Positions 1 through 64,000 of a DNA stretch of 64,000 bases are shown in pieces. Each line of letters starts with the position of its first letter. The stretch's first letter is position 1. This stretch comes from Demequina muriae. Its GTDB lineage: Bacteria; Actinomycetota; Actinomycetes; Actinomycetales; Demequinaceae. The notes beneath the pieces are model-generated. The model worked only from the letters and a program-made list of their open reading frames with translations. It did not search any database and was not told the origin of the DNA. The DNA lies in assembly GCF_030418295.1 (NCBI RefSeq), contig NZ_JAUHQA010000001.1, positions 1,302,001 through 1,366,000 of the forward strand, in the 5' to 3' direction. A program made the position numbers and the translations under genes.

Positions 1-347
1 GCCTGGGGGTCGGAGCCGTCGGCCAGACCGCCCTTGCGCTCTCCATGGAGCCGTGGTCGCTCTTCACCGCCGCCGTGGTCGTGAGCTTCGCGGTCCAGGG
101 CGCCAAGATCGCGGTGGACACCATCGTGCAGCGCGACACCGAGGACGAGGTGCGCGGCCGCGCCTTCACCCTCTACGACATGGCCTACAACGTGGCGTTC
201 ATCTCCAGTGCGGTCATTGGCGGTCTGGTGCTGCCGGACGACGGCTACTCGCGTGCCGTGATGGCGGTGCTCGTGGGGCTGTACGTGCTGACGGCGCTGG
301 TGTTCGCACGCGCCCCCCGCGAGCCGTCGCCCGTCCTGGCGCGCTGA
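1..347 (+). CDS. MFS transporter, C-terminal fragment
   Basis: The reading frame is open from base 3 at the window edge to the stop at 345-347, so this is the 3' end of a gene that begins outside. The visible 114 residues contain three hydrophobic segments (around ALSMEPWSLFTAAVVV, VAFISSAVIGGLVLP and AVMAVLVGLYVLTALVF) separated by a charged loop with QRDTEDEVRGRAF. An R-G-R-A-F loop followed by two helices is typical of the last third of drug/metabolite exporters of the major facilitator superfamily. The internal ATG at 45 is not a likely start because the frame continues upstream with membrane-type sequence. The substrate cannot be told from this part. The gene ends about 35 bases before the first repeat of the AbiEi/DUF559 module. 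Confidence 0.7.
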   Translation, partial: LGVGAVGQTALALSMEPWSLFTAAVVVSFAVQGAKIAVDTIVQRDTEDEVRGRAFTLYDMAYNVAFISSAVIGGLVLPDDGYSRAVMAVLVGLYVLTALVFARAPREPSPVLAR

Positions 348-382
348 CCCGCCCCGGCACCCCAGCAGCCCAGCACCCCAGC

Positions 383-412
383 CCCTTGTAGGAAGGTTCT
401 GTACACAGAACG
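383..412. repeat. Left inverted repeat flanking the AbiEi/DUF559 gene
   Basis: This 30-base element matches the reverse complement of 1432-1461 at 28 of 30 positions. It contains its own dyad, GTTCTGT-AC-ACAGAAC (397-412 region). A shortened direct copy, CCTTGTAGGAAGG followed by TCTTGTT, lies at 426-445 just beyond the stop codon of the enclosed gene. Confidence 0.85.
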
Positions 413-444
413 TCGTGGCGGTGCGCCTTGTAGGAAGGTCTTGT

Positions 445-1344
445 TCACGCCGCACGCTCAGCGAGCGTCCGGAGCGCGATCGCGCGACACCATTGCGGAC
501 GCTCGACCACGTCCCAGTAGCCGAACCTCACCGTCGCGATCCCGGCCGAGGTCAACACCGCATCCCGCCGCAGATCTCTCACTCGCTGCGACGGTCGCGA
601 GTGCCACTGTCCGCCATCGAACTCGAATGCCGTGCGCGTGGGCGGATCGTAGGCATCCACCCGGTACGAATCGCGACGAACAGTGAGGCGGTGCTGGCGC
701 ACGATGTTCGCGAAGGCAGCGCCGGTCAGCACGGTGGTGGCGCCTTGGAGTTCGAGGTGGCTCTCGATGCCGTCCGCAGCATTTCCGAGAAGTCGCACGA
801 GTCGGCGCCGTCCCCTCACACGTGGCAGACGGTCGACGAGCTCGGTCACCGTGCCCGGATCGATACGGCCGGCGGCACACGCCCCGTAGACGAGCGACTC
901 GCGTGAGTACTCCGGCTCCCGGGCAAACGCGTGGATCAAGGCGAGTGGCGCATCGGCGGTGACGGTGCCTCGTGGCATCAGTTCAGCGCTGATCGGATGC
1001 GTCTGACTCACGACGCGCACCCAGTCTGGGCCGCGGCGGTGACACCCTCGCGGGACGACGACGTCCGCGACGTCGGGCGCCTGCTCCAGAATTCCCCGCT
1101 CAAAGAGTGCACCCCGGCCGGTGAGCGCGCTTCCGGAAGGCATCCACGCGCATGCCGCGAGCGATCGCACCGACCACGACTCACTATGGAGGGCGCTCGC
1201 GTAGTGGCCCGGTGCCACGCGGACGAGTTCGCCACGCGCGACAGCTGCCTCGATTCCGCGCGGAGTGGCGAGACCGCGCACCTCGTCCACGGTGAAGGGG
1301 CGAGGGAGGCGTTGCGCCTCGGCGATGAGACCCCTGATCGACAT
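445..1344 (-). CDS. AbiEi-type antitoxin-domain / DUF559 endonuclease-like protein
   Basis: This 299-residue protein has a short N-terminal winged-helix-like region (about 10-55) of the kind found in AbiEi_4 antitoxins, with the pattern DEVRGLATPRGIEAAVARGELVRV. Its C-terminal third (about 195-295) resembles DUF559/VSR-fold nucleases: AYDPPTRTAFEFDGGQWH, then R-x-R-D-L-R-R-D and a final FGYWDV. The acidic residues of the AFEFDG stretch could be metal-binding. Proteins of this architecture are abundant in Actinobacteria, usually as solitary genes, and their function is not established. No AbiEii toxin gene lies next to it, so a complete type IV toxin-antitoxin pair is not visible. The gene sits between near-identical inverted repeats. 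The ATG at 1344 is preceded by a TAGTCA-like hexamer rather than a Shine-Dalgarno site. Confidence 0.7.
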   Translation of the reverse strand: MSIRGLIAEAQRLPRPFTVDEVRGLATPRGIEAAVARGELVRVAPGHYASALHSESWSVRSLAACAWMPSGSALTGRGALFERGILEQAPDVADVVVPRGCHRRGPDWVRVVSQTHPISAELMPRGTVTADAPLALIHAFAREPEYSRESLVYGACAAGRIDPGTVTELVDRLPRVRGRRRLVRLLGNAADGIESHLELQGATTVLTGAAFANIVRQHRLTVRRDSYRVDAYDPPTRTAFEFDGGQWHSRPSQRVRDLRRDAVLTSAGIATVRFGYWDVVERPQWCRAIALRTLAERAA

Positions 1345-1431
1345 GGATCATGACTAGCCGCGCAGGCCTCATGCCAACAGGGGCGTTGAGCGAACCTGTG
1401 GAAAACGTTCCCACACGACGCGCTCCGAAGT

Positions 1432-1461
1432 CGTTCTGGGTACAGAACCTTCCTACAGGGG
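1432..1461. repeat. Right inverted repeat flanking the AbiEi/DUF559 gene
   Basis: This is the reverse-complement partner of 383-412, with two differences in 30 bases. It carries an imperfect dyad GTTCTGG-GT-ACAGAAC and overlaps the last codons and stop of the neighbouring membrane-protein gene (stop at 1453-1455). Confidence 0.85.
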
Positions 1462-2013
1462 AGGCGGGGGCGGGGTCAGCGGCGGTGGGGTCAGCGGCGG
1501 TGGGGTGGACGGCGCAGCGGCCGATGCGACTGCCAGCAGCGCGTTCGCCGTGGCACCGAGCGCGAGCACCAGTCCGGACAACGCCCCCACCGGCTCCGCG
1601 CCGAACGACGCGGCGGTGATCACGAGCACCAGCAGAATCGGTGCGCCCGCGAACGCGAGCATCAACCAGGGGCGCGAGCGCCGCTGTGGGGACGCAACAC
1701 GATGAGCGACCACGATCACCCCGATCGCACTCGCCATGCCGACCAGGCCCAACGCGGGCATCGCGAACCGGCCCACGACATCGGCCAGGAACGCACCGTT
1801 GAAGCCTCCGTCCAGCGCGAAGCCGATGCCGAAGAACGCCGCGGCGGCCGAGGCCAGCCCACCCGGAACGGCCATGAGCCACGTCAGCAGCCGCAACGGA
1901 TATCGACGAGCGACGTCGTCCCGATCGTCGGGGCGCAGGAGCCAGATTCCGCTGTAGACGAGCGCCACCAGTCCCGTGAGCGCCGGCACCGCGAAGACGA
2001 CGAGGAAGATCAT
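1453..2013 (-). CDS. Multi-pass membrane protein of unknown function
   Basis: The product is about 186 residues with four to five hydrophobic segments: MIFLVVFAVPALTGLVALVY at the start, then helices near residues 40-60, 78-100, 120-140 and 145-165. The tail is proline-rich and repetitive (TPPPLTPPPLTPPP) and is encoded by tandem GCGGCGGTGGGGTCA-like units. I do not recognise a family. The start was placed at ATG 2013 because it overlaps the stop of the upstream tRNA nucleotidyltransferase gene (TGATG), which suggests translational coupling. The in-frame extension to 2037 would lie wholly inside that gene. The 3' end runs into the right inverted repeat of the AbiEi/DUF559 module, so the proline tail could have been altered by that event. 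Confidence 0.55.
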   Translation of the reverse strand: MIFLVVFAVPALTGLVALVYSGIWLLRPDDRDDVARRYPLRLLTWLMAVPGGLASAAAAFFGIGFALDGGFNGAFLADVVGRFAMPALGLVGMASAIGVIVVAHRVASPQRRSRPWLMLAFAGAPILLVLVITAASFGAEPVGALSGLVLALGATANALLAVASAAAPSTPPPLTPPPLTPPPPPL

Positions 2014-3482
2014 CAGCTGTTCCTCTCCGTCCACCACGCCAGCAGCTCGGCGCGAGCGCGGTCATCCTCGAGAGGCCCGTGCTCCATCCGCAGCTCGAGC
2101 ATGTGCTTGTACGCCAGCCCCACATCGCGGCCGGGGCCGATGCCGAGAATCTCCATGATCGCGTTGCCATCAAGGTCGGGGCGAATCGCGTCCACCTCTT
2201 CGCGCTCGCGCAGCTCGGCGATGCGGTGCTCGAGGTCGTCGTAGGCGAACGACAGACGGTCGGCCTTGCGGCGGTTGCGGGTGGTGACGTCGGCGCGCGT
2301 TAGCCGATGCAGGCGCTCCAGCTGATCGCCCGCATCGGTGATGTAGCGGCGCACCGCAGAATCGGACCAGCGTGCGTCGGCGTAACCATGGAACCTCAGG
2401 TGCAGGCCCACGAGGTGCGACACCGCGCGTGTCGTGTCCTTGTCGAACCTCAGCGCCTTCATGCGCTTGGTCGTCATCTTGGCCCCGACCACCTCGTGAT
2501 GGTGGAAGCTGACGCCGCCGCCTGGCTCGAGCCGCCGCGTGGGCGGCTTGCCGATGTCGTGCAGCAGAGCCGCAAGCCTCAGCACCAGGTCGGGGGCCGG
2601 CACCGGCCCGTCAGTCCCCGTCTCGAGCGCGATCGCCTGATCGACCACCGTGAGCGTGTGCTCGTAGACGTCCTTGTGGTGATGGTGCTCGTCCACCTCG
2701 AGCTGGAGCGCGGGCAGCTCGGGCAGCACGTGCGCCGCGAGCCCGGAGTCGACGAGCGCCCTGAGGCCAGCGCGCGGGGAGGCGCCCAGCATCAGCTTGG
2801 TCAGTTCGTCGCGCACCCGCTCTGCAGACACGATGCCGATGCGCTCGGCCAGGCGAGACATCGCGGCGAAGGTCGCGGGCTCGATGTCGAAGCCGAGCTG
2901 TGACGCGAAGCGCGCGGCCCGCATCATGCGCAGGGGGTCGTCGCCAAAGGACACGTCGGGCTCGATCGGGGTGCGCAGCAGACCGCCGCCCAGGTCCTCG
3001 AGGCCTCCGTGGAGGTCGACGAGTTCACGCGCCGGCAGCCGCACCGCCATGGCGTTGACGGTGAAGTCGCGCCTCGCGAGGTCGCCCTCGAGCGAATCGC
3101 CGAACGCCACCACCGGCTTGCGCGTCTCGCCGTCGTACTCGTCGGCGCGGAATGTGGTGATCTCCACGACGAGGTCGCCGCGGCGGCCGCCGATGGTGCC
3201 GAACTCCCGGCCCATGTCCCACGTGGAGCGCGTCCACGTCCGCAGCAGGCGCTCCGTGTCGTCGGGGCGAGCCGAGGTGGCGAAGTCGAAGTCGGAGGAG
3301 GACCGCCCCAAGAACGCGTCCCTGACCGGCCCGCCCACGAGCGCGAACTCGTGTCCGGCCTGGTCGAACACCTCCGCCAGTTCGAGAATGGAGGCGGGCA
3401 GCGCCTCCCACAGGGACGCGGCGCGGCGGCGCAGCACGTCCATGGGAGGCATGGGGATGGGGTCGGTCACGTGCACCAGCAT
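2013..3482 (-). CDS. pcnA: CCA tRNA nucleotidyltransferase (poly(A) polymerase family)
   Basis: The enzyme adds or repairs the CCA end of tRNAs in the cytoplasm. The 489-residue product has the class II nucleotidyltransferase head: GGPVRD at residues 50-55 and the metal-binding D-F-D at 64-66. An RNA-binding middle follows, with the ERVRDELTKL helix. The C-terminal part has an HD domain with LLHDIGKPPTR and a preceding H-cluster (DEHHHHKDVYEHT). This matches the usual actinobacterial PcnA/Cca. The start at ATG 3482 (MLVHVTDP) was chosen over much longer open frames because it begins just before the family homology. ATG 3452 or 3443 would also be possible, and no strong ribosome-binding site decides between them. 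The gene is divergent from the Nudix gene and coupled to the downstream membrane protein. Confidence 0.9.
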   Translation of the reverse strand: MLVHVTDPIPMPPMDVLRRRAASLWEALPASILELAEVFDQAGHEFALVGGPVRDAFLGRSSSDFDFATSARPDDTERLLRTWTRSTWDMGREFGTIGGRRGDLVVEITTFRADEYDGETRKPVVAFGDSLEGDLARRDFTVNAMAVRLPARELVDLHGGLEDLGGGLLRTPIEPDVSFGDDPLRMMRAARFASQLGFDIEPATFAAMSRLAERIGIVSAERVRDELTKLMLGASPRAGLRALVDSGLAAHVLPELPALQLEVDEHHHHKDVYEHTLTVVDQAIALETGTDGPVPAPDLVLRLAALLHDIGKPPTRRLEPGGGVSFHHHEVVGAKMTTKRMKALRFDKDTTRAVSHLVGLHLRFHGYADARWSDSAVRRYITDAGDQLERLHRLTRADVTTRNRRKADRLSFAYDDLEHRIAELREREEVDAIRPDLDGNAIMEILGIGPGRDVGLAYKHMLELRMEHGPLEDDRARAELLAWWTERNS

Positions 3483-3554
3483 CCCAGACACCGGCTCGGT
3501 GGCCCTCACCGTGCCCTCACCGCGCGGCCTGCTCCGGGTCCCGGCGGGCCTCGT

Positions 3555-3560
3555 TAGAGT
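3555..3560 (+). promoter_or_regulatory. Probable -10 element (TAGAGT) of a leaderless Nudix transcript
   Basis: The hexamer TAGAGT ends six bases before the ATG at 3567 and there is no Shine-Dalgarno sequence. That spacing puts the predicted transcription start at the initiation codon, the arrangement of leaderless actinobacterial genes. Confidence 0.4.
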
Positions 3561-3566
3561 TGGCGC

Positions 3567-4130
3567 ATGTCCCATCCGTCCGATCCGCGCCCCGGAGCGA
3601 CCCCCCGCCCCCCGGCGGGGCACTCGCTGCGCCAGCGTCGGGCCGGTCAGTCGCGGGGAGAGGGGCACGTCCTCCGGGCGGCGCAGCTGCCGGTGTCGAA
3701 CGAGACGTCTGCGGGCGGCATCGCCGTGAAGGTCGAGGACGGCGTGGCGCTCGCCGCCTGCATCGGCCGGCGCAACCGCGCGGGGCGCCTCGAGTGGTGC
3801 CTGCCCAAGGGCCACATCGAAGGCGTCGAGACCCCGGAGGAGGCCGCGATCCGCGAGGTCGCGGAGGAGACCGGCATCACTGCCGAGGTGATCCAGGCCA
3901 TCGGCGTGATCGATTACTGGTTCACGGGCGACGATCGCCGCGTGCACAAGGTCGTCCACCACTTCCTGCTCGAGGCCAAGGGCGGCATCATCACCACCGA
4001 GAACGATCCCGACCACGAAGCCGAAGTGGCCGACTGGATCCCCGTCGCCGACCTCGGCAGCCGACTCGCGTTCCCCAACGAACGCAAGATGGCCCAGGTG
4101 GCGGCTCAACTGCTGGCGATCCCGACGTGA
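3567..4130 (+). CDS. Nudix hydrolase (MutT4-like)
   Basis: The 187-residue product carries a complete Nudix box at about residues 82-104: GHIEGVE, then seven residues, then REVAEETGI. This supplies the glutamates that bind the catalytic metal. Such enzymes hydrolyse nucleoside diphosphates linked to another group, for house-cleaning of damaged nucleotides or dinucleoside polyphosphates; the substrate here is unknown. The basic N-terminal 40 residues (HSLRQRRAGQSRGEG) precede the fold. The position next to a DUF6049 gene, murJ and the CCA enzyme copies the mycobacterial mutT4-Rv3909-mviN order. The stop overlaps the GTG start of the next gene (GTGA at 4127-4130), so the two are probably cotranslated. 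Confidence 0.88.
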   Translation: MSHPSDPRPGATPRPPAGHSLRQRRAGQSRGEGHVLRAAQLPVSNETSAGGIAVKVEDGVALAACIGRRNRAGRLEWCLPKGHIEGVETPEEAAIREVAEETGITAEVIQAIGVIDYWFTGDDRRVHKVVHHFLLEAKGGIITTENDPDHEAEVADWIPVADLGSRLAFPNERKMAQVAAQLLAIPT

Positions 4131-6301
4131 GCAGAATCGTCGCCGCACTCGCGGCGAGCCTCGTCCTGCTCACCGCCGCCGGCCCGGCCGCGGTGGGTGC
4201 GGAGGTCCCCGACCCCACGCCCTCGGCGTCCTCGTCGGCCGATGCGCGGACTCCCGAGCTCCGCGATCAGACAGGAATGCTGACGGCACGGCTGGTGGAC
4301 CTCGCCTCCCCGGCCTTGGACCCCTCGGCGCGCCTGAGCGCGACGATCACCGCCACGAACCGTGGCGCCCTGCCCGTCGACGGGGTGGTGCTCGAGCTCG
4401 CGCTCACCGACCAGCCGCTGCGAGACCGCGACGCGCTCGACGCCTTCCTCGACGACCCGTCCGCCTTCTCCTCCCGGCTCGCAGCGCAGCAGCCCGAACC
4501 ACCGGTGGAGACGTCTGCCGAGACCACAGCATCCACCCCGGCGGACCTGCTGGGCGCCGTCGGCGACGAGGACGACGCTGCGGCCGAGCCCGAACCGGAG
4601 GGCGTGACCATCGCTGCGGGAGCCTCTCGGACCATCACCGTCGGCGCCACCCCCACCGAGCTCGGACTGCCCGCCGGTCGCTGGGGCGTCTATGGCGCCG
4701 TGCTCACGCTGATGACGGCGGATGGCGCGATCGCCGTCGACGCCGTCCCCCTCACCTGGCAGGGAACAGCGGTGCCGGAGCTCACGCTCACGACGCTGTC
4801 GACCGCTGCCGGCACGGCGAACCGGGTGGCCACCCACCTCGGTGCCTCCAACGTCGCAGGCGTCACGACCGCCGTCGACCCCGCTCCCGTCACCAACGCG
4901 ATGGCCTTTGACTCCGGACTGGTCGAGCGAGAGACGTGGCGCCTCGCGAGCGGATCTCCTGACCTCACGTCTCTGGCGCACGCAGGCGAGACCACCCTCA
5001 TGGACCTGGCGCTCTCGATGCCCGCAGGGACCAATCTGGCGAGCATCGGGACCGCGCCATGGCTCGCCGTCCCCTCGGGGATCGACGCGTCCAGCACGAG
5101 GGCGGCCACCGAGCTCGGCGCCGGCGCCGTCCTCGCCCTGCCCGAGGCCGAAGGCTTCGAGGCTCTCGAAGAGCAGGCCGATGCGGCGGTCGCCCAGGCG
5201 GGCGACGCCCTGGTGCTGGTGCCGGATGCGCGCCTCAGCGAGGCGATCACCGAATACCGTCCCGGCACCGAGGCCGCACGCGCGCGAGTCCTCGCCGAGT
5301 CGGCTCTGCTCGCCGACGAGGCCGACGGCGCGCCGGTGCTGGCCGTGATTGACGATTCGTGGCGCCCGGGATCCTCGACCCCGTCCGGCACCCTCGAGTC
5401 GCTCATGACGGCGCCGTGGGTGGACCCGCTCCCCGTGTCAGGGCTGCTGGAGACGGACGCCGCCGATGTGACCCTTCCGACCACCGTGGCGACGGACGCC
5501 GACCTTGACGCCGCAGACGTGGCGGCGCTGGCAGGGGCGCTCGAGAGGCTCACCACACTTTCTTCCGCCACCACCTCCCCGTCCACGGCGCTCGCCGACT
5601 GGGGGACGGACCTGCTCCAAGGCGCCTCGGTCACGTACCGGGGCGATCCCGGGCTCCGCGACGCCGCCGTGAGCGCCGCGCTCGCGCGCGTCGACGCCAC
5701 GCTGGCTTCGCTGCGGATCGCCGAGAGCTCCGACCTGAACCTGCTGGCAGAGTCGGGGGAGATTCCCGTCACCATCGTCAATGGTCTGGATCACGACGTC
5801 GCCGTGCGCGTCGACCTCACGAGCTTCTCCCCCAACCTCCAGGTGCTGGCGACCCCCACGATCACCGTGCCTGCCGGAGCCGAAGGCGCCTCGCTCGTTC
5901 CGGTCGAGGCCGTGTCCAGCGCCAACGTGAGGGTGGCAGTCGTACTGCGCAGCACGGAGGGCCTGCCGGCCAGCGAGGCGCAGACGTTCGCGGTCCGCGT
6001 GCGTGCGGACTGGGGCAACGCCGCCACCGCCGTGTTCTCGGTGCTGCTGGTGCTGCTGCTCGTCGCCGGGCTGGTGAGGACTGCCAGACGGGGCCGGAGG
6101 GACACTCGCGCCGAGCCCGCTCCGGCTCCCGCCACGGAGCCCGACAGCGAGACCGAGAACGTCCCCTTTGAGGACGACGACGAGGCCAGCGACGACGTCA
6201 AGCCTTCGGCCGAGGGCGACGAGCCCGCCGCCGAAGGTGACGATCCCGGCGAGCCGGACGAGGACGCCCCGCAGGTCGATCGCGGGACCGGACGTGACTG
6301 A
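4127..6301 (+). CDS. DUF6049 family secreted/membrane-anchored protein
   Basis: The 724-residue product starts with a signal peptide (SRIVAALAASLVLLTAAGPAAVGA). The large extracytoplasmic region is rich in Ala, Thr and Asp. One membrane helix (AVFSVLLVLLLVAGLVRTARRGRR, near residue 640) is followed by a strongly acidic cytoplasmic tail (DNVPFEDDDEASDD-type). This is the layout of the actinobacterial DUF6049/Rv3909 family, always found just upstream of murJ. Its role is unproven, and the linkage suggests cell-wall assembly. The GTG at 4127 overlaps the Nudix stop and directly precedes the signal peptide, whereas the frame open further upstream is a shadow of the Nudix gene. Its own stop overlaps the murJ start. 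Confidence 0.8.
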   Translation: MSRIVAALAASLVLLTAAGPAAVGAEVPDPTPSASSSADARTPELRDQTGMLTARLVDLASPALDPSARLSATITATNRGALPVDGVVLELALTDQPLRDRDALDAFLDDPSAFSSRLAAQQPEPPVETSAETTASTPADLLGAVGDEDDAAAEPEPEGVTIAAGASRTITVGATPTELGLPAGRWGVYGAVLTLMTADGAIAVDAVPLTWQGTAVPELTLTTLSTAAGTANRVATHLGASNVAGVTTAVDPAPVTNAMAFDSGLVERETWRLASGSPDLTSLAHAGETTLMDLALSMPAGTNLASIGTAPWLAVPSGIDASSTRAATELGAGAVLALPEAEGFEALEEQADAAVAQAGDALVLVPDARLSEAITEYRPGTEAARARVLAESALLADEADGAPVLAVIDDSWRPGSSTPSGTLESLMTAPWVDPLPVSGLLETDAADVTLPTTVATDADLDAADVAALAGALERLTTLSSATTSPSTALADWGTDLLQGASVTYRGDPGLRDAAVSAALARVDATLASLRIAESSDLNLLAESGEIPVTIVNGLDHDVAVRVDLTSFSPNLQVLATPTITVPAGAEGASLVPVEAVSSANVRVAVVLRSTEGLPASEAQTFAVRVRADWGNAATAVFSVLLVLLLVAGLVRTARRGRRDTRAEPAPAPATEPDSETENVPFEDDDEASDDVKPSAEGDEPAAEGDDPGEPDEDAPQVDRGTGRD

Positions 6302-7985
6302 GCCGGCCGAACCCGCATCGGCCGGCTCCGAGCAGCCGCGCCCCCGCCACTCGCTGCGCCGATCCTCGGCCATCATGGCCTCCGGCACCGCTACGTCGCG
6401 CGTGCTCGGACTCGTGCGCAACATGCTGCTGGTCGCGGCCATCGGCCTGAACGCCGACGCGGCGAACGCGTACGACGCGGCGAACCGGCTGCCCAACGCC
6501 TTCTTCGCGATTCTCGCTGCGGGAGTGCTCAACGCCGCGCTGGTGCCACAGATCGTGAAGGCCCTTCACCGGGAGGGTGGGGAGCGCACGGTCGATCGGA
6601 TTCTCACGATCGGCGGGGTCATCACCCTGGGCGCCACGATCGCGTTCACCGTCACGGCGCAGGCCTGGATCGCGTTGTACACCGACGGCTGGTCACCCGA
6701 GATGCTCGCGCTCGGCACCGCCTTCGCCTACTGGTGCATCCCTCAGCTGTTCTTCTACGGCCTCTACACGCTGCTGGGCCAGGTGCTCAACGCGAAGTCC
6801 CAGTTCGGGCCGTTCATGTGGGCGCCGGTGCTGAACAACATCGTGTCGATCGTGGGGCTGCTCGTGTTCCTCGCGGTGTTCGGGCCCTTCGACACGGCCA
6901 ACCCGCTGGCTCCGGAGGAGTGGACGCCGGGCGCCATCGCGTTGATCGGCGGCACGGCCACGCTGGGCATCGCGGCGCAGGCCCTGATCCTGATCGTTCC
7001 GCTGGTGCGCGGAGGCTACCGCTGGCACTGGCGCTGGCGTGGACCCAAGGGCGAGCTCACCGTCATCGGCCGGGTCGCCAGCTGGGCGCTGGCGGCGGTG
7101 GCCGTGGAGCAGGTGGGCGTGCTGCTCGTGATGCAGGTGGCGTCCGCGGCAGCCACCGCTCCTGGGGCCGATGCGGGGGGTGAGATCGCGGGAAACGCCG
7201 CCTACTTCCAGGCGTTGTCGCTGTACCTGGTGCCGCACTCGGTGATCACCATCTCGCTTGCGACCGCGATGTACACGGCGATGGCGGGCCACGTCACGCG
7301 CGGCGACATGGCATCGCTGCGGCGCGATCTCTCACACGGCCTCAGGACCGTGGGCGTGCTGACCGTGTTCGCCACCGCCGCGATGATCCTGTTCGCGCCG
7401 TACATCGTGCGCGCCATCCTCATCACCGCGACCGTCGAGGAGGTCCAGTCGGTCGCCTGGGTGATGAGCGCGATGGTGCTCGGCCTGGTGCCGCTGGGCG
7501 CGACGGTGCTGTTCAAGCGCGTGTACTTCGTGCTCGAAGAGGCGCGGTCGATCTTCTACATGCACATCCCCATGACGATCGCGTGGGTCGGCATCGCCTG
7601 GGCGTTCCGGCTGTGGACCGAGCCCCGCTGGTGGACGGTGGGAGTCGGGCTCGGCCTCGCCATGTCCAATGTGGTGGGCGTGGTGCTGCGGGCGGGCGGC
7701 CTGAGCCGCCGCATCGGGGGCCTCGACGGCCGCCGTGTGCTCGTGCTCCACGCGAAGGCCGCGCTCGCCGTCCTGGTGGCGAGCGGCGTCGTGTGGGCGC
7801 TCATGCTGACGGTGCCGCCGATCCAGGATCTCGAGGGCGTGGGCGGCAGGATCGCCGCCGTGGCCGTGGTCGCCGGGGGCGGGCTGATCCTGCTCGGGGT
7901 GTACGCGGGCGGCCTGTGGCTGCTCCGGGTTCAGGAGGCCCGAGACGCCGCCCAACCGATCCTGCGCCGCCTCGGTCGCGGTTAG
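6294..7985 (+). CDS. murJ: Lipid II flippase MurJ (MviN)
   Basis: MurJ moves lipid-linked peptidoglycan precursor across the cytoplasmic membrane. The 563-residue product has an N-terminal cytoplasmic stretch, the family signature SRVLGLVRNMLLV and about 14 hydrophobic helices. Conserved MurJ features include DAANRLPNAFFAILAAGVLNAALVP and QVLNAKSQFGPFMWAPVLNN. Unlike the mycobacterial protein it lacks a fused pseudokinase and carbohydrate-binding tail; the pseudokinase is the separate next gene. The start is GTG 6294, which overlaps the end of the DUF6049 gene by eight bases. Upstream in-frame ATGs lie deep inside that gene. Confidence 0.92.
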   Translation: MTEPAEPASAGSEQPRPRHSLRRSSAIMASGTATSRVLGLVRNMLLVAAIGLNADAANAYDAANRLPNAFFAILAAGVLNAALVPQIVKALHREGGERTVDRILTIGGVITLGATIAFTVTAQAWIALYTDGWSPEMLALGTAFAYWCIPQLFFYGLYTLLGQVLNAKSQFGPFMWAPVLNNIVSIVGLLVFLAVFGPFDTANPLAPEEWTPGAIALIGGTATLGIAAQALILIVPLVRGGYRWHWRWRGPKGELTVIGRVASWALAAVAVEQVGVLLVMQVASAAATAPGADAGGEIAGNAAYFQALSLYLVPHSVITISLATAMYTAMAGHVTRGDMASLRRDLSHGLRTVGVLTVFATAAMILFAPYIVRAILITATVEEVQSVAWVMSAMVLGLVPLGATVLFKRVYFVLEEARSIFYMHIPMTIAWVGIAWAFRLWTEPRWWTVGVGLGLAMSNVVGVVLRAGGLSRRIGGLDGRRVLVLHAKAALAVLVASGVVWALMLTVPPIQDLEGVGGRIAAVAVVAGGGLILLGVYAGGLWLLRVQEARDAAQPILRRLGRG

Positions 7986-8031
7986 GATGGAGTCCCCTGT
8001 GTGGGGGCAGGCGACACCGGGGAGATGAGAC

Positions 8032-9408
8032 GTGGAGGCAGGAGCGACGCTGGGTCGCCGCTTCGTTCTGCGTCGCCGTGAGCACCATGATCTCCCGGGC
8101 GTGGATCGCTGGGTCGCCCATGATGAGCGCCGCGACGTCGAGGTCACCGTCGATGTCCTCGCGTCTCTCGCACCCTCCGCCGTCCGCCGGGCCGCGGTAC
8201 GTGCCGCGCAGGTGCGCGACGTCCGCTTCGCCCGAGTGATCGCCTCCGGTCGCGAGACGGTGGGCGACGAGCGGATCACGTACGTCGTCTCCGAACGCCC
8301 CGTCGGGCTCTCGATCGCCGAGGTCGCCGGCCACCGCATCGTGCCTCCGCGCCTGGCCTCCTCGATCATCGGCGAGACCGCCCGAGCGCTCACGGTCGCC
8401 GCCGCAGCGGGCGTCCACCACGGCTACCTGCGCGCCTCGTCCATCACCGTGACCTCTGCAGGGCGCATCGTCGTCTCCGGGCTCGACGCGGAGGGCGAGC
8501 TCGCGACGCAGGCGGGCCTGGGACGAGGTCACTCGGAGCACTCCGATGCGGTCGCGCTCGGCCGCCTTCACCTCGCGCTCCTCACGGGCCTGGATCCCGA
8601 TGCGGTCACGGCGGCTGAGGTGCCCGAGAGGCTGCCGGCCCCCGCGCGGGACCTCGCGCTCGCCACAGTCGCGGGCACGGGTCCGCACACGCTCGCCGAG
8701 ATCGTGCAGGCAGCCGGTCCGGCCGATGCGGCGGCGTTGCGCTCCTTGCGCGCGGCCGTGCGAGGGATGCCCCACGCGCCCAGCGTGGCGTCCCCGGCGC
8801 CTCCGCGGTCCACGAGGGCCCCGATCATCGGCGTCACCCACGACACCCTCGCAAGCGCGGAGCACGAGGCTGCGGCGGCCATCGCTGCGGGGCTCGCGGT
8901 CCCCGAGGTCGCACAGGAGGTGCGCGCCGACCACGTCGACCGCGCCGCCGTGCTCGCAGAACAGGCGGAGGACGGTCACGTGCCGGTTCCGCCCGAGGTC
9001 GCGGCGCAGTACTCGAAGCACACGCGCCGCGCCGCCGCCCGCCACGCCGATGAGCCACTCGCGCTCGAGACCTGGCAGGAGATCACGACCGAGCAGAACG
9101 CCGAGGTCCCGCCCTCCGCCGCCCAGGCCCTGCTGGAGCGCCTCGAGCGACGGTGGCCGGACTCGGCCGCGCTCGGCACCGCCGCAGAAAGCGCTCGGCA
9201 CCGTGCGCAGCGGCCCGCGCCGCTCAACTCCGGCCCAGTACTCGTCGGCGTGTTCCTCGCCATCACCGTGGTCGTCGCCATCGTCGCGCTGTCGATGCTG
9301 CTGTCGCCCTTCGAGCCCGACTTCGACCGGCGGAACAATCCACCCGCCAGTTACCCGGAGTTCACCTACTCGCCGTCTCCCTCACCTAGCGTGTCCGGGG
9401 ACGACTGA
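8032..9408 (+). CDS. Membrane-anchored pseudokinase-like protein next to murJ
   Basis: The 458-residue product begins at GTG 8032, ten bases after a GGAGATGA ribosome-binding site. The first ~240 residues follow a Hanks-type kinase outline (TLGRRFVLRRR; GVHHGYLRASSITVTSAGRIVVSGLDAE). The catalytic HRD and DFG motifs and the glycine-rich loop are missing, so it should be a pseudokinase. One transmembrane helix (VLVGVFLAITVVVAIVALSML, about 405-425) precedes a short external tail. In mycobacteria an equivalent pseudokinase is fused to MurJ and, when phosphorylated by PknB, recruits FhaA to restrain peptidoglycan synthesis. By position this could be the unfused counterpart, which is inference. 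A TAGGAT hexamer at the murJ stop may be its own -10. Confidence 0.75.
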   Translation: MEAGATLGRRFVLRRREHHDLPGVDRWVAHDERRDVEVTVDVLASLAPSAVRRAAVRAAQVRDVRFARVIASGRETVGDERITYVVSERPVGLSIAEVAGHRIVPPRLASSIIGETARALTVAAAAGVHHGYLRASSITVTSAGRIVVSGLDAEGELATQAGLGRGHSEHSDAVALGRLHLALLTGLDPDAVTAAEVPERLPAPARDLALATVAGTGPHTLAEIVQAAGPADAAALRSLRAAVRGMPHAPSVASPAPPRSTRAPIIGVTHDTLASAEHEAAAAIAAGLAVPEVAQEVRADHVDRAAVLAEQAEDGHVPVPPEVAAQYSKHTRRAAARHADEPLALETWQEITTEQNAEVPPSAAQALLERLERRWPDSAALGTAAESARHRAQRPAPLNSGPVLVGVFLAITVVVAIVALSMLLSPFEPDFDRRNNPPASYPEFTYSPSPSPSVSGDD

Positions 9409-9510
9409 CCCTCGCATCGGCCGACCGCGGACGAGGGAAGAACCACCGCCTACGATTCGTTATCAAGCCGGGTGCCGCAGGCGCCCGACCACTCAAGTGA
9501 AGGAAGCACC

Positions 9511-10836
9511 GTGAGCGACACCCGCACCGTCATCATCGTGGGCTCCGGCCCCGCCGGCTACACCGCCGCCATCTACGCCGCACGCGCCGGCCTGCAGCCG
9601 CTGGTCATCGCCGGTTCGATCACCGCCGGCGGCGCCCTCATGAACACCACCGAGGTCGAGAACTTCCCGGGCTTCGTGGACGGTGTGCAGGGACCTGAGC
9701 TCATGGAGACGCTGCAGGGCCAAGCGGAGCGATTCGGCGCCGAGGTGATGTTCGACGACGCCTCTGAGCTCCAGCTCGAGGGCCCCATCAAGACCGTGAA
9801 GACCGCGCTCGGCAAGGAGTTCACGGCGAAGGCCGTGATCCTCGCGACCGGCTCGGCGTACCGGGAGCTGGGGCTCGACGACGAGAAGCGACTGTCGGGC
9901 AAGGGCGTGAGCTGGTGCGCGACCTGCGACGGGTTCTTCTTCCGCGACCAGGAGGTCGTGGTCGTGGGCGGCGGCGACTCCGCGATGGAGGAGGCCACGT
10001 TCCTCACGCGATTCGCCTCGAAGGTCACCGTGGTCCACCGCCGCGGCGAGCTGCGCGCCTCCAAGATCATGGCCGACCGTGCCGTGAATGACCCCAAGAT
10101 CGAGTTCGCCTGGCACTCTGAGGTCGCTGGTCTCGAGGGCGACGCGAAGCTGTCCGGCGTGCGTCTGCGCGACGTCAACACCGGCGAGGAGCGGACGGTC
10201 CCCGCGACCGGGCTGTTCGTGGCGATCGGGCACGTTCCGCGCTCCGAGCTGGTCACCGACGTCGTCGACACCGATGCCGAGGGCTACGTGCAGGTCATCG
10301 GCCGCACCACCGCGACCAACGTCGAGGGCGTGTTCGCCTGCGGCGACCTGGTCGACAACCGCTACCGCCAAGCGATCACCGCCGCCGGATCGGGCTGCGC
10401 GGCCGCCCTGGACGCCCAGCACTACCTGGACGCGCTCGCCGACCTCGAGTCGAACGAGTCCGAGGTGCCCGCCGCTGTGGTCACCGAAGAGGCTCCTGCA
10501 GGCGTGGTGCCCACGACCCCCGTCGCCGCGACCGAGGACACCTTCCAGGACGAGGTCATCAAGTCCGACGTCCCCGTCATCGTGGACTTCTGGGCGGAGT
10601 GGTGCGGCCCGTGCCGCGCCGTCGCCCCCATCCTGGACGAGCTCGCGGAGGAGTACGCGGGTCGCATCAAGATCGTCAAGGTCGACACCGATGCCAACCC
10701 GCAGCTCGCGATGGCGTACGGCGTGACGTCGATCCCCACGATGAACGTCTTCAAGGGCGGCGAGCTCATCCGCTCGGTCGTGGGCGCCAAGCCCAAGCCG
10801 GCCCTGAGCGCACTGTTCGACGAGGTGCTCGCCTAG
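9511..10836 (+). CDS. trxB: Thioredoxin reductase-thioredoxin fusion protein
   Basis: This 441-residue protein joins two normally separate enzymes. Residues 1-315 are an NADPH-dependent thioredoxin reductase, with the FAD-binding [17 protein letters not shown], redox pair C136-A-T-C139, NADPH-binding [10 protein letters not shown] and the terminal [20 protein letters not shown]. After a flexible linker rich in Val, Ala, Pro and Thr (about 316-345), residues 346-441 are a full thioredoxin with W-C365-G-P-C368. It should pass electrons from NADPH to the tethered thioredoxin and then to target disulfides in the cytoplasm. The GTG at 9511 follows GAAGGAAG. A similar fusion is known from Mycobacterium leprae. 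A strong hairpin terminator follows the gene. Confidence 0.93.
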
Positions 10837-10850
10837 CTCGTCAGCGCAGC

Positions 10851-10883
10851 AGAGGCCGGGTCCGCATGCGCGGCCCGGCCTCT
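10851..10883 (+). terminator. Hairpin terminator after trxB-trx
   Basis: AGAGGCCGGG pairs perfectly with CCCGGCCTCT across a 13-base loop that contains an extra CCGC/GCGG pairing. There is no clear T-run, as is common for terminators in high-GC actinobacteria. Confidence 0.6.
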
Positions 10884-10936
10884 GTGCATACTGAGACGCG
10901 TGCGCATCGGCCCGCGGCCATGAAAGACTTGCCAGC

Positions 10937-12238
10937 ATGAACGCACCCGACGGCCCCGGCACGCGACTGGACCCCTGGTTCGACTCGTATGCCGCCCGTG
11001 CCCACGCGATGCGCGCGTCGGAGATCCGGGCACTGTTCTCCGTGGCCAACAGGCCCGAGGTGGTGTCACTGGCGGGTGGCATGCCGTACATCGGCGGGCT
11101 GCCGCTCGAGGAGATCGCCGAGATGACGCGGCGGCTGGTACTCGAGCAGGGCGAGGTCGCGCTGCAGTACGGATCCGGCCAGGGCGACGAGGGTCTGCGC
11201 GAGCACATCACGCAGGTGATGGCGCTCGAGGGCATCTCTGCGCATCCGGACGATGTGGTGGTCACCACGGGCTCCCAGCAGGCTCTGGACCTGGTCACCA
11301 AGATCTTCATCGATCCGGGCGACGTTGTGGTCGCCGAGGCCCCGTCGTACGTGGGCGCGCTCGGCGTCTTCCGCGCGCAGGAGGCAGACGTGGTGCATGT
11401 CGCCATGGATGCCGACGGGCTGGTCCCCGAGGCCCTCGAGGCGACGCTTGGCCGGCTGCGCTCCGAGGGTCGGAGGGTCAAGTTCCTCTACACGGTGCCG
11501 AACTATCACAACCCCGGTGGGGTGAGCCTGTCGCTCGAGCGACGTCCGCGCATCCTCGAGATCTGCCAGCGCTATGGCGTGCTGGTGCTCGAGGACAACC
11601 CCTACGGCCTGCTCGGGTTCGACCGCGAGCCGGTGCCCGCCCTGCGCTCGATGAGCGAGGAAGGCGTCATCTACCTGGGGTCATTCTCCAAGACGTTCGC
11701 TCCCGGCTACCGCGTCGGGTGGGCGGTGGCGCCGCACGCCGTGCGCGAGAAGCTGGTGCTCGCGTCCGAGGCCGCGATCCTGTGCCCCTCGAATGCCTCC
11801 CAGTTCGCGATCAAGGCGTACCTCGACCACGCCGACTGGCAGGGTCAGATCAAGAAGTTCCGCGAGCAGTACCGCGAGCGTCGCGACGCCATGATCTCGG
11901 CTCTCGAGGAGCACATCCCCGAGGCGTCGTGGAACGTTCCTGACGGCGGATTCTACGTCTGGGTCAAGCTTCCTCCGGGCCTGAACGCGAAGTCGATGCT
12001 TCCGCGCGCGGTCACCGAGCGCGTCGCGTACGTGCCCGGCACGGCGTTCTACTACGACGGCCAGGGCGCCGACCACATGCGGCTGTCCTATTGCTACCCC
12101 ACGCCTGAACGCATCAAGGAAGGCGTGCGACGCCTGTCCACCGTGGTGGACGCCGAGCTCGAGACCGTCCGCATCTTCGGAACCGATGAGGGCGCGGGCG
12201 GCGACACCGTCGAGTTCCCGTCGCCCGACATCGCATGA
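10937..12238 (+). CDS. PLP-dependent aminotransferase, class I/II fold
   Basis: The 433-residue product has the fold type I aminotransferase pattern: a substrate-side VVSLAGGMPY, the GSQQALDL cofactor-phosphate loop, PNYHNPGG, the VLVLEDNPYG aspartate that contacts the PLP nitrogen, and YLGSFSKTFAPGYRVGW with the Schiff-base lysine (SFSK). The overall sequence is closest to 2-aminoadipate/multi-substrate (LysN/AAT-I, MocR-like) aminotransferases, but without the N-terminal GntR DNA-binding domain. The true substrate cannot be read from the sequence. The gene is followed closely by a D-Ala-D-Ala ligase-like gene on the same strand, and such a pair beside parB is common in Micrococcales. Confidence 0.82.
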   Translation: MNAPDGPGTRLDPWFDSYAARAHAMRASEIRALFSVANRPEVVSLAGGMPYIGGLPLEEIAEMTRRLVLEQGEVALQYGSGQGDEGLREHITQVMALEGISAHPDDVVVTTGSQQALDLVTKIFIDPGDVVVAEAPSYVGALGVFRAQEADVVHVAMDADGLVPEALEATLGRLRSEGRRVKFLYTVPNYHNPGGVSLSLERRPRILEICQRYGVLVLEDNPYGLLGFDREPVPALRSMSEEGVIYLGSFSKTFAPGYRVGWAVAPHAVREKLVLASEAAILCPSNASQFAIKAYLDHADWQGQIKKFREQYRERRDAMISALEEHIPEASWNVPDGGFYVWVKLPPGLNAKSMLPRAVTERVAYVPGTAFYYDGQGADHMRLSYCYPTPERIKEGVRRLSTVVDAELETVRIFGTDEGAGGDTVEFPSPDIA

Positions 12239-12269
12239 CTCCCACCGCACCCGACCTCAGGAGGCTCCC

Positions 12270-13199
12270 ATGGACGTGCTGATTCTGGCAGGAGGCCTGT
12301 CCCACGAGCGCGACGTGTCGCTGCGTTCGGGTCGCCGGGTCGCGGAGATCCTTCGCGACCGGGGCGTCAAGGTCCAGGTTCAGGATGTCGACACTCGCCT
12401 GTTGGGAACACTATCGTCCCTGGCAGATGGGGTGGTGTGGCCGCTTCTTCACGGTTCCTCCGGGGAGGACGGATCGCTCCAAGCACTGCTCGAGCTGGCC
12501 GGTGTGCGGTACGTGGGGACCCGCTCCAAGGCCGCCAGGGTCGCGTGGGTGAAGCCGGTCGCCAAGGCCGTCTATGGCCGCGAGGGCGTCCTCACCCCCG
12601 ACTTCGTCACGCTGCCGCAGTCGCTGTTCCGTGAGGTCGGCGCCGAACAGGTGATGGACGCCATCGTGGCGAGGTTCGGCCTGCCGCTCGCGGTCAAGCC
12701 GGCTCGGGGAGGCTCGGCGCTCGGGGTGTCTCTCGTCACGGACCGTTCCCAGCTGTCCCGCGCCATGGTGCACTGCTTCGCCTACGGCGACAACGCGATG
12801 ATCGAGACCGCGGTGTCGGGCACCGAGGTCGCCGTTTCGGTCATCGGCACGGGGACAGACGCCACCGCACTGCCTCCGGTGGAGATCGTCTGCGACGGCC
12901 CGTACGACTACGACGCCCGCTACAACGCGGGCAGGGTCCAGTACTACACGCCGGCCAGGCTCGAGACGGCCGATGCGGCACGCGTCACCGAGGCGGCGCT
13001 CACCGTCCATCGCGTCATGGGCCTGCGGGACCTCTCCCGCGTCGACATGATCCTGGACCACGAGGGCCGGCCACAGGTGCTCGACGTCAACATCGCGCCC
13101 GGGATGACCGAGACGTCGCTGCTGCCACAGGCGGCCGTCGCCGATCCTCGCGACATCGGGGAGATCTACGAAGGGATCGTGCGAGCCGCGCTCGTGTAA
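12270..13199 (+). CDS. D-alanine-D-alanine ligase-like ATP-grasp enzyme
   Basis: The 309-residue product starts at ATG 12270, which is preceded by AGGAGG. It opens with DVLILAGGLSHERDVSLRSG, the Ddl-type N-terminal motif, and has ATP-grasp features: LAVKPARGGSALGVSLV, the catalytic-loop segment DYDARYNAG, and a metal-binding end, VLDVNIAPGMTETSL. Ddl enzymes join two D-alanines for the peptidoglycan stem peptide. The protein is shorter than canonical Ddl (about 350-370), and the usual NxNPGMT motif reads N-I-A-P-G-M-T, so a Ddl paralogue with another ligase activity is possible. It is convergent with parB. Confidence 0.72.
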   Translation: MDVLILAGGLSHERDVSLRSGRRVAEILRDRGVKVQVQDVDTRLLGTLSSLADGVVWPLLHGSSGEDGSLQALLELAGVRYVGTRSKAARVAWVKPVAKAVYGREGVLTPDFVTLPQSLFREVGAEQVMDAIVARFGLPLAVKPARGGSALGVSLVTDRSQLSRAMVHCFAYGDNAMIETAVSGTEVAVSVIGTGTDATALPPVEIVCDGPYDYDARYNAGRVQYYTPARLETADAARVTEAALTVHRVMGLRDLSRVDMILDHEGRPQVLDVNIAPGMTETSLLPQAAVADPRDIGEIYEGIVRAALV

Positions 13200-13256
13200 G
13201 AGTCGTACTGCTGTGGAAGCTCGTGGCTCGGAGGCATCAGCGCTGGTAGAAACGGC

Positions 13257-14306
13257 TCACGCGTCGTCCTTGCCGCCCTGGAGGACGCCCGGATCCTGAG
13301 GGTCGAGCACGCCGACGATGCGGTTCAGATCCTCCACCGACGCGAAGTCGATGGTGATCTTGCCTCGGGCCTTGCCCAGCTGGATCTTGACACGGGTATC
13401 GAAGCGGTCGCCCAGCCGCGAGCCGAGCTCGTCGAGCGCGGCTGTACGGCCTCCGGCTCGCACCTGGCCGCGGGCGGGCTTGGGCTTGTCGACGCCCAGC
13501 GTCACCGCCTCTTCCGTCGCACGAACAGACAGGCCCTCCGCGACGATGCGCTGAGCAAGGGTCTCCATCTGCTCGGCATTCTCAAGCCCCAGGAGCGCAC
13601 GAGCGTGGCCCGCGCTCAGCACACCAGCAGCCACGCGGCGCTGGACGAGCGGCGGGAGCCGCAGCAGCCGCAGAGTGTTGGTGATCTGCGGCCGTGAGCG
13701 GCTGATGCGTTCGGCCAGCTGCTCGTGGGTGATGCCGAAGTCGTCGAGCAGTTGCTGATAGGCGGCTGCCTCTTCCAGCGGGTTCAGCTGGCTGCGGTGA
13801 AGGTTCTCCACCAGCGCGTCGCGCAGCATGTCCGTGTCGACGGTGTCGCGCACGATTGCCGGGATGAGGTCGAGCCCGGCCTCCTTGGTCGCGCGCAGAC
13901 GGCGCTCGCCCATGATGAGCTCATAGCCGGTGCCGTTCGGGTGAGGTCGCACCACGATCGGCTGCAGGACGCCGATCTCCTTGATCGACGCGATGAGCTC
14001 GGCCATGGCATCCGCGTCGAAGACGTCGCGGGGCTGGCGCGGGTTCGGCGTGACCGAGTGAGGGTCGATGCTCGCGAACCTCGCGCCCGGCACGGGGACC
14101 AGGTCCACGTCTTCGCGGGTACCGCTGGACTCGAAGAACACGTCGTGCGGGCGCTCCCGTGGAGTTCGCACACTGCCGTTGTCCGATACCGTGCCGTTCT
14201 CCTCAGCCAGGCCGTCGGACGACGGGCTGTCGTGATCCGTTCCGTCCGGCTCGCTGGGGATCAGGGCGCCGAGACCTCGACCGAGGCCGCGCTTGGGCTT
14301 GCTCAC
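13257..14306 (-). CDS. parB: Chromosome-partitioning protein ParB
   Basis: ParB binds parS, spreads as a CTP-dependent clamp and loads SMC. The 349-residue product has the conserved actinobacterial start [15 protein letters not shown] and a long acidic linker. The CTPase/ParB N domain follows, with PRQPRDVFD and the GERRLRA motif ([16 protein letters not shown]). Then come the helix-turn-helix ([24 protein letters not shown]) and the C-terminal dimerisation domain. The GTG start overlaps the parA stop (GTGA) and is preceded by GGAGAGC, so parAB is cotranslated. Three parS sites lie within 2 kb upstream. Confidence 0.96.
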
Positions 14307-15319
14307 TGGTGCTCTCCTCTATGGGTGGCGGCGCCCCGAGCCGCAATCTCCCTCGCCACCGCGGTGTAAGCCACGGCGCCTGAGGAGTGGGGGTCGTGCG
14401 TGATGACTGTCTGACCGAAACTGGGAGCCTCAGAGACCCGCACGCTGCGCGGCACGGTGTGCTCGAGTGTCTCGTCGGGGAAATGGCTGCGCACCTCCGA
14501 CGCCACCTCGCGGGCGAGGTTGGTGCGTCCATCGAACATGGTGAGCACGATCGTCGACACCACGATGTCGCGGTTCAGGTGCTTCTTCACCATCTCCACT
14601 GTCTTGATCAGCTGGGTCAGGCCCTCGAGCGCGTAGTACTCGCACTGAATCGGGATCAGCACCTCATGGGCCACCACCATCGCGTTGAGCGTCAGGAGGC
14701 CGAGGCTGGGTGGGCAGTCGATGAACACATAGTCGAGCTTCTTGCCGGGGCCGGCGAGGAGGTCATTGACGGCGCCGTGGAGCCGGAACTCCCGTCGCAC
14801 GATCGACACCATCTCAATGTCCGCGCCAGCAAGATCGATGGTCGCAGGAACGCACCACAAGGTCGGCAGGTCAGGGCACCGCTGCGCGACGTTGGCCATG
14901 GGCTCGTCGTCGAGGAGGACCTCGTAGATCGAGGGAGTCCCCGATCGGTGGTCGACGCCTAGTGCAGTCGAGGCGTTTCCCTGCGGATCCGCGTCGATCA
15001 CCAACACGTTCGCGCCCCTCTTCGCCAGAGCCGCCGCGATGTTGACGGTCGAGGTGGTCTTGCCCACCCCGCCCTTCTGGTTCGAGACGGCGATCACGCG
15101 CGTCTGGGGAGGGCGAGGGAAGTCCGACTTCTCGAGCTCGCGGCGCAGCCGCTCCGTGGCGATCAGTTCATTGGCCAGGGGGCTGCCCTCGTCGTGATCG
15201 AGGCCGGCCAACGCGTCGGTGGTTTCACGTGAAACGGTGGTGTCTTCCGCCGACCGCGCCGCCGGGCGAGCCGACAGCTCAGCGCCTAGTCCAGTGGCGC
15301 CAGTGGTGGGCTCTGTCAC
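14303..15319 (-). CDS. parA: Chromosome-partitioning ATPase ParA
   Basis: The 338-residue Walker ATPase works with ParB in origin segregation. The deviant Walker A box [17 protein letters not shown] follows an N-terminal extension of about 85 residues, and Walker B appears as [18 protein letters not shown]. The signature lysine KGGVGKT is present. The GTG start at 15319 has a good GGAAGGACAACA leader. The extension contains the peptide V-S-R-E-T, which is the translation of a parS site (15222-15235), so coding sequence and centromere overlap. A second, perfect parS lies 16 bases upstream of the start codon. Confidence 0.95.
15221..15236. promoter_or_regulatory. parS: parS site inside parA
   Basis: The sequence GGTTTCACGTGAAACG keeps the 14-base palindromic core GTTTCACGTGAAAC of the universal bacterial parS. 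It lies in the parA coding region, where it is read as Val-Ser-Arg-Glu-Thr. Confidence 0.9.
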
Positions 15320-15334
15320 TGTTGTCCTTCCGCT

Positions 15335-15350
15335 TGTTTCACGTGAAACA
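15335..15350. promoter_or_regulatory. parS: parS site upstream of parA
   Basis: TGTTTCACGTGAAACA is a perfect 16-base palindrome identical to the consensus parS. It sits just upstream of the parA ribosome-binding site, so bound ParB could also repress parAB. Confidence 0.95.
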
Positions 15351-15453
15351 GTCTCCGCTGGAACTGCACTCGCACGACTCTACCGGTTCGACCCGACCGC
15401 CGTCCCCTGTGGATGAACATGGGGGAGAACCTCGATTCCCCGTATGAACGGGG

Positions 15454-15462
15454 TGTGGATAA
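15454..15462 (-). promoter_or_regulatory. DnaA box between parA and rsmG
   Basis: TGTGGATAA is the complement of the consensus DnaA box TTATCCACA. A second copy with one mismatch (TGTGGATGA) lies at 15409-15417. Both are in the 197-base parA-rsmG gap, about 5 kb from oriC. Confidence 0.55.
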
Positions 15463-15516
15463 CTTTGGGGATAGTTCTGACGAGCCCGGCCGGCGCCCCA
15501 GATTCGCCCCCATCCC

Positions 15517-16197
15517 TCACATGGTGCGCTGAAGCCTGACGACCGTCGTGGGGGCGAGATCTGGAAGGGTCGGCGCCGACTCGACCGACCCCACGAAGCC
15601 GAACTTGCGCAAGACGTACTTGGCGCGCTCCAGTTCCTCTGGCGCGCTCTGGCCCTTCAGGAGGGCCATCTCGCCGCCGTCCGCGAGCAACGGTGCACAC
15701 CACTTGACCAGCTTGTCGATGGGAGCGACCGCACGCGCCGTGATGACGTCGGCCTCGACCACGTCCTGGACCTCTTCGGCCCGTCCCCGCACCACAGTGA
15801 CGTTCTCAATCCCACAGTGCTCGGCCGCCTCGAAGAGCCAGGTCGTGCGGCGCTCCATGGGCTCGACGAGGACCACCCTCCGCTCGGGCAGCATCGCCGC
15901 GATCACGAGCCCCGGGAGTCCGGCGCCGGAGCCCACATCGACGATGGTCCCCTGGCCGAGGAAGGGCGCGACGGCCGCGGAGTTGAGGATGTGTCTCTCC
16001 CAGAGCCGCGTCAGCTCGCGCGGGCCGATGAGCCCACGCAGCACGCCTTGGTCTGCGAGCATGAGAGCGAAGCGCTCGACCCGAGGGTAGGCCTCGCCGA
16101 AGAAGTCACGCACGCCGTCACTTCCATGAAGCGGGTCCGATGCCAGATCTCCGCCTACGCCCTCGGGTACTCCGTCTTGCGTCACGATCCCGACCAA
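15517..16197 (-). CDS. rsmG: 16S rRNA (guanine527-N7)-methyltransferase RsmG
   Basis: RsmG (GidB) methylates G527 of 16S rRNA with S-adenosylmethionine. The product has the family motifs LIGPRELTRLWERHILNS, the SAM-binding IVDVGSGAGLPGL and VLVEPMERRTTWL, and ends with a lysine-rich segment containing LKGQSAPEELE. The start is uncertain. TTG 16197 gives 226 residues and immediately abuts a parS site, and GTG 16185 is an alternative. Neither has a visible Shine-Dalgarno sequence. The gene follows jag with only the parS between them, the usual order yidC-jag-rsmG-parA-parB. Confidence 0.93.
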   Translation of the reverse strand: MVGIVTQDGVPEGVGGDLASDPLHGSDGVRDFFGEAYPRVERFALMLADQGVLRGLIGPRELTRLWERHILNSAAVAPFLGQGTIVDVGSGAGLPGLVIAAMLPERRVVLVEPMERRTTWLFEAAEHCGIENVTVVRGRAEEVQDVVEADVITARAVAPIDKLVKWCAPLLADGGEMALLKGQSAPEELERAKYVLRKFGFVGSVESAPTLPDLAPTTVVRLQRTM

Positions 16198-16213
16198 TGT
16201 TTCACGTGAAACG
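16198..16213. promoter_or_regulatory. parS: parS site between jag and rsmG
   Basis: TGTTTCACGTGAAACG has a single end mismatch from the perfect palindrome. It fills almost the whole gap between the jag stop (16216) and the rsmG start. Confidence 0.93.
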
Positions 16214-16215
16214 CG

Positions 16216-16704
16216 TCACGCCTGCGGCGAGACGACGACGTGACGATCAGGGTCCTCGCCCTCCGACTCGGACACGAGTCCAGCCTCGAGGACCACGTCG
16301 TGCACCACCTTGCGCTCGAAAGCGTTCATCGCCGGCATGGCGACGCTCTCGCCGGTCTCCCTCACCTTCGCGATGGTCTCACGCGCCTGCTCCGCCAGCC
16401 GTTCGCGGCGGCCCGCACGGAAGTCGGCGATGTCGAGCATCAGGCGACTCATCTCACCGGTCTCGGACTGCACCGCCAGGCGAGCGAGGTCCTGGAGCGC
16501 GTCCAACACCTCTCCGTCCGGACCCACCAGACGCTTGAGGTCCTGGTGGGGACCTTCGGAGACCACGGCCACCTTGGCGCGGCCGGCTTCGACGGAGATG
16601 TCGATGTCACCGTCCATGTCGAGGATGTCGAGCAGCTCTTCGAGGAAGTCTGCTGCAGCATCACCCTCCGCCTCGAGACCGGAAGCGTTCTTCGATTCAG
16701 TCAT
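16216..16704 (-). CDS. jag: RNA-binding protein Jag/KhpB (KH-R3H)
   Basis: The 162-residue product has an N-terminal acidic stretch, a KH-like domain (ISVEAGRAKVAVVSEG...LVGPDGEVLDALQDLARLAV) and a C-terminal R3H domain with RRERLAEQARETIAKVRETG, then AMNAFERKVVHDVV. KhpB-type proteins bind RNA and affect cell elongation in Gram-positive bacteria. No Jag-N domain is present, as is usual in Actinobacteria. The ATG overlaps the yidC stop (TGATG), so translation is coupled to the membrane insertase. Confidence 0.92.
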   Translation of the reverse strand: MTESKNASGLEAEGDAAADFLEELLDILDMDGDIDISVEAGRAKVAVVSEGPHQDLKRLVGPDGEVLDALQDLARLAVQSETGEMSRLMLDIADFRAGRRERLAEQARETIAKVRETGESVAMPAMNAFERKVVHDVVLEAGLVSESEGEDPDRHVVVSPQA

Positions 16705-17789
16705 CAGTCGTCCTTCTTCTCTGCATCACGTTCTGCTGCGTCGTCGGCGTCGTCCGGGGTTGCGGACTCATCACCGGCATCGCCGGGGGAGGGCTGGCGC
16801 GGAGCGCCCTTCTTGCGCTGCGAGCGAGGCGCACCCTTCTTGGGCTGCTGGCGCTGACGGGGCTCCTTGGTCGCCTCGATCGCGGTCACATCCTCGGAGG
16901 TGCTCTCGATGACCACGCCCTTCTTGCGGGCCTTGGCCTCCTTGCGCGCCTTCAGCGCCTTCTCCGCTTCGGACCCGGGTGTCGGATTGTTGCGGATTAC
17001 GTAGAACTGCTGACCCATGGTCCACAGGTTCGTCGTGGTCCAGTAGATCAGCACACCCACGGGGAAGTTGGGCCCGGTGATCACGAAGATAAAGGGCAGC
17101 GCGTACATGAGGATCTTCTGCTGCTGGGCCATCGGCCCCTCGAGCGCCGAGGCAGGCATGTTCTTGCGCGTGAGCTGACGCTGGGTGAGGAAGGTCGTCG
17201 CCACCATCGCGATGATCAGCACCGCCGAGACGATCTTGACGGCGGTGTTATCCGAGGTCAGGAAGGTGTCCGACAGCTGCGCGCCGAAGATGGTCGCGTC
17301 GTGACCCTGCTCCGCAAGCTCGGGCGTCAGCCAGCCGATGCCCGAGTACGTCTGCTCAGAGGCCGGGAGGCTCGCGTCGTCGGGGTTCATCCGATAGTTG
17401 AGCACCCGGAACAGCGCGAAGAAGATGGGTGCCTGGACGAGGATGGGCAGGCACGAGGCGAACGGGTTCGTCTTGTGCTTGGAGTAGAGCTCCATGGTCT
17501 CGCGGCTCATGGCCTCGCGAGACGCCTGATCCTTCTTGCCCTTGTACTTGTTCTGCACCGCCTTGAGCTCCGGCGCGATCACCTGCATCGCTCGGGACGC
17601 CTTGATCTGCTTCACGAAGAGCGGGATCAGCAGGATGCGGATCAGCACGACGAGCCCCACGATGGACAGTGCCCACGTCCAGCCGCCGTCAGACGAGAGC
17701 CCGACGTTGGTCAGCAGCCAGTGGAAGCCCACCATGATGTTGGCCACGACCCACTCGAGCGGGTAGAGAAAGGAGAAGAAGCCGTCCAC
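16704..17789 (-). CDS. yidC: Membrane protein insertase YidC
   Basis: YidC inserts and folds membrane proteins, alone or with SecYEG. The 361-residue product has the Oxa1/YidC/Alb3 core: a first helix (VVANIMVGFHWLLTNVG), then a cytoplasmic hairpin (KASRAMQVIAPELKAVQNKYKG). The conserved ASCLPILVQAPIFFALFRVL follows, and the later helices include ILMYALPFIFVITGPNFPVGVLIYWTTTNLWTM. The C-terminal 85 residues are charged and repetitive (RQRQQPKKGAPRSQRKKGAPRQ, then an acidic end), likely aiding ribosome contact. It starts with GTG at 17789. Confidence 0.95.
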   Translation of the reverse strand: MDGFFSFLYPLEWVVANIMVGFHWLLTNVGLSSDGGWTWALSIVGLVVLIRILLIPLFVKQIKASRAMQVIAPELKAVQNKYKGKKDQASREAMSRETMELYSKHKTNPFASCLPILVQAPIFFALFRVLNYRMNPDDASLPASEQTYSGIGWLTPELAEQGHDATIFGAQLSDTFLTSDNTAVKIVSAVLIIAMVATTFLTQRQLTRKNMPASALEGPMAQQQKILMYALPFIFVITGPNFPVGVLIYWTTTNLWTMGQQFYVIRNNPTPGSEAEKALKARKEAKARKKGVVIESTSEDVTAIEATKEPRQRQQPKKGAPRSQRKKGAPRQPSPGDAGDESATPDDADDAAERDAEKKDD

Positions 17790-17797
17790 TGCGATCC

Positions 17798-18124
17798 TTA
17801 CCTAGTGCTTGCCGACGCCGAGGCGTCTGATGAAGTCTTGTGCGATCCCCGCCGGAAGAGCGGAGCGCCCTTGGCGGGCACATCGTCAACGCCCCCGTGG
17901 CTCCAGGGGTTGCAGCGCAGCACTCGCCACGATGCGAGGACGAAGCCCCGCATCGCGCCATGCCGGCGCACCGCCTCGAGTCCGTAGTGGGAACAGGAGG
18001 GGTAGTACTTGCATCGCGGGCCGAGCAGGGGAGACACCGTCAGTTGATACAGACGAATGAGCCCGACGAGCAGCAGGCGTGGCAGCGATGCCACCGCCCT
18101 CGCGATCGTCTCGACTCTGCTCAT
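17798..18124 (-). CDS. yidD: Membrane protein insertion efficiency factor YidD
   Basis: The 108-residue product has the compact YidD signature: [35 protein letters not shown], followed by [24 protein letters not shown]. The cysteines of CKYYPSC and RCNPW are conserved. An amphipathic N-terminal helix should attach it to the membrane beside YidC. Its ATG overlaps the rnpA stop (ATGA), and it is eight bases upstream of yidC, so rpmH-rnpA-yidD-yidC-jag-rsmG looks like one operon. Confidence 0.95.
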
Positions 18125-18468
18125 ACCGCGGAGAGCTTTCGCGACGCGGTGCCCACGGCGTCAGTCACATCGGCGCGAAGGCGCGCGAAATCGACTTCGG
18201 CGGAGCGCGGCAGAGCGCGGATCACCACGGCCGTGCCGTCAGGAAGAGTCGGCAGGAGCTCACGCATGATGGCGCGCAGGCGCCGCTTCACGCGGTTGCG
18301 GATCACGGCACCTCCCACGGCTTTAGAAACAGCGAAACCGGCGATGCTCTGAGCATTGCCGGTTTGCCTCATGTGCACGACGACGGTGGCCCGACCGCTC
18401 CGGGTGCCCAGACGCATCGCGGACGAGAAGTCCGCGGCGGCCGTCATCCGGGAGCGGGCCGGGAGCAC
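18121..18468 (-). CDS. rnpA: Ribonuclease P protein component
   Basis: RnpA is the protein subunit that helps the catalytic RNA trim the 5' leader of pre-tRNAs. The 115-residue product begins [21 protein letters not shown] and carries the RNR motif [17 protein letters not shown], the family hallmark. The GTG start at 18468 lies one base after the rpmH stop. A later ATG at 18447 would cut off the conserved LPAR start, so GTG is preferred. Confidence 0.95.
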
Positions 18469-18469
18469 C

Positions 18470-18607
18470 TTACGCCGACAGCTTGCCGCGGCCCTTACGG
18501 CGACGCGCGGTCAGAATCGATCGCCCGGCACGGGTGCGCATGCGCAGACGGAAGCCGTGCGTCTTGGCGCGCTTGCGGTTGTTCGGCTGAAAAGTCCGCT
18601 TGCTCAC
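18470..18607 (-). CDS. rpmH: 50S ribosomal protein L34
   Basis: This 45-residue basic protein reads [20 protein letters not shown], then [20 protein letters not shown] and KLSA. These are the standard L34 features ([25 protein letters not shown]). It starts at GTG 18607 and ends TAA at 18470-18472. It heads the rnpA-yidD-yidC operon and is divergent from dnaA, as in nearly all bacteria. Confidence 0.97.
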
Positions 18608-18695
18608 GGGTCACTCCACGGGAATATTGGGTACGGGCAGAAAGCGCACTAACGTTACGCGTCAGTGAGCGCAGGGTCAAGTCGCCGCACACGCA

Positions 18696-18724
18696 TTGGA
18701 TGCCCGGCCTGAACAGGATAGGCT
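18696..18724 (+). promoter_or_regulatory. Candidate dnaA promoter
   Basis: TTGGAT (18696-18701) and TAGGCT (18719-18724) are separated by exactly 17 bases, upstream of dnaA in the rpmH-dnaA divergent gap. A DnaA-box-like TTGTGCACA (complement of 18801-18809) lies between this promoter and the dnaA start, suggesting autoregulation. Confidence 0.45.
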
Positions 18725-18837
18725 CCACCAACACGGAGACCAACCCGGGCAGCGACACGCGCCGGCGAGGTAACGAATGGGTGACAGGCTCTCAACGTCC
18801 TGTGCACAACCATGTGGAGAAGCCGGAAGGAGAGTCG

Positions 18838-20235
18838 ATGGCCACCCCACCCGGCGCCGAGTCCATGGATCAGGTCTGGGCCCGTACGCTCGACTCTCTT
18901 CGCCAGAGCGACGACGTCACCGCTCAGCATCGCTCCTTCATTCGGCTCATCAAGCCCCTCGCGATCGTCGAGGACAACGTCTTCCTCGCGGTGGCGGAGG
19001 ACTTCACCAAGAACTACGTCGAGACGACCATTCGCGAGCTCCTCACTCGTGCGCTGTCGGACATGATCGGTCGCGAGGTGCGGATCGCCGTCACCGTCGA
19101 CTCGTCTGTCAGTCCGCCGGAGCCGAGCACCCCGGTCGACGATGAACCGCCGCAGCGGCGCTCGAGTGGTCCCACGCGCACCGAGCCGGAACCCGCCTAC
19201 GAGGATCCGCACCTCAACCCGCGCTATACCTTCGACACCTTCGTGATCGGCTCGTCGAATCGGTTCGCCCACGCAGCGGCTCTTGCTGTGGCCGAGTCAC
19301 CTGGCAAGACGTACAACCCACTCTTCATCTACGGGGACTCTGGCCTGGGCAAGACCCACCTTCTCCATGCGATCGGCCACTACACCCGCCATCTGAAACC
19401 GCAGACGCGTGTGAGGTACGTGAACTCCGAGGAGTTCACCAACGACTTCATCAACTCGATCCGTGACGACCGTTCGCTGAGCTTCAAGCGCAACTACCGC
19501 GAGGTCGACGTCCTGCTCATCGATGACATCCAGTTCCTGCAGGGCAAGGAACAGACCCTCGAGGAGTTCTTCCACACCTTCAACGCGCTCCATAACGCCG
19601 GCAAGCATGTGGTGATCACCTCCGATGTCAGTCCGCGCAACCTCGACGGCATCGAGGAGCGCATGAGGACCCGCTTCGAGTGGGGCCTCATGACCGACGT
19701 GCAGCCCCCCGACCTCGAGACCCGCATCGCGATTCTTCGCAAGAAGGCGGCGGCCGACGACGTTCAGGCTCCTGGGGACGTGCTCGAGTACATCGCTTCC
19801 AACATCACGAGCAACATCCGCGAGCTCGAAGGAGCTCTCATCCGGGTCACGGCGTTCGCGGCGCTCAACAAGCAGCCGGTGGATCTCTCTCTTGCCCAGG
19901 TGGTGCTCAAGGATCTGATCTCGGACGACGACTCGGAGATCACGGCCTCGACCATCATCGGCATCACCGCCGACTACTTCGGCATCTCGATGGAAGAGCT
20001 CACCGGCACGAGCCGCAGCCGCGTGTATGTCACGGCACGTCAGATCGCCATGTACCTATGCCGCCAGCTCACTGATCTGTCCCTGCCAAAGATCGGCGAG
20101 AACTTCGGCGGCAAGGATCACACCACGGTGATGTACGCGGTCAAGAAGGTGGAAGACCAGATCGCGCAGCGGCGTCAGATGTACAACCAGGTCAACGAGA
20201 TCCACGCGCGCATCAAGCAGCAGTCGCGTCGCTGA
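18838..20235 (+). CDS. dnaA: Chromosomal replication initiator DnaA
   Basis: DnaA binds DnaA boxes at oriC and melts the origin. The 465-residue product has the N-terminal helicase-loading domain (VWARTLDSLRQSD), a variable acidic/proline linker, and the AAA+ domain with NPLFIYGDSGLGKTHLLHAIG (Walker A), VDVLLIDDIQFLQGKE (Walker B) and the arginine finger region MRTRFEWGL. The C-terminal DNA-binding domain IV ends with GENFGGKDHTTVMYAVKKVE. ATG 18838 has a good site, AAGGAGAGTCG. The open frame further upstream is not translated homology. Confidence 0.97.
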   Translation: MATPPGAESMDQVWARTLDSLRQSDDVTAQHRSFIRLIKPLAIVEDNVFLAVAEDFTKNYVETTIRELLTRALSDMIGREVRIAVTVDSSVSPPEPSTPVDDEPPQRRSSGPTRTEPEPAYEDPHLNPRYTFDTFVIGSSNRFAHAAALAVAESPGKTYNPLFIYGDSGLGKTHLLHAIGHYTRHLKPQTRVRYVNSEEFTNDFINSIRDDRSLSFKRNYREVDVLLIDDIQFLQGKEQTLEEFFHTFNALHNAGKHVVITSDVSPRNLDGIEERMRTRFEWGLMTDVQPPDLETRIAILRKKAAADDVQAPGDVLEYIASNITSNIRELEGALIRVTAFAALNKQPVDLSLAQVVLKDLISDDDSEITASTIIGITADYFGISMEELTGTSRSRVYVTARQIAMYLCRQLTDLSLPKIGENFGGKDHTTVMYAVKKVEDQIAQRRQMYNQVNEIHARIKQQSRR

Positions 20236-20659
20236 CCGCTCCTTCGCACTGAACCGGCCTGCGCCATTCCGCGATTCTTGTCGTGCGCCTTATCACACCC
20301 TGCACACATGTGGATAACCCTGTGAGTAAAGGTGGACACAGGCCTGTCTCCACAGGGACAGAACTGTGAGTTTCGGGGACAGCCTGTGAATGAACGACGG
20401 TCCTCCACCGTCACGAATGACAAGAAGCACCCTGTCTCCCGAGTCGATGCACATGGCAACGATCGGATCTACCAGGGACGGGACAGGTTGTCCCCAGTTT
20501 CCACGTCCCCTATGACTACTACTCACTCTTGTCATGACGTGTGCACATGGAGGGCCTTCATTTCCACAACGCGCCGTTCGCTCTCGCGAGCTTTCCATCC
20601 GCTTGCCGTGTCGTCACTGTGGCGTAGTCTGTCCGTCAGTGACATCAAGGAGCACCTGA
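20236..20659. other. oriC: Replication origin oriC (dnaA-dnaN gap)
   Basis: This 424-base gene-free region between dnaA and dnaN holds several DnaA-box-like 9-mers. They include a perfect TTATCCACA (complement, 20309-20317), TTGTCCCCA at 20488-20496 (one mismatch to the actinobacterial TTGTCCACA), GGTGGACAC near 20331, and weaker ones around 20348 and 20560. An obvious AT-rich unwinding stretch is lacking, as in other high-GC origins. The least GC-rich part is about 20510-20540. The dnaN ribosome-binding site AAGGAG is at its right edge. Confidence 0.88.
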
Positions 20660-21787
20660 ATGAAATTCACCGTCGATCGCGACGTGCTCGCCGACGCCGT
20701 CGCGTGGACCTCGCGCGCTCTGCCGGCGCGCCCCCCGGTCCCCGTCCTCGCCGGAGTACGCATCACGGCCGATGCGACCGGTGAGGTCACACTCGCCAGC
20801 TTCGACTACGAGGTCTCGGCCCGCGGCACCTTCGCCGCTGACGTCGATGACGCGGGCGAGGTGCTCGTCTCGGGCCGTCTCCTCAAGGAGATCGCCAACG
20901 CGCTGCCCCACAAGCCCGTCGACTTCGCACTCGAGGGAACCAAGGTCTCCGTGACCTGTGGCGCCTCGCGCTTCACGCTGGCCACCATGCCGGTTGATCA
21001 GTACCCCGCGCTTCCCGATCTCCCGGCCCAATCAGGAACGATCGACGGCACCGACTTCCAGCGCGCCGTCGCCCAGGTGACAGTCGCCGCGTCCAGGGAC
21101 GAGACCCTGCCGATCCTCACCGGCGTGAGGGTCGAGATCGAGGGCTCCCACATCTCGCTGCTGGCCACCGATCGCTACCGTCTCGCGCTGCGGGAGATGT
21201 CGTGGAAGCCCTCCGCCTCTGACGCATCGGCCGTCGCGCTGGTGCGTGCTCGCACGCTGAACGACACCGCGAAGGCTCTCGGCGCAGGCGACGTCACTGT
21301 CGCCCTCAGCTCGGGCACCGGCGTGGACCTCATCGGCTTCGAGGCCGCAGGCCTCACCACCACGTCGCTGCTCATGGATGGTGACTACCCGCAGGTACGT
21401 CGCCTGTTCCCGGACGAGAGCCCCGTCACCGCGGTGGTCAAGACCACTGAGCTGATCGAGGCGACACGTCGCGTGTCGCTCGTCGCTGAGCGCAACTCCT
21501 CCGTTCGACTCGCCTTCGCCGAGGGGGAGGTCACGCTCGACGCCGGCCAGAGCGACGACGCTCAGGCGTCCGAAGCGCTCGAGTGCCAGCTCGAGGGCGA
21601 CGCCATCACGGTGGCCTTCAACCCTCAGTACCTGCTCGATGGCCTCGGTGCGCTGTCGACGGAGTACGTGCGGCTCGGTTTCACACAGGACACCAAGCCG
21701 GTGGAGTTCGTGGGCCTCACCGCACCCGGCGGAGAGCTCGCCTCCGACTTCCGCTATCTGCTGGTGCCCATTCGCATCCAGTCGTGA
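20660..21787 (+). CDS. dnaN: DNA polymerase III beta subunit (sliding clamp)
   Basis: The 375-residue product forms the ring-shaped processivity clamp. It starts MKFTVDRDVLADAVAWTSRALPARP and shows the three repeated clamp domains, with VLAGVRITAD, the GCASRF-type VTCGASRFTLATMPVDQYPALP, ETLPILTGVRVE and LLATDRYRLALRE. The C-terminal end, ELASDFRYLLVPIRI, forms part of the partner-binding pocket (usual end YL.MP.R/LVP.R). AAGGAG precedes the ATG by seven bases. recF follows 15 bases downstream without the gnd gene found here in some relatives. Confidence 0.97.
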   Translation: MKFTVDRDVLADAVAWTSRALPARPPVPVLAGVRITADATGEVTLASFDYEVSARGTFAADVDDAGEVLVSGRLLKEIANALPHKPVDFALEGTKVSVTCGASRFTLATMPVDQYPALPDLPAQSGTIDGTDFQRAVAQVTVAASRDETLPILTGVRVEIEGSHISLLATDRYRLALREMSWKPSASDASAVALVRARTLNDTAKALGAGDVTVALSSGTGVDLIGFEAAGLTTTSLLMDGDYPQVRRLFPDESPVTAVVKTTELIEATRRVSLVAERNSSVRLAFAEGEVTLDAGQSDDAQASEALECQLEGDAITVAFNPQYLLDGLGALSTEYVRLGFTQDTKPVEFVGLTAPGGELASDFRYLLVPIRIQS

Positions 21788-21802
21788 CACTGCAGACGTA
21801 GC

Positions 21803-22996
21803 GTGCGCGTCACCCACCTGCACCTGACGGACTTCCGTTCCTACGCGGAGCAGGAGATCGAGTTCGGCCCGCGTGTGACCACGCTGGTAGGGCACAACGG
21901 TCAGGGCAAGACCAACGTGGTCGAGGCGGTCCGGTACCTGTCGAATCTGTCCTCTCACCGTGTCGCGGCCGACGCCCCGCTGGTCCGGCAGGGTGCGGAA
22001 CGTGCGGTGGTGCGTGCCCGGGTCGAGAAGTCCGGCCGGTCGCTGGCCATCGAGGTGACGCTCAACCAGGGCCGCGCCAACTCGGCTCGGCTGGGGCGAT
22101 CGCAGGCCAAGCCACGCGACCTGCTCGGCGTGCTGCGGACCGTCGTCTTCGCACCGGAGGACCTCGCGCTCGTCAAGGGAGATCCCTCAGGCCGACGCCT
22201 CTTCATGGACGAGCTGTGCGTGGCCCTCCAGCCCGCCATCGCCGGCGACCACTCCGATTACGATCGTGTGCTGCGTCAGCGATCGTCGATGCTGAAGACA
22301 GCGAAGAATGCTCGCGGCGATCTGACGATGCTCGACATCTGGGACGAGAAGCTGGCAGATCTCGGCGGCCGCATCATGGCGGCGCGACTCCGGGCCGTGC
22401 GCCTCCTCGCTCCGCACGTCGCCGCAGCCTATGAAGCCGTCGCCCCCGGGGGCGGTGACTGCCGCGTCTCGTACGTGACCGGGCTTGCGGACGCCGACGG
22501 CTATGCGGCCGATGCGTCGGCGGCGGATCTCGGTGCGGTGCTTCTCGCACGGCTTCAGGAGGTGCGACCCAAGGAGATCGAGCGCGGCGTCACCATCGCG
22601 GGGCCTCACCGGGACGATCTGGACATCGCGCTCGGGACCATGCCGGCCAAGGGATATGCGAGCCACGGTGAGTCGTGGTCATGCGCCCTCGCGCTCCGTC
22701 TGGGATCGTATGAGCTCCTCACCAGGGACGATGGTCCGGATGCGGACGAGGACGGCGAACCGGTGCTGATTCTCGATGACGTTTTCGCCGAACTCGACAC
22801 CGGCCGTCGCGCCGCTCTCGCCGCCCGTCTGACGGAGGCGAGTCAGGTGCTGATCACCGCCGCCGTCGCGGAGGACGTGCCCGAGGCCCTGCGCGGAGAG
22901 GTGCTGCGGGTCATCGACGGAACCGTGGTGAGGGACGACGCGGGCGTGAAGGATCCGGGGAACGACTCCAGTGATGGGGTCGAGAGCGATGACTGA
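21803..22996 (+). CDS. recF: DNA replication and repair protein RecF
   Basis: RecF is an SMC-like ATPase that loads RecA at gaps. The 397-residue product has Walker A in VGHNGQGKTNVVEAVRYLS, the RecF motifs VFAPEDLALVKGDPSGRR, TIAGPHRDDL and SHGESWSCALALRL (signature), and Walker B in EPVLILDDVFAELD. It uses GTG 21803 (VRVTHLHLTDFRSY). The stop overlaps the dciA start by eight bases. Confidence 0.95.
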   Translation: MRVTHLHLTDFRSYAEQEIEFGPRVTTLVGHNGQGKTNVVEAVRYLSNLSSHRVAADAPLVRQGAERAVVRARVEKSGRSLAIEVTLNQGRANSARLGRSQAKPRDLLGVLRTVVFAPEDLALVKGDPSGRRLFMDELCVALQPAIAGDHSDYDRVLRQRSSMLKTAKNARGDLTMLDIWDEKLADLGGRIMAARLRAVRLLAPHVAAAYEAVAPGGGDCRVSYVTGLADADGYAADASAADLGAVLLARLQEVRPKEIERGVTIAGPHRDDLDIALGTMPAKGYASHGESWSCALALRLGSYELLTRDDGPDADEDGEPVLILDDVFAELDTGRRAALAARLTEASQVLITAAVAEDVPEALRGEVLRVIDGTVVRDDAGVKDPGNDSSDGVESDD

Positions 22997-23600
22997 GCGT
23001 CAGCGCCCTGAGGATCCCGAGGTCCGCGCCGGCGCTGGCGAGCCGCACGATGAGGCCGCTGAGGACGCGTCGCCTGAGGCAGCCGACAGCGCCGGCGTTT
23101 CGAGCTCGCCCCATGACCTGGCGAAGGCGGCGATGGAGCGAGCCCGCGCATCGGCCCGCCTGAGAGGCGCCTACCGCTCCAGCCCCAAGGCGGGCCGGCG
23201 TCAGCGTGAGCAGAAGCGGCGCTCATCGCGCCCGTTCGCTCCCGGGCGGGATCCGGCAGCGATGTCGGAGGCGGTCGACGCGCTGCTGCGGCGCATGGGA
23301 TGGACCGAGCAGATCGAGGTCTCCGGCGTCACGGCGCGGTGGCGCGAGGTCGTCGGCGACCAGATCGCCGACCACTGCGAGCCGCTGACCTTCGAGGAAG
23401 GCGTCCTGACGGTGAAGGCCAGTTCCACCGCGTGGGCCACGCAGCTGGGCATCATGTCAGGCCAGATCCGCCACCGCATCAACGAGGAGTTCGGCCGCGA
23501 CATCGTGCGCGAACTCAAGGTCTCGGGACCCACCACTCGCTCCTGGACGCGGGGTCAGCGGACCGTCCGCGGACGCGGTCCGCGCGACACGTACGGGTAA
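22989..23600 (+). CDS. dciA: DciA-like DUF721 protein
   Basis: DUF721/DciA proteins bind the replicative helicase DnaB and help load it; the position after recF is conserved in Actinobacteria. The 203-residue product has an acidic/alanine-rich N-terminus, a basic linker (SPKAGRRQREQKRRSSR) and the DUF721 core (RMGWTEQIEVSGVTARWREVVGDQIADHCEP, then LTVKASSTAWATQLGIM). It ends VRGRGPRDTYG. ATG 22989 overlaps the recF stop. The last 38 bases are repeated at 24757-24794 beyond the next gene. Confidence 0.9.
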   Translation: MTERQRPEDPEVRAGAGEPHDEAAEDASPEAADSAGVSSSPHDLAKAAMERARASARLRGAYRSSPKAGRRQREQKRRSSRPFAPGRDPAAMSEAVDALLRRMGWTEQIEVSGVTARWREVVGDQIADHCEPLTFEEGVLTVKASSTAWATQLGIMSGQIRHRINEEFGRDIVRELKVSGPTTRSWTRGQRTVRGRGPRDTYG

Positions 23601-23614
23601 CCGCGCAGGTAGAG

Positions 23615-23632
23615 CTGGGTCCGGGGGCCCAG
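23615..23632 (+). terminator. Small hairpin after dciA
   Basis: CTGGGTCC pairs with GGGCCCAG across a minimal GG turn, with one G-T pair. It lies 14 bases after the dciA stop and could end the dnaN-recF-dciA transcript. No T-run follows. Confidence 0.35.
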
Positions 23633-23807
23633 GCGTTGTCGGACGCCGTTGCTAGGGTGAGCGCCACAGGCCGCCCTCTCGTCCATGAGTGGTGACGGAG
23701 TGCTGTCGCATGACCACTCCGCACTCGCGTGGACGCGACCTCTCTTGAGGGGCCTGACTTGGTGTGCGTGAGCGCGCGCGCCGTTCTAGCTGAGGAGCAG
23801 AGAAAGT

Positions 23808-24680
23808 ATGTCCGAACACAACGTTCCACCCATGGCGGTTCCTCCGCCCACCCACGTCCCCGAGCCCCAGAAGAAGGGCTTCGCGATCACGGCTCTCGTG
23901 CTCGGCATCGTCGCGATCCTTGGATCGTGGATTCCGTTCCTGTCGATCGGCTCCGCCCTGATCGGAGCGATCGGCCTGGTGTTCGGCATCATCGCCGTCG
24001 TCAAGGCGTTCAAGGGCACCGCCGGTGGAAAGGTGATGGCGATCATCGGATCCGTCTTGTCCGGTCTCGCCATCATCTTTGCGATCGTCTCGACTGCCGC
24101 CGGCGTCGCGGCCGTCGACGGAGCCATTGACGAAGTTGACGAAGAGTTCGCTGCCGAGCTGTCCCCGGAGCCTGCCACGGACGCCTCGGACGAACCGGCC
24201 GAGGGCACCAACGAGGAGGACGAGGAAGTCGCGGACGAGCCAGAAGGTTCTCCGGAAGGCACCCGCGACAATCCGTTCCCGGCAGGATCAGTTCTCACGA
24301 ACGACGAGGTCGAGGTGACCCTCGGAACAGCGAACTGGGCTGCCGACGAGACCGTCGCCAGCGAGAACCAGTTCAACGACCCTGCTGCCGACGGAAGCAC
24401 CTTCGTGATCCTCCCTGTGACGATCACGAACGTCGCTTCATCCGAGCCTGTGACACCGTGGCTCGAACTGACGGTCTTCTACGTCGCCCCCGATGGCCGT
24501 TCGTTCCAGGAGGCGTCAGCCGTGATCCCAGAGGACGTGATGGACATCGATGATCTGTACGAGGGGGGCACGGGATCGGGCAACTTGCTCTACGAGATCC
24601 CCAGTGAGGTGCAGGAAGGCGGAGTGTGGGGAGTCGAGATGGGCTGGTTCTCTGACACGGTCTTCGTCGAAGCGACGTAG
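23808..24680 (+). CDS. DUF4190/DUF4352-like membrane-anchored exported protein
   Basis: The 290-residue product has a proline-rich start (PPMAVPPPTHVPEP), two or three hydrophobic helices (GFAITALVLGIVAILGSWIPF; SALIGAIGLVFGIIAVVKAF; VMAIIGSVLSGLAIIFAIVS), a long acidic linker, and a C-terminal beta-rich domain resembling DUF4352 (VEVTLGTANWAADE...FVILPVTITNV...LYEIPSEVQEGGVWGVEM). DUF4352 domains are found on bacterial cell-surface proteins of unknown binding function. It interrupts the normally adjacent dciA-gyrB pair and is bracketed by two copies of the dciA 3' end, so it appears to be a later arrival. AGGAGCAGAGAAAGT precedes the ATG. Confidence 0.7.
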   Translation: MSEHNVPPMAVPPPTHVPEPQKKGFAITALVLGIVAILGSWIPFLSIGSALIGAIGLVFGIIAVVKAFKGTAGGKVMAIIGSVLSGLAIIFAIVSTAAGVAAVDGAIDEVDEEFAAELSPEPATDASDEPAEGTNEEDEEVADEPEGSPEGTRDNPFPAGSVLTNDEVEVTLGTANWAADETVASENQFNDPAADGSTFVILPVTITNVASSEPVTPWLELTVFYVAPDGRSFQEASAVIPEDVMDIDDLYEGGTGSGNLLYEIPSEVQEGGVWGVEMGWFSDTVFVEAT

Positions 24681-24702
24681 TTCCACACGTCTCTTTGCGG
24701 CT

Positions 24703-24736
24703 GGGGCCGGCGACTTCCGAGGAAGTCGCCGGCCCC
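24703..24736 (+). terminator. Strong hairpin after the DUF4352-like gene
   Basis: A 16-base perfect stem (GGGGCCGGCGACTTCC and its complement) closes over a GA turn, 22 bases after the stop codon. This is the most stable-looking hairpin in the window. It separates the inserted gene from gyrB. Confidence 0.75.
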
Positions 24737-24756
24737 TCGCATTGGCGCCTTGGACG

Positions 24757-24794
24757 CCGTCCGCGGACGCGGTCCGCGCGGCACCTACGGGTAG
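24757..24794 (+). pseudogene. Duplicate remnant of the dciA 3' end
   Basis: These 38 bases match 23563-23600 with three mismatches, and the first 24 bases are identical. Read in the dciA frame they give VRGRGPRGTYG and a TAG stop, against VRGRGPRDTYG in dciA. A preceding Trp-Thr may also correspond. There is no start codon or body, so this is a fragment, not a gene. Confidence 0.85.
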
Positions 24795-24900
24795 TCAGCG
24801 GCCCCTCTGAACCCGACCCGTTGACGTGTCACGCGTATTGGCCAGTCACGACTTCCCCACAAGTGGCATCCACACGCGAAATTTCGGCCCTAGAACCGTC

Positions 24901-24906
24901 TAGAAT
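24901..24906 (+). promoter_or_regulatory. Candidate gyrB -10 element
   Basis: TAGAAT fits the actinobacterial TAnnnT -10 consensus and lies 60 bases before the gyrB GTG. No convincing -35 is visible at 17-18 bases upstream. Confidence 0.35.
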
Positions 24907-24953
24907 GGTCACCAGTACGTCGCGAGCCGTCCGTGCCCGCGTGAACCGCTTGA

Positions 24954-29622
<4,669 letters not shown>

Positions 29623-29629
29623 CCGCGCA

Positions 29630-29749
29630 CCTGTCCGGCACTCATTGACCCCTACGCGGGTTCGGTGACTCCTGTCCGGCACTCATTGACAGTGAGTGCC
29701 GGACAGGAAGCCGCGAGCTCCCCTAGGCGACAGCGAGTGCCGGACAGGG
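29630..29749. repeat. Four-copy CCTGTCCGGCACTCA repeat
   Basis: Two direct copies (29630-29649, 29671-29690) are followed by two inverted ones (29691-29707, 29733-29749) in the gap between the convergent gyrA and MFS genes. The first two copies share 20 bases, including ATTGAC. Confidence 0.9.
29671..29707. terminator. Bidirectional hairpin after gyrA
   Basis: Copies two and three of the repeat form a perfect 15-base stem with a seven-base loop. The position between converging genes suggests it ends transcription from both sides. Confidence 0.65.
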
Positions 29750-31132
29750 TCAGGCGGGCTCGACCGCTCCGCGATCCGCCGGCGTGCGGACGAACAGCAT
29801 GAGCACCATGCCGGCCAGCACCACGGAGATGACGCCGAGCGTCCCCCAGATGGTCGCCCCGAAGAGGGTGATGAACAGGGCCCACATCCCGGGCGCGAGG
29901 AATGATGCGGCGCGCCCGGTGGTCGCGTAGAGGCCGAACATCTCGGCCTCGCGACCGGCAGGCGACACCCGGGCGAGCAGCGACCGGGACGCGGCCTGCG
30001 CCGGTCCCACCATGCCGGACAGCAGCAGCCCGCACACCCAGAACACGATCGGGCCCACGCCATGGAGCGCCACGATCACCACGCCCGCGGCCACGATGAC
30101 GCCCAACGCGACCAGGATGACTCGGCGCGGACCCAGGCGGTCGTCGAACCTGCCCGCGATGATCGTCGATACGCCGGCCACGAGGTTCGCGGCGATGCCG
30201 AACAGGATGACCTGACTGTCCGAGAACCCGAAGGCCACGGCGGCAATGATCGCGCCGAAGGTGAAGACGCCCGCGAGCCCATCGCGATAGACGGCCGATG
30301 CGAGCAGGAACCACAGCGTGGAACGCGCCTCGTTCCACAGGCGGCGGAGGTCTGCCACCAGGATCGCGTATCCCTTGACGATGCTGACGGTCGGCCGCTT
30401 GCGCACCTGCGTCTCGGGAACGTACCGGAACAGTGGCCACGCGAAGACGAGCGTCCACACCGCGCACCCCACCGCGATCAGCCGGTACGCCATGCCGTTC
30501 GAGGTGTCCATGCCGAACCACTCGAAGGTGTCGAGCAGCACCACGAACACGAGCGCGACGATGCCGCCCATGTACCCCAGTCCCCACCCCAGGCCGGAGA
30601 CGCGGCCCATGGTGCGGGGCGTCGAGACCTGGACCATCATCGCGTAGTAGTTCACGTTGGCGATCTCGGCCACGATCGATCCCAAGGCGATGAGCCCCAC
30701 GCCAAGCCAGAACGCATCGGGGGTCGCCTCGACGAAGTACAGGCCGCCGACGCAGGCGACGAGCACCAGTGTCATCACGCCCAGCCAGGACTTGCGCTTG
30801 CCGGACGCATCGGCGCGCTGGCCCAGCACGGGGGCCAGGAGAGCGACGAGGATGCCCGCGGCAGTGATGCCCCAGCCGAGGCTTGACGCCAGGTTGTCGA
30901 TCGCGGCCGAGTACGCGGGGTCGTCCTCGCCGAGCGCGGCGATGGCCGGGTCGATGAAGCTGTCGGAGGTCAAGTAGAGGGCAGTGAAGACGAACGTGAT
31001 GATGACGGAGTTGAACGGTTGCGTCGCCCAGTCCCACAGTGCCCACGCCCACACCTGTTTGCGAGGCACGCGGTCGGAGTCGGGGAAGCCGGGCGCGTCG
31101 GCGATCGAGGGCAGCACGTCGTCGTTGCTCAT
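29750..31132 (-). CDS. MFS transporter, UMF1 (Atg22-like) type
   Basis: The 460-residue product has about 12 hydrophobic helices. It opens with the UMF1-family pattern KQVWAWALWDWATQPFNSVIITFVFTA, cut by long loops. Other family features are LAPVLGQRADASGKRKSWL and GLGWGLGYMGGIVAL. Bacterial UMF1/BtlA-like proteins are related to yeast vacuolar amino-acid exporters; the substrate here is unknown. ATG 31132 was chosen at the start of homology. It is divergent from the hydrolase gene and convergent with gyrA, and is the first gene of the accessory stretch. Confidence 0.85.
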   Translation of the reverse strand: MSNDDVLPSIADAPGFPDSDRVPRKQVWAWALWDWATQPFNSVIITFVFTALYLTSDSFIDPAIAALGEDDPAYSAAIDNLASSLGWGITAAGILVALLAPVLGQRADASGKRKSWLGVMTLVLVACVGGLYFVEATPDAFWLGVGLIALGSIVAEIANVNYYAMMVQVSTPRTMGRVSGLGWGLGYMGGIVALVFVVLLDTFEWFGMDTSNGMAYRLIAVGCAVWTLVFAWPLFRYVPETQVRKRPTVSIVKGYAILVADLRRLWNEARSTLWFLLASAVYRDGLAGVFTFGAIIAAVAFGFSDSQVILFGIAANLVAGVSTIIAGRFDDRLGPRRVILVALGVIVAAGVVIVALHGVGPIVFWVCGLLLSGMVGPAQAASRSLLARVSPAGREAEMFGLYATTGRAASFLAPGMWALFITLFGATIWGTLGVISVVLAGMVLMLFVRTPADRGAVEPA

Positions 31133-31225
31133 GCGCTCAGTGTGCCCGCGCCTGATGAACGGACGGTGACGGGCGCGCCAGAATGCGCCGCGGTCGCCTC
31201 CATTCAGCAGAGATAGCATCGGAGG

Positions 31226-32194
31226 ATGGAACCCGAGAGCGCCCCCACCCGCGTGGAGTGGACAGAGGGGCAGTGGCGCGACGACGTGCTCCCCGACTAC
31301 GAGCGGGCCCCCCTCGGGCCCGCCACCCTGATTCGCCGCATCGGCCTTCCCACCCGGACACGCGGAGTGGTGCTCCACGTCCACGGGTACAACGACTACT
31401 TCTTCACCACCCACGTCGCGGACGCGCTCACGGAGATGGGGCTCGCGTTCTATGCGGTGGACATGCGGCGCGCAGGCCGGTCGCTGACACCCGGGGACAA
31501 GCCTCACCACATCACCGACATCGCCGAGCTCGGCGAGGACATCACGGCAGCCTCGGCAGCGGCTCTGGCCGATGCGAAGGAACGGACCGGCGAGGAGCAC
31601 CTGCCTCTCGTGATCCATGCGCATTCCACGGGAGGGCTCGCCGCGGCCATCTGGGCGTCCGACACCCCGCACCCGGACCTCGCTGCGCTGGTGCTGAACA
31701 GCCCCTTCTTCGGCCTGATGCTGCGACCGTGGGAGCGCTACGCGCTGGCCGCGACGCCGACCATCAGCCGTCTCCGCGCGGGCACGGTGCTCGCTCGGGT
31801 GCCATCCCCCTACTCTGTGGCACTGCGAGACAAGGGCGGCTGGGTCTTCGATCCCCAGTGGAAGAAGCCGGGCGGAGAGCCGGCGACCGCGGGCTGGCTG
31901 GCGGCGACCAGGGCGGCGCAGCGTCGTGTGGCGCGCGGGCTCGACATTCGCGTGCCGGTGCTCGTGGCCAGGTCCGATTCCTCCGGCCCCGACCGCGACG
32001 ACAACCCTCGCCACCAGAGTCAGGACGTGGTGGTCGACACCGCACTCATCGAGGCGTGGGCGCCGGGACTGGGCAGCGACGTCCGGGACGCTGTGGTCGA
32101 GGGCGCGGTGCACGACCTCTCGCTCTCCGCCGAGGGCCCTCGACGCGCCTTCTTCGACGCGGTGGGCGACTTCGTGGATACAGTGCTGGAATGA
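31226..32194 (+). CDS. Alpha/beta hydrolase, serine aminopeptidase S33/lysophospholipase-like
   Basis: The 322-residue product has the hydrolase landmarks VVLHVHGYNDYFFTTHVADAL (oxyanion side), YAVDMRRAGRS and the nucleophile elbow HAHSTGG. A late acidic residue falls in the VLVARSDSSGPD region, and the final histidine is in GAVHDLSLSAEG. Hydrolase_4 proteins include monoacylglycerol lipases and lysophospholipases. It overlaps the next gene, a glycerophosphodiester phosphodiesterase, by four bases, so the pair may act in lipid turnover: the hydrolase removes acyl chains and the next enzyme the head group. A TAGCAT -10-like hexamer sits ten bases upstream of the ATG. Confidence 0.8.
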   Translation: MEPESAPTRVEWTEGQWRDDVLPDYERAPLGPATLIRRIGLPTRTRGVVLHVHGYNDYFFTTHVADALTEMGLAFYAVDMRRAGRSLTPGDKPHHITDIAELGEDITAASAAALADAKERTGEEHLPLVIHAHSTGGLAAAIWASDTPHPDLAALVLNSPFFGLMLRPWERYALAATPTISRLRAGTVLARVPSPYSVALRDKGGWVFDPQWKKPGGEPATAGWLAATRAAQRRVARGLDIRVPVLVARSDSSGPDRDDNPRHQSQDVVVDTALIEAWAPGLGSDVRDAVVEGAVHDLSLSAEGPRRAFFDAVGDFVDTVLE

Positions 32195-32961
32195 CCCCTC
32201 GACACCCGTACTTCGACAACGGCGGACGGCCGATCGCCCTTGCGCACCGCGGCTTCTCCCTGGAGGGCCTCGAGAACTCCATGAAGGCGTTCCAGGCTGC
32301 GGTGGACCTGGGGTACCGGTACCTCGAGACCGACGCTCACGGCACGCGGGACGGCGTCGCCGTGGCGCTCCACGATGAGACCCTTGACCGCACCACGGAT
32401 GCGACCGGCCTGGTCGCGGAGCGCGATTGGGACTCGGTGAAGGCGGCGCGCATCGGCGGCGTGGAGCCGGTGCCGCGCCTCGACGACGTGCTGGGCACGT
32501 GGCCCGACGCGCGCATCAACATCGACGTCAAGGGTGAGTCCGGCATCCGGCCGGTGGCCGAGGCGATCGAGCGCACGCGCTCCCACGACCGCGTCTGCGT
32601 GGGATCGTTCTCCGCTGATCGTCGCCGCGCGACCCTCAAGCTGCTGTCGCGGCCGGTCGCCACGCCGGCCTCCGAGCGCGAGGCCATCGCCTGGCTCGTC
32701 GGCACGTGGGTGGGGGCCGATGCGCACGCGAGCCTGGGAGACGTCGACGCCTTGCAGATTCCGTGGCGCAAGGGCCCGGTGCCGTTCCTCTTCGCGCGCC
32801 AGATCGAGGCCGCCCACGCCGCGGGCCGCGAGGTGCATGTGTGGACGGTCAACCGCCGCGACCACATGGTGCACCTGCTCGACCTCGGCGTGGACGGACT
32901 GGTCTCCGACCGCGCGGACATCCTCAAGGAGGTGCTGGTCGCACGCGGCCAGTGGGCCTAG
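32191..32961 (+). CDS. Glycerophosphodiester phosphodiesterase
   Basis: GDPDs hydrolyse glycerophosphodiesters to glycerol-3-phosphate and an alcohol. The 256-residue product has the catalytic HRG motif (IALAHRGFSLEGLENSMKAF), the metal ligands in YLETDAHGTRDGVAVALHDETLDRTT, and the late VHVWTVNRRDHM. No signal peptide is seen, so it is cytoplasmic. ATG 32191 overlaps the stop of the hydrolase gene (ATGA). The gene is convergent with the CoA-disulfide reductase gene. Confidence 0.88.
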   Translation: MTPRHPYFDNGGRPIALAHRGFSLEGLENSMKAFQAAVDLGYRYLETDAHGTRDGVAVALHDETLDRTTDATGLVAERDWDSVKAARIGGVEPVPRLDDVLGTWPDARINIDVKGESGIRPVAEAIERTRSHDRVCVGSFSADRRRATLKLLSRPVATPASEREAIAWLVGTWVGADAHASLGDVDALQIPWRKGPVPFLFARQIEAAHAAGREVHVWTVNRRDHMVHLLDLGVDGLVSDRADILKEVLVARGQWA

Positions 32962-32965
32962 CGCC

Positions 32966-33001
32966 CGTGCCTCCTAGATGAACCGTGCCTCCTAGATGAA
33001 C
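32966..33001. repeat. 18-base tandem duplication at the CoADR stop
   Basis: CGTGCCTCCTAGATGAAC is repeated head to tail. The right-hand copy contains the last codons and stop of the minus-strand reductase gene; the left-hand copy duplicates them in the intergenic gap. Confidence 0.9.
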
Positions 33002-35487
33002 AGAGTGCTTCCCGACTCCTGAGACTCGCCCAGGAACGTCGCGACGCCGCCCAGCTCGACCCCATCGATCAGGTCGGAGGCCGCGATGCCGAGAAGGTCC
33101 ATGGTCATCGTGCAGCCGATCAGCCGCGCGCCGCCGTCCTGCGCGGCCTGGATGAGCTCGGGCAGAGGCTGGACCTCGTGACGCTTCATCACGCTCTTGA
33201 TCATCGCGGTGCCCGCTCCCGCCATGTGCATCTGCGACAGCGTGAGCTTGTTGGCGCCGCGTGGCATCATCGCGCCGAACATCTTCTCCATGGCCTTCTT
33301 CTCGCGCCGCGGCGGGTCCTCGCGACGCAGCGAGTTCAGGCCCCAGAACGTGAAGAACATCGACACCTCCTGGCCCATCGCGATCGCGCCGTTGGCGATG
33401 ATGAATGCCGCGATCAGCTTGTCCAGGTCGCCGGAGAAGACCACCATCGACATCTTCTCGGGACCCTGTGCGCGGGTGGCGACGGGTGCGAAGCCGCCCT
33501 TGCGGAAAGTGGCGACGTAGCCCGCGCCCTGGGGCTCGATGTCCACCAGGGTGTGGCCGTTCTTGGAGGCCCAGGCCGGCCCGTCCAAGGCGAAGCCCGG
33601 ATCGGAGACGGTGACGCGGATCTCGTCCCCCGCATCGGCCGCCTTCATGGCAGCCGCGAGGCGCATGATGGGCCCGGGACACGCCAGCCCGGTGCAGTCG
33701 AGATCGGTGCGCGCACCGGTGGCGGTGGCGACGGCCGATGCGACACTCACCTTCTCCGCGTAGTTCTCCATGGGCGGCTGCGCCTCGTACGTGTCGCTCG
33801 CGCGGCCGTGCACGTGGGTGAAGGTCGTGGACCCGCCGGAGAGGGTGGCGACGTCAGCGAACCCGCTCTGCACGAGGATGCGGTGGGCGAGGTAGGAGCG
33901 GAAGCCCACGGCGCAGTACAGGCGGATGGGGGTGGTGCGGTCCCAGTCCGCCATCGCCTCGCGGAACGTGGCCAGCGGCACCGACTCGGCGCCGGGGATG
34001 TGCCAGACGTCGTACTCCTCGGGGGTGCGCACGTCGATGAGCCTCGCGCCCTCCGTGGCGGCGGGATAGTCCTCGGCGTACCAGAGCGTCAGGTCGCCCT
34101 TCAGCACGTTCGCCGCCACGAAGCCGGCCATGTTGATCGGGTCCTTCGCTGATCCGAACGGCGGCGCGTATGCGAGCTCCTGCTGCTCGAGGTCGTGCAC
34201 GGTGAGCCCGGCGCGGATGGCCATGGCGAGCAGGTCGAGCCGCTTGTCGACGCCGTCGAAGCCGCACGCCTGGGCGCCCAGCAGCCGGCCATCCTCGGGA
34301 GAGAACAGCACCTTCAGGTGCATCATCGCGGTGCCGGGGTAGTAGCCGGCGTGGCCCGATGGGTGCACGTGCACCACGCGGTGCTCGATGCCGGCGGCGT
34401 CGAGCTGGCGGCGGGTCGCGCCCGTGCCGCCCGCGACCATGTCGAACACCTTGACGATGCTGGTGCCCTGGGTGGAGAGGTATTCGGTGTCGCGACCGCA
34501 GATGTTCTCGGCCGCGACGCGCGCCTGCCGGTTCGCGGGCCCCGCGAGGGGGTTGAGGTGGCTGCCGGGCAGCACGGGGTGCGGGGTCTCGACCGCGTCG
34601 CCCGCGGCCCAGATGTGCAGGTCGGAGGTGCGCATGTGGGTGTCGACGGCGATGCCGCCGTGGGTCCCGAGCTCCAGGCCCGCGTCGATCGCAAGGGCCA
34701 CGGAGGGACGCACGCCAGCGGCCAGGATCACGAGGTCCGCAGCGATGGTGGTGCCCGAGTTGAGCTCCACGGAGACGCGGTCGTCGCCATCGACGTCCGC
34801 GAGGGCCCTGAAGGCGGCCGCCGCGGTCGACAGGTGGAGGCCGATGCCTCGTGCGCGCAGGTGCTGCTCGACGGGCGCGGCGATGTCCGCGTCGACGGGC
34901 GGCAGGATCTGGTCCGCGAGCTCGACCACGTCCACGCGCACGCCGCGGTGGTGAAGGTTCTCCGCCATCTCGAGGCCGATGTATCCGGCGCCCACGACCA
35001 CGGCGGTGACCACGCCACGCCGGCCGGCCTTCTGCTCAGCGAGCGAGGCGTCGAGCCTGGCCTTGATGCGGTCCATGTCGCCGATGCGCCTGAGGACCTG
35101 AACGGACGGCAGGTCGATGCCGGGCAGGGGCGGGCGCATGGGCTCGGCGCCCATGCACAGCGCGAGGGCGTCGTAGCCCTCGGTGTACTCGCGGCCGGTG
35201 TCGACCTCGCGCACCGTGACGACGCGGGCCTCGCGGTCGATGGAGACGACCTCGGTGGCGATCCGTACGTCGATCGCGAGCGACTCGCGCAGGCTCTCGG
35301 GGGTCTGCAGCAGCAGGCGCGAGCGCTCGCTGATGACTTCGCCCACGTGATACGGCAGGCCGCAGTTGGCGAACGACACGTGGTGACCCCGCTCGAAGAC
35401 GATGATCTCCGCGTCCTCGTCGAGGCGACGCGCGCGCGCTGCGGTGGATGCTCCGGCGGCGACGCCGCCCACGACTACCAGTTTCAT
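32992..35487 (-). CDS. Four-domain CoA-disulfide reductase-rhodanese-TusA-DsrE fusion
   Basis: The 831-residue product joins four sulfur-handling modules. Residues 1-450 are an FAD/NAD(P)H disulfide reductase with VVVGGVAAGASTAARARR and the CoADR-type single active cysteine C42 in SFANCGLPYHVGE. About 465-560 is a rhodanese with Cys525 in RLYCAVGFRSYLA. About 590-665 is a TusA/SirA domain with CTGLACPGPIMRL (Cys603 in the CPxP). The rest is a DsrE/DsrE2-like domain (MSMVVFSGDLDKLIAAFIIANGA...GCTMTMDLLGI). Together they should relay persulfide sulfur and reduce CoA or polysulfide species. The ATG follows GGAGGTATGCC, which overlaps a CstR-like operator. Confidence 0.88.
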   Translation of the reverse strand: MKLVVVGGVAAGASTAARARRLDEDAEIIVFERGHHVSFANCGLPYHVGEVISERSRLLLQTPESLRESLAIDVRIATEVVSIDREARVVTVREVDTGREYTEGYDALALCMGAEPMRPPLPGIDLPSVQVLRRIGDMDRIKARLDASLAEQKAGRRGVVTAVVVGAGYIGLEMAENLHHRGVRVDVVELADQILPPVDADIAAPVEQHLRARGIGLHLSTAAAAFRALADVDGDDRVSVELNSGTTIAADLVILAAGVRPSVALAIDAGLELGTHGGIAVDTHMRTSDLHIWAAGDAVETPHPVLPGSHLNPLAGPANRQARVAAENICGRDTEYLSTQGTSIVKVFDMVAGGTGATRRQLDAAGIEHRVVHVHPSGHAGYYPGTAMMHLKVLFSPEDGRLLGAQACGFDGVDKRLDLLAMAIRAGLTVHDLEQQELAYAPPFGSAKDPINMAGFVAANVLKGDLTLWYAEDYPAATEGARLIDVRTPEEYDVWHIPGAESVPLATFREAMADWDRTTPIRLYCAVGFRSYLAHRILVQSGFADVATLSGGSTTFTHVHGRASDTYEAQPPMENYAEKVSVASAVATATGARTDLDCTGLACPGPIMRLAAAMKAADAGDEIRVTVSDPGFALDGPAWASKNGHTLVDIEPQGAGYVATFRKGGFAPVATRAQGPEKMSMVVFSGDLDKLIAAFIIANGAIAMGQEVSMFFTFWGLNSLRREDPPRREKKAMEKMFGAMMPRGANKLTLSQMHMAGAGTAMIKSVMKRHEVQPLPELIQAAQDGGARLIGCTMTMDLLGIAASDLIDGVELGGVATFLGESQESGSTLFI

Positions 35488-35490
35488 GGC

Positions 35491-35506
35491 ATACCTCCAG
35501 GGGTAT
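35491..35506. promoter_or_regulatory. CstR/CsoR-like operator over the CoADR ribosome-binding site
   Basis: On the gene strand it reads ATACCCCTGGAGGTAT, an ATACC...GGTAT dyad with C-rich/G-rich centre. It closely resembles operators of the persulfide sensor CstR and other CsoR-family repressors. It includes the Shine-Dalgarno sequence. No CstR gene is in the window. Confidence 0.5.
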
Positions 35507-35670
35507 TAGTTCTTCCCTCAAGGTACGTGTGCGCGGCGGCCCCCACCTGGGCCAAAGGTCACCCGCGCCCGATGGTGGTGTGGCGCTCCTGCGCATCGGC
35601 CGGGCGCACGCCGCGATGGCAGCGCTCGCGGCAGTGGCGATCGGCCGGAATGCCGCCTCGCGAGTGCGGG

Positions 35671-36717
35671 CTAGAGAGGAGCGGGGATCTCGCCAGACCC
35701 GCGTGCGATGAACGTGGTGGGAGAGATGATCGTGGACGCGGGGGTGTGGTCTCCCCCGAGCCGTGCGAGCAGCTTCTTGCCTGCGAGCGAGCCCATCGAG
35801 CGTGGATCCTGAGTGACGCAGGAGATGCCGGGGTCGAGCGAGTCCGCCACCTCGAAGTCATCGAAGGACATCAGCGCGATCGCGTGCTGCATTCCGGCGG
35901 CGCGCAGCGCCCGGATGACGCCGATCGTGATGAGGTTCTGCGCAGCGAAGATCGCGGTGGGCGGGTGCTCTCCGCTGAGCAGCGCGGTAACTGCTGCCTG
36001 GGCGGCGTCCGCTGATCTGAGGTTCATCGTCACCAGGGACGGGTCGAACTCCACGCCCCCCTCGCTCAGGGCCAGACGGTAGCCTTCGACGCGGCGCTTC
36101 GCCGTGGACAGGAACTCGCGGTCGGCGAGGCACGCGATGCGGCGATGGCCGTGGGCGATCAGGTGGGCAGTGGCCTCTCGTGCCCCACCGATGTTGTCGC
36201 CCACGACGGCGTCTGCGGTGACGCCGGATGGCTCGCGGTCGACGAATACGATCGGCAGCCCGCGCGAGAGCTCGGGCAGGAGGTAGGTCTGTTCGTCGGA
36301 GATCGTGGTGAGGATCAGTCCGTCGACACGGCGCCGCAGGAACTCGCGGACGAGCCGCTGCTCGCGATCAGCATCGTCGTCAAGGCTCGCGGCCAGCACT
36401 GAATAGCCATGGGAGTAGAGGACGTCCTCGACCCCGGCGTGAATCTGACCCGAGAATGGGTTCGCGACATGCCCGACGACCAGGCCCACCGTCTTGGTCG
36501 CATGTCCGGTTCGCCGGAGATTGCCGGCGACGGAATTGATCTCGTAGTTGAGCTGCGCCGCCGCCCGTTCCACGCGCTCCGCGGTCTCCGGGGTCACGTT
36601 GGGCTCATTGTTCAGAACCCTCGACACCGTCTTGATTCCTACGCGCGCGAGCGCCGCCACGTCTCGCATGGTAGGCCGTGGCGTGCGGGTCGTCGAACGC
36701 TGCTCGGGATCGGACAT
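35671..36717 (-). CDS. LacI-family transcriptional regulator
   Basis: The 348-residue product has an N-terminal LacI helix-turn-helix (TMRDVAALARVGIKTVSRVLNNEPNVTPETAERVERAAAQLNY) with the hinge region, then a periplasmic-binding-protein-like effector domain (TVGLVVGHVANPFSGQIHAGVEDVLYSHG). It is divergent from a sugar ABC operon and presumably represses it until a sugar binds. A perfect 14-base palindrome with central CG lies upstream of the operon, and a half site (CGTTGTCA) lies at its own start. ATG 36717 was chosen; the longer frame to 36837 would run through the operator region. Confidence 0.9.
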   Translation of the reverse strand: MSDPEQRSTTRTPRPTMRDVAALARVGIKTVSRVLNNEPNVTPETAERVERAAAQLNYEINSVAGNLRRTGHATKTVGLVVGHVANPFSGQIHAGVEDVLYSHGYSVLAASLDDDADREQRLVREFLRRRVDGLILTTISDEQTYLLPELSRGLPIVFVDREPSGVTADAVVGDNIGGAREATAHLIAHGHRRIACLADREFLSTAKRRVEGYRLALSEGGVEFDPSLVTMNLRSADAAQAAVTALLSGEHPPTAIFAAQNLITIGVIRALRAAGMQHAIALMSFDDFEVADSLDPGISCVTQDPRSMGSLAGKKLLARLGGDHTPASTIISPTTFIARGSGEIPAPL

Positions 36718-36788
36718 CGTTGTCACACTAGCATCACGGTCTACGAAATTGGCTTGACTCATGAGGGAACTGGGCCTACCGTGCGTCA

Positions 36789-36802
36789 TGACAACGTTGT
36801 CA
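36789..36802. promoter_or_regulatory. LacI-type operator
   Basis: TGACAACGTTGTCA is a perfect palindrome with the central CG typical of LacI-family operators, 38 bases before the solute-binding-protein gene. It probably binds the divergent regulator. Confidence 0.75.
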
Positions 36803-36839
36803 ACCCGGACAGTGTTGCGAGAGTCAAGGAGATTCAACG

Positions 36840-37949
36840 ATGAATCAGTTCACCGAGCGCCACTCTGGGCACCGGCTTCTGTGGAAAGGCGTGGCAGCCA
36901 TGGGCGCAGCGGCCTTCGTCCTGACTGGGTGCAGCAACGAGAGCACCGTCGACGCGTCCGAGTCTCCCGCCGCGAGCGGCGATGAGGAGATCGGCGTCGC
37001 ACTCATCCTCAAGACCACCACGAACCCCTTCTTCGTCGCCATGCAGGAGGGCGCTGAGGAGGCCGCCGCAGCCGAGGGCGCGACCCTGACAGTCGCCGCC
37101 GGGCGCGAGGACGGCGACGAGGACACGCAGATCCAGGCGATCGAGAACTCGATTGCCCGTGGCGACGCAGGCATCCTCATCACCCCGTCCGGCCAGGCGG
37201 TCGAGGACGCGCTCATGAAGGCACGCGAAGCCGGCCTCTACGTGATCGCCCTCGACACCCCGCCGTCAACGGAGGACGCGGTCGACATCACCTTCGCGAC
37301 CGACAACTTCCTCGCCGGTCAGCTCATCGGCGAGTGGACCGCCACCGCCCTCGACGGCGAAGACGCCGTGATCGGCATGCTGGACCTCTTTGACGACAAA
37401 ATCGTCTCCGTGGACTACGCCCGCGACCAGGGCTTCCTCACCGGCATGGGCATCGATGTCGCCGACCCTCAGGTGAATGGCGATGAGGCCGCCACCGGTT
37501 CGTACACCGGAGGCTCGTACACGATCGTCGGCAACGAAGCGACGCAGGGCGCCGAAGACGGCGGCCGCACGGCCATGGAACTGCTGCTCGCGCAGAACCC
37601 TGACATCAACGTGGTCTACACGATCAATGAGCCCGCCGCCTATGGCGCCAAGGCTGCGCTGGACGCGGCAGGCAAGTCCGACGTGCTGCTGGTCTCGGTG
37701 GACGGTGGCTGCGCAGGCGTGGACGGGGTCGAGTCCGGCGTGATCGGCGCAACGAGCCAGCAGTACCCGCTCAAGATGGCCGAGCTCGGCGTCGCCGCGA
37801 TCACCGAACTGGTGCGCACCGGCACCACCCCTGAGGTCAGCGAGGGGCTCGACTTCTTCAACACGGGTGTCGCCCTGGTGACTGACAACCCGGTCGACGG
37901 CCTCGAGAGCATCGACACCGCCACCGGCTCCGAGATCTGCTGGGGATAG
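36840..37949 (+). CDS. Sugar ABC transporter substrate-binding lipoprotein
   Basis: The 369-residue product has a lipoprotein signal ending LTG-C31, then a Peripla_BP_4 fold (IGVALILKTTTNPFFVAMQEGAEEAA; RGDAGILITPSGQAVEDALMKAREAG; VDITFATDNFLAGQLIGEWT; VYTINEPAAYGAKAALDAAG). The F-A-T-D-N-F-x-A-G motif resembles FrcB-type fructose binders, so fructose or a related sugar is the best guess. It is first in an operon with a permease and a single-domain ATPase. An intergenic hairpin after it probably keeps this gene more abundant than the other two. Confidence 0.82.
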   Translation: MNQFTERHSGHRLLWKGVAAMGAAAFVLTGCSNESTVDASESPAASGDEEIGVALILKTTTNPFFVAMQEGAEEAAAAEGATLTVAAGREDGDEDTQIQAIENSIARGDAGILITPSGQAVEDALMKAREAGLYVIALDTPPSTEDAVDITFATDNFLAGQLIGEWTATALDGEDAVIGMLDLFDDKIVSVDYARDQGFLTGMGIDVADPQVNGDEAATGSYTGGSYTIVGNEATQGAEDGGRTAMELLLAQNPDINVVYTINEPAAYGAKAALDAAGKSDVLLVSVDGGCAGVDGVESGVIGATSQQYPLKMAELGVAAITELVRTGTTPEVSEGLDFFNTGVALVTDNPVDGLESIDTATGSEICWG

Positions 37950-37962
37950 TTCCATAGGACGC

Positions 37963-37996
37963 GCTCGGTGGCGTCGCCCCGGCGGCGCCACCGAGC
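37963..37996 (+). terminator. Intra-operon hairpin after the binding-protein gene
   Basis: GCTCGGTGGCG and CGCCACCGAGC form an 11-base perfect stem with a 12-base loop, directly after the lipoprotein gene and before the permease ribosome-binding site. Such hairpins act as partial terminators or protect the upstream mRNA. Confidence 0.6.
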
Positions 37997-38015
37997 CAAC
38001 CTCGAGGATGAGGAC

Positions 38016-39041
38016 ATGACTGCATCAACTGAGACCGAGTCACCCGCGGCGCACGTGTTCGAAACGGCACAGACGCCGATTCAGCGCTTGCGGTCCGTGC
38101 TGCACCGCTATCCCGCACTGAGCCCCGCAGTCGTCCTGCTGGTCTCGATCGTTGTCTTCGGGATGCTGAACGACAGGTTCCTGCTTCCAGCGAACCTGTC
38201 ACTGATCACCCAGCAGGTCGCGATCGTGGGCACCGTCGCGCTTGCCCAGACACTCATCATTCTGACGGCAGGCATCGACCTGTCCGTCGGCACCGCGATG
38301 GTGCTGGCGTCGATGGTCATGGCCGTCGCCGCTGCCGAGCATGGCTTCTCGGCTCCGATGGCGTTGCTCCTGGGCATACTCGTGGGACTGATCACAGGAG
38401 TGATCAACGGCATGCTCGTGACCAAGCTCAAGCTGCCGCCGTTCATCGTGACACTGGGCACCTACTCGATCTTCCTGGCCTTGACACTGCTGTACTCCAA
38501 GGGCGCGACGGTACGCGGTTCCGACATGCCGGCGATGATGACCTGGACTGGCAAGTCCTTCCCGGTGGCCGGCGTGAGCATCTCCTACGGCGTGGTCATC
38601 ATGTTCGTGCTCTACGTGGTCATGGCGTGGATCCTGGCGACCACCGCATGGGGCAGGCACGTCTACGCCGTGGGCGATGACCCGGAGGCGGCCCGCCTCG
38701 CCGGAGTGCGCACGACCTGGGTGCTGCGTTCCGTCTACATCTCTGCCGGCGCGATCATCGCGATCGCCGCGTGGCTGCAGATCGGCCGTACCAGCGCCGC
38801 GAGCCCGAACGCGGGCGCAGACCTCAACCTCGACTCCATCACCGCGGTCGTGATCGGCGGCACCAGCCTGTTCGGCGGCCGCGGCGCGGTGTGGGGAACG
38901 CTGCTGGGGGCGCTGATCGTGGGCGTGTTCCGCAACGGCCTCTCGTTGGCGGGCCTCGATGTGCTTTACCAGACCCTTGCGGTGGGAATTCTCGTGATTG
39001 TCGCCGTATCCGTTGACCAGTGGATTCGGAGGGCACGCTGA
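38016..39041 (+). CDS. Sugar ABC transporter permease
   Basis: The 341-residue product is a BPD_transp_2 (ribose/fructose type) permease with about nine hydrophobic helices. It carries the family motifs TQQVAIVGTVALAQTLIILTAGIDLSVG, GVINGMLVTKLKLPPFIVTLGT, the cytoplasmic AVGDDPEAARLAGV (EAA-like loop) and the terminal DVLYQTLAVGILVIVAVSVDQWIRR. It should form a homodimer with the adjacent ATPase. The ATG follows GAGGATGAGG, and the stop overlaps the next start (TGATG). Confidence 0.88.
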   Translation: MTASTETESPAAHVFETAQTPIQRLRSVLHRYPALSPAVVLLVSIVVFGMLNDRFLLPANLSLITQQVAIVGTVALAQTLIILTAGIDLSVGTAMVLASMVMAVAAAEHGFSAPMALLLGILVGLITGVINGMLVTKLKLPPFIVTLGTYSIFLALTLLYSKGATVRGSDMPAMMTWTGKSFPVAGVSISYGVVIMFVLYVVMAWILATTAWGRHVYAVGDDPEAARLAGVRTTWVLRSVYISAGAIIAIAAWLQIGRTSAASPNAGADLNLDSITAVVIGGTSLFGGRGAVWGTLLGALIVGVFRNGLSLAGLDVLYQTLAVGILVIVAVSVDQWIRRAR

Positions 39042-39850
39042 TGGCTGCGACCCCAACATCCGCCGCTCCCCAGGAGTCGGGGACGGCGAAGAGCGCCACA
39101 CCAGTGCTCACTGCCCGTGGACTCGTGAAGACCTACGGTCGCGTCGTCGGCCTCGATGGCGTCGACCTCGACCTGTACCCGGGGGAAGTGCTGGCGATCA
39201 TCGGCGACAACGGCGCAGGCAAGTCGACGCTCATCAAGTGCCTGACCGGTGCGGAGATCCCCGACGCCGGCACCATTGAACTGGACGGCGAGGAAGTGCG
39301 CTTCCGGAGGCCCGAGGACGCCAAGGAGCACGGCATCGAGGCGGTCTATCAGAACCTCGCCGTGTCACCAGCCCTCGACGTCGCGTCCAACCTGTTCCTG
39401 GGCCGTGAAGTGCGCAAGCCCGGCGTGATGGGATCCGTGTTCCGGCAGCTTGACATCAAGAGGATGCGGGAGCGCACCCGTGATGAGCTGCGCCGTCTTG
39501 GAATCACCACTCTCCAGGACGTCACTGTTCCCATCGAGAGCCTGTCGGGCGGGCAGCGGCAGGCCGTTGCCGTCGCGCGTGCCGCCGCCTTCGGATCAAA
39601 GGTGGTGGTGCTCGATGAGCCCACCGCCGCGCTCGGAGTGCGCGAGTCCAATCAGGTGCTCGACCTGGTGAAGCGGCTGCGCGACGAGGGGACCCCTGTC
39701 ATCCTCATCAGTCACAACATGCCGCAGGTGTTCGACGTCGCGGACAGGATCCACATCCAGCGACTGGGCCGGTGCGCGGCGATCGTGACGCCACAGTCGC
39801 ACTCGCGCACCGACGCGGTCGCGATCATGACCGGCGCGGCCGAGGCGTAG
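39041..39850 (+). CDS. Sugar ABC transporter ATP-binding protein (FrcA-like)
   Basis: The 269-residue product has a single nucleotide-binding domain, as in FrcA, rather than the double domain of RbsA. Walker A is GDNGAGKSTLIKCLTG, the Q-loop is in YQNLAVSP, the signature is LSGGQRQAVAVARA, Walker B is KVVVLDEPTAALG, and the switch histidine is in ILISHNM. It is last of the three transport genes, and the monooxygenase-like gene starts two bases after its stop. Confidence 0.88.
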   Translation: MAATPTSAAPQESGTAKSATPVLTARGLVKTYGRVVGLDGVDLDLYPGEVLAIIGDNGAGKSTLIKCLTGAEIPDAGTIELDGEEVRFRRPEDAKEHGIEAVYQNLAVSPALDVASNLFLGREVRKPGVMGSVFRQLDIKRMRERTRDELRRLGITTLQDVTVPIESLSGGQRQAVAVARAAAFGSKVVVLDEPTAALGVRESNQVLDLVKRLRDEGTPVILISHNMPQVFDVADRIHIQRLGRCAAIVTPQSHSRTDAVAIMTGAAEA

Positions 39851-39852
39851 GG

Positions 39853-40146
39853 ATGACGATCTCGCTCTACGCGCGCATTCACGCACTTCCCGGACATGAG
39901 AGCACGGTCGCGGCGCTGCTCGCACAGCTTGCCTCAGCGGTGCGAGCCGAGCCGGGCAACATCGCCTTCGAGCCGTGGCGGGAGACGGAGAGCGAGGGCT
40001 CGTTCTTCGTCTACGAGGTCTACGACGATGAGGCCGCTTTCGGGGCACACCTCGTCTCTCGGCACTCCGTGGAGTTCAATGCTGCGCTCGCCGACCACGT
40101 CTCCGGCGGCGCTTCGGAACTGACGGAGCTCCGCGCGCTCGCGTAG
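39853..40146 (+). CDS. Antibiotic-biosynthesis-monooxygenase-fold (ABM) protein
   Basis: The 97-residue product has the dimeric alpha/beta-barrel ABM layout: SLYARIHALPGHESTVAALLAQLASAVRAEPG, then FEPWRETESEGSFFVYEVYDDEAAFGAHLVSRH and a final helix. Relatives include YgiN-type quinol monooxygenases and other small enzymes needing no cofactor; the substrate is unknown. It is separated from the sugar transporter ATPase by only two bases and so is probably cotranscribed, which may mean a role with the imported compound or simple hitch-hiking. Confidence 0.75.
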   Translation: MTISLYARIHALPGHESTVAALLAQLASAVRAEPGNIAFEPWRETESEGSFFVYEVYDDEAAFGAHLVSRHSVEFNAALADHVSGGASELTELRALA

Positions 40147-40196
40147 ACACCCGGACACCTCGCGTGGCCTTCCGGCGCGGCCCCACCCTTGCCTTA

Positions 40197-40213
40197 TTTT
40201 GAGTGAATCAAAA
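40197..40213. promoter_or_regulatory. Fur/PerR-like operator
   Basis: TTTTGA-n5-TCAAAA forms a perfect six-base dyad inside an AT-rich patch that stands out from the surrounding GC-rich DNA, 21 bases before the Fur-family gene. It probably binds the product and controls the regulator-catalase pair. Confidence 0.6.
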
Positions 40214-40233
40214 GAAGCGCTAGGGTGGGGTCG

Positions 40234-40698
40234 ATGTCTACGCCGCCCCCACCCGCCGACACGCTTCTGCGTGAGTCCGGGCTGCGCGTCACCCAGCCCA
40301 GACTCTCGGTGATGAAGGCGCTCGGCGCTCAACCCCACGCATCGGCCGATGCCATCTTCGAGCGCGTGCGCGAGTTTCTTCCTTCCACGTCGCTGCAGGC
40401 CGTATACAACGTGCTCGGCGATCTCGTGGCCGCGGGCCTCGTGCGCCGCATCGAGCCGGCCGGACACCCTGGCCTGTTCGAGCTGCGGGTGGGCGACAAC
40501 CACCACCACATCGTGTGCAAGCGATGCGGCACGGTCGCGGACGTCGACTGCGTCACCGGTCACGCACCCTGCCTGACGCCGAGCGACTCCGCCGGCTTCG
40601 ACCTCTCCGAGGCCGAAGTGACCTTCTGGGGAGTGTGCGCCGACTGTGCGACCGCATCGGCCGTCCCACCCGGCCTCGCGACAAACACCCACGCTTGA
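40234..40698 (+). CDS. Fur-family regulator, PerR/CatR-like
   Basis: The 154-residue product has the Fur winged helix ([61 protein letters not shown]), the metal-binding [18 protein letters not shown] and a C-terminal FWGVCADC, giving a four-cysteine structural zinc site. Lying 40 bases upstream of a catalase gene, it is most likely a peroxide-sensing repressor, as FurA/CatR/PerR are in other Actinobacteria. ATG 40234 was preferred over GTG 40225 because it fits the family start and the spacing to a GGTGGGG sequence. Confidence 0.85.
40339..40352. repeat. Overlapping pair of the dispersed GGCCGATGC motif
   Basis: GCATCGGCCGATGC is a palindrome made of one copy of the window-wide motif on each strand, overlapping by four bases, within the Fur-family gene (Ala-Ser-Ala-Asp-Ala). 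It is the only such overlapping pair seen. Confidence 0.9.
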
Positions 40699-40738
40699 AG
40701 ACCCGTACCCGTCCACCGTCAATCAAGGAGACACAGAC

Positions 40739-42250
40739 GTGACTGAGAAGTACACCACCACCAACGCAGGGGCGCCGGTCGCCTCGGACGAGCACTCGCA
40801 GACCGTGGGCCAGGACGGCCCCATCTCGCTGACCGACCACTACCTGGTCGAGAAGCTCGCGCAGTTCAACCGTGAGCGCGTGCCGGAGCGCGTGGTCCAC
40901 GCCAAGGGCGGCGGCGCCTACGGCACCCTCACCGTCACCAACGACGTGTCGAAGTACACCCGGGCCTCGCTGTTCCAGCCAGGAGCGACCACGGACATGC
41001 TCGCCCGCTTCAGCACCGTCGCCGGCGAGCAGGGCTCGCCCGACACCTGGCGCGACCCCCGCGGCTTCGCGCTGAAGTTCTACACCGATGAGGGCAACTA
41101 CGACCTCGTCGGCAACAACACCCCCGTGTTCTTCATCAAGGACGGCATCAAGTTCCCCGACTTCATCCGTTCGCAGAAGCGACTGCCGGGCTCGCACCTG
41201 CGCGACAACGACATGCAGTGGGACTTCTGGACCCTGTCCCCCGAGTCCGCTCACCAGGTGACGTGGCTCATGGGCGACCGCGGCCTGCCGCGCTCGTGGC
41301 GCGAGATGAACGGCTACGGATCGCACACGTACCAGTGGATCAATGCCGAGGGCGAGCGGTTCTGGGTCAAGTACCACTTCCACACCGAGCAGGGCGTGCA
41401 CCACCTGACGGGTGATGAGGCGGCACAGCTGGCCGGCTCGGACGCCGACCACCACATCCGCGACCTCTACACGCACATCGAGGACGGCGACTTCCCGCGC
41501 TGGAAGCTCAGCGTGCAGGTCATGCCCTACGAGGACGCGAAGACCTACCGCTTCAACCCGTTCGACCTGACCAAGGTGTGGCCGCACGGCGACTACCCGC
41601 TGATCGAGGTCGGCTCCATGGAGCTCAACCGCAACCCCGAGAACTACTTCGGGGAGATCGAGCAGGCCGCGTTCGCGCCGTCCAACTTCGTCCCCGGCAT
41701 TGGCCCCTCGCCGGACAAGATGCTGATCGCGCGGATCTTCTCCTACGCCGATGCGCAGCGCTACCGCGTGGGCACCAACCACGCGCAGCTGCCGGTCAAC
41801 GCACCGAGGAACGTGCACCAGGACGCCCACTCGTACTCGAAGGAGGGCTCGATGCGGTACTCGTTCTCCTCGGCGGACACTCCCGTGTACGCGCCCAACT
41901 CGCGCGGCGGAGCCCACGCAGACCCGGCCCGCGCGGCCGAGTCCGGCGGCTGGGAGTCCGATGGCGAGATGGTGCGCACCGCCGCGGCGCTGCACCCGGA
42001 GGACGACGACTTCGGTCAGGCCGGGACCATGTACCGCGACGTGTTCAACGACGAGGAGAAGTCACGGTTCCTCGAGCAGATCACTGGTCACGTGGGCGCC
42101 GTGAAGGCGGATGACATTCGCGAGCGTGCGATCCAGTACTGGACCAACGTCGACGCTGGCCTGGGCGCCCAGCTCCGCGCGAACCTCGCGGGAGATGCTC
42201 CCGTCGAGGCCGGCGAGCCGGGCACCAAGTGGGCGCCCGCCGACGTCTGA
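40739..42250 (+). CDS. katA: Monofunctional haem catalase
   Basis: This enzyme turns hydrogen peroxide into water and oxygen. The 503-residue product is a small-subunit catalase. Essential His54 is in [12 protein letters not shown], Asn127 in [11 protein letters not shown], and the haem-ligand Tyr336 in [14 protein letters not shown]. No signal peptide is present, so it is cytoplasmic. GTG 40739 follows AAGGAGACACAGAC; the longer open frame overlaps the regulator gene. It probably shares a transcript and peroxide control with the Fur-like gene just upstream. Confidence 0.95.
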
Positions 42251-42515
42251 CGCTCACCGTCCCGAGACGCGACAGCCGGGTCGCTCTGCATCACGATGGT
42301 GTGCAGCGCGGCCCGGCTTCGTCGTTCCCGGGGCCGCGGCACCGCAGGGGAAGGCCGATGCGCGGGGAACCTCTCGCACACCCTGAGGCGTTCCCGTACA
42401 GTGGGCCACGCACATCGATGGGCGGGTGAGGTCTTCCCCGCCTCCGTTGTTCCACCGCCCTCCAGTACCCTGGACACCATGCCCGCGCGGCCGCGCGGTC
42501 GAGGAGGAGACGCAC

Positions 42516-43451
42516 ATGAACGCGGATAACCGCGCGAACCCCGGCACCGGGCCCAGTTTCAGCGCCCGGTCGGACGAGGGGTCAGGCGACGCCCCGCGTA
42601 CGCCGACGCGCTCCTCGCTGCGCCCCATCACCAGCGAGCAGCCGGTGTCGGGCCAGCAGCCACGGTCGCCATACGACGCCCCCGCCCCGACCTCGGCGCA
42701 GCAGCCCACGTCGGCGCAGCAGCCGGTGTCGAGGCAGCAGCCGGTGTCGAGGCAGCAGCCCACCTCCGCTCAGCAGCCCGTGTCCAGCCAGCACTCGGCG
42801 GGCGGCGTCTTCTCGCCGGTGAACGGTCCCGGCGCCGGTGCTCCGGTGAACCGCGCCCCGTCCGCGCCGAGCAGCGCCCCCACGACGGGCCAGCAGCCGG
42901 TGAGCGGACAGCACCCCACGTCGGATGCTCAGGCCACCTCGACCGGTCACACCTCCGCTTTCGCGGGTGCGGCGGCGGGCGTCGGCGCCTCCGCCTCGGC
43001 CGGTTTCGGTCGCTTCAAGGACTTCGCCGCGAAGGCCAAGGAGGACCTCACCTCGGCTGACGACATCGCGGCCTCCGAGCGCAAGGGCGGCCCGCGCAAG
43101 GTTCGCGTGCTGGTGTCGCGCATCGACCCGTGGTCCGCGCTCAAGATCGGCTTCCTGCTGTCCATCGCGCTCGGCATCATGATGGTGGTCGCGGTCTACG
43201 TGCTGTGGGGCGCGCTCGACAGCCTGGGCGTGTTCGCGCTGGCGAACGAGTGGGTGCTCCAGCTGTTCACCGAGGATCAGGAGGTGGACCTGCTCCAGTT
43301 CTTCGCTCTCAACAAGTGGATGTCCGCCACCGTCCTGATGGCCGTGGTCAACGTGGTGCTGCTCACCGCGCTGGCGACGCTCGGCGCGTTCCTCTACAAC
43401 ACGATCTCCAAGGTCGTCGGCGGCATCTACGTCACCCTCACCGACGACTGA
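42516..43451 (+). CDS. DUF3566 transmembrane protein
   Basis: The 311-residue product has a long disordered N-terminus with tandem S-x-Q-Q-P units (PVSGQQP, PTSAQQP, PVSRQQP and so on, about residues 44-95), then a Ser/Ala region. The DUF3566 domain follows, with VRVLVSRIDPWSALKIGFLLSIALGIMMVVAVYVLW and a second helix near VLMAVVNVVLLTALATLGAFLYN. DUF3566 genes normally lie directly downstream of gyrA and upstream of tRNA-Ile in Actinobacteria. Here it is 12.9 kb away. Function is unknown; co-location hints at envelope or division. ATG 42516 has GAGGAGGAG just upstream. Confidence 0.85.
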   Translation: MNADNRANPGTGPSFSARSDEGSGDAPRTPTRSSLRPITSEQPVSGQQPRSPYDAPAPTSAQQPTSAQQPVSRQQPVSRQQPTSAQQPVSSQHSAGGVFSPVNGPGAGAPVNRAPSAPSSAPTTGQQPVSGQHPTSDAQATSTGHTSAFAGAAAGVGASASAGFGRFKDFAAKAKEDLTSADDIAASERKGGPRKVRVLVSRIDPWSALKIGFLLSIALGIMMVVAVYVLWGALDSLGVFALANEWVLQLFTEDQEVDLLQFFALNKWMSATVLMAVVNVVLLTALATLGAFLYNTISKVVGGIYVTLTDD

Positions 43452-43546
43452 CGCGCACCTTGAGCGTGCGTCGACGACCGGCCGATGCCGGTTTGGTTCG
43501 CCGTGTGCGGGTGGGGTATCGTTGGTCGCCGCGGCTGTGCCGCATC

Positions 43547-43620
43547 GGGCCCATAGCTCAGGCGGTTAGAGCGCTTCGCTGATAACGAAGAGGTCGGAGG
43601 TTCAAGTCCTCCTGGGCCCA
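43547..43620 (+). tRNA. tRNA-Ile (GAT anticodon)
   Basis: The 74-base cloverleaf has acceptor arms GGGCCCA/TGGGCCC, D-loop AGCTCAGGCGGTTAGAGC, anticodon loop CTGATAA with GAT, and T-arm GGAGG-TTCAAGT-CCTCC. The 3' CCA is not encoded (CCG follows). Confidence 0.97.
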
Positions 43621-43633
43621 CCGAGGTGGACGT

Positions 43634-43747
43634 ATGAAGAGAATGGTCATCATCGCCGCAGTGATCGCGGCGGTCGCGGTCGCGTACGGGGCTCTTGCCC
43701 GTGACGCACGGCGTGACATCTGGGAGGATGTCCACCACGAGTTCTGA
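43634..43747 (+). CDS. DLW-39 family small protein
   Basis: The 37-residue product reads MKRMVIIAAVIAAVAVAYGA, then LARDARRDIWEDVHHEF. A single N-terminal membrane helix followed by a charged R-D-x-W tail matches the short actinobacterial DLW-39 family, which is typically encoded between tRNA-Ile and tRNA-Ala as here. Function is unknown. The ATG is 14 bases after tRNA-Ile, and the tRNA-Ala begins 19 bases after its stop, so it is probably expressed on the same transcript. Confidence 0.8.
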   Translation: MKRMVIIAAVIAAVAVAYGALARDARRDIWEDVHHEF

Positions 43748-43765
43748 CCCGCACGGTCAGAGCAC

Positions 43766-43841
43766 GGGGCCTTAGCTCAATTGGTAGAGCGCCTGCTTTG
43801 CAAGCAGGAGGTCAGGGGTTCGATTCCCCTAGGCTCCACCA
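43766..43841 (+). tRNA. tRNA-Ala (TGC anticodon)
   Basis: The 73-base cloverleaf plus encoded CCA has acceptor GGGGCCT/AGGCTCC (one G-T pair), D-arm AGCTCAATTGGTAGAGC, anticodon loop TTTGCAA with TGC, and T-arm AGGGG-TTCGATT-CCCCT. Confidence 0.97.
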
Positions 43842-44072
43842 CCGAAGGTTCGCCCGAGTTCGGGCGCCCGGCTCACGTCGAGGATTCTCCGCGGGCCCAT
43901 CGTGCATTCGATGGCCCGCAGCAGCCGCTGACTTTCGCCCCGGGATGCACCGAGTGATGTTGCCCACTCGGCCTATAGTCGCGCCTTCCGCGCGTGTGAT
44001 ACTCGACAAATCGGGACCTTCCGGACGTCGTCGGCGTGTGCAGGTGCGTCTCGCTCGCAGTCAGGGGCCACC

Positions 44073-45278
44073 ATGGCCAGCACCTCCCTCCGCACCCCGC
44101 TGTGGCTTGCCACAGCCCTCGGCCTCACCGCCGCCCTCCTCCTCGGCACCGGTGGGCCGGCCTCGGCCGCCACCGTCCTCGACGGCCCCGTCGACTTGGG
44201 CACCGCCGCGACCTACGGCGTCCTGGCGACGAGCGAGATCACCAATACCGGGCCAAGCGTGGTCAACGGCGACGTCGGGCTCTCGCCCGGCACGTCAATC
44301 ACCGGATTCGGGGGCCTTCCGGACGGCGTCGTCAACGGCACCGTGCACCAGACCGATGCTGAAGCCGCGCAGGCGCAGGACGATGCGACGGGTGCATACG
44401 GCATCGCAGCGTCGTTGTCGCCGACCCAGACCGGCGTCGGAGAGCTGAATGGTCTGAGCCTGACGCCGGGCGTCTACACCGGCGGCGAGCTCTCGCTTGC
44501 TGGGGCTGGCATTCTCACGCTCGAGGGCGCAGCCGATTCCGTGTGGGTGTTCCAGGCCTCATCGACGCTCACGATCGGCGGCGCGAGTCAGATCGTCATC
44601 ACCGGCGGCGCGAACGCGTGCAACGTGTTCTGGCAGGTCGGCAGCTCCGCCACGATCCAGGGCGCCGCGGACTTCCAGGGCACCGTCCTCGCGGCCGCCT
44701 CCGTGACTGCGGTGACGGGCGCCTCGATCGAGGGCCGGCTGATCGCGCTGAATGGCGCGGTGACGCTGGACACCAACGACATCACGGCGCCGACGGGCTG
44801 CCCGCCTCCTGGCACCGTCTCCGAAGTCTTCGCTCCGACCATCACCTCAGGCGCACCGACCGATGCGACCGCCGGCACGGCCTACGAGTTCACTGTGACC
44901 GCGGAGGGGACCCCCACTCCCACCTTCACGCTCAGCGGTGAACTCCCCGCGGGTCTGACGTTCGATGAGGACACTGGCGTGATCTCCGGCACCCCCACAT
45001 CACCGGGCACGAGCACGTTCACCGTGACCGCCGCGAATGGCATCGCTCCTGAGACCTCGGAGACTTACACCATCACCGTGGAGGCACCGGCTCAGGATGC
45101 GGCAGTCACCGTGGCCGAGGACACCGACACCGGCGTCGTCGAGGGCACGGAGCTGGCGGTCACCGGACCCGTGACGCCCGGCCTGGTGCCGGTCGCGATC
45201 GCTCTGATCGCTGGCGGCGTCGCCCTGGCGATCGTCAGCGAACGGCGGCGGGTGCGAGTCGCGGCGGTGCGCCGCTGA
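44073..45278 (+). CDS. Ice-binding-like (DUF3494) surface protein with LAxTG anchor
   Basis: The 401-residue product has a signal peptide (WLATALGLTAALLLGTGGPASAA) and a DUF3494 beta-solenoid domain (about 35-245). Its short repetitive turns include LGTAATYGVLATSEITNTG, VWVFQASSTLTIGGASQIVI and VFWQVGSSATIQGAADFQGTVLA. An Ig-like putative surface domain follows (APTITSGAPTDATAGTAYEF...GTPTSPGTSTFTVTA), then LAVTG at 361-365, a hydrophobic helix and ERRRVRVAAVRR. The end is a cell-wall sorting signal of the LAxTG kind used by class E sortases. DUF3494 proteins bind ice or act as adhesins; which applies here is unknown. Confidence 0.85.
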   Translation: MASTSLRTPLWLATALGLTAALLLGTGGPASAATVLDGPVDLGTAATYGVLATSEITNTGPSVVNGDVGLSPGTSITGFGGLPDGVVNGTVHQTDAEAAQAQDDATGAYGIAASLSPTQTGVGELNGLSLTPGVYTGGELSLAGAGILTLEGAADSVWVFQASSTLTIGGASQIVITGGANACNVFWQVGSSATIQGAADFQGTVLAAASVTAVTGASIEGRLIALNGAVTLDTNDITAPTGCPPPGTVSEVFAPTITSGAPTDATAGTAYEFTVTAEGTPTPTFTLSGELPAGLTFDEDTGVISGTPTSPGTSTFTVTAANGIAPETSETYTITVEAPAQDAAVTVAEDTDTGVVEGTELAVTGPVTPGLVPVAIALIAGGVALAIVSERRRVRVAAVRR

Positions 45279-45298
45279 CGTTTGTGGTCGAGTGCGCG

Positions 45299-45329
45299 AG
45301 CCCACGGGCGACGTGAGCGGCCGTGGGTC
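45299..45329 (+). terminator. Hairpin after the ice-binding-like gene
   Basis: GCCCACGG pairs with CCGTGGGT over a 13-base loop, 20 bases after the stop. The remaining gap to 45567 has only a short dyad, CTCTCG-AATG-CGAGAG (45411-45426); I recognise no riboswitch in it. Confidence 0.4.
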
Positions 45330-45567
45330 TTGGCCTGCCCGCGCGCGCCGTCGTCCCTGCTCCGAAGGCTCGATTCGGACAGATGCGACGCTCGCAATGC
45401 TGGCCTTGTGCTCTCGAATGCGAGAGTATGAACTGTGGGACGCAGTCCGGCGGACCGCAACAAAGCGGACGATGGCCGCACATCGGAATACCCGGGCCTT
45501 CCGGGGACGCAGGTGTCGGATGGCGGGTTCAACCGTCACCATCGTCTCCTCAGCAAGGGAGAGATAG

Positions 45568-45678
45568 ATGAACAAGTGGAGCGTTCTTCAGAACAGCAAG
45601 GTCGTGCGTGTCGCGGCGAGCGCGAGCACCCTCGTCGCCGTCGCCGCCATCGTCGGCGCTGGCTATAAGTGGGTCTGA
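45568..45678 (+). CDS. 36-residue membrane peptide upstream of the GGDEF-EAL gene
   Basis: The reading frame gives MNKWSVLQNSKVVRVAASAS, then TLVAVAAIVGAGYKWV. A strong AAGGGAGAGATAG site precedes the ATG. It has a short amphipathic/basic N-terminus and one membrane helix. The stop overlaps the GTG start of the diguanylate cyclase/phosphodiesterase gene by ten bases in another frame, so the two are probably translationally coupled. I know no family; it could be a leader peptide or a membrane partner of the enzyme. Confidence 0.6.
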   Translation: MNKWSVLQNSKVVRVAASASTLVAVAAIVGAGYKWV

Positions 45679-47738
45679 GACCACCCTCTGGCGAGGGCGA
45701 CGCCGGGGCTCGAGCCTCGGCGTCGCTCTCGCCGCTCACCATTTACTTGGCGGTCGTCAGCACCGCAGGCTTGGGCAGCGTGATCGCAGCGATCATGCTG
45801 AGCCCGTGGGAGGCGTTCCTCGCCGCCCTGCCGCTGGCCTCGGTCGCGTTCCTCGCGGTGGCGGCGATCGCGGGAGAGGTCAAGCCCATCCTGCTCGTGC
45901 TTGCGGGCGCGGAGACGAGGTCGCTGTCGACGTCGGCACCCTTCGTGCTCGCCCTGATCGCCGTGGGAGGGCTCGGCCTGGCGATCGTCGTGCAGGTGGT
46001 GTCGAGCCTCACCGATGACATCGTCAATCGTCGTGAGTTCAAGAAGTCACTCTTCAATACCGCGCAATACGCGCTGAGCGTCCTCTCCGCGGGGATCGTC
46101 TACGGGCTCCTCACCGGCCAGCCGACCTTTGGCGTGCCTGAGCCGGTGACGCCCGGACATGTCGGAGCGCTCCTGATCGCCGGCGTTGCGATGGTCATCG
46201 TCAACTGGTTCCTCGTCGCCGCGGTGGTCGCTCTCGCGTCCGGGCAGCCTCTGACATTCGTGCTGCGCACCGATGCGCGCAACTCCTTCCTCACTCACCT
46301 GGTGCTGCTCAGCGTGGGCGGCATCGCGGCCGACGTCGCGTCCGACGGCGTCGGCGTGCTGGCGCTCCTCGCCGCGCCGGTGGTCGCGGCGCACCTCTTC
46401 GCCACCGTGGTGGCACGGCACGCGCACGATGCGGCGCACGACTCTCTGACGGGTCTGGGCAACCGAGGCCAGCTCGACAACGCCCTCACGAGGGCGTTGC
46501 GCGCCTCACAGCACACCACCACCCAAGGGCCGGGACTGGTGCTCCTGGACCTGGATCACTTCAAGGACTTCAACGACACCCTGGGCCACCCGGTGGGCGA
46601 CACGATCCTCCGGGACGTGGCCGAGCGGCTGCGCAACGCGGTGCCCGAAGGCGGATCCGTCCACCGCCTCGGCGGCGATGAGTTCGCAGTCGTCGTGCAT
46701 GGCGGCCTCGCCGACTCGCGGCGCGTCGCGCGCGACCTGCTCGCGGCCTTGGACGCGCCGATCAGGATCGAGAGCCTCGAGCTGCTGGTGCGCTCGAGTG
46801 CCGGCGTCGCCGTGGCGCCCATGCACGGCACCGACGGCGAGACGCTGATGAAGAACTCCGACATCGCGCTGTACCACGCGAAGCTCGAGCGGGACCGGAT
46901 CAGCACCTACTCGCCGGAGTACGACGTCAACACCGTCGAACGCCTCCAACTTCTCGCTGACCTGCGCTCCGCGCTCGACTCTCAGCAGCTGCGGGTGGTC
47001 TACCAGCCGCAGGTGGACCTGAACTCTCGCCGAACGGTCGCCGTCGAGGCGCTGGTGCGGTGGGATCACCCCACGCGCGGCACCATCGCGCCCGACGACT
47101 TCATCCCCCTTGCGGAGAACTCCGGACTGATCTTCCCGGTCACCCACTTCGTGCTCGACGCGGCGCTGGCGCAGCTCGCACGGTGGCGAGAGGCCGGGCA
47201 CCAGATTCGCGTGGCGGTCAACCTGTCTGCCCGCCACCTCTCGGACGTGGGCCTGGCGCAGCAGATCTACGAGGCGCTGGCGCGTCACCAGGTGCCGCCC
47301 TCTGCGCTGGTGCTCGAGATCACGGAGACCGGGATCCTCTCCGACACGGTGCGCGCCGACATGGTGATCCGCGCCGTGCGGGGCATCGGCGTTGAGATCG
47401 CGATCGACGACTATGGGACCGGCAACGCCTCGCTGAGCTATCTCAAGCGCCTCCAGATCGACGAGCTCAAGGTCGACCGGTCATTCGTGAGCAACATCGG
47501 CTCCGACCACCATGACCTGATCATCGTGCGCTCCACCATCGCCCTCGCCCTCGCGCTCGACCTGCGCGTGGTCGCGGAGGGAATCGAGGACGACGCGACG
47601 GCTGAGGCGCTCGCCCAGCTGGGCGGAGTGATCGGCCAGGGCTACTACTTGGGCAGCCCCGCCTCGGTGGATGAGATCAGCGAGCGGCTCGAACTCGAGC
47701 GACGCTCGGCGCCCACTGCACGCGGCGCGGGTCGCTGA
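45669..47738 (+). CDS. Membrane GGDEF-EAL cyclic-di-GMP enzyme
   Basis: The 689-residue product has about six or seven N-terminal helices (to residue 255), followed by a short linker. The GGDEF domain has its active motif L-G-G335-D-E-F339 and DLDHFKDFND. The EAL domain has E460-A-L and the other phosphodiesterase motifs intact or nearly so: NLSARHL, EITETGI, IDDYGTGNASLSYL, KVDRSFV and EGIEDD. Both making and breaking of c-di-GMP are therefore possible. No sensor domain other than the membrane part is visible. The start is GTG 45669, and the DUF5317-like gene begins two bases after the stop. Confidence 0.93.
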   Translation: MGLRPPSGEGDAGARASASLSPLTIYLAVVSTAGLGSVIAAIMLSPWEAFLAALPLASVAFLAVAAIAGEVKPILLVLAGAETRSLSTSAPFVLALIAVGGLGLAIVVQVVSSLTDDIVNRREFKKSLFNTAQYALSVLSAGIVYGLLTGQPTFGVPEPVTPGHVGALLIAGVAMVIVNWFLVAAVVALASGQPLTFVLRTDARNSFLTHLVLLSVGGIAADVASDGVGVLALLAAPVVAAHLFATVVARHAHDAAHDSLTGLGNRGQLDNALTRALRASQHTTTQGPGLVLLDLDHFKDFNDTLGHPVGDTILRDVAERLRNAVPEGGSVHRLGGDEFAVVVHGGLADSRRVARDLLAALDAPIRIESLELLVRSSAGVAVAPMHGTDGETLMKNSDIALYHAKLERDRISTYSPEYDVNTVERLQLLADLRSALDSQQLRVVYQPQVDLNSRRTVAVEALVRWDHPTRGTIAPDDFIPLAENSGLIFPVTHFVLDAALAQLARWREAGHQIRVAVNLSARHLSDVGLAQQIYEALARHQVPPSALVLEITETGILSDTVRADMVIRAVRGIGVEIAIDDYGTGNASLSYLKRLQIDELKVDRSFVSNIGSDHHDLIIVRSTIALALALDLRVVAEGIEDDATAEALAQLGGVIGQGYYLGSPASVDEISERLELERRSAPTARGAGR

Positions 47739-47740
47739 CC

Positions 47741-48292
47741 ATGCTGCTGCTCGCCGTCTGCGTGCTCGTCGTCGTGTCACCGCTGCTCATCGGGCGGTGG
47801 CCCGCAGGCCTGCTCCTGCACCGGTGGCGGTGGCCGGCCCTGGTGTGGGTGGCGCTGGCGCTGCAGGTGGTGATCATGCAGATCGACGCGCTGCACCGGA
47901 TCGCCCCCGTGATGCACATCCTCACCTACGTGGCGGCGGGCGTGTTCCTGTGGCTGAATCGAGCCATGCCCGGCGCGCTCATCGTCGGCCTCGGCGCACT
48001 CTCGAACGGCGTCACGATCGCGCTCAACGGAGGCGTGCTCCCGGCCCGGGCGGGCGCCGTCGAGGCGGCGGGCCTCGGCACCGACGACGCCTTCGCGAAC
48101 TCTGCGGTGGTGGCCGACCCCGTGCTGCCATGGCTGGGAGACAACTTCGCCTGGCCCGAGCCGCTGCCGCTGGCGAACACCTTCAGCGTCGGCGACGTGC
48201 TCATCGTCGTCGGCGTGATCGTCGCGGCGTGGACGGGGACCCGCCGCATCGGCGCGGCCTCGACGCAGGCCCACGAGCGCAAGGCGGTCTGA
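47741..48292 (+). CDS. DUF5317-like membrane protein
   Basis: The 183-residue product has four or five hydrophobic segments: LLAVCVLVVVSPLLIGRWP, WPALVWVALALQVVIM, VMHILTYVAAGVFLWLN, ALIVGLGALSNGVTIALNGGVLP, and VGDVLIVVGVIVAAWTG. The NGGxLP turn between helices and the terminal basic tail resemble DUF5317 proteins of Gram-positive bacteria, whose role is unknown. It follows the c-di-GMP enzyme gene by two bases and is probably cotranscribed, so it may belong to that signalling unit. Confidence 0.65.
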   Translation: MLLLAVCVLVVVSPLLIGRWPAGLLLHRWRWPALVWVALALQVVIMQIDALHRIAPVMHILTYVAAGVFLWLNRAMPGALIVGLGALSNGVTIALNGGVLPARAGAVEAAGLGTDDAFANSAVVADPVLPWLGDNFAWPEPLPLANTFSVGDVLIVVGVIVAAWTGTRRIGAASTQAHERKAV

Positions 48293-48376
48293 GCTCCGCT
48301 CCATTCGGTGACTCGACCGTGCGTTTCCGTGCGGTGGGTACCCGTACGGGTCGCGGGTCACGGCAGAATCGGCGGT

Positions 48377-48841
48377 GTGGATCTCTCTCCCGACATCGCG
48401 GCCGACGCCCCCGCGCTCGATGGCGGCCTCGACCTGCCGTATCTCGTGTACGGCACCCTGCGGCCCGGCGGCTCCAACGCGGTGCTCGTGGATCGTCATG
48501 GCGGCGTGCACGCCGGATCGCTGACGCTCGACGGCTACGCAATGTACGACGCACCCGCGGGCTATCCCTACATCGTCCCGCGCGAGACCGCGGGCGCCAT
48601 CGCTCTCGACGTCCTGGTCCCACCGGCCGATGCGGGGGCGCGGGAGTCCCTGCGCGCGGACCTCGACGCGCTCGAGGGCTTCGAGGTGGGTGGACGGCTC
48701 AACCACTACGAGCGGGTGGCCGTGAGCTTCCCTGACCCCGCCACCGGGATCGCGCGCTGGGGATGGCTGTATGTGGCGGGGCCCGGCGCACTGATCGACG
48801 GGCTCGCGGTGATCGAGTCAGGGGACTGGTTCGCGCGCTGA
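48377..48841 (+). CDS. Gamma-glutamylcyclotransferase-like (GGCT) protein
   Basis: The 154-residue product has the GGCT/AIG2 opening motif YLVYGTLRPGGSNAVL and a later acidic LDALEGFEVGG, where the catalytic glutamate of the fold is expected. Such proteins cleave gamma-glutamyl or related amine linkages, but many have no known substrate. The GTG at 48377 was chosen because it sits just before the homology; GTG/ATG-type starts back to 48308 are possible. A CAGAAT hexamer eleven bases upstream could be the -10 of its own short-leader transcript. Confidence 0.72.
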   Translation: MDLSPDIAADAPALDGGLDLPYLVYGTLRPGGSNAVLVDRHGGVHAGSLTLDGYAMYDAPAGYPYIVPRETAGAIALDVLVPPADAGARESLRADLDALEGFEVGGRLNHYERVAVSFPDPATGIARWGWLYVAGPGALIDGLAVIESGDWFAR

Positions 48842-48880
48842 GTCCTCAGGCGCCGACGGATCGCAGACCCCGCAGACGCA

Positions 48881-48911
48881 GGAAGCCCCGGCCGTGGGGG
48901 CCGGGGCTTCC
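48881..48911. terminator. Convergent hairpin terminator
   Basis: GGAAGCCCCGGCC and its complement form a 13-base stem around GTGGG, between two converging genes. Confidence 0.7.
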
Positions 48912-48933
48912 GTGACGTTGGTGCAGAGCAGCG

Positions 48934-49983
48934 CTACTTGCTGGCGCCGCCCGGCTTCTTGGCTGCAGACGAACGAGCCGTCGACGACTTCTTGGCCGCA
49001 GCCTTGGCGTTCTTCGCCGCGGCGTCCGCAGTGGCCTGAACCTTGGCGGTGGGCGTCTCTCCAGTGGAGTCGTCCTCCCACACGTCCTCGGCGTCGTCGA
49101 TGGTGCTGGCGGCAGCCGCGGTCGCACGGTCACGCGCGTCATCGACCGATGCACGCACCTTGTTGACCTCGGAACTCGCCGACTCGCGCACCTTGTTGAC
49201 GCTCGCCTCGGCCTGGCCCGCGATCTTCTTGCTCTGCTCGACCGCGGTCTCGCGGAGTCGCTCGGCCGCAGGGCTCGCCTGCTCCTTGACCTTGTCCACG
49301 TAAGGGCTGGCCTGGTCCTTGACCTTCTCGACCGTCGGGCCGGCCTGCTCCTTCACGGCGGTGGCGGCGGAGGCGGCCGCCTCGGCGGCCTTCTTCGCCG
49401 CGTCCACGGCCGCGTCGGTGGCCTTGTTGACGTTGTCGCGCAGCTGACGCTTGAAGTCGCCGTCGCCCGCGAGCTCCCACTCCTCGTCCTCGCCGGCCCA
49501 CGTGTCGCGGCCCGGGTCGCGACGCGCCCAGACCACCACGGCGGCGGTCGCGGCGCCCACGAGAGCGAGCGGAATCAGCACGCGGCCCCAGCTGCGCTTC
49601 TCGTCTTCGTGCGCAGCGTTCTCCACGGCGTGGAGTGCGGCGGGGATCGCGGCGCTCACCACTGCTGCGTGGGCGACGTCGGCCCAGTGCGTCGCGGTGT
49701 CGCCGGCCCGCCGGACATACGGCTCTGCCTTGCGAGCGCCCGAGTGATAGGCCTTCTTGGCGTACGGCTTGGCCCACTCCTTGGCCTTGTGGGCCTGGGG
49801 TCCGGCCCAGTCGACGGCCTTGTCATACTGCGGAGCGGCCCACTTCTGAGCTTCCTTCGCCGCCTTCCTGGCGGACTTCGATGCCTGCTCAGCCGCAACC
49901 TTCGCGTGCGCGGCGGCCTCCTGAGCCTGCGCGCGATACTGGTCCACGTCGAGATGATCGAGGGGATTCTTCTTGCGTGCCAC
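48934..49983 (-). CDS. Alanine/lysine-rich membrane protein with 11-residue helical repeats
   Basis: The 349-residue product starts at GTG 49983, which follows GGAGGCACCTCAC. Residues 10-100 are a charged Ala-rich helical region with W-A-x-P periodicity. One membrane helix (RVLIPLALVGAATAAVVVWARR) lies near residue 150. Beyond it come repeats of K-x-Q-A-x-P-x-x-x-K-V (about 210-245), then more amphipathic helix and a lysine-alanine tail (KNAKAAAKKSSTARSSAAKKPGG) resembling bacterial histone-H1-like ends. I do not know the family. The repeats recall LEA or apolipoprotein-type helices, suggesting membrane or DNA contact at the envelope. It is divergent from the cyclophilin gene. Confidence 0.6.
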   Translation of the reverse strand: MARKKNPLDHLDVDQYRAQAQEAAAHAKVAAEQASKSARKAAKEAQKWAAPQYDKAVDWAGPQAHKAKEWAKPYAKKAYHSGARKAEPYVRRAGDTATHWADVAHAAVVSAAIPAALHAVENAAHEDEKRSWGRVLIPLALVGAATAAVVVWARRDPGRDTWAGEDEEWELAGDGDFKRQLRDNVNKATDAAVDAAKKAAEAAASAATAVKEQAGPTVEKVKDQASPYVDKVKEQASPAAERLRETAVEQSKKIAGQAEASVNKVRESASSEVNKVRASVDDARDRATAAAASTIDDAEDVWEDDSTGETPTAKVQATADAAAKNAKAAAKKSSTARSSAAKKPGGASK

Positions 49984-50074
49984 GTGAGGTGCCTCCAATT
50001 AGCAGGGGGGGTCCTGATCCCCCATATTGTCACTTCCATATGAGTAACGCGAGCGGCATGCGAGAATAGTCCGC

Positions 50075-50611
50075 ATGATCGCAACTCTTGAGACCACAGA
50101 AGGCACCATCCGCATCGAACTGATGCCGAACGATGCCCCCACCACCGTCAAGAACTTCGTCGGACTCGCCACGGGCGAGAAGGAGTGGACCGACCCCGAG
50201 ACCGGCAAGCCCAGCAACGAGCCGTTCTACAACGGCCTGGTCTTCCACCGCATCATCGAGGGCTTCATGATCCAGGGCGGCTGCCCCGAGGGCACCGGCA
50301 CCGGCGGCCCCGGCTACACGTTCGACGACGAGATTCACGCCAACAACCAGTTCTCCGAGCCGTACCTGCTCGCCATGGCCAACGCCGGCAAGCGCACCAA
50401 CCCGATCACGGGCAAGCCCTCGGGCACCAACGGTTCGCAGTTCTTCATCACTCTCGGCCAGACCCCGCACCTCAACCAGGCCCACACCATCTTCGGCAAG
50501 GTTGCGGATGACGAGTCGCGTGCAGTAGTCGACAAGATCGGGGCCACCGCCACGGACGGCCGCGACCGTCCGCTCGACGACGTCATGATCACGGCCGTCA
50601 CCATCTCCTAG
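50075..50611 (+). CDS. ppiA: Peptidyl-prolyl cis-trans isomerase (cyclophilin)
   Basis: The 178-residue product has no signal peptide and is cytoplasmic. Cyclophilin active-site features are FYNGLVFHRIIEGFMIQGGCP (catalytic Arg in FHR), LLAMANAG, NGSQFFITLGQTPHLNQAHTIFGKV and the final DVMITAVTI. It catalyses proline isomerisation in protein folding. It starts the conserved ppiA-rhomboid pair upstream of crgA; the rhomboid gene begins 11 bases after its stop. Confidence 0.94.
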   Translation: MIATLETTEGTIRIELMPNDAPTTVKNFVGLATGEKEWTDPETGKPSNEPFYNGLVFHRIIEGFMIQGGCPEGTGTGGPGYTFDDEIHANNQFSEPYLLAMANAGKRTNPITGKPSGTNGSQFFITLGQTPHLNQAHTIFGKVADDESRAVVDKIGATATDGRDRPLDDVMITAVTIS

Positions 50612-50622
50612 AGGACACACGC

Positions 50623-51459
50623 GTGACCCAGCCGCCTGACGCATCGGCCCCACCCACCTGCCCCCGGCACCCGGACCGCGTCGCGTACGTGCGCTGCCAG
50701 CGCTGCGAGCGGCCGGCGTGCCCGGAATGCCAGCGGCCGGCGGCGGTCGGGGTGCTGTGCGTGGACTGCCTCGCTCAGGCGAAGGCTCAGGCACGGCCGA
50801 TGCGCTCGCGGCTGGGATTCACGGCGGCCTCGGGGCCGCCTCTGGTCACCTATGTGCTGGTCGGCCTGAACGTCGCGGTGTTCCTGCTCGCGCCGATGCT
50901 CATCGGCGATGGCTGGGAGGGCTACCTGGGCCTCTGGCCCGGAGCGAGCCCGGAGCTGATCGCTCAGTACGTCAACGTGGGCGACGAGTGGTACCGGTGG
51001 GTCACCGCTGGTTTCGTCCAGTTCGGCTTCTTCCACATCGCGATGAACATGGTCGCGCTCTGGCAGCTCGGCAACGCTCTCGAACCGGCGATGGGGCGCG
51101 TGCGCTTCGCCGCCCTGTACTTCGGCTCGCTCCTCGGTTCGTCGGCGGGCGTCATGCTGCTGGCCAGCGAGGGCGTCCACGGCGGCGCCTCCGGAGCGAT
51201 ATTCGGGCTGCTCGCCGCCTACGGCATCGTGCTCAAGCGCCTGCGGCTGCCGTATCAGTCGGTGCTCGTGATCGCCGCGATCTTCATCGGCGGCCCGCTG
51301 GTGTCCGAGTTCATCCCGGCGCTGTCGTTCTTCGCCGGTCTCTCATGGCAGGGTCACCTCGGCGGAGCGGTGGTCGGCGCGATCATCATGCTTGCGATGT
51401 TCCGCGGCGTCGACAGCCGTGAGCGCGCCGCGCGTGCCGGCGCCCTGCCCGGCAACTGA
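50623..51459 (+). CDS. Rhomboid-family intramembrane serine protease
   Basis: The 278-residue product has an N-terminal B-box-like zinc-binding region (CPRHPDRVAYVRCQRCERPACPECQ...GVLCVDC) and six or seven helices. The catalytic serine S190 is in HGGASGAIFG, the catalytic histidine H245 in WQGHLGGA, and the HxxxN motif in FHIAMNMVALWQLG. It should cleave membrane proteins within the bilayer; targets are unknown. The position between ppiA and crgA is conserved in Actinobacteria. Confidence 0.92.
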   Translation: MTQPPDASAPPTCPRHPDRVAYVRCQRCERPACPECQRPAAVGVLCVDCLAQAKAQARPMRSRLGFTAASGPPLVTYVLVGLNVAVFLLAPMLIGDGWEGYLGLWPGASPELIAQYVNVGDEWYRWVTAGFVQFGFFHIAMNMVALWQLGNALEPAMGRVRFAALYFGSLLGSSAGVMLLASEGVHGGASGAIFGLLAAYGIVLKRLRLPYQSVLVIAAIFIGGPLVSEFIPALSFFAGLSWQGHLGGAVVGAIIMLAMFRGVDSRERAARAGALPGN

Positions 51460-51528
51460 GCGTCCGCCTGCCGCTGCCACTGCCCCGCGCATCGGCCGGG
51501 CTCAGGCATCCCCCGTTCCACCCCCAGA

Positions 51529-51592
51529 TGTGAATAACACCGGTGTAGTTGTCCCCAGGGTTGTCCACAGCGGGGGAAAACTACACCGGTGT
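51529..51592. other. DnaA-box cluster within an inverted repeat
   Basis: In this convergent gap, ACACCGGTGTAGTT (51537-51550) and its complement (51579-51592) enclose TTGTCCCCA (51549-51557) and a perfect actinobacterial DnaA box TTGTCCACA (51561-51569). TTATTCACA lies just outside on the other strand (51529-51537). Each repeat arm also contains the palindrome ACACCGGTGT. It could be a DnaA-binding locus, a terminator, or both. Confidence 0.6.
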
Positions 51593-51621
51593 CACTTCAC
51601 CGCGGCGGAGTGGTCGACGCG

Positions 51622-51870
51622 CTACTTCCAGCGCGTGAGCAGCAGCATCGCCGCTGCCATGAACGCGAAGCCCACCAGCAGGTTCCAGTCCCCGATGTCG
51701 AGCGGATACTGGGCGCGCGAGATGTAATAAGTGATGATCCACGCCGGGCCGATGATCAGCAGCGTCACCGCCGTCGGCAGCAGCCACCTGGGGTTGTCGG
51801 TGTCGTCCGGCTTCCCCAGGTTGCGGGGGGCCTTGTAGACGTTCTTGTCGCGCTTCTTCGAGACGGCCAC
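51622..51870 (-). CDS. crgA: Cell division protein CrgA
   Basis: The 82-residue product begins with a charged segment (SKKRDKNVYKAPRNLGKPDD) and has two membrane helices: WLLPTAVTLLIIGPAWIITYYI, and NLLVGFAFMAAAMLLL ending TRWK. This is the CrgA family, which interacts with FtsZ, FtsQ and penicillin-binding proteins at the septum. The start is GTG 51870. It is divergent from sortase E and convergent with the rhomboid gene, as in related genomes. Confidence 0.94.
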   Translation of the reverse strand: MAVSKKRDKNVYKAPRNLGKPDDTDNPRWLLPTAVTLLIIGPAWIITYYISRAQYPLDIGDWNLLVGFAFMAAAMLLLTRWK

Positions 51871-51986
51871 GGTGGTACTCCGATGCAGGGTTCGGCCCGC
51901 AGCGTGCGGGCGTGAATGGGAACCAGCGTACCCAGGCCAGGGCCCGACGTCAGCACTCCCACGCGCTCGCGTACGCTTGTCGCATC

Positions 51987-52769
51987 ATGACGACCGACAC
52001 TGAGGCCCGCGATCGGGCGGATGCGCCCGCCCCCGCGCGGAGCGAGCGGCGCCGCCTGAGCGCGGTGGGCATCTTGGGCGAGCTGTTCATCGCGGCGGGC
52101 CTGCTCATTGCACTGTTCGTCGTGTGGCAGCTGTTCTACACCGACGTGCAGGGCGAGCGCGTGCAGCGCGAGGCCGTCGAGGAGACCGAGTGGGTGCAGC
52201 CGGCCATCGTCGCCGCCGACACGGTGCAGACCATCCCGGACGAGCTGAAGATGCGTGACACGGACCCGCCCGAGATGACGTATCCGGGATACGCCGACGA
52301 GTTCGCGGCGCTCATGGTGCCGCGCTGGGGCGAGGACTACACGAAGTTGATCTACGAGGGCGTGACGCGGGCCGACGTGCTCGACCCCCTCGGCATCGGC
52401 CACTACCCCGACACCGCTCTTCCCGGCGAGACCGGCAACTTCGCGATCTCCGCGCACCGCACCACGTATGGCAAGCCGTTCGTGGACATCGATCAGCTCG
52501 CGGCCGGCGACGCCCTGATCGTGCAGACGGAGGAGGCGTGGTTCGTGTACACGGTCGAGTCCTGGGACATCGTGACGCCGCAGGACGTCCAGGTGATCGC
52601 ACCGATGCCGGGCGAGCCCGGCGTCGAGCCCGACGACCGCTACATCACGCTGACCACCTGCCACCCGAAGTTCTCCGCCGCCGAGCGGTGGGTCGTGCAC
52701 GGTCGCCTGGACTACTGGGCCCCGACCGGGAACGGCGTTCCCGAAGAGCTGCTGGAGGTCGCGCCATGA
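51987..52769 (+). CDS. Class E sortase
   Basis: Sortases join surface proteins to peptidoglycan. The 260-residue product has an N-terminal membrane anchor (GILGELFIAAGLLIALFVVWQLFY). Catalytic residues are His157 (ISAHRTTYG), Cys225 (LTLTTCHPKF) and an arginine in SAAERWVVHG. Class E enzymes of high-GC Gram-positives prefer LAxTG over LPxTG, and an LAVTG protein is encoded at 44073-45278. ATG 51987 fits the family start. The stop overlaps the next small gene (ATGA). Confidence 0.9.
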   Translation: MTTDTEARDRADAPAPARSERRRLSAVGILGELFIAAGLLIALFVVWQLFYTDVQGERVQREAVEETEWVQPAIVAADTVQTIPDELKMRDTDPPEMTYPGYADEFAALMVPRWGEDYTKLIYEGVTRADVLDPLGIGHYPDTALPGETGNFAISAHRTTYGKPFVDIDQLAAGDALIVQTEEAWFVYTVESWDIVTPQDVQVIAPMPGEPGVEPDDRYITLTTCHPKFSAAERWVVHGRLDYWAPTGNGVPEELLEVAP

Positions 52770-52930
52770 TCTCGACCATGATCTGGAACGCGCTGCCGGG
52801 GCCGGTGGTGGTGCGCGTGCTGCTGCTCCTGCTCGTGCTCGCCGCTGTGGTGTTCGTGCTGTTCGAGTACGTGTTCCCGTGGGCGTCCGAGTACTTTGCG
52901 ATCCAAGAGACCACCGTGGAGGACCCATGA
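52766..52930 (+). CDS. 54-residue membrane protein between sortase E and pabA
   Basis: The frame gives a peptide with one long hydrophobic helix (VVVRVLLLLLVLAAVVFVLFEYVF at about 14-36) and the tail PWASEYFAIQETTVEDP. Its ATG overlaps the sortase stop and its TGA overlaps the pabA start (both ATGA), so the three genes are translationally coupled. I do not know its function. Short single-helix proteins at this position occur in related Micrococcales, which supports it being real. Confidence 0.7.
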   Translation: MISTMIWNALPGPVVVRVLLLLLVLAAVVFVLFEYVFPWASEYFAIQETTVEDP

Positions 52931-53553
52931 CCCGCATCCTTGTGATCGACAACTACGACTCGTTCGTCTACACGATCGTCGGCTATCTGCGCCAGATGGG
53001 TGCGGAGACCGTGGTGGTGCGCAATGACGCCCTGGCCGATGCCGACGCGATCGCGGACTACGACGGCGTGCTGGTGTCCCCCGGCCCGGGCACCCCTGCC
53101 GAGGCCGGCGCCTCGAACGAGGTCATCCGCGAGTGCGCCCGCACGGGCACCCCGATGCTGGGCATCTGCCTGGGTCACCAAGCGCTCGCCGAGGTCTACG
53201 GCGGGGTGGTCTCTCACGCCCCCGAGCTGATGCACGGCAAGACCTCCGCTGTGAGGCACGAGGGCGGATCGGTGCTGGGCGGTCTCGCCTCGCCGTTCAC
53301 CGCCACGCGCTATCACTCGCTCGCAGTCGAGACCGACACGGTCTCGGACGAGCTCGTCGTCACTGCCCACACGGACAACGGCATCATCATGGGCCTGCAG
53401 CACCGCGAGCTGCCGCTGCACGGCGTGCAGTTCCACCCCGAGTCGGTGCTCACCGAGGGCGGCCACCGCCTGCTGGCGAACTGGCTCGAGGTGTGCGGAA
53501 TGCCCGATGCGGAGGGCCGTTCCGCCGGCCTGTCGCCCCTGGTCCGTCAGTAG
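52927..53553 (+). CDS. pabA: Glutamine amidotransferase of anthranilate/aminodeoxychorismate synthase (TrpG/PabA)
   Basis: The 208-residue class I amidotransferase supplies ammonia for tryptophan or folate precursor synthesis. It has RILVIDNYDSFVYTIVGYL, the oxyanion GPGTP, catalytic Cys in LGICLGHQALAEVYGG, and His-Glu in GVQFHPESVLTEGG. One gene often serves both pathways; no partner synthase is in the window. The location beside sortase E and near pknB is a conserved actinobacterial arrangement rather than a pathway cluster. Confidence 0.92.
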   Translation: MTRILVIDNYDSFVYTIVGYLRQMGAETVVVRNDALADADAIADYDGVLVSPGPGTPAEAGASNEVIRECARTGTPMLGICLGHQALAEVYGGVVSHAPELMHGKTSAVRHEGGSVLGGLASPFTATRYHSLAVETDTVSDELVVTAHTDNGIIMGLQHRELPLHGVQFHPESVLTEGGHRLLANWLEVCGMPDAEGRSAGLSPLVRQ

Positions 53554-53596
53554 CTCCCGGGCTCGCCGGCTCGCCACGGAACGTTTGCTCGTCAAT

Positions 53597-53630
53597 CAGT
53601 GACGAAGCCACCGTTGCAGGTTCGCCACTG
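53597..53630. terminator. Convergent hairpin between pabA and crtEb
   Basis: CAGTGACGAA pairs with TTCGCCACTG (one mismatch) over a 14-base loop in the 118-base gap between converging genes. Confidence 0.45.
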
Positions 53631-53671
53631 ATGGAGGCCCGTCGGGTCCGTGCGGACCACCGTCGGAGGCT

Positions 53672-54550
53672 CTAGAGCCAGCCGTTCCACGAGACGATCA
53701 GCAGCATCGTCACGAGGAACCCCACCGGCTGGTTGAGCCACAGGAACGTGCGCCATCCGCGGTTCGCCTGTTCGCACGTGGCGTCGGTGACGGTCCAGAA
53801 CCGGGCGGTCGACGCCGCATACGCGAGCGGCAGCACGGCGGCCAGGATGCCGGGCCATGGCATCGCGAGCAGCAGCGCCGATGCGGCGACGTACAGCACC
53901 GTGGCCAGGCGGGCCGTGGCGCGCGCGCCGAGCACGGTGGCGATCGAGCCGATGCCGCCCTCGCGGTCCGCGCGGACGTCCTGGACTGCGCCGAACGCGT
54001 GGCTTGCCATTCCCCACGCGATGAACGCCGCCCACACCGGCCAGATGCCGGCGTCCGCGAGCGAGACGTCGGCGAGCACCAGCGCGTACAGCAGCGGGCC
54101 CACGAAGTGGAGCGACGACGTCAGGGAGTCGAGGAACGGGCGTTCCTTGAAGCGCAGGCCGGGCGCCGAGTAGGCGACGACACCGAACAGCACGAGCGCC
54201 AGCGTGATCGCCGCCGCGAGGTCGCCCTGCAGCGCCAGCCAGATCGCGGGCGGGACCGTGGTGAGGGCGCTCGCCCACAGGATGCCCCGGTGAATGCGGG
54301 CCGCGGCCGCCCGGTCACGGATCACGTCGCCCTCGACGCCGCCCTTGCGCGGGTTCGCGAGGTCGGACTCGTAGTCGAAGACGTCGTTGACGCCGTACAT
54401 GAGGAGGTTGTACGGGACCAGGAAGAACAGGGTGCCGACGACGAGCACCGCGTCGATCTCGCGCACGGTCATCAGGTAGGCCGCGGCGAACGGGAACGCG
54501 GTGTTCACCCAGCTGATGGGGCGCGAGGCCCTGACGATCGCGGCGATCAC
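53672..54550 (-). CDS. crtEb: Lycopene elongase (UbiA-family prenyltransferase)
   Basis: The enzyme adds C5 units to both ends of C40 lycopene to make C50 flavuxanthin-type carotenoids. The 292-residue product has about nine hydrophobic helices. The two UbiA aspartate motifs are NDVFDYESD (with DLANPRKG after it) and the weaker second motif QDVRADREGG. It is last in the crt operon; its GTG at 54550 overlaps the crtYf stop (GTGA). UbiA relatives make menaquinone or chlorophyll, but this neighbourhood makes the carotenoid assignment firm. Confidence 0.9.
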   Translation of the reverse strand: MIAAIVRASRPISWVNTAFPFAAAYLMTVREIDAVLVVGTLFFLVPYNLLMYGVNDVFDYESDLANPRKGGVEGDVIRDRAAAARIHRGILWASALTTVPPAIWLALQGDLAAAITLALVLFGVVAYSAPGLRFKERPFLDSLTSSLHFVGPLLYALVLADVSLADAGIWPVWAAFIAWGMASHAFGAVQDVRADREGGIGSIATVLGARATARLATVLYVAASALLLAMPWPGILAAVLPLAYAASTARFWTVTDATCEQANRGWRTFLWLNQPVGFLVTMLLIVSWNGWL

Positions 54551-54888
54551 GGCTGCGGCTCCCGGTCACTCTCGTCCGAGGCGGCGGCGCCAGCGTGCCC
54601 GTCGCGCCGCCGTCCGAACAGGATCCACAGCGCGGGCACCAGCATGACGGCGCCGATCGCGTACGCGAGGTCCTCGACGGGAGCGATGGGCATCAGCACG
54701 CCGCTGATGAGCGACTCGTCGTAGGCCACGAGCCCCACGCCGACGATGATGTTGTCGAACACCACCGTGAGCACGAGCAGCACCAGCGCGGTCAGCAGGA
54801 GAGGCCGGCGATCGACGCGCTTGAGGACGGGCAGGGTCGCGGCCGCGATGATGGCGAGGGCGACCACGGAGAGCACCACGTAGGTCAC
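54547..54888 (-). CDS. crtYf: C50 carotenoid cyclase subunit f
   Basis: The 113-residue product has three membrane helices (YVVLSVVALAIIAAATLPVL; PLLLTALVLLVLTVVFDNIIVG; the last near YAIGAVMLVPALWILFG). It carries the heterodimeric cyclase motif LMPIAPVEDLAYAIG, equivalent to P.E...Y in CrtYc/d proteins. It pairs with the next-upstream subunit to close the rings of the C50 carotenoid. GTG 54888 overlaps the preceding stop and has GGAGG upstream. Whether epsilon, gamma or beta rings form cannot be told. Confidence 0.87.
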   Translation of the reverse strand: MTYVVLSVVALAIIAAATLPVLKRVDRRPLLLTALVLLVLTVVFDNIIVGVGLVAYDESLISGVLMPIAPVEDLAYAIGAVMLVPALWILFGRRRDGHAGAAASDESDREPQP

Positions 54889-55226
54889 GACGTTTCGCCT
54901 CCCTGGAGAGCTCGGGCATGCCGCGCACGCGAGAACGCGCGCCACAGCAGCAGCGTCTGGTAGGTCAGCAGCGTGAGGAACGCGACCTCTTCGATGGGCA
55001 CCTCAGGCGCGACCAGGACGCCGGTCATGTACGGCGCATCGCCCCGGAAGAAGATCCCGAGGCCCACTCCGACGAGGTCCCAGATGAGGAACACCACGAC
55101 GGCCGATGCGAGCGTCGCCAGGGTGCGGCGCGTCTCCACGAACAGGGCGAGGCGGTAGCGCCAGTCCAGCGTTCCGAGGCCCAGCAGGCTCACGGTGAGC
55201 GCACCCAGGTAGAGCCAGGAGGTCAC
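54885..55226 (-). CDS. crtYe: C50 carotenoid cyclase subunit e
   Basis: The 113-residue product has three membrane helices (WLYLGALTVSLLGLGTLDW; TLATLASAVVVFLIWDLVGVGLGIFF; VAFLTLLTYQTLLLW). It shows the cyclase pattern FFRGDAPYMTGVLVAPEVPIEEVAF, including the PxE(E) motif. It forms a heterodimer with CrtYf. Both start (GTG 55226) and stop overlap neighbours by four bases, consistent with a tightly coupled operon. Confidence 0.87.
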   Translation of the reverse strand: MTSWLYLGALTVSLLGLGTLDWRYRLALFVETRRTLATLASAVVVFLIWDLVGVGLGIFFRGDAPYMTGVLVAPEVPIEEVAFLTLLTYQTLLLWRAFSRARHARALQGGETS

Positions 55227-56872
55227 GACCCCGCCTGCTGCGGCGATGCGGGACGCGGCGCGGCGGAGGACCCGAGCGCGCGCGCCAGGTCGCCGAGGGC
55301 GCCGCGCCTGCGGGATCGGGCCAGGTAGCCGGCCGGAAGTGGCGTGTTCAACGGGTGCGCCGAGGTCTCCCCGAGCAGTCGCTTGGCGACGAGCTCCGCC
55401 GAGATGAGGCAGATCGGCACCCCGATGCCGGGTGCGGTCGATGCGCCGGCGTAGAGCAGGTGGGACACCTTGCTGGAGATGTTGCGCGGGCGGAACATGG
55501 CGGACTGGAGCAGCGTGTGCTCCAGCCCGAGCGCGCCGCCCTTGAAGGCGGACAGCGACTCGGCGAAGTCCGAGGGCGTCAGGATCGCCTTGATCGAGGT
55601 GCGGGCGCGCAAGTCCGGCACCCCGGCCCACGCCCCCACCTGGTCGAGGTAGCGGGCCGCGTGCTGCTCCATGGCCTCCCGCGACTCGGGGGTGGCGCCG
55701 AGCGCCGGCTCGGCGGGGAAGGGCACGAGCATCACGAGGTTCTCGTGCCCGGCCGGCGCCGTGGAGGGGTCGGTGGCCGTGGTGCGGGACACGTAGACAG
55801 ACGCGGGATGGGGCACCTCGCCGCGCTCCATGATCGCCTCGAAGTTGGCATCCCAGTCCTGGGTGAAGAACAGCGAGTGGTGCTTCAGCTCCGGAAGCTC
55901 GCCTTCGACGCCGGCCATCACGAGCAGCGCGCTCACGCCCGGCCTCACCTTGCGCCACGACTTCTCGGGACGGGCGCGGTGCTGCTCCTCGAGGAGCTCC
56001 GTCTCGGTGTGGTGCATGTCTGCTGACGAGACCACCGCATCGGCCCGCAGCGTCTCGCCGTCGGCGAGAGTGACGCCCACGGCCCGGCCGTCCTCGACCA
56101 CGATGCGACGGACGTCGGCTCCGGTGCGGATGGTCACGCCTTCCGCCAGCGCGACCCGTTCGAGGGCCTCCATGACCGCGTAGAGACCACCGCGCGGGTA
56201 GCGGACGCCGTCGCGCAGGTCGAGATGGCTCATGAGCGAGAACAGCGACGGCACGCGATCCGGGGAGGACCCGAGGAACACGGCGTGGAACCCGAGCAGC
56301 TGGCGGAGGCGGGGATCCTTCACTCGTCCTGCGATCCGAGAACCGAGAGACCTAGTGAGCAGCGGGAGGAGCGACCCCAGACGTGGCAGCAGGGAGCGAT
56401 CGGCGACCGACAGCGGACGCTCGAAGGTCGTGTAGAGGAACCTGTCCAGAGCGAGCCGGTACAGGTCCGTGGCCTCGTCCACATAGTCCGCGATGGCCTG
56501 GCCGTCGCCGGGAGACATCTCGTCGAACCGCGAGCGGTTGGTCTCGGACGATGCCGTGACCTCGAGCACGTCCGCCAGCGCGGCGCTGTCGCGCTCGAAG
56601 AACACCTGATAGCGCGGGTCGAGGTCGATGAGGTCGAGCTCGTCCTCGACGCGACGGCCCAGCAGCGCGAAGAAGTGCTCGAAGGCCTCCGGCATCAGAT
56701 ACCAGGACGGCCCGGTGTCGAACGTGAAGCCGTCGACCTCGAGCCTGCCCGCGCGGCCGCCCACGCGATCGTGTCTTTCCACCAGGGTGACGTCAGCTCC
56801 GCCGCGCGCGAGGAGTGCGGCGCTCGCGAGCCCGCTCACCCCGCCGCCGATGACCACTACGTGACCGCTCAT
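55223..56872 (-). CDS. crtI: Phytoene desaturase
   Basis: The 549-residue FAD enzyme turns phytoene to lycopene by successive desaturation. It begins with the dinucleotide-binding HVVVIGGGVSGLASAALLARGG and VERHDRVGGRAG. It ends with the bacterial phytoene-desaturase signature HLLYAGASTAPGIGVPICLISAELVAKRL. ATG 56872 follows GAAAGGCGACAACTC; the frame open further upstream lies inside crtB. It is 13 bases after crtB and overlaps crtYe. Confidence 0.95.
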   Translation of the reverse strand: MSGHVVVIGGGVSGLASAALLARGGADVTLVERHDRVGGRAGRLEVDGFTFDTGPSWYLMPEAFEHFFALLGRRVEDELDLIDLDPRYQVFFERDSAALADVLEVTASSETNRSRFDEMSPGDGQAIADYVDEATDLYRLALDRFLYTTFERPLSVADRSLLPRLGSLLPLLTRSLGSRIAGRVKDPRLRQLLGFHAVFLGSSPDRVPSLFSLMSHLDLRDGVRYPRGGLYAVMEALERVALAEGVTIRTGADVRRIVVEDGRAVGVTLADGETLRADAVVSSADMHHTETELLEEQHRARPEKSWRKVRPGVSALLVMAGVEGELPELKHHSLFFTQDWDANFEAIMERGEVPHPASVYVSRTTATDPSTAPAGHENLVMLVPFPAEPALGATPESREAMEQHAARYLDQVGAWAGVPDLRARTSIKAILTPSDFAESLSAFKGGALGLEHTLLQSAMFRPRNISSKVSHLLYAGASTAPGIGVPICLISAELVAKRLLGETSAHPLNTPLPAGYLARSRRRGALGDLARALGSSAAPRPASPQQAGS

Positions 56873-56885
56873 GAGTTGTCGCCTT

Positions 56886-57794
56886 TCACGCCGATGCCTG
56901 CAGAGTGTCACGCCGGGGGGCGGTCCACGGACACGAGTTCCGCAGCGCCAGATACAGCTTGGTGCCGTTGGCCACGCGGACGCGCGCACCGGCGAGGGAC
57001 TGAGCCGGGGTGGACTCGATCTCGTCGAGCAGCCGCGCGTAGATGTCGATCGTGGTGCGGACGGCGGCGGCGGAGCGCCGGGGCAGGCCGGTGAGGCACG
57101 CCTCGGCAGCCGCCACGTCCGCCCGGCAGTCCGCGACCAGTGCCGCGACGCCGGCGTCCGTGAGGGTGGACGACGTGAGGCCCGGGAAGTACGAGCGACC
57201 CAGGCGATCCTCGTCCGCACCCAGATCGCGCAGGAAGTTCACCTTCTGATACGCGGCGCCCAGCCGGCGCGCGCCCGTGCGCATGTCCGCGTCGAGGGGC
57301 CGCGGGCCGGAGCCGGAGTTCGCGAAGACCGCGAGGCACATCTCGCCCACCACCTCGGCCGAGCCGAAGATGTACGTCGCGAAGGACTCCTCGTCGTGCA
57401 CCGCGCGGTCGAGGTCCATCCGCATGGACGCGAAGAACGGGTCGGTCTGCTCGCGGGTGATGCCGACGGCGGACGCGGTCGCGCCGAACGCGTGCGCCAC
57501 GAGGTTGGTCGAGTATCCGGAGGTCATGGCGCGCCACACCTCGGCCTCGAAGCCGTCGAGCAGCTCGCCGGCGTCGGCGCCCTGGTAGGTGTCGACGATC
57601 TCGTCCGCCACCCTCACCATCGCGTAGACCGACTCGATGTGTCGCCGCTGGGTGGCGCTCAGCATGCGCGCGCCCATCCCGAACGACGTGGAGTACCGGG
57701 CGATCACCTGGGCGGCTGCGGCCTGGGCGGCCTCGTCGTACAGCGCCATCGATGTCTCGTTGCTCAGGTGCACTCGGCGGCGCGCAGAGGTCAC
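56886..57794 (-). CDS. crtB: Phytoene synthase
   Basis: The enzyme condenses two geranylgeranyl diphosphates to phytoene. The 302-residue product has RYSTSFGMGARML, the first aspartate motif VRVADEIVD, GEMCLAVF, and the second motif YQKVNFLRDLGADEDRLGRSYFP. Start: GTG 57794 overlaps the crtE stop (GTGA), the coupling style used at most junctions of this operon; ATG 57749 is a shorter alternative. Confidence 0.95.
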   Translation of the reverse strand: MTSARRRVHLSNETSMALYDEAAQAAAAQVIARYSTSFGMGARMLSATQRRHIESVYAMVRVADEIVDTYQGADAGELLDGFEAEVWRAMTSGYSTNLVAHAFGATASAVGITREQTDPFFASMRMDLDRAVHDEESFATYIFGSAEVVGEMCLAVFANSGSGPRPLDADMRTGARRLGAAYQKVNFLRDLGADEDRLGRSYFPGLTSSTLTDAGVAALVADCRADVAAAEACLTGLPRRSAAAVRTTIDIYARLLDEIESTPAQSLAGARVRVANGTKLYLALRNSCPWTAPRRDTLQASA

Positions 57795-58909
57795 GACGAG
57801 CGCCCGTCGAGCGTGTCGACCAGGTCGACGAGATACCCGCTCAGCGGAGCCGGCACTCGCTCGCGGGCGATGCGCGCGGCGTCCCGTGCATAGCGGCGCG
57901 AGAGGGCCGTGGTGCGCCCGCGCGCGCCGGTCTCGACCATGATCTCGCGAAGGCGGTCCGCGTCGGCATCGGTGAGCTCCGGGTCTCCGACGTGGCGCTC
58001 CAGCACGGCGAGCTGGTCGGGCGAGGCTGCGACGAAGGCCTGACGCACCAGTTCGGTGCGCTTGCCCGCGCGCAGGTCGGAGAGGTTCGACTTGCCCGTC
58101 TGTCCCGGGTCGCCGAAGACGCCCAGGTCGTCGTCGGCCAGCTGGAAGCTCAGGCCCAGTCCGGTGCCGATCCGTTCGAGGTGGGACACCATCGTGGGAT
58201 CCGCGCCTGCGAGCTGGGCGCCGGCGAGCAGGGGCACCACGAACGAGTAGGTCGCGGTCTTGAGTTCGGCCACGCGCAGCGCGTCGGCCTCCGCCACGGG
58301 CGTGAGGTCGCCGTACATGTCGAGCAGCTCGCCTGCGATGGTGGCGCGCACCGCCCGGGTGATGAGGTCGAGGCACGCGATCCGATGGTGCGCGGGCAGG
58401 TTGGTGCGCGACACCAGGTCGTAGGCGCTCGAGAGCGCCAGGTCTCCGCCCAGCAGCGCTGCCGAGAGCACGTGGTCCTCGACCTGATCGGCGGGGAGGT
58501 CACGGTCCGCGAGGTCCGCCCGACGGCACCCGGCCACGTTGGGGCGGCCACGCCGCACCTCGTCGTGGTCGAGGATGTCGTCGTGCACGAGCATCGCGGT
58601 GTGCAGCATCTCCATCGCGGCGGCGACGGGCACCACTGCCTCGGCATCGTCGCCGCCCAGGCCCGCGTAGGCGGCGAGGGTCAGCGACGGGCGGAGGTTC
58701 TTGCCGCCGGAGAACTGCTCTCCGATGGACCGCCACAGTCGTGCGTAGTCGGGCCCAGCGACAGGGAGCTCGGCGGCCGCGACGGTGACGTGCGCGTCGA
58801 GGGTCTCGTGGACGCGGGGAAGTCGCGCATCCACGAAGGAGCGCAGGCCGTCTGTGGTCAGCACCGGTGACATGATGACCCGGTCAACGTCGGGTAAAGC
58901 CTGTGACAT
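57791..58909 (-). CDS. crtE: Geranylgeranyl diphosphate synthase
   Basis: The 372-residue polyprenyl synthase makes the C20 precursor. The first aspartate-rich motif is D110-D-I-L-D114 (LVHDDILDHDEVRRG) and the second is QLADDDLGVFGD. GKNLRPSL carries the conserved GKxxR diphosphate site. It heads the operon, 114 bases downstream of pknB on the same strand; that gap should hold the crt promoter but no clear -35/-10 pair or regulator site is visible. ATG 58909 is used; ATG 58873 is possible. Confidence 0.93.
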   Translation of the reverse strand: MSQALPDVDRVIMSPVLTTDGLRSFVDARLPRVHETLDAHVTVAAAELPVAGPDYARLWRSIGEQFSGGKNLRPSLTLAAYAGLGGDDAEAVVPVAAAMEMLHTAMLVHDDILDHDEVRRGRPNVAGCRRADLADRDLPADQVEDHVLSAALLGGDLALSSAYDLVSRTNLPAHHRIACLDLITRAVRATIAGELLDMYGDLTPVAEADALRVAELKTATYSFVVPLLAGAQLAGADPTMVSHLERIGTGLGLSFQLADDDLGVFGDPGQTGKSNLSDLRAGKRTELVRQAFVAASPDQLAVLERHVGDPELTDADADRLREIMVETGARGRTTALSRRYARDAARIARERVPAPLSGYLVDLVDTLDGRSS

Positions 58910-59023
58910 TCCCGGAGAATCGAGGCAGTTTCGCGCGCGACATCACTGATGCCGCCGTGACCGCCCGAGCCGCGCACGCGCGCATCGGCCGTCGTCATGG
59001 CACGCTGCCGATGCGCCACATGA

Positions 59024-61129
59024 CTAGCCACCCTCCGTGATGTCCACGTCCGGCTCGACGGGCTCCTCCGGCTCGGGTCCCCTGGACAGCACCAGCCGCA
59101 CCTCGGTGCCCGGGGCGACCTGGGTGCCGCCGTTCGGGTTCTGCGAGATGACTGAGCCTTCGGGAATGTCGTTCGAGTACTGCTCGTCGTCGTACCCGAA
59201 GGTCAGGTCCTGCGTGCCGAGCTCGCGCTCCGCATCGGCCTGCGACCGTCCGGTGACGTCAGGAACGGCGACGGTCGACGGCTCGACGGCGACCTCGAGG
59301 TTGACCGTCGAACGCTGGGGAACGCGGCCCTCTCCGGGGCTCTGCGAGACCACGGTGCCCGGGGCGACGGACTCGTCCACGACGTCAGTGGTGTCGGGGA
59401 TCAGGCCCAGTTCGTTGAGCTGCGCACGGGCGGCATCCTCATCGGACCCCACGAGGTCGGGGAGCTCCACCATGCCGCTCGACAGGAACAGCTCGACGGC
59501 GGATCCGCCTGGGACCTCGGTGCCTTCGGCAGGCTCGGTGCGGGTGACGCGCCCCTCCTCGAAGTCGGGGTCGTCGTCGTCGGGATCTCCGATGGTGACC
59601 TCGAGACCGAGGTCTTCCAGCTGCCGCCGCGCATCGTCCTCCCGCAGCCCGCGCACGCTCGGGATCTCTACAGCATCGGGACCCGCAGAGACCAGGACGG
59701 AGACAGACGTGCCCTCCTCCACCTCATCCTCGGCGGCGGGGTCGGTGCTGATGACCAGTCCCTCCTCGACGTCGTCTGACGGCTCGGTGGTGGTCTCGCC
59801 CACGAGGCCCACGTCGTCGAGTGCCGTGAGCGCCTCGGCCTCGGTCATCCCCACGACGTCGGGGACGGCCACCATGACGATCTCGGGCTCGTCGTCGCGG
59901 TTGAACAGCAGGATGAGCAGGATGATGGCGATCAGCGCTGCGACGCCGAGCGAGACCCACAGGATGATCTTTCGACGGCGCGCGTCGTCCTCGTCGTCGA
60001 GCTCGTGCTCGTCGCTGACGGCGACGGTCGCGGACTGCGGCGGCGGGACCGACCCCGCGCCTCCCACGGAGGCCCATGCCGGCGCCGCTTCGGCGGGCAT
60101 CACCTGGGTCGCTCCCGTATCCGGGCCAGCCTGCTGGGCGGGCATCGCCTGCGTGGGCTGGTCCTCGATCTGCTCGGGCGTCATGCCGGCAGCGGCAGCC
60201 GCGACGCCTGCGGCTCCGGCGCCGAAGGCGGCGGACCCCACGGCGATCGCGCCCGTCGACGGGCTGACCTGGCCGCCGCCCATGACGGCGCGCAGGTCGC
60301 CCAGGAACTCCTGAGCGGTGGCGTAGCGGTGATCACGGTTCTTGGCGAGGGCCCGCAGCACCACCTGGTCGAGGGCGGGAGGAACGTCGGAGGCGAAGTC
60401 GGAGGGCTTGGGGGCCTCCTCGCGCACATGCTGGTAGGCGACGGACACCGGGGAGTCGCCGATGAACGGGGGGCGACCCGTGAGCAGCTCGAACAGCAGG
60501 CAGCCGGCGGAGTAGAGGTCGGAGCGGGCATCGACGGTCTCGCCTCGCGCCTGCTCGGGAGACAGGTACTGCGCCGTTCCCACGACCGCCTGAGTCTGCG
60601 TCATCGTGTTGCCCGCATCGGCGAGGGCGCGCGCGATGCCGAAGTCCATGACCTTGACCGCGCCGGTGGGGGTGAGCATCACGTTCGCGGGCTTGATGTC
60701 GCGGTGCACCAGCCCGGCGTGGTGCGCGTAGTCGAGAGCGGTGAGCACGCCCGAGGCGATCTCGACCGCCTCGTCGATGGGTGCCGCCACGTCGCCCTTG
60801 AGGATGTCGCGGACCGTGTGGCCCTCGACGTACTCCATGACGATGAACGGCACGGCCTGCGGGTTGCCGGTGGCGCCGGGAATGTGGTCCTCGCCCGTGT
60901 CGTACACGGCGACGATCGACGGGTGGTTGAGGCCCGCCGCCGACTGTGCCTCGCGGCGAAACCGGGTCTGGAATGACGGGTCGCGCGCCAGGTCGGCGCG
61001 CAGGATCTTGATGGCGACCGTCCGGCCCAGGCGGGTGTCGTAGCCGATGTGAACCTCGGCCATGCCGCCCCGGCCGATGAGGTCGCCGACCTCGTATCGT
61101 CCCGCAAGCATGTTCGCGTCGTCGTTCAT
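59024..61129 (-). CDS. pknB: Serine/threonine protein kinase PknB with PASTA repeats
   Basis: The 701-residue membrane kinase senses peptidoglycan fragments or lipid II and controls growth. The kinase domain (12-280) has IGRGGMAEV, Lys41 in AIKIL, HRD at 142-144 in LVHRDIKPANV, MDFGIAR and GTAQYLSPEQARG with activation-loop threonines. After an Ala/Gln-rich juxtamembrane linker comes one helix (IILWVSLGVAALIAIILLILLF) and four PASTA domains from about residue 423, each with the VPDVVGM-type opening. The tail is acidic. It lies 52 bases downstream of pknA. Confidence 0.95.
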   Translation of the reverse strand: MNDDANMLAGRYEVGDLIGRGGMAEVHIGYDTRLGRTVAIKILRADLARDPSFQTRFRREAQSAAGLNHPSIVAVYDTGEDHIPGATGNPQAVPFIVMEYVEGHTVRDILKGDVAAPIDEAVEIASGVLTALDYAHHAGLVHRDIKPANVMLTPTGAVKVMDFGIARALADAGNTMTQTQAVVGTAQYLSPEQARGETVDARSDLYSAGCLLFELLTGRPPFIGDSPVSVAYQHVREEAPKPSDFASDVPPALDQVVLRALAKNRDHRYATAQEFLGDLRAVMGGGQVSPSTGAIAVGSAAFGAGAAGVAAAAAGMTPEQIEDQPTQAMPAQQAGPDTGATQVMPAEAAPAWASVGGAGSVPPPQSATVAVSDEHELDDEDDARRRKIILWVSLGVAALIAIILLILLFNRDDEPEIVMVAVPDVVGMTEAEALTALDDVGLVGETTTEPSDDVEEGLVISTDPAAEDEVEEGTSVSVLVSAGPDAVEIPSVRGLREDDARRQLEDLGLEVTIGDPDDDDPDFEEGRVTRTEPAEGTEVPGGSAVELFLSSGMVELPDLVGSDEDAARAQLNELGLIPDTTDVVDESVAPGTVVSQSPGEGRVPQRSTVNLEVAVEPSTVAVPDVTGRSQADAERELGTQDLTFGYDDEQYSNDIPEGSVISQNPNGGTQVAPGTEVRLVLSRGPEPEEPVEPDVDITEGG

Positions 61130-61181
61130 CAGTCGTTCAGTCTCCTACGTTCCGCAGCGCTGTCGGGTGTCATTGTCGCAC

Positions 61182-62207
61182 TCATCCCTTCGATTCCCGC
61201 GTGGGCCGCGCGTCGGGGCGGGGTCGATACTCGGTGGGCGCGATGCTCGGCGGCATCGTCCGGGTGGTGCGGCCGCGCGTGCGCGTCCCGCCCGTGCCCG
61301 GCGATCGGGGTGAAGAGGCGCTCTCGTGCCGCACCGCTGGTGCGGCCGCCTGGCCGCCGTCGGCGCCCGCACCGCGCGTGGACTCGCCGCCGCGCAGGCG
61401 AGCGGAGAGAAGCCGCTCGGCCAGCGCATCGGGCGTGCGAGGGCGCTTGCGCGGGTTCTTCTCGAGCACGTCGTGAATGATGTGCGCGAGGTCCTCGGAG
61501 ACGCTCGCGGGCAGAGCCGGAACCGGCTCGTTCACGTGGGCGATTGCGATGTCCACCGCCGAGGCGGCGGTGAACGGGCGCTTGCCGACCACGGCCTCGA
61601 ACGCGATGATGCCCAGCGCGTAGACGTCCGATGCGGGGGTGGCGGGCTTGCCGAGCGCGAGCTCGGGGGCGAGGTACTGGGCGGTGCCCATCACCATGCC
61701 GGTCTGCGTGAGGGTGGTCTGGTCCATGCTGCGCGAGACCCCGAAGTCGGTGATCTTGACGGCGTCGCCCTCGGACACCAGCAGGTTGCCGGGCTTGACG
61801 TCGCGATGCATGACGCCGGCGTCGTGCGCGACCTGGAGGCCGCGGCAGGTCTCGATCAGGATGTGCGCGAGCCGCGGCTCGTCGAGGGTGATCTCCCGCT
61901 CGAGGATCGACGACAGCGGCTCGCCCTCGACGAGCTCCATCACTAGGTAGGCGGTGCCCTCCTGGTCGCCGTAGTCGAGGACCTGGGCGATGTTGGGGTG
62001 AGTGAGCCCGGCGGCGTTGCGCGCCTCGTTGGTGAACCTCTTGAGGAAGGTCTCGTTCGCGGCGGCGGAGTCCTTGAGCACCTTGACGGCGACGGGTCGC
62101 TCCAGTTCGGTGTCGGCGGCGCGCCAGACCTCTCCCATGCCGCCCACGGCCAGCAGCGACCGCAGCACGTAGCGACCGCCGAGCGTGGTGCCTGCGTGAA
62201 TGCTCAC
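61182..62207 (-). CDS. pknA: Serine/threonine protein kinase PknA, lacking a membrane helix
   Basis: The 341-residue kinase begins at GTG 62207 overlapping the pbpA stop. The kinase domain has LLAVGGMGEVWRA, Lys42, HRD at 134-136 in VMHRDVKPGNLL, ITDFGVSRS and GTAQYLAPELALG. The last ~75 residues are Ser/Arg/Thr/Pro-rich (SSPRSPGTGGTRTRGRTTRT) and contain no hydrophobic segment, unlike mycobacterial PknA, which has a transmembrane helix. It is thus probably soluble or recruited by partners. It lies in the standard rodA-pbpA-pknA-pknB operon. Confidence 0.93.
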   Translation of the reverse strand: MSIHAGTTLGGRYVLRSLLAVGGMGEVWRAADTELERPVAVKVLKDSAAANETFLKRFTNEARNAAGLTHPNIAQVLDYGDQEGTAYLVMELVEGEPLSSILEREITLDEPRLAHILIETCRGLQVAHDAGVMHRDVKPGNLLVSEGDAVKITDFGVSRSMDQTTLTQTGMVMGTAQYLAPELALGKPATPASDVYALGIIAFEAVVGKRPFTAASAVDIAIAHVNEPVPALPASVSEDLAHIIHDVLEKNPRKRPRTPDALAERLLSARLRGGESTRGAGADGGQAAAPAVRHESASSPRSPGTGGTRTRGRTTRTMPPSIAPTEYRPRPDARPTRESKG

Positions 62208-63673
62208 AGGTCCCCCTCTGCGTCGAGCTGAATCGCCTTCTCCATGATCGAGCGCGCGATCGGGGCCGCGACCGATCCGCCGGTGGCGCCGGAACCCGTC
62301 TCGCCGCCCTCCTCGACGATGACCGCGATGGCGATCACCGGATCGTCGGCAGGCGCGAAGGACACGAACCATGCGTGGGGAGGCGTGTCCTGGCCGGTCT
62401 GTGCGGTGCCGGTCTTGCCCGCGACCTCGACGCCGTCGATGCGCGCCGCGCGGCCGGTGCCGTCAGCCACCGCGCCCACCATCATCTGCGTGAGGTCGGA
62501 GGCGTCCTCCGGGCTCATGGACTGGCGGTACTCCTCGGGCTCGGTCTGCGACACCACCGTGAGATCCGAGGCGCGTACGGTGTCGACGAGGTAGGGCTTC
62601 ATGAGCACACCGTCGTTGGCGATCGCGGAGGCGACCATCGCCATCTGGAGCGGCGTGGCCCGCACGTCGAACTGGCCGAGCGCGCTCATCGCGGTCTCGG
62701 ACTCGTTGGGCGACTCGGGCAGGCCCGATGCGGTGACCGGCAGCGGCATCTCGAGCGGCTCGTCCCACCCGAAGTCGCGCGCCTTGCGCTCGAGCACGCC
62801 CCATCCGAGCGACATCCCGAGGTCGGCGAACGCCGTGTTGCAGCTGATGCGCAGCGCGTCCGCGAGCGGCAGGTACTCGTCGCCGGCGCACTCGGCATCG
62901 CCGAAGTTGCTGATGGTCCGGCTCGTGCCGGGAAGGTCCAGCTGCTGGGGCCCGTAGAGCTCGGTGTCCGGCGTGTATCCGCCCTCGAGCGCCGCGGCCG
63001 CCACCAGCAGCTTGAACGTGGACCCCGGCGGGTAGGTGTCGCCCGCGATCGCGCGGTTGATGAGCGGTCCGTCCTCCTGCGCCAGCAGCTCGGCATAGTT
63101 TGCGTTGACGGTGGCGGTGTCGTGGCTCGCCAGCAGCTCAGGATCGTAGGTGGGGCTCGTCACCATCGCGAGCACCTCGCCCGTCGCAGGGTCGAGCGCG
63201 ACCACCGCTCCGCGCTGGTCGCCCAGCTGCTCTGCCGCGACCGCCTGGAGCTCGCCGGAGAGCGTGGTCTCGACTGAGGCGCCCTGCTGCTGCTCGCCCG
63301 CGAACAGGTTGCCCAGCCGCGTCCAGAACAGCGCGTCGGCGGATCCGTTGAGCAGCGCGTTCTCCGTCTGCTCCAGCCCGCTGCGGCCGTACACGATCGA
63401 GTAGAAGCCCGTCGCGGCCGCGTAGAGCGAACCCTGGGTGTAGCTGCGCTGGTAGTTGAAGGGGTCGTCGACGGGCTCCGACCACACCACGGCCTCGCCG
63501 TCCACGACGATGGGGCCGCGGAAGTTGCCGTATTCGCGGTACAGCGTGCGCACGTTGCGCGGATCCTGGTTGAGGTCTTCCGCGCCGATCACCTGGATGT
63601 AGGACGCGGCGCCCATGAGGGCGAGGAACAGGACGAGGACGACGACGGACAGGCGCCGGGCTGGCTCGTTCAT
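62204..63673 (-). CDS. pbpA: Penicillin-binding protein PbpA (class B transpeptidase)
   Basis: The 489-residue product cross-links peptidoglycan. It has an N-terminal membrane anchor (SVVVLVLFLALMGAASYIQVI), a dimerisation domain, and the transpeptidase motifs S218-T-F-K221 (YPPGSTFK), S-C-N in LRISCNTAF, and K-T-G in VAGKTGTAQ. It partners the RodA/FtsW protein encoded just upstream, which overlaps its ATG by four bases (ATGA). Confidence 0.95.
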   Translation of the reverse strand: MNEPARRLSVVVLVLFLALMGAASYIQVIGAEDLNQDPRNVRTLYREYGNFRGPIVVDGEAVVWSEPVDDPFNYQRSYTQGSLYAAATGFYSIVYGRSGLEQTENALLNGSADALFWTRLGNLFAGEQQQGASVETTLSGELQAVAAEQLGDQRGAVVALDPATGEVLAMVTSPTYDPELLASHDTATVNANYAELLAQEDGPLINRAIAGDTYPPGSTFKLLVAAAALEGGYTPDTELYGPQQLDLPGTSRTISNFGDAECAGDEYLPLADALRISCNTAFADLGMSLGWGVLERKARDFGWDEPLEMPLPVTASGLPESPNESETAMSALGQFDVRATPLQMAMVASAIANDGVLMKPYLVDTVRASDLTVVSQTEPEEYRQSMSPEDASDLTQMMVGAVADGTGRAARIDGVEVAGKTGTAQTGQDTPPHAWFVSFAPADDPVIAIAVIVEEGGETGSGATGGSVAAPIARSIMEKAIQLDAEGDL

Positions 63674-64000
63674 TCGGCCACCTCCGCTGTCGTGCGACGT
63701 GCCTGGTCGGAGATGCGCAGCAGCAGGCCCACGATGATCCAGTTCGCCAGCATTGACGATCCCCCGTAGGCGAGCCAGGGCGTGGTGAGGCCGGTGAGCG
63801 GGATCACCCTCGTCACGCCGCCCACCACGATGAACACCTGCAGGGCGAGCGCGAAGCCGAGGCCGCCCGCGACGAGCTTGCCGAACCCGTCGCGGACCCC
63901 GATCGAGGTGCGGAACGCGCGCTGCACGAGGATGAGGTAGAGCGCGAGGATCGCCATGAGGCCGGTGAGCCCCATCTCCTCGCCGATCGACGCGATGATG
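63670..64000 (-). CDS. RodA/FtsW-family peptidoglycan polymerase, C-terminal part
   Basis: The frame is open to the window edge, so the start lies outside; about 110 residues are visible. They include IIASIGEEMGLTGLMAILALYLILVQRAF, then FGKLVAGGLGFALALQVFIVVGGVTRVIPLTGLTTPWLAYGGSSMLANWIIVGLLLRIS. These carry the SEDS-family signatures (GEE.G..G; G..P.TGL..P..SYGGSS, here with AYGGSS). SEDS proteins polymerise glycan strands with a class B PBP, here PbpA. The ATG at 63975 is internal. Gene order supports RodA/FtsW2 rather than the division FtsW. Confidence 0.92.
   Translation of the reverse strand, partial: IIASIGEEMGLTGLMAILALYLILVQRAFRTSIGVRDGFGKLVAGGLGFALALQVFIVVGGVTRVIPLTGLTTPWLAYGGSSMLANWIIVGLLLRISDQARRTTAEVAE

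Follow-up and report, generated by a model that had tools for sequence, protein, structure and literature searches.

The closest described systems to the locus studied here are the REPtrons. According to two reports on them (PMC3733652, PMC8266576), a RAYT gene is flanked by inverted copies of its own repeat, and further copies are dispersed between genes, mainly downstream of them. The repeats occur as single and inverted-pair forms, and enzyme and repeat co-evolve. The 2013 REP survey leaves one REP superfamily without a dedicated transposase (PMC3733652). Three other papers describe MTES_1575 as a novel Vsr-type REase (PMC3710099), the endonuclease I-Bth0305I as dimerising on a target of nearly 60 bp (PMC3943268) and AbiEi as binding repeats near its own gene (PMC7319586). 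In the open literature, most subscription papers being outside the search, DUF559 genes paired with inverted repeats were not found. Titles and abstract beginnings on REP, RAYT/REPIN, Vsr, AbiEi and MITE topics describe no such pairing, and the literature searched assigns no role to DUF559-type genes.

The DNA analysed here (the window, a stretch of 64,000 nucleotides from Demequina muriae) resembles a REPtron in that a DUF559 gene lies between inverted copies of its own repeat, whose copies are dispersed and occur in single and inverted-pair forms. It differs by its enzyme, which is AbiEi-like with a Vsr/EDxHD-like nuclease domain and not a Y1/HUH protein, and by its repeats, which in the genus consist of directly repeated units spaced by 41/42 bp rather than of hairpins and have no general GTAG tag. 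A RAYT was rejected as the responsible enzyme, since the Y1 transposase family (PF01797) had no match in any of 31 genomes of the genus at E 0.001, whereas 5 of 14 controls were positive.

Features of the DUF559 locus and of one miniature element, in window coordinates
Feature	Position	Strand	Basis or detail
DUF559/AbiEi-type gene, 299 aa	445..1344	-	ORF, sub-threshold Pfam, structure model
AbiEi-like part of DUF559 gene, residues 1-190	775-1344	-	fold match
Vsr/EDxHD-like nuclease domain, residues 193-299	448-768	-	fold match
Left two-unit element	387..448	+	unit 1 387-406, unit 2 429-448, 42 bp apart
Right two-unit element, inverted to left	1396..1457	-	unit 1 1457-1438, unit 2 1415-1396 (diverged)
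C-rich tract preceding left unit 1	363..386	+	column counts
C-rich tract preceding right unit 1	1458..1481	-	encodes neighbouring protein's Pro-rich end
117-bp four-unit miniature	29631..29747	.	units at 0, 41 forward; 56, 97 reverse

An earlier note on this DNA had described 30-base inverted repeats around the gene. These are real: window positions 383-412 share 28 of 30 bases with 1432-1461 read on the opposite strand. Each of them is actually unit 1 of a larger element of about 62 bp, made of two direct units of about 20 bp that lie 42 bp apart. What had been taken for a partial third copy exists (429-445, with 3 mismatches to the 17-bp core) but is really unit 2 of the left element, and the second unit of the right element, which is more diverged, had been overlooked. 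The core, TGTAGGAAGGTTCTGTA, was matched three times in the window with up to 3 mismatches and not once in 100 dinucleotide shuffles. The left element stands 39 bp past the stop codon of an MFS gene and overlaps the stop of the DUF559 gene, while the right repeat copy contains, as previously noticed, the TAG stop of the neighbouring reading frame (1453-1455). The statement that no target-site duplication is visible at this locus also stands. The GTTCTGT/ACAGAAC dyad attributed to both full copies is exact in the left one, but the right one keeps only 6-bp arms. Among the 12 elements of this genome, the exact 7-bp dyad is restricted to that left copy; a relative from the sister species keeps 6 bp and most elements lack it. 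Because it is not conserved across the elements, the dyad was taken as incidental and rejected as a protein site.

The protein gives sub-threshold Pfam matches to REase_MTES_1575, DUF559 and AbiEi_4. With 18.6 of the 20.6 bits of the gathering score for DUF559 and 23.6 of 38.2 bits for REase_MTES_1575, it is related to these families but below their cut-offs. Its AlphaFold model (pLDDT 90.3, pTM 0.80) comprises two parts. The first resembles AbiEi (6y8q_A, Z 12.8, rmsd 6.2 over 183 aligned residues), and the second resembles 3hrl (Z 13.8), I-Bth0305I (3r3p, Z 13.5) and Vsr (1cw0, Z 11.0). A match to the TnsA fold is middling (Z 7.3). Seven residues, D230, E241, D243, H248, D257, R260 and D261, are invariant in 19 proteins. 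The likeness to EDxHD/Vsr nucleases is thus a prediction from the fold and from conserved acidic and histidine residues. No transposase domain was recognised in the gene, and a sequence profile search of the PDB gave one weak, unconvincing match. A phage or plasmid origin was rejected, as tblastn (E 1e-3) found no match to the protein in either collection. A profile of 19 Demequina proteins has matches, some of them partial, in 93 of 296 sampled genomes of Actinomycetota at E 0.001.

The window motif belongs to a small dispersed family. With up to 3 mismatches, the 17-mer core has 16 matches in the 2.8-Mb genome that contains the window (G000) and none for the reversed control. One match (C1:1380010), within a reading frame and without a second unit, was dropped; the remaining 15 make up 12 elements, 9 of which stand behind a gene reading toward them. 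These 12 elements and 6 from the sister species, G014, can be aligned without gaps over 90 columns. Of the 20 columns printed ahead of unit 1 of the 12, C outnumbers every other base in 19; a Shine-Dalgarno-like or Rho (rut) function was considered for this C-rich tract. The motif was found in 3 of 39 genomes, the window's own included: besides G000, there are 6 matches in G014 and a single one, with 3 mismatches, in G002, which was judged to be due to chance. Judging from their flanks, all 6 copies of G014 are orthologous in place to elements of G000 (five of them aligned). A clean insertion of this family was looked for between the two species and none was found; nor is there a four-unit miniature of the window gene's own family among its 12 elements. 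The site of element e04 in G014 (C6 ~832.4-833.9 kb; L079 4358-5898) holds 1.5 kb with frames that resemble, by eye, a sigma factor and its partner, and also three consecutive units whose motif types differ.

The earlier note had considered paired terminators and had held that a common extragenic terminator would contradict a cassette. The repeat is indeed a dispersed extragenic family, but it has no conserved RNA fold: the RNAalifold consensus of the window family amounts to -0.6 kcal/mol and 3 pairs. As there is no Rfam match at the elements either, an RNA element or terminator was rejected. The note's other proposal, paired operators, may still hold for the element that lies upstream of the gene.

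The two-unit arrangement extends to the genus, with other motifs. For example, in the orthologous locus of G014 the gene is flanked on either side by two-unit elements of another motif. The flanks of 30 loci of the genus, and then of 75, were searched with any spacing from 25 to 65 bp allowed. When a common spacing was imposed on each locus, 41 loci did best with 41 bp and 11 with 42 bp, giving 52 of the 75 DUF559 loci against 3.7 expected with equal spacings. Mean best scores were 71.3 for 41 bp, 61.4 for 42 bp and 55.3-59.7 for the other spacings. When the spacing was left free, it was 41/42 bp on both sides in 44 loci, on one side in 8 and on neither in 23. Other statistics were less useful. 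The four-unit score separates poorly (78 or more in 41 of 75 true pairs and in 29 of 450 mismatched ones, the 99% null point being 86), and plain flank alignment puts only 4 of 75 loci above its 99% null point of 99. Since shared neighbours inflate the mismatched null, flank alignment is unfit as a genus statistic and the spacing test was relied on. In these comparisons the gene is bounded by inverted two-unit elements, whose units lie 41/42 bp apart in most loci of the genus.

The motifs themselves are highly diverse and vary between genes. Over 46 of the 75 loci, motif similarity rises with protein identity (rho 0.39, reached by none of 999 permutations), but the pairs share ancestry, so that the correlation is no proof of recognition. 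In at least one case, the pair L055/L057 with its shared motif, the unit boundaries were set in different registers, which lowers the correlation. The winged-helix region had the largest regression weight (0.20), only modestly above the others. Three DUF559 genes (L063, L065, L067) lack recognisable four-unit flanks, and two of them, L065 and L067, are near-identical between two species and are perhaps a slow, domesticated group. At L176 (G003:C1:2051519), a unit of one motif family stands between two copies of a different short repeat, and the sites of two systems may be interleaved there.

Outside the genus, 3 of 29 loci were dropped for a short gene or flank, and inverted flanking repeats scored above 99% of 312 mismatched pairs in 12 of the 26 used. 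The direct-orientation control was passed by 9 of the 26 as well, because some of these repeats are palindromic. A common-spacing pass over the 29 distant loci showed no peak at 41/42 bp, the commonest spacing being 38 bp (4 of 29). The window family is not a hairpin palindrome; three of the distant loci (L200, L214, L211) look palindromic by eye, with long palindrome-like repeats of REP-like form on both sides of the DUF559 gene.

Copy numbers connect motifs to genes. Two genomes, G003 and G013, have a locus that carries the motif TGCGGGGCACTCACGCACC; they contain 28 and 27 copies of it, respectively, against 0-2 in the other 42 genomes. In G003, the units of the copies are alike and the spacers are not. 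In the same way, CTGTCCGGCACTCATTGTCG, the motif of the second DUF559 paralogue of the window's genome (C1:505 kb), has 43 copies in that genome, 4 in the sister species, 3 in G044 and 0-1 elsewhere. The motif of the G011 gene, TCGGGACACTCAGCACTCC, has 19 copies in G011 and none in its close relative G020, which has no gene at that site; there are also 8 in G047, 7 in G041, 5 in G017, which has a similar motif at its own gene, and 0-3 in other genomes. The motif of the G014 gene is present in 16 copies in G014, 7 in G000, 14 in G048, 5 in G015 and 0-2 elsewhere. No owning gene was found for the copies in G048, G015, G047 and G041 among their genes examined. Reversed controls gave 0-2 matches per genome in the four motif searches. 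By these counts, the searched motifs peak, with exceptions, in the genomes whose gene carries them. In G048 (14 copies) and G041 (7), the motif variants are GTAGGAACGTCAGCACTCAT-like and TCGGGACACTCAGGACTCC-like, and no owner gene was located.

The copies often form composite elements. Those of CTGTCCGGCACTCATTGTCG lie at 24 places in G000. Same-strand pairs less than 200 bp apart are spaced by 41 bp (11 pairs), 95 bp (1) and 136 bp (1), inward pairs by 56 bp (6), 97 bp (4) and 15 bp (2) and outward pairs by 74 bp (1) and 33 bp (1). Seven aligned four-unit copies, picked as having both ends, each measure 117 bp, and the miniature listed in the table carries the motif of this other paralogue (L084). 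G011 has six inward pairs, 106-116 bp apart. The searched motifs are, by sequence, gene-specific and dispersed as two-unit or four-unit miniature copies. Some single units also come from pairs that lost one of their repeats, or some pairs from single units that gained one (e11, 720096).

Eleven stretches of G000 were tested against fetched stretches of G014, and a counterpart was found for 6 and not for 5. At one of the six sites (L327), 133 bp in G000 correspond to 0 bp in G014, a clean empty site; the additional DNA directly follows a TAG, apparently a stop codon, and no target-site duplication is visible. This difference may also be a precise deletion in G014 instead of an insertion. A second site has 36 bases in G014 against 148 in G000, two others hold other, longer sequence in G014 (1681 and 677 bp), and at the last two the G014 sequence is about as long and contains weak remnants at best. 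The latter situation is that of the window miniature, whose orthologous stretch in G014 is of similar length. Furthermore, one miniature of G011 is absent from both G020 and G017. Where G011 has a second one, G020 has none and the miniature of G017 is of G017's own motif type; at a third site, the inverted pair of G017 and the 56 bases of G020 are both unrelated. At least one miniature is thus a discrete block that one sister species has and the other lacks. A further repeat family is seen in G017 (C16, ~9.1-9.2 kb; L303, L305), where an inverted pair with ATTCCCAATGACAGATGTGAC occupies the site of a G011 miniature.

Placement was studied for 29 dispersed elements, 16 of two motif types from G000 and 13 from G003, with genes called by a crude codon scorer. 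An upstream gene was called for 27 of them. In 22 of these 27 cases gene and element share their direction, the gene running toward the element, and 5 cases are contrary. For 20 of the 22 genes, the end falls in the interval from 39 bp ahead of unit 1 to 13 bp inside it. On these gene calls, most copies of both genomes follow a stop codon.

The gene itself has a long residence at its chromosomal site. The gene of the CCA-adding enzyme adjoins the DUF559 gene in 14 of 30 loci examined, and several of these loci have an MFS gene on the opposite side, as in the window. The 18 sampled genes at this site form a single clade in a tree of 75 proteins (support 100/97; one change against a shuffled mean of 16.2), and therefore the gene is not a fresh insertion. 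The cassette proposed in the earlier note survives in part: recent insertion was rejected on the evidence of that clade, but gene and both repeats do behave as one unit. Indeed, G011 has 1131 bp with the gene and its elements where its close relative G020, with flanks 92-94% identical, has 92 bp, perhaps with a short leftover of one end. That note had also counted a gene shared by relatives at this locus, with unrelated flanks, as an argument against mobility. The gene is shared, but the relatives have, on both sides, repeats of their own; both objections raised in that note thus hold in part. This is the real finding at this site: relatives share the gene yet own differently spelled flanking repeats. 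Twenty CCA loci were also fetched, picked largely for apparent absence of the gene, and 16 proved to be without it. In these gene-less syntenic loci, the best spacing was 41/42 bp in 2 of 16 against 0.8 expected, and paired units are not prominent. The DUF559 proteins of G000 and G014 at the site are only 47% identical, compared with 96% for their CCA proteins; for another paralogue, the identity among G020, G011 and G049 is 91-93%. In G012, the DUF559 gene beside the CCA gene is apparently broken in two: residues 11-186 and residues 183-297 are encoded at places separated by about 24 kb (C2:1476687-1477199 and 1501335-1501679).

Several other known systems share part of these traits. A gene of about 0.9 kb between inverted ends, gene-less two-end miniatures and presence or absence between sisters recall a small IS with its MITEs. 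However, no transposase domain is recognised, no target-site duplication was seen at one clean site, and the 18 sampled genes at the window site are one resident lineage. The N-terminal two-thirds of the protein have the fold of AbiEi, which belongs to the AbiE type IV toxin-antitoxin system, but no AbiEii-like toxin is encoded by the three scanned neighbours (the MFS protein, an uncharacterised protein and the CCA-adding enzyme), a nuclease domain is added, and the repeats lie on both sides of the gene and are dispersed. The C-terminal domain has the fold of I-Bth0305I and Vsr, and the target of nearly 60 bp given for I-Bth0305I in PMC3943268 is about as long as the 61-62 bp that two units cover, a parallel that is only suggestive. 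Unlike a homing endonuclease gene, the DUF559 gene does not interrupt its own site, complete elements, its presumed targets, being found on both sides; the protein has no match in the phage collection. Lastly, its nuclease domain shares a restriction-endonuclease-type fold with TnsA, a catalytic component of Tn7 transposition, but TnsB and TnsC are absent among the scanned neighbouring proteins.

The explanation that we favour, with a probability of about 0.6, is that the gene and its two flanking elements constitute one selfish or semi-domesticated unit, in which a nuclease of the DUF559/AbiEi type owns a private family of short repeats. This would probably be a partnership like that of REPtrons or of ISs with MITEs, where a DUF559 nuclease, not a RAYT, owns and spreads the repeats, and gene and repeats together resemble a type of mobile DNA that has not been described. 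The AbiEi-like part would bind both direct sites, about four helical turns apart, and the Vsr/EDxHD-like domain would then nick or cut there. Repair or strand transfer could copy the elements to new places, and selection would confine them to gene ends. The window gene would keep its single chromosomal site, where allele and motif turn over together, and old copies would later decay or be rewritten. A bolder version can be offered tentatively, at less than even odds. It would be a new class of prokaryotic mobile DNA, devoid of HUH or DDE transposase, in which an AbiEi-like/EDxHD nuclease recognises direct site pairs at 41/42 bp. Its own gene would move rarely and its two- and four-unit miniatures often, and specificity would shift so fast that each gene has its own motif in each species.

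Other explanations can account for part of the data. The gene could encode a DNA-binding regulator or autoregulator, the elements being operators at gene ends and at its own promoter that were spread by selection. The AbiEi-like fold (Z 12.8) fits this proposal, as do the AbiEi antitoxins that, according to PMC7319586, bind inverted repeats and regulate their own operon, a spacing of about four helical turns that suits a bound dimer and the fixed orientation behind genes (22 of the 27 elements with a called upstream gene). We nevertheless consider it unlikely: the sites flank the gene on either side and also follow many other genes, the motif of the sister species differs at the same site, discrete four-unit blocks are present or absent between sisters, and an operator role needs no invariant nuclease residues.

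Another possibility, somewhat less probable, is that something else, such as host repair or another transposase, mobilises or rewrites the repeats, with the DUF559 gene as a passenger or bound neighbour. It is suggested by the lack of a target-site duplication at the clean site, by the several motif families for which no gene was located and by units lost or gained through recombination between two direct copies (e11, 720096). Against it, motifs are gene-specific and their copies peak where that gene is, and the Y1 class, the only one covered by the search, has no member in the 31 genomes of the genus.

The locus could also be a homing-like site of allele exchange, where cutting at the flanking sites drives the replacement of alleles in place. 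The contrast between the 47% identity of the G000 and G014 proteins and the 96% of their CCA neighbours, or the 91-93% of the other paralogue, would be expected from such exchange, and the nuclease domain resembles the homing endonuclease I-Bth0305I; very fast evolution would, however, produce the same picture. We find this improbable, as intact sites flank the gene in the carrier itself, where a homing enzyme would cut them, and the dispersed copies are left unexplained. Finally, ordinary extragenic terminators or palindromic repeats with no tie to the gene, although they would be dispersed, intergenic and mostly downstream of genes like the REPs described in PMC3733652, are very improbable given the consensus of -0.6 kcal/mol and 3 pairs, the lack of an Rfam match at the elements and the genus-wide association with DUF559 genes, and as a full account they are contradicted by the copy-number peaks of the motifs and the 41/42-bp spacing.

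If the pairing of a DUF559 nuclease with its own repeats is right, it would account for an intergenic repeat family in these genomes and provide a nuclease-based counterpart to the RAYT/REP association. Considering that one REP superfamily has no dedicated transposase, it would become directly testable whether other enzymes own REP-like repeats. DUF559-type genes are common in Actinomycetota, and many gene-motif pairs would allow a protein-DNA recognition code to be read from sequence. Should the bolder version also prove true, these genes would form a natural catalogue of protein-to-target pairs across Actinomycetota.
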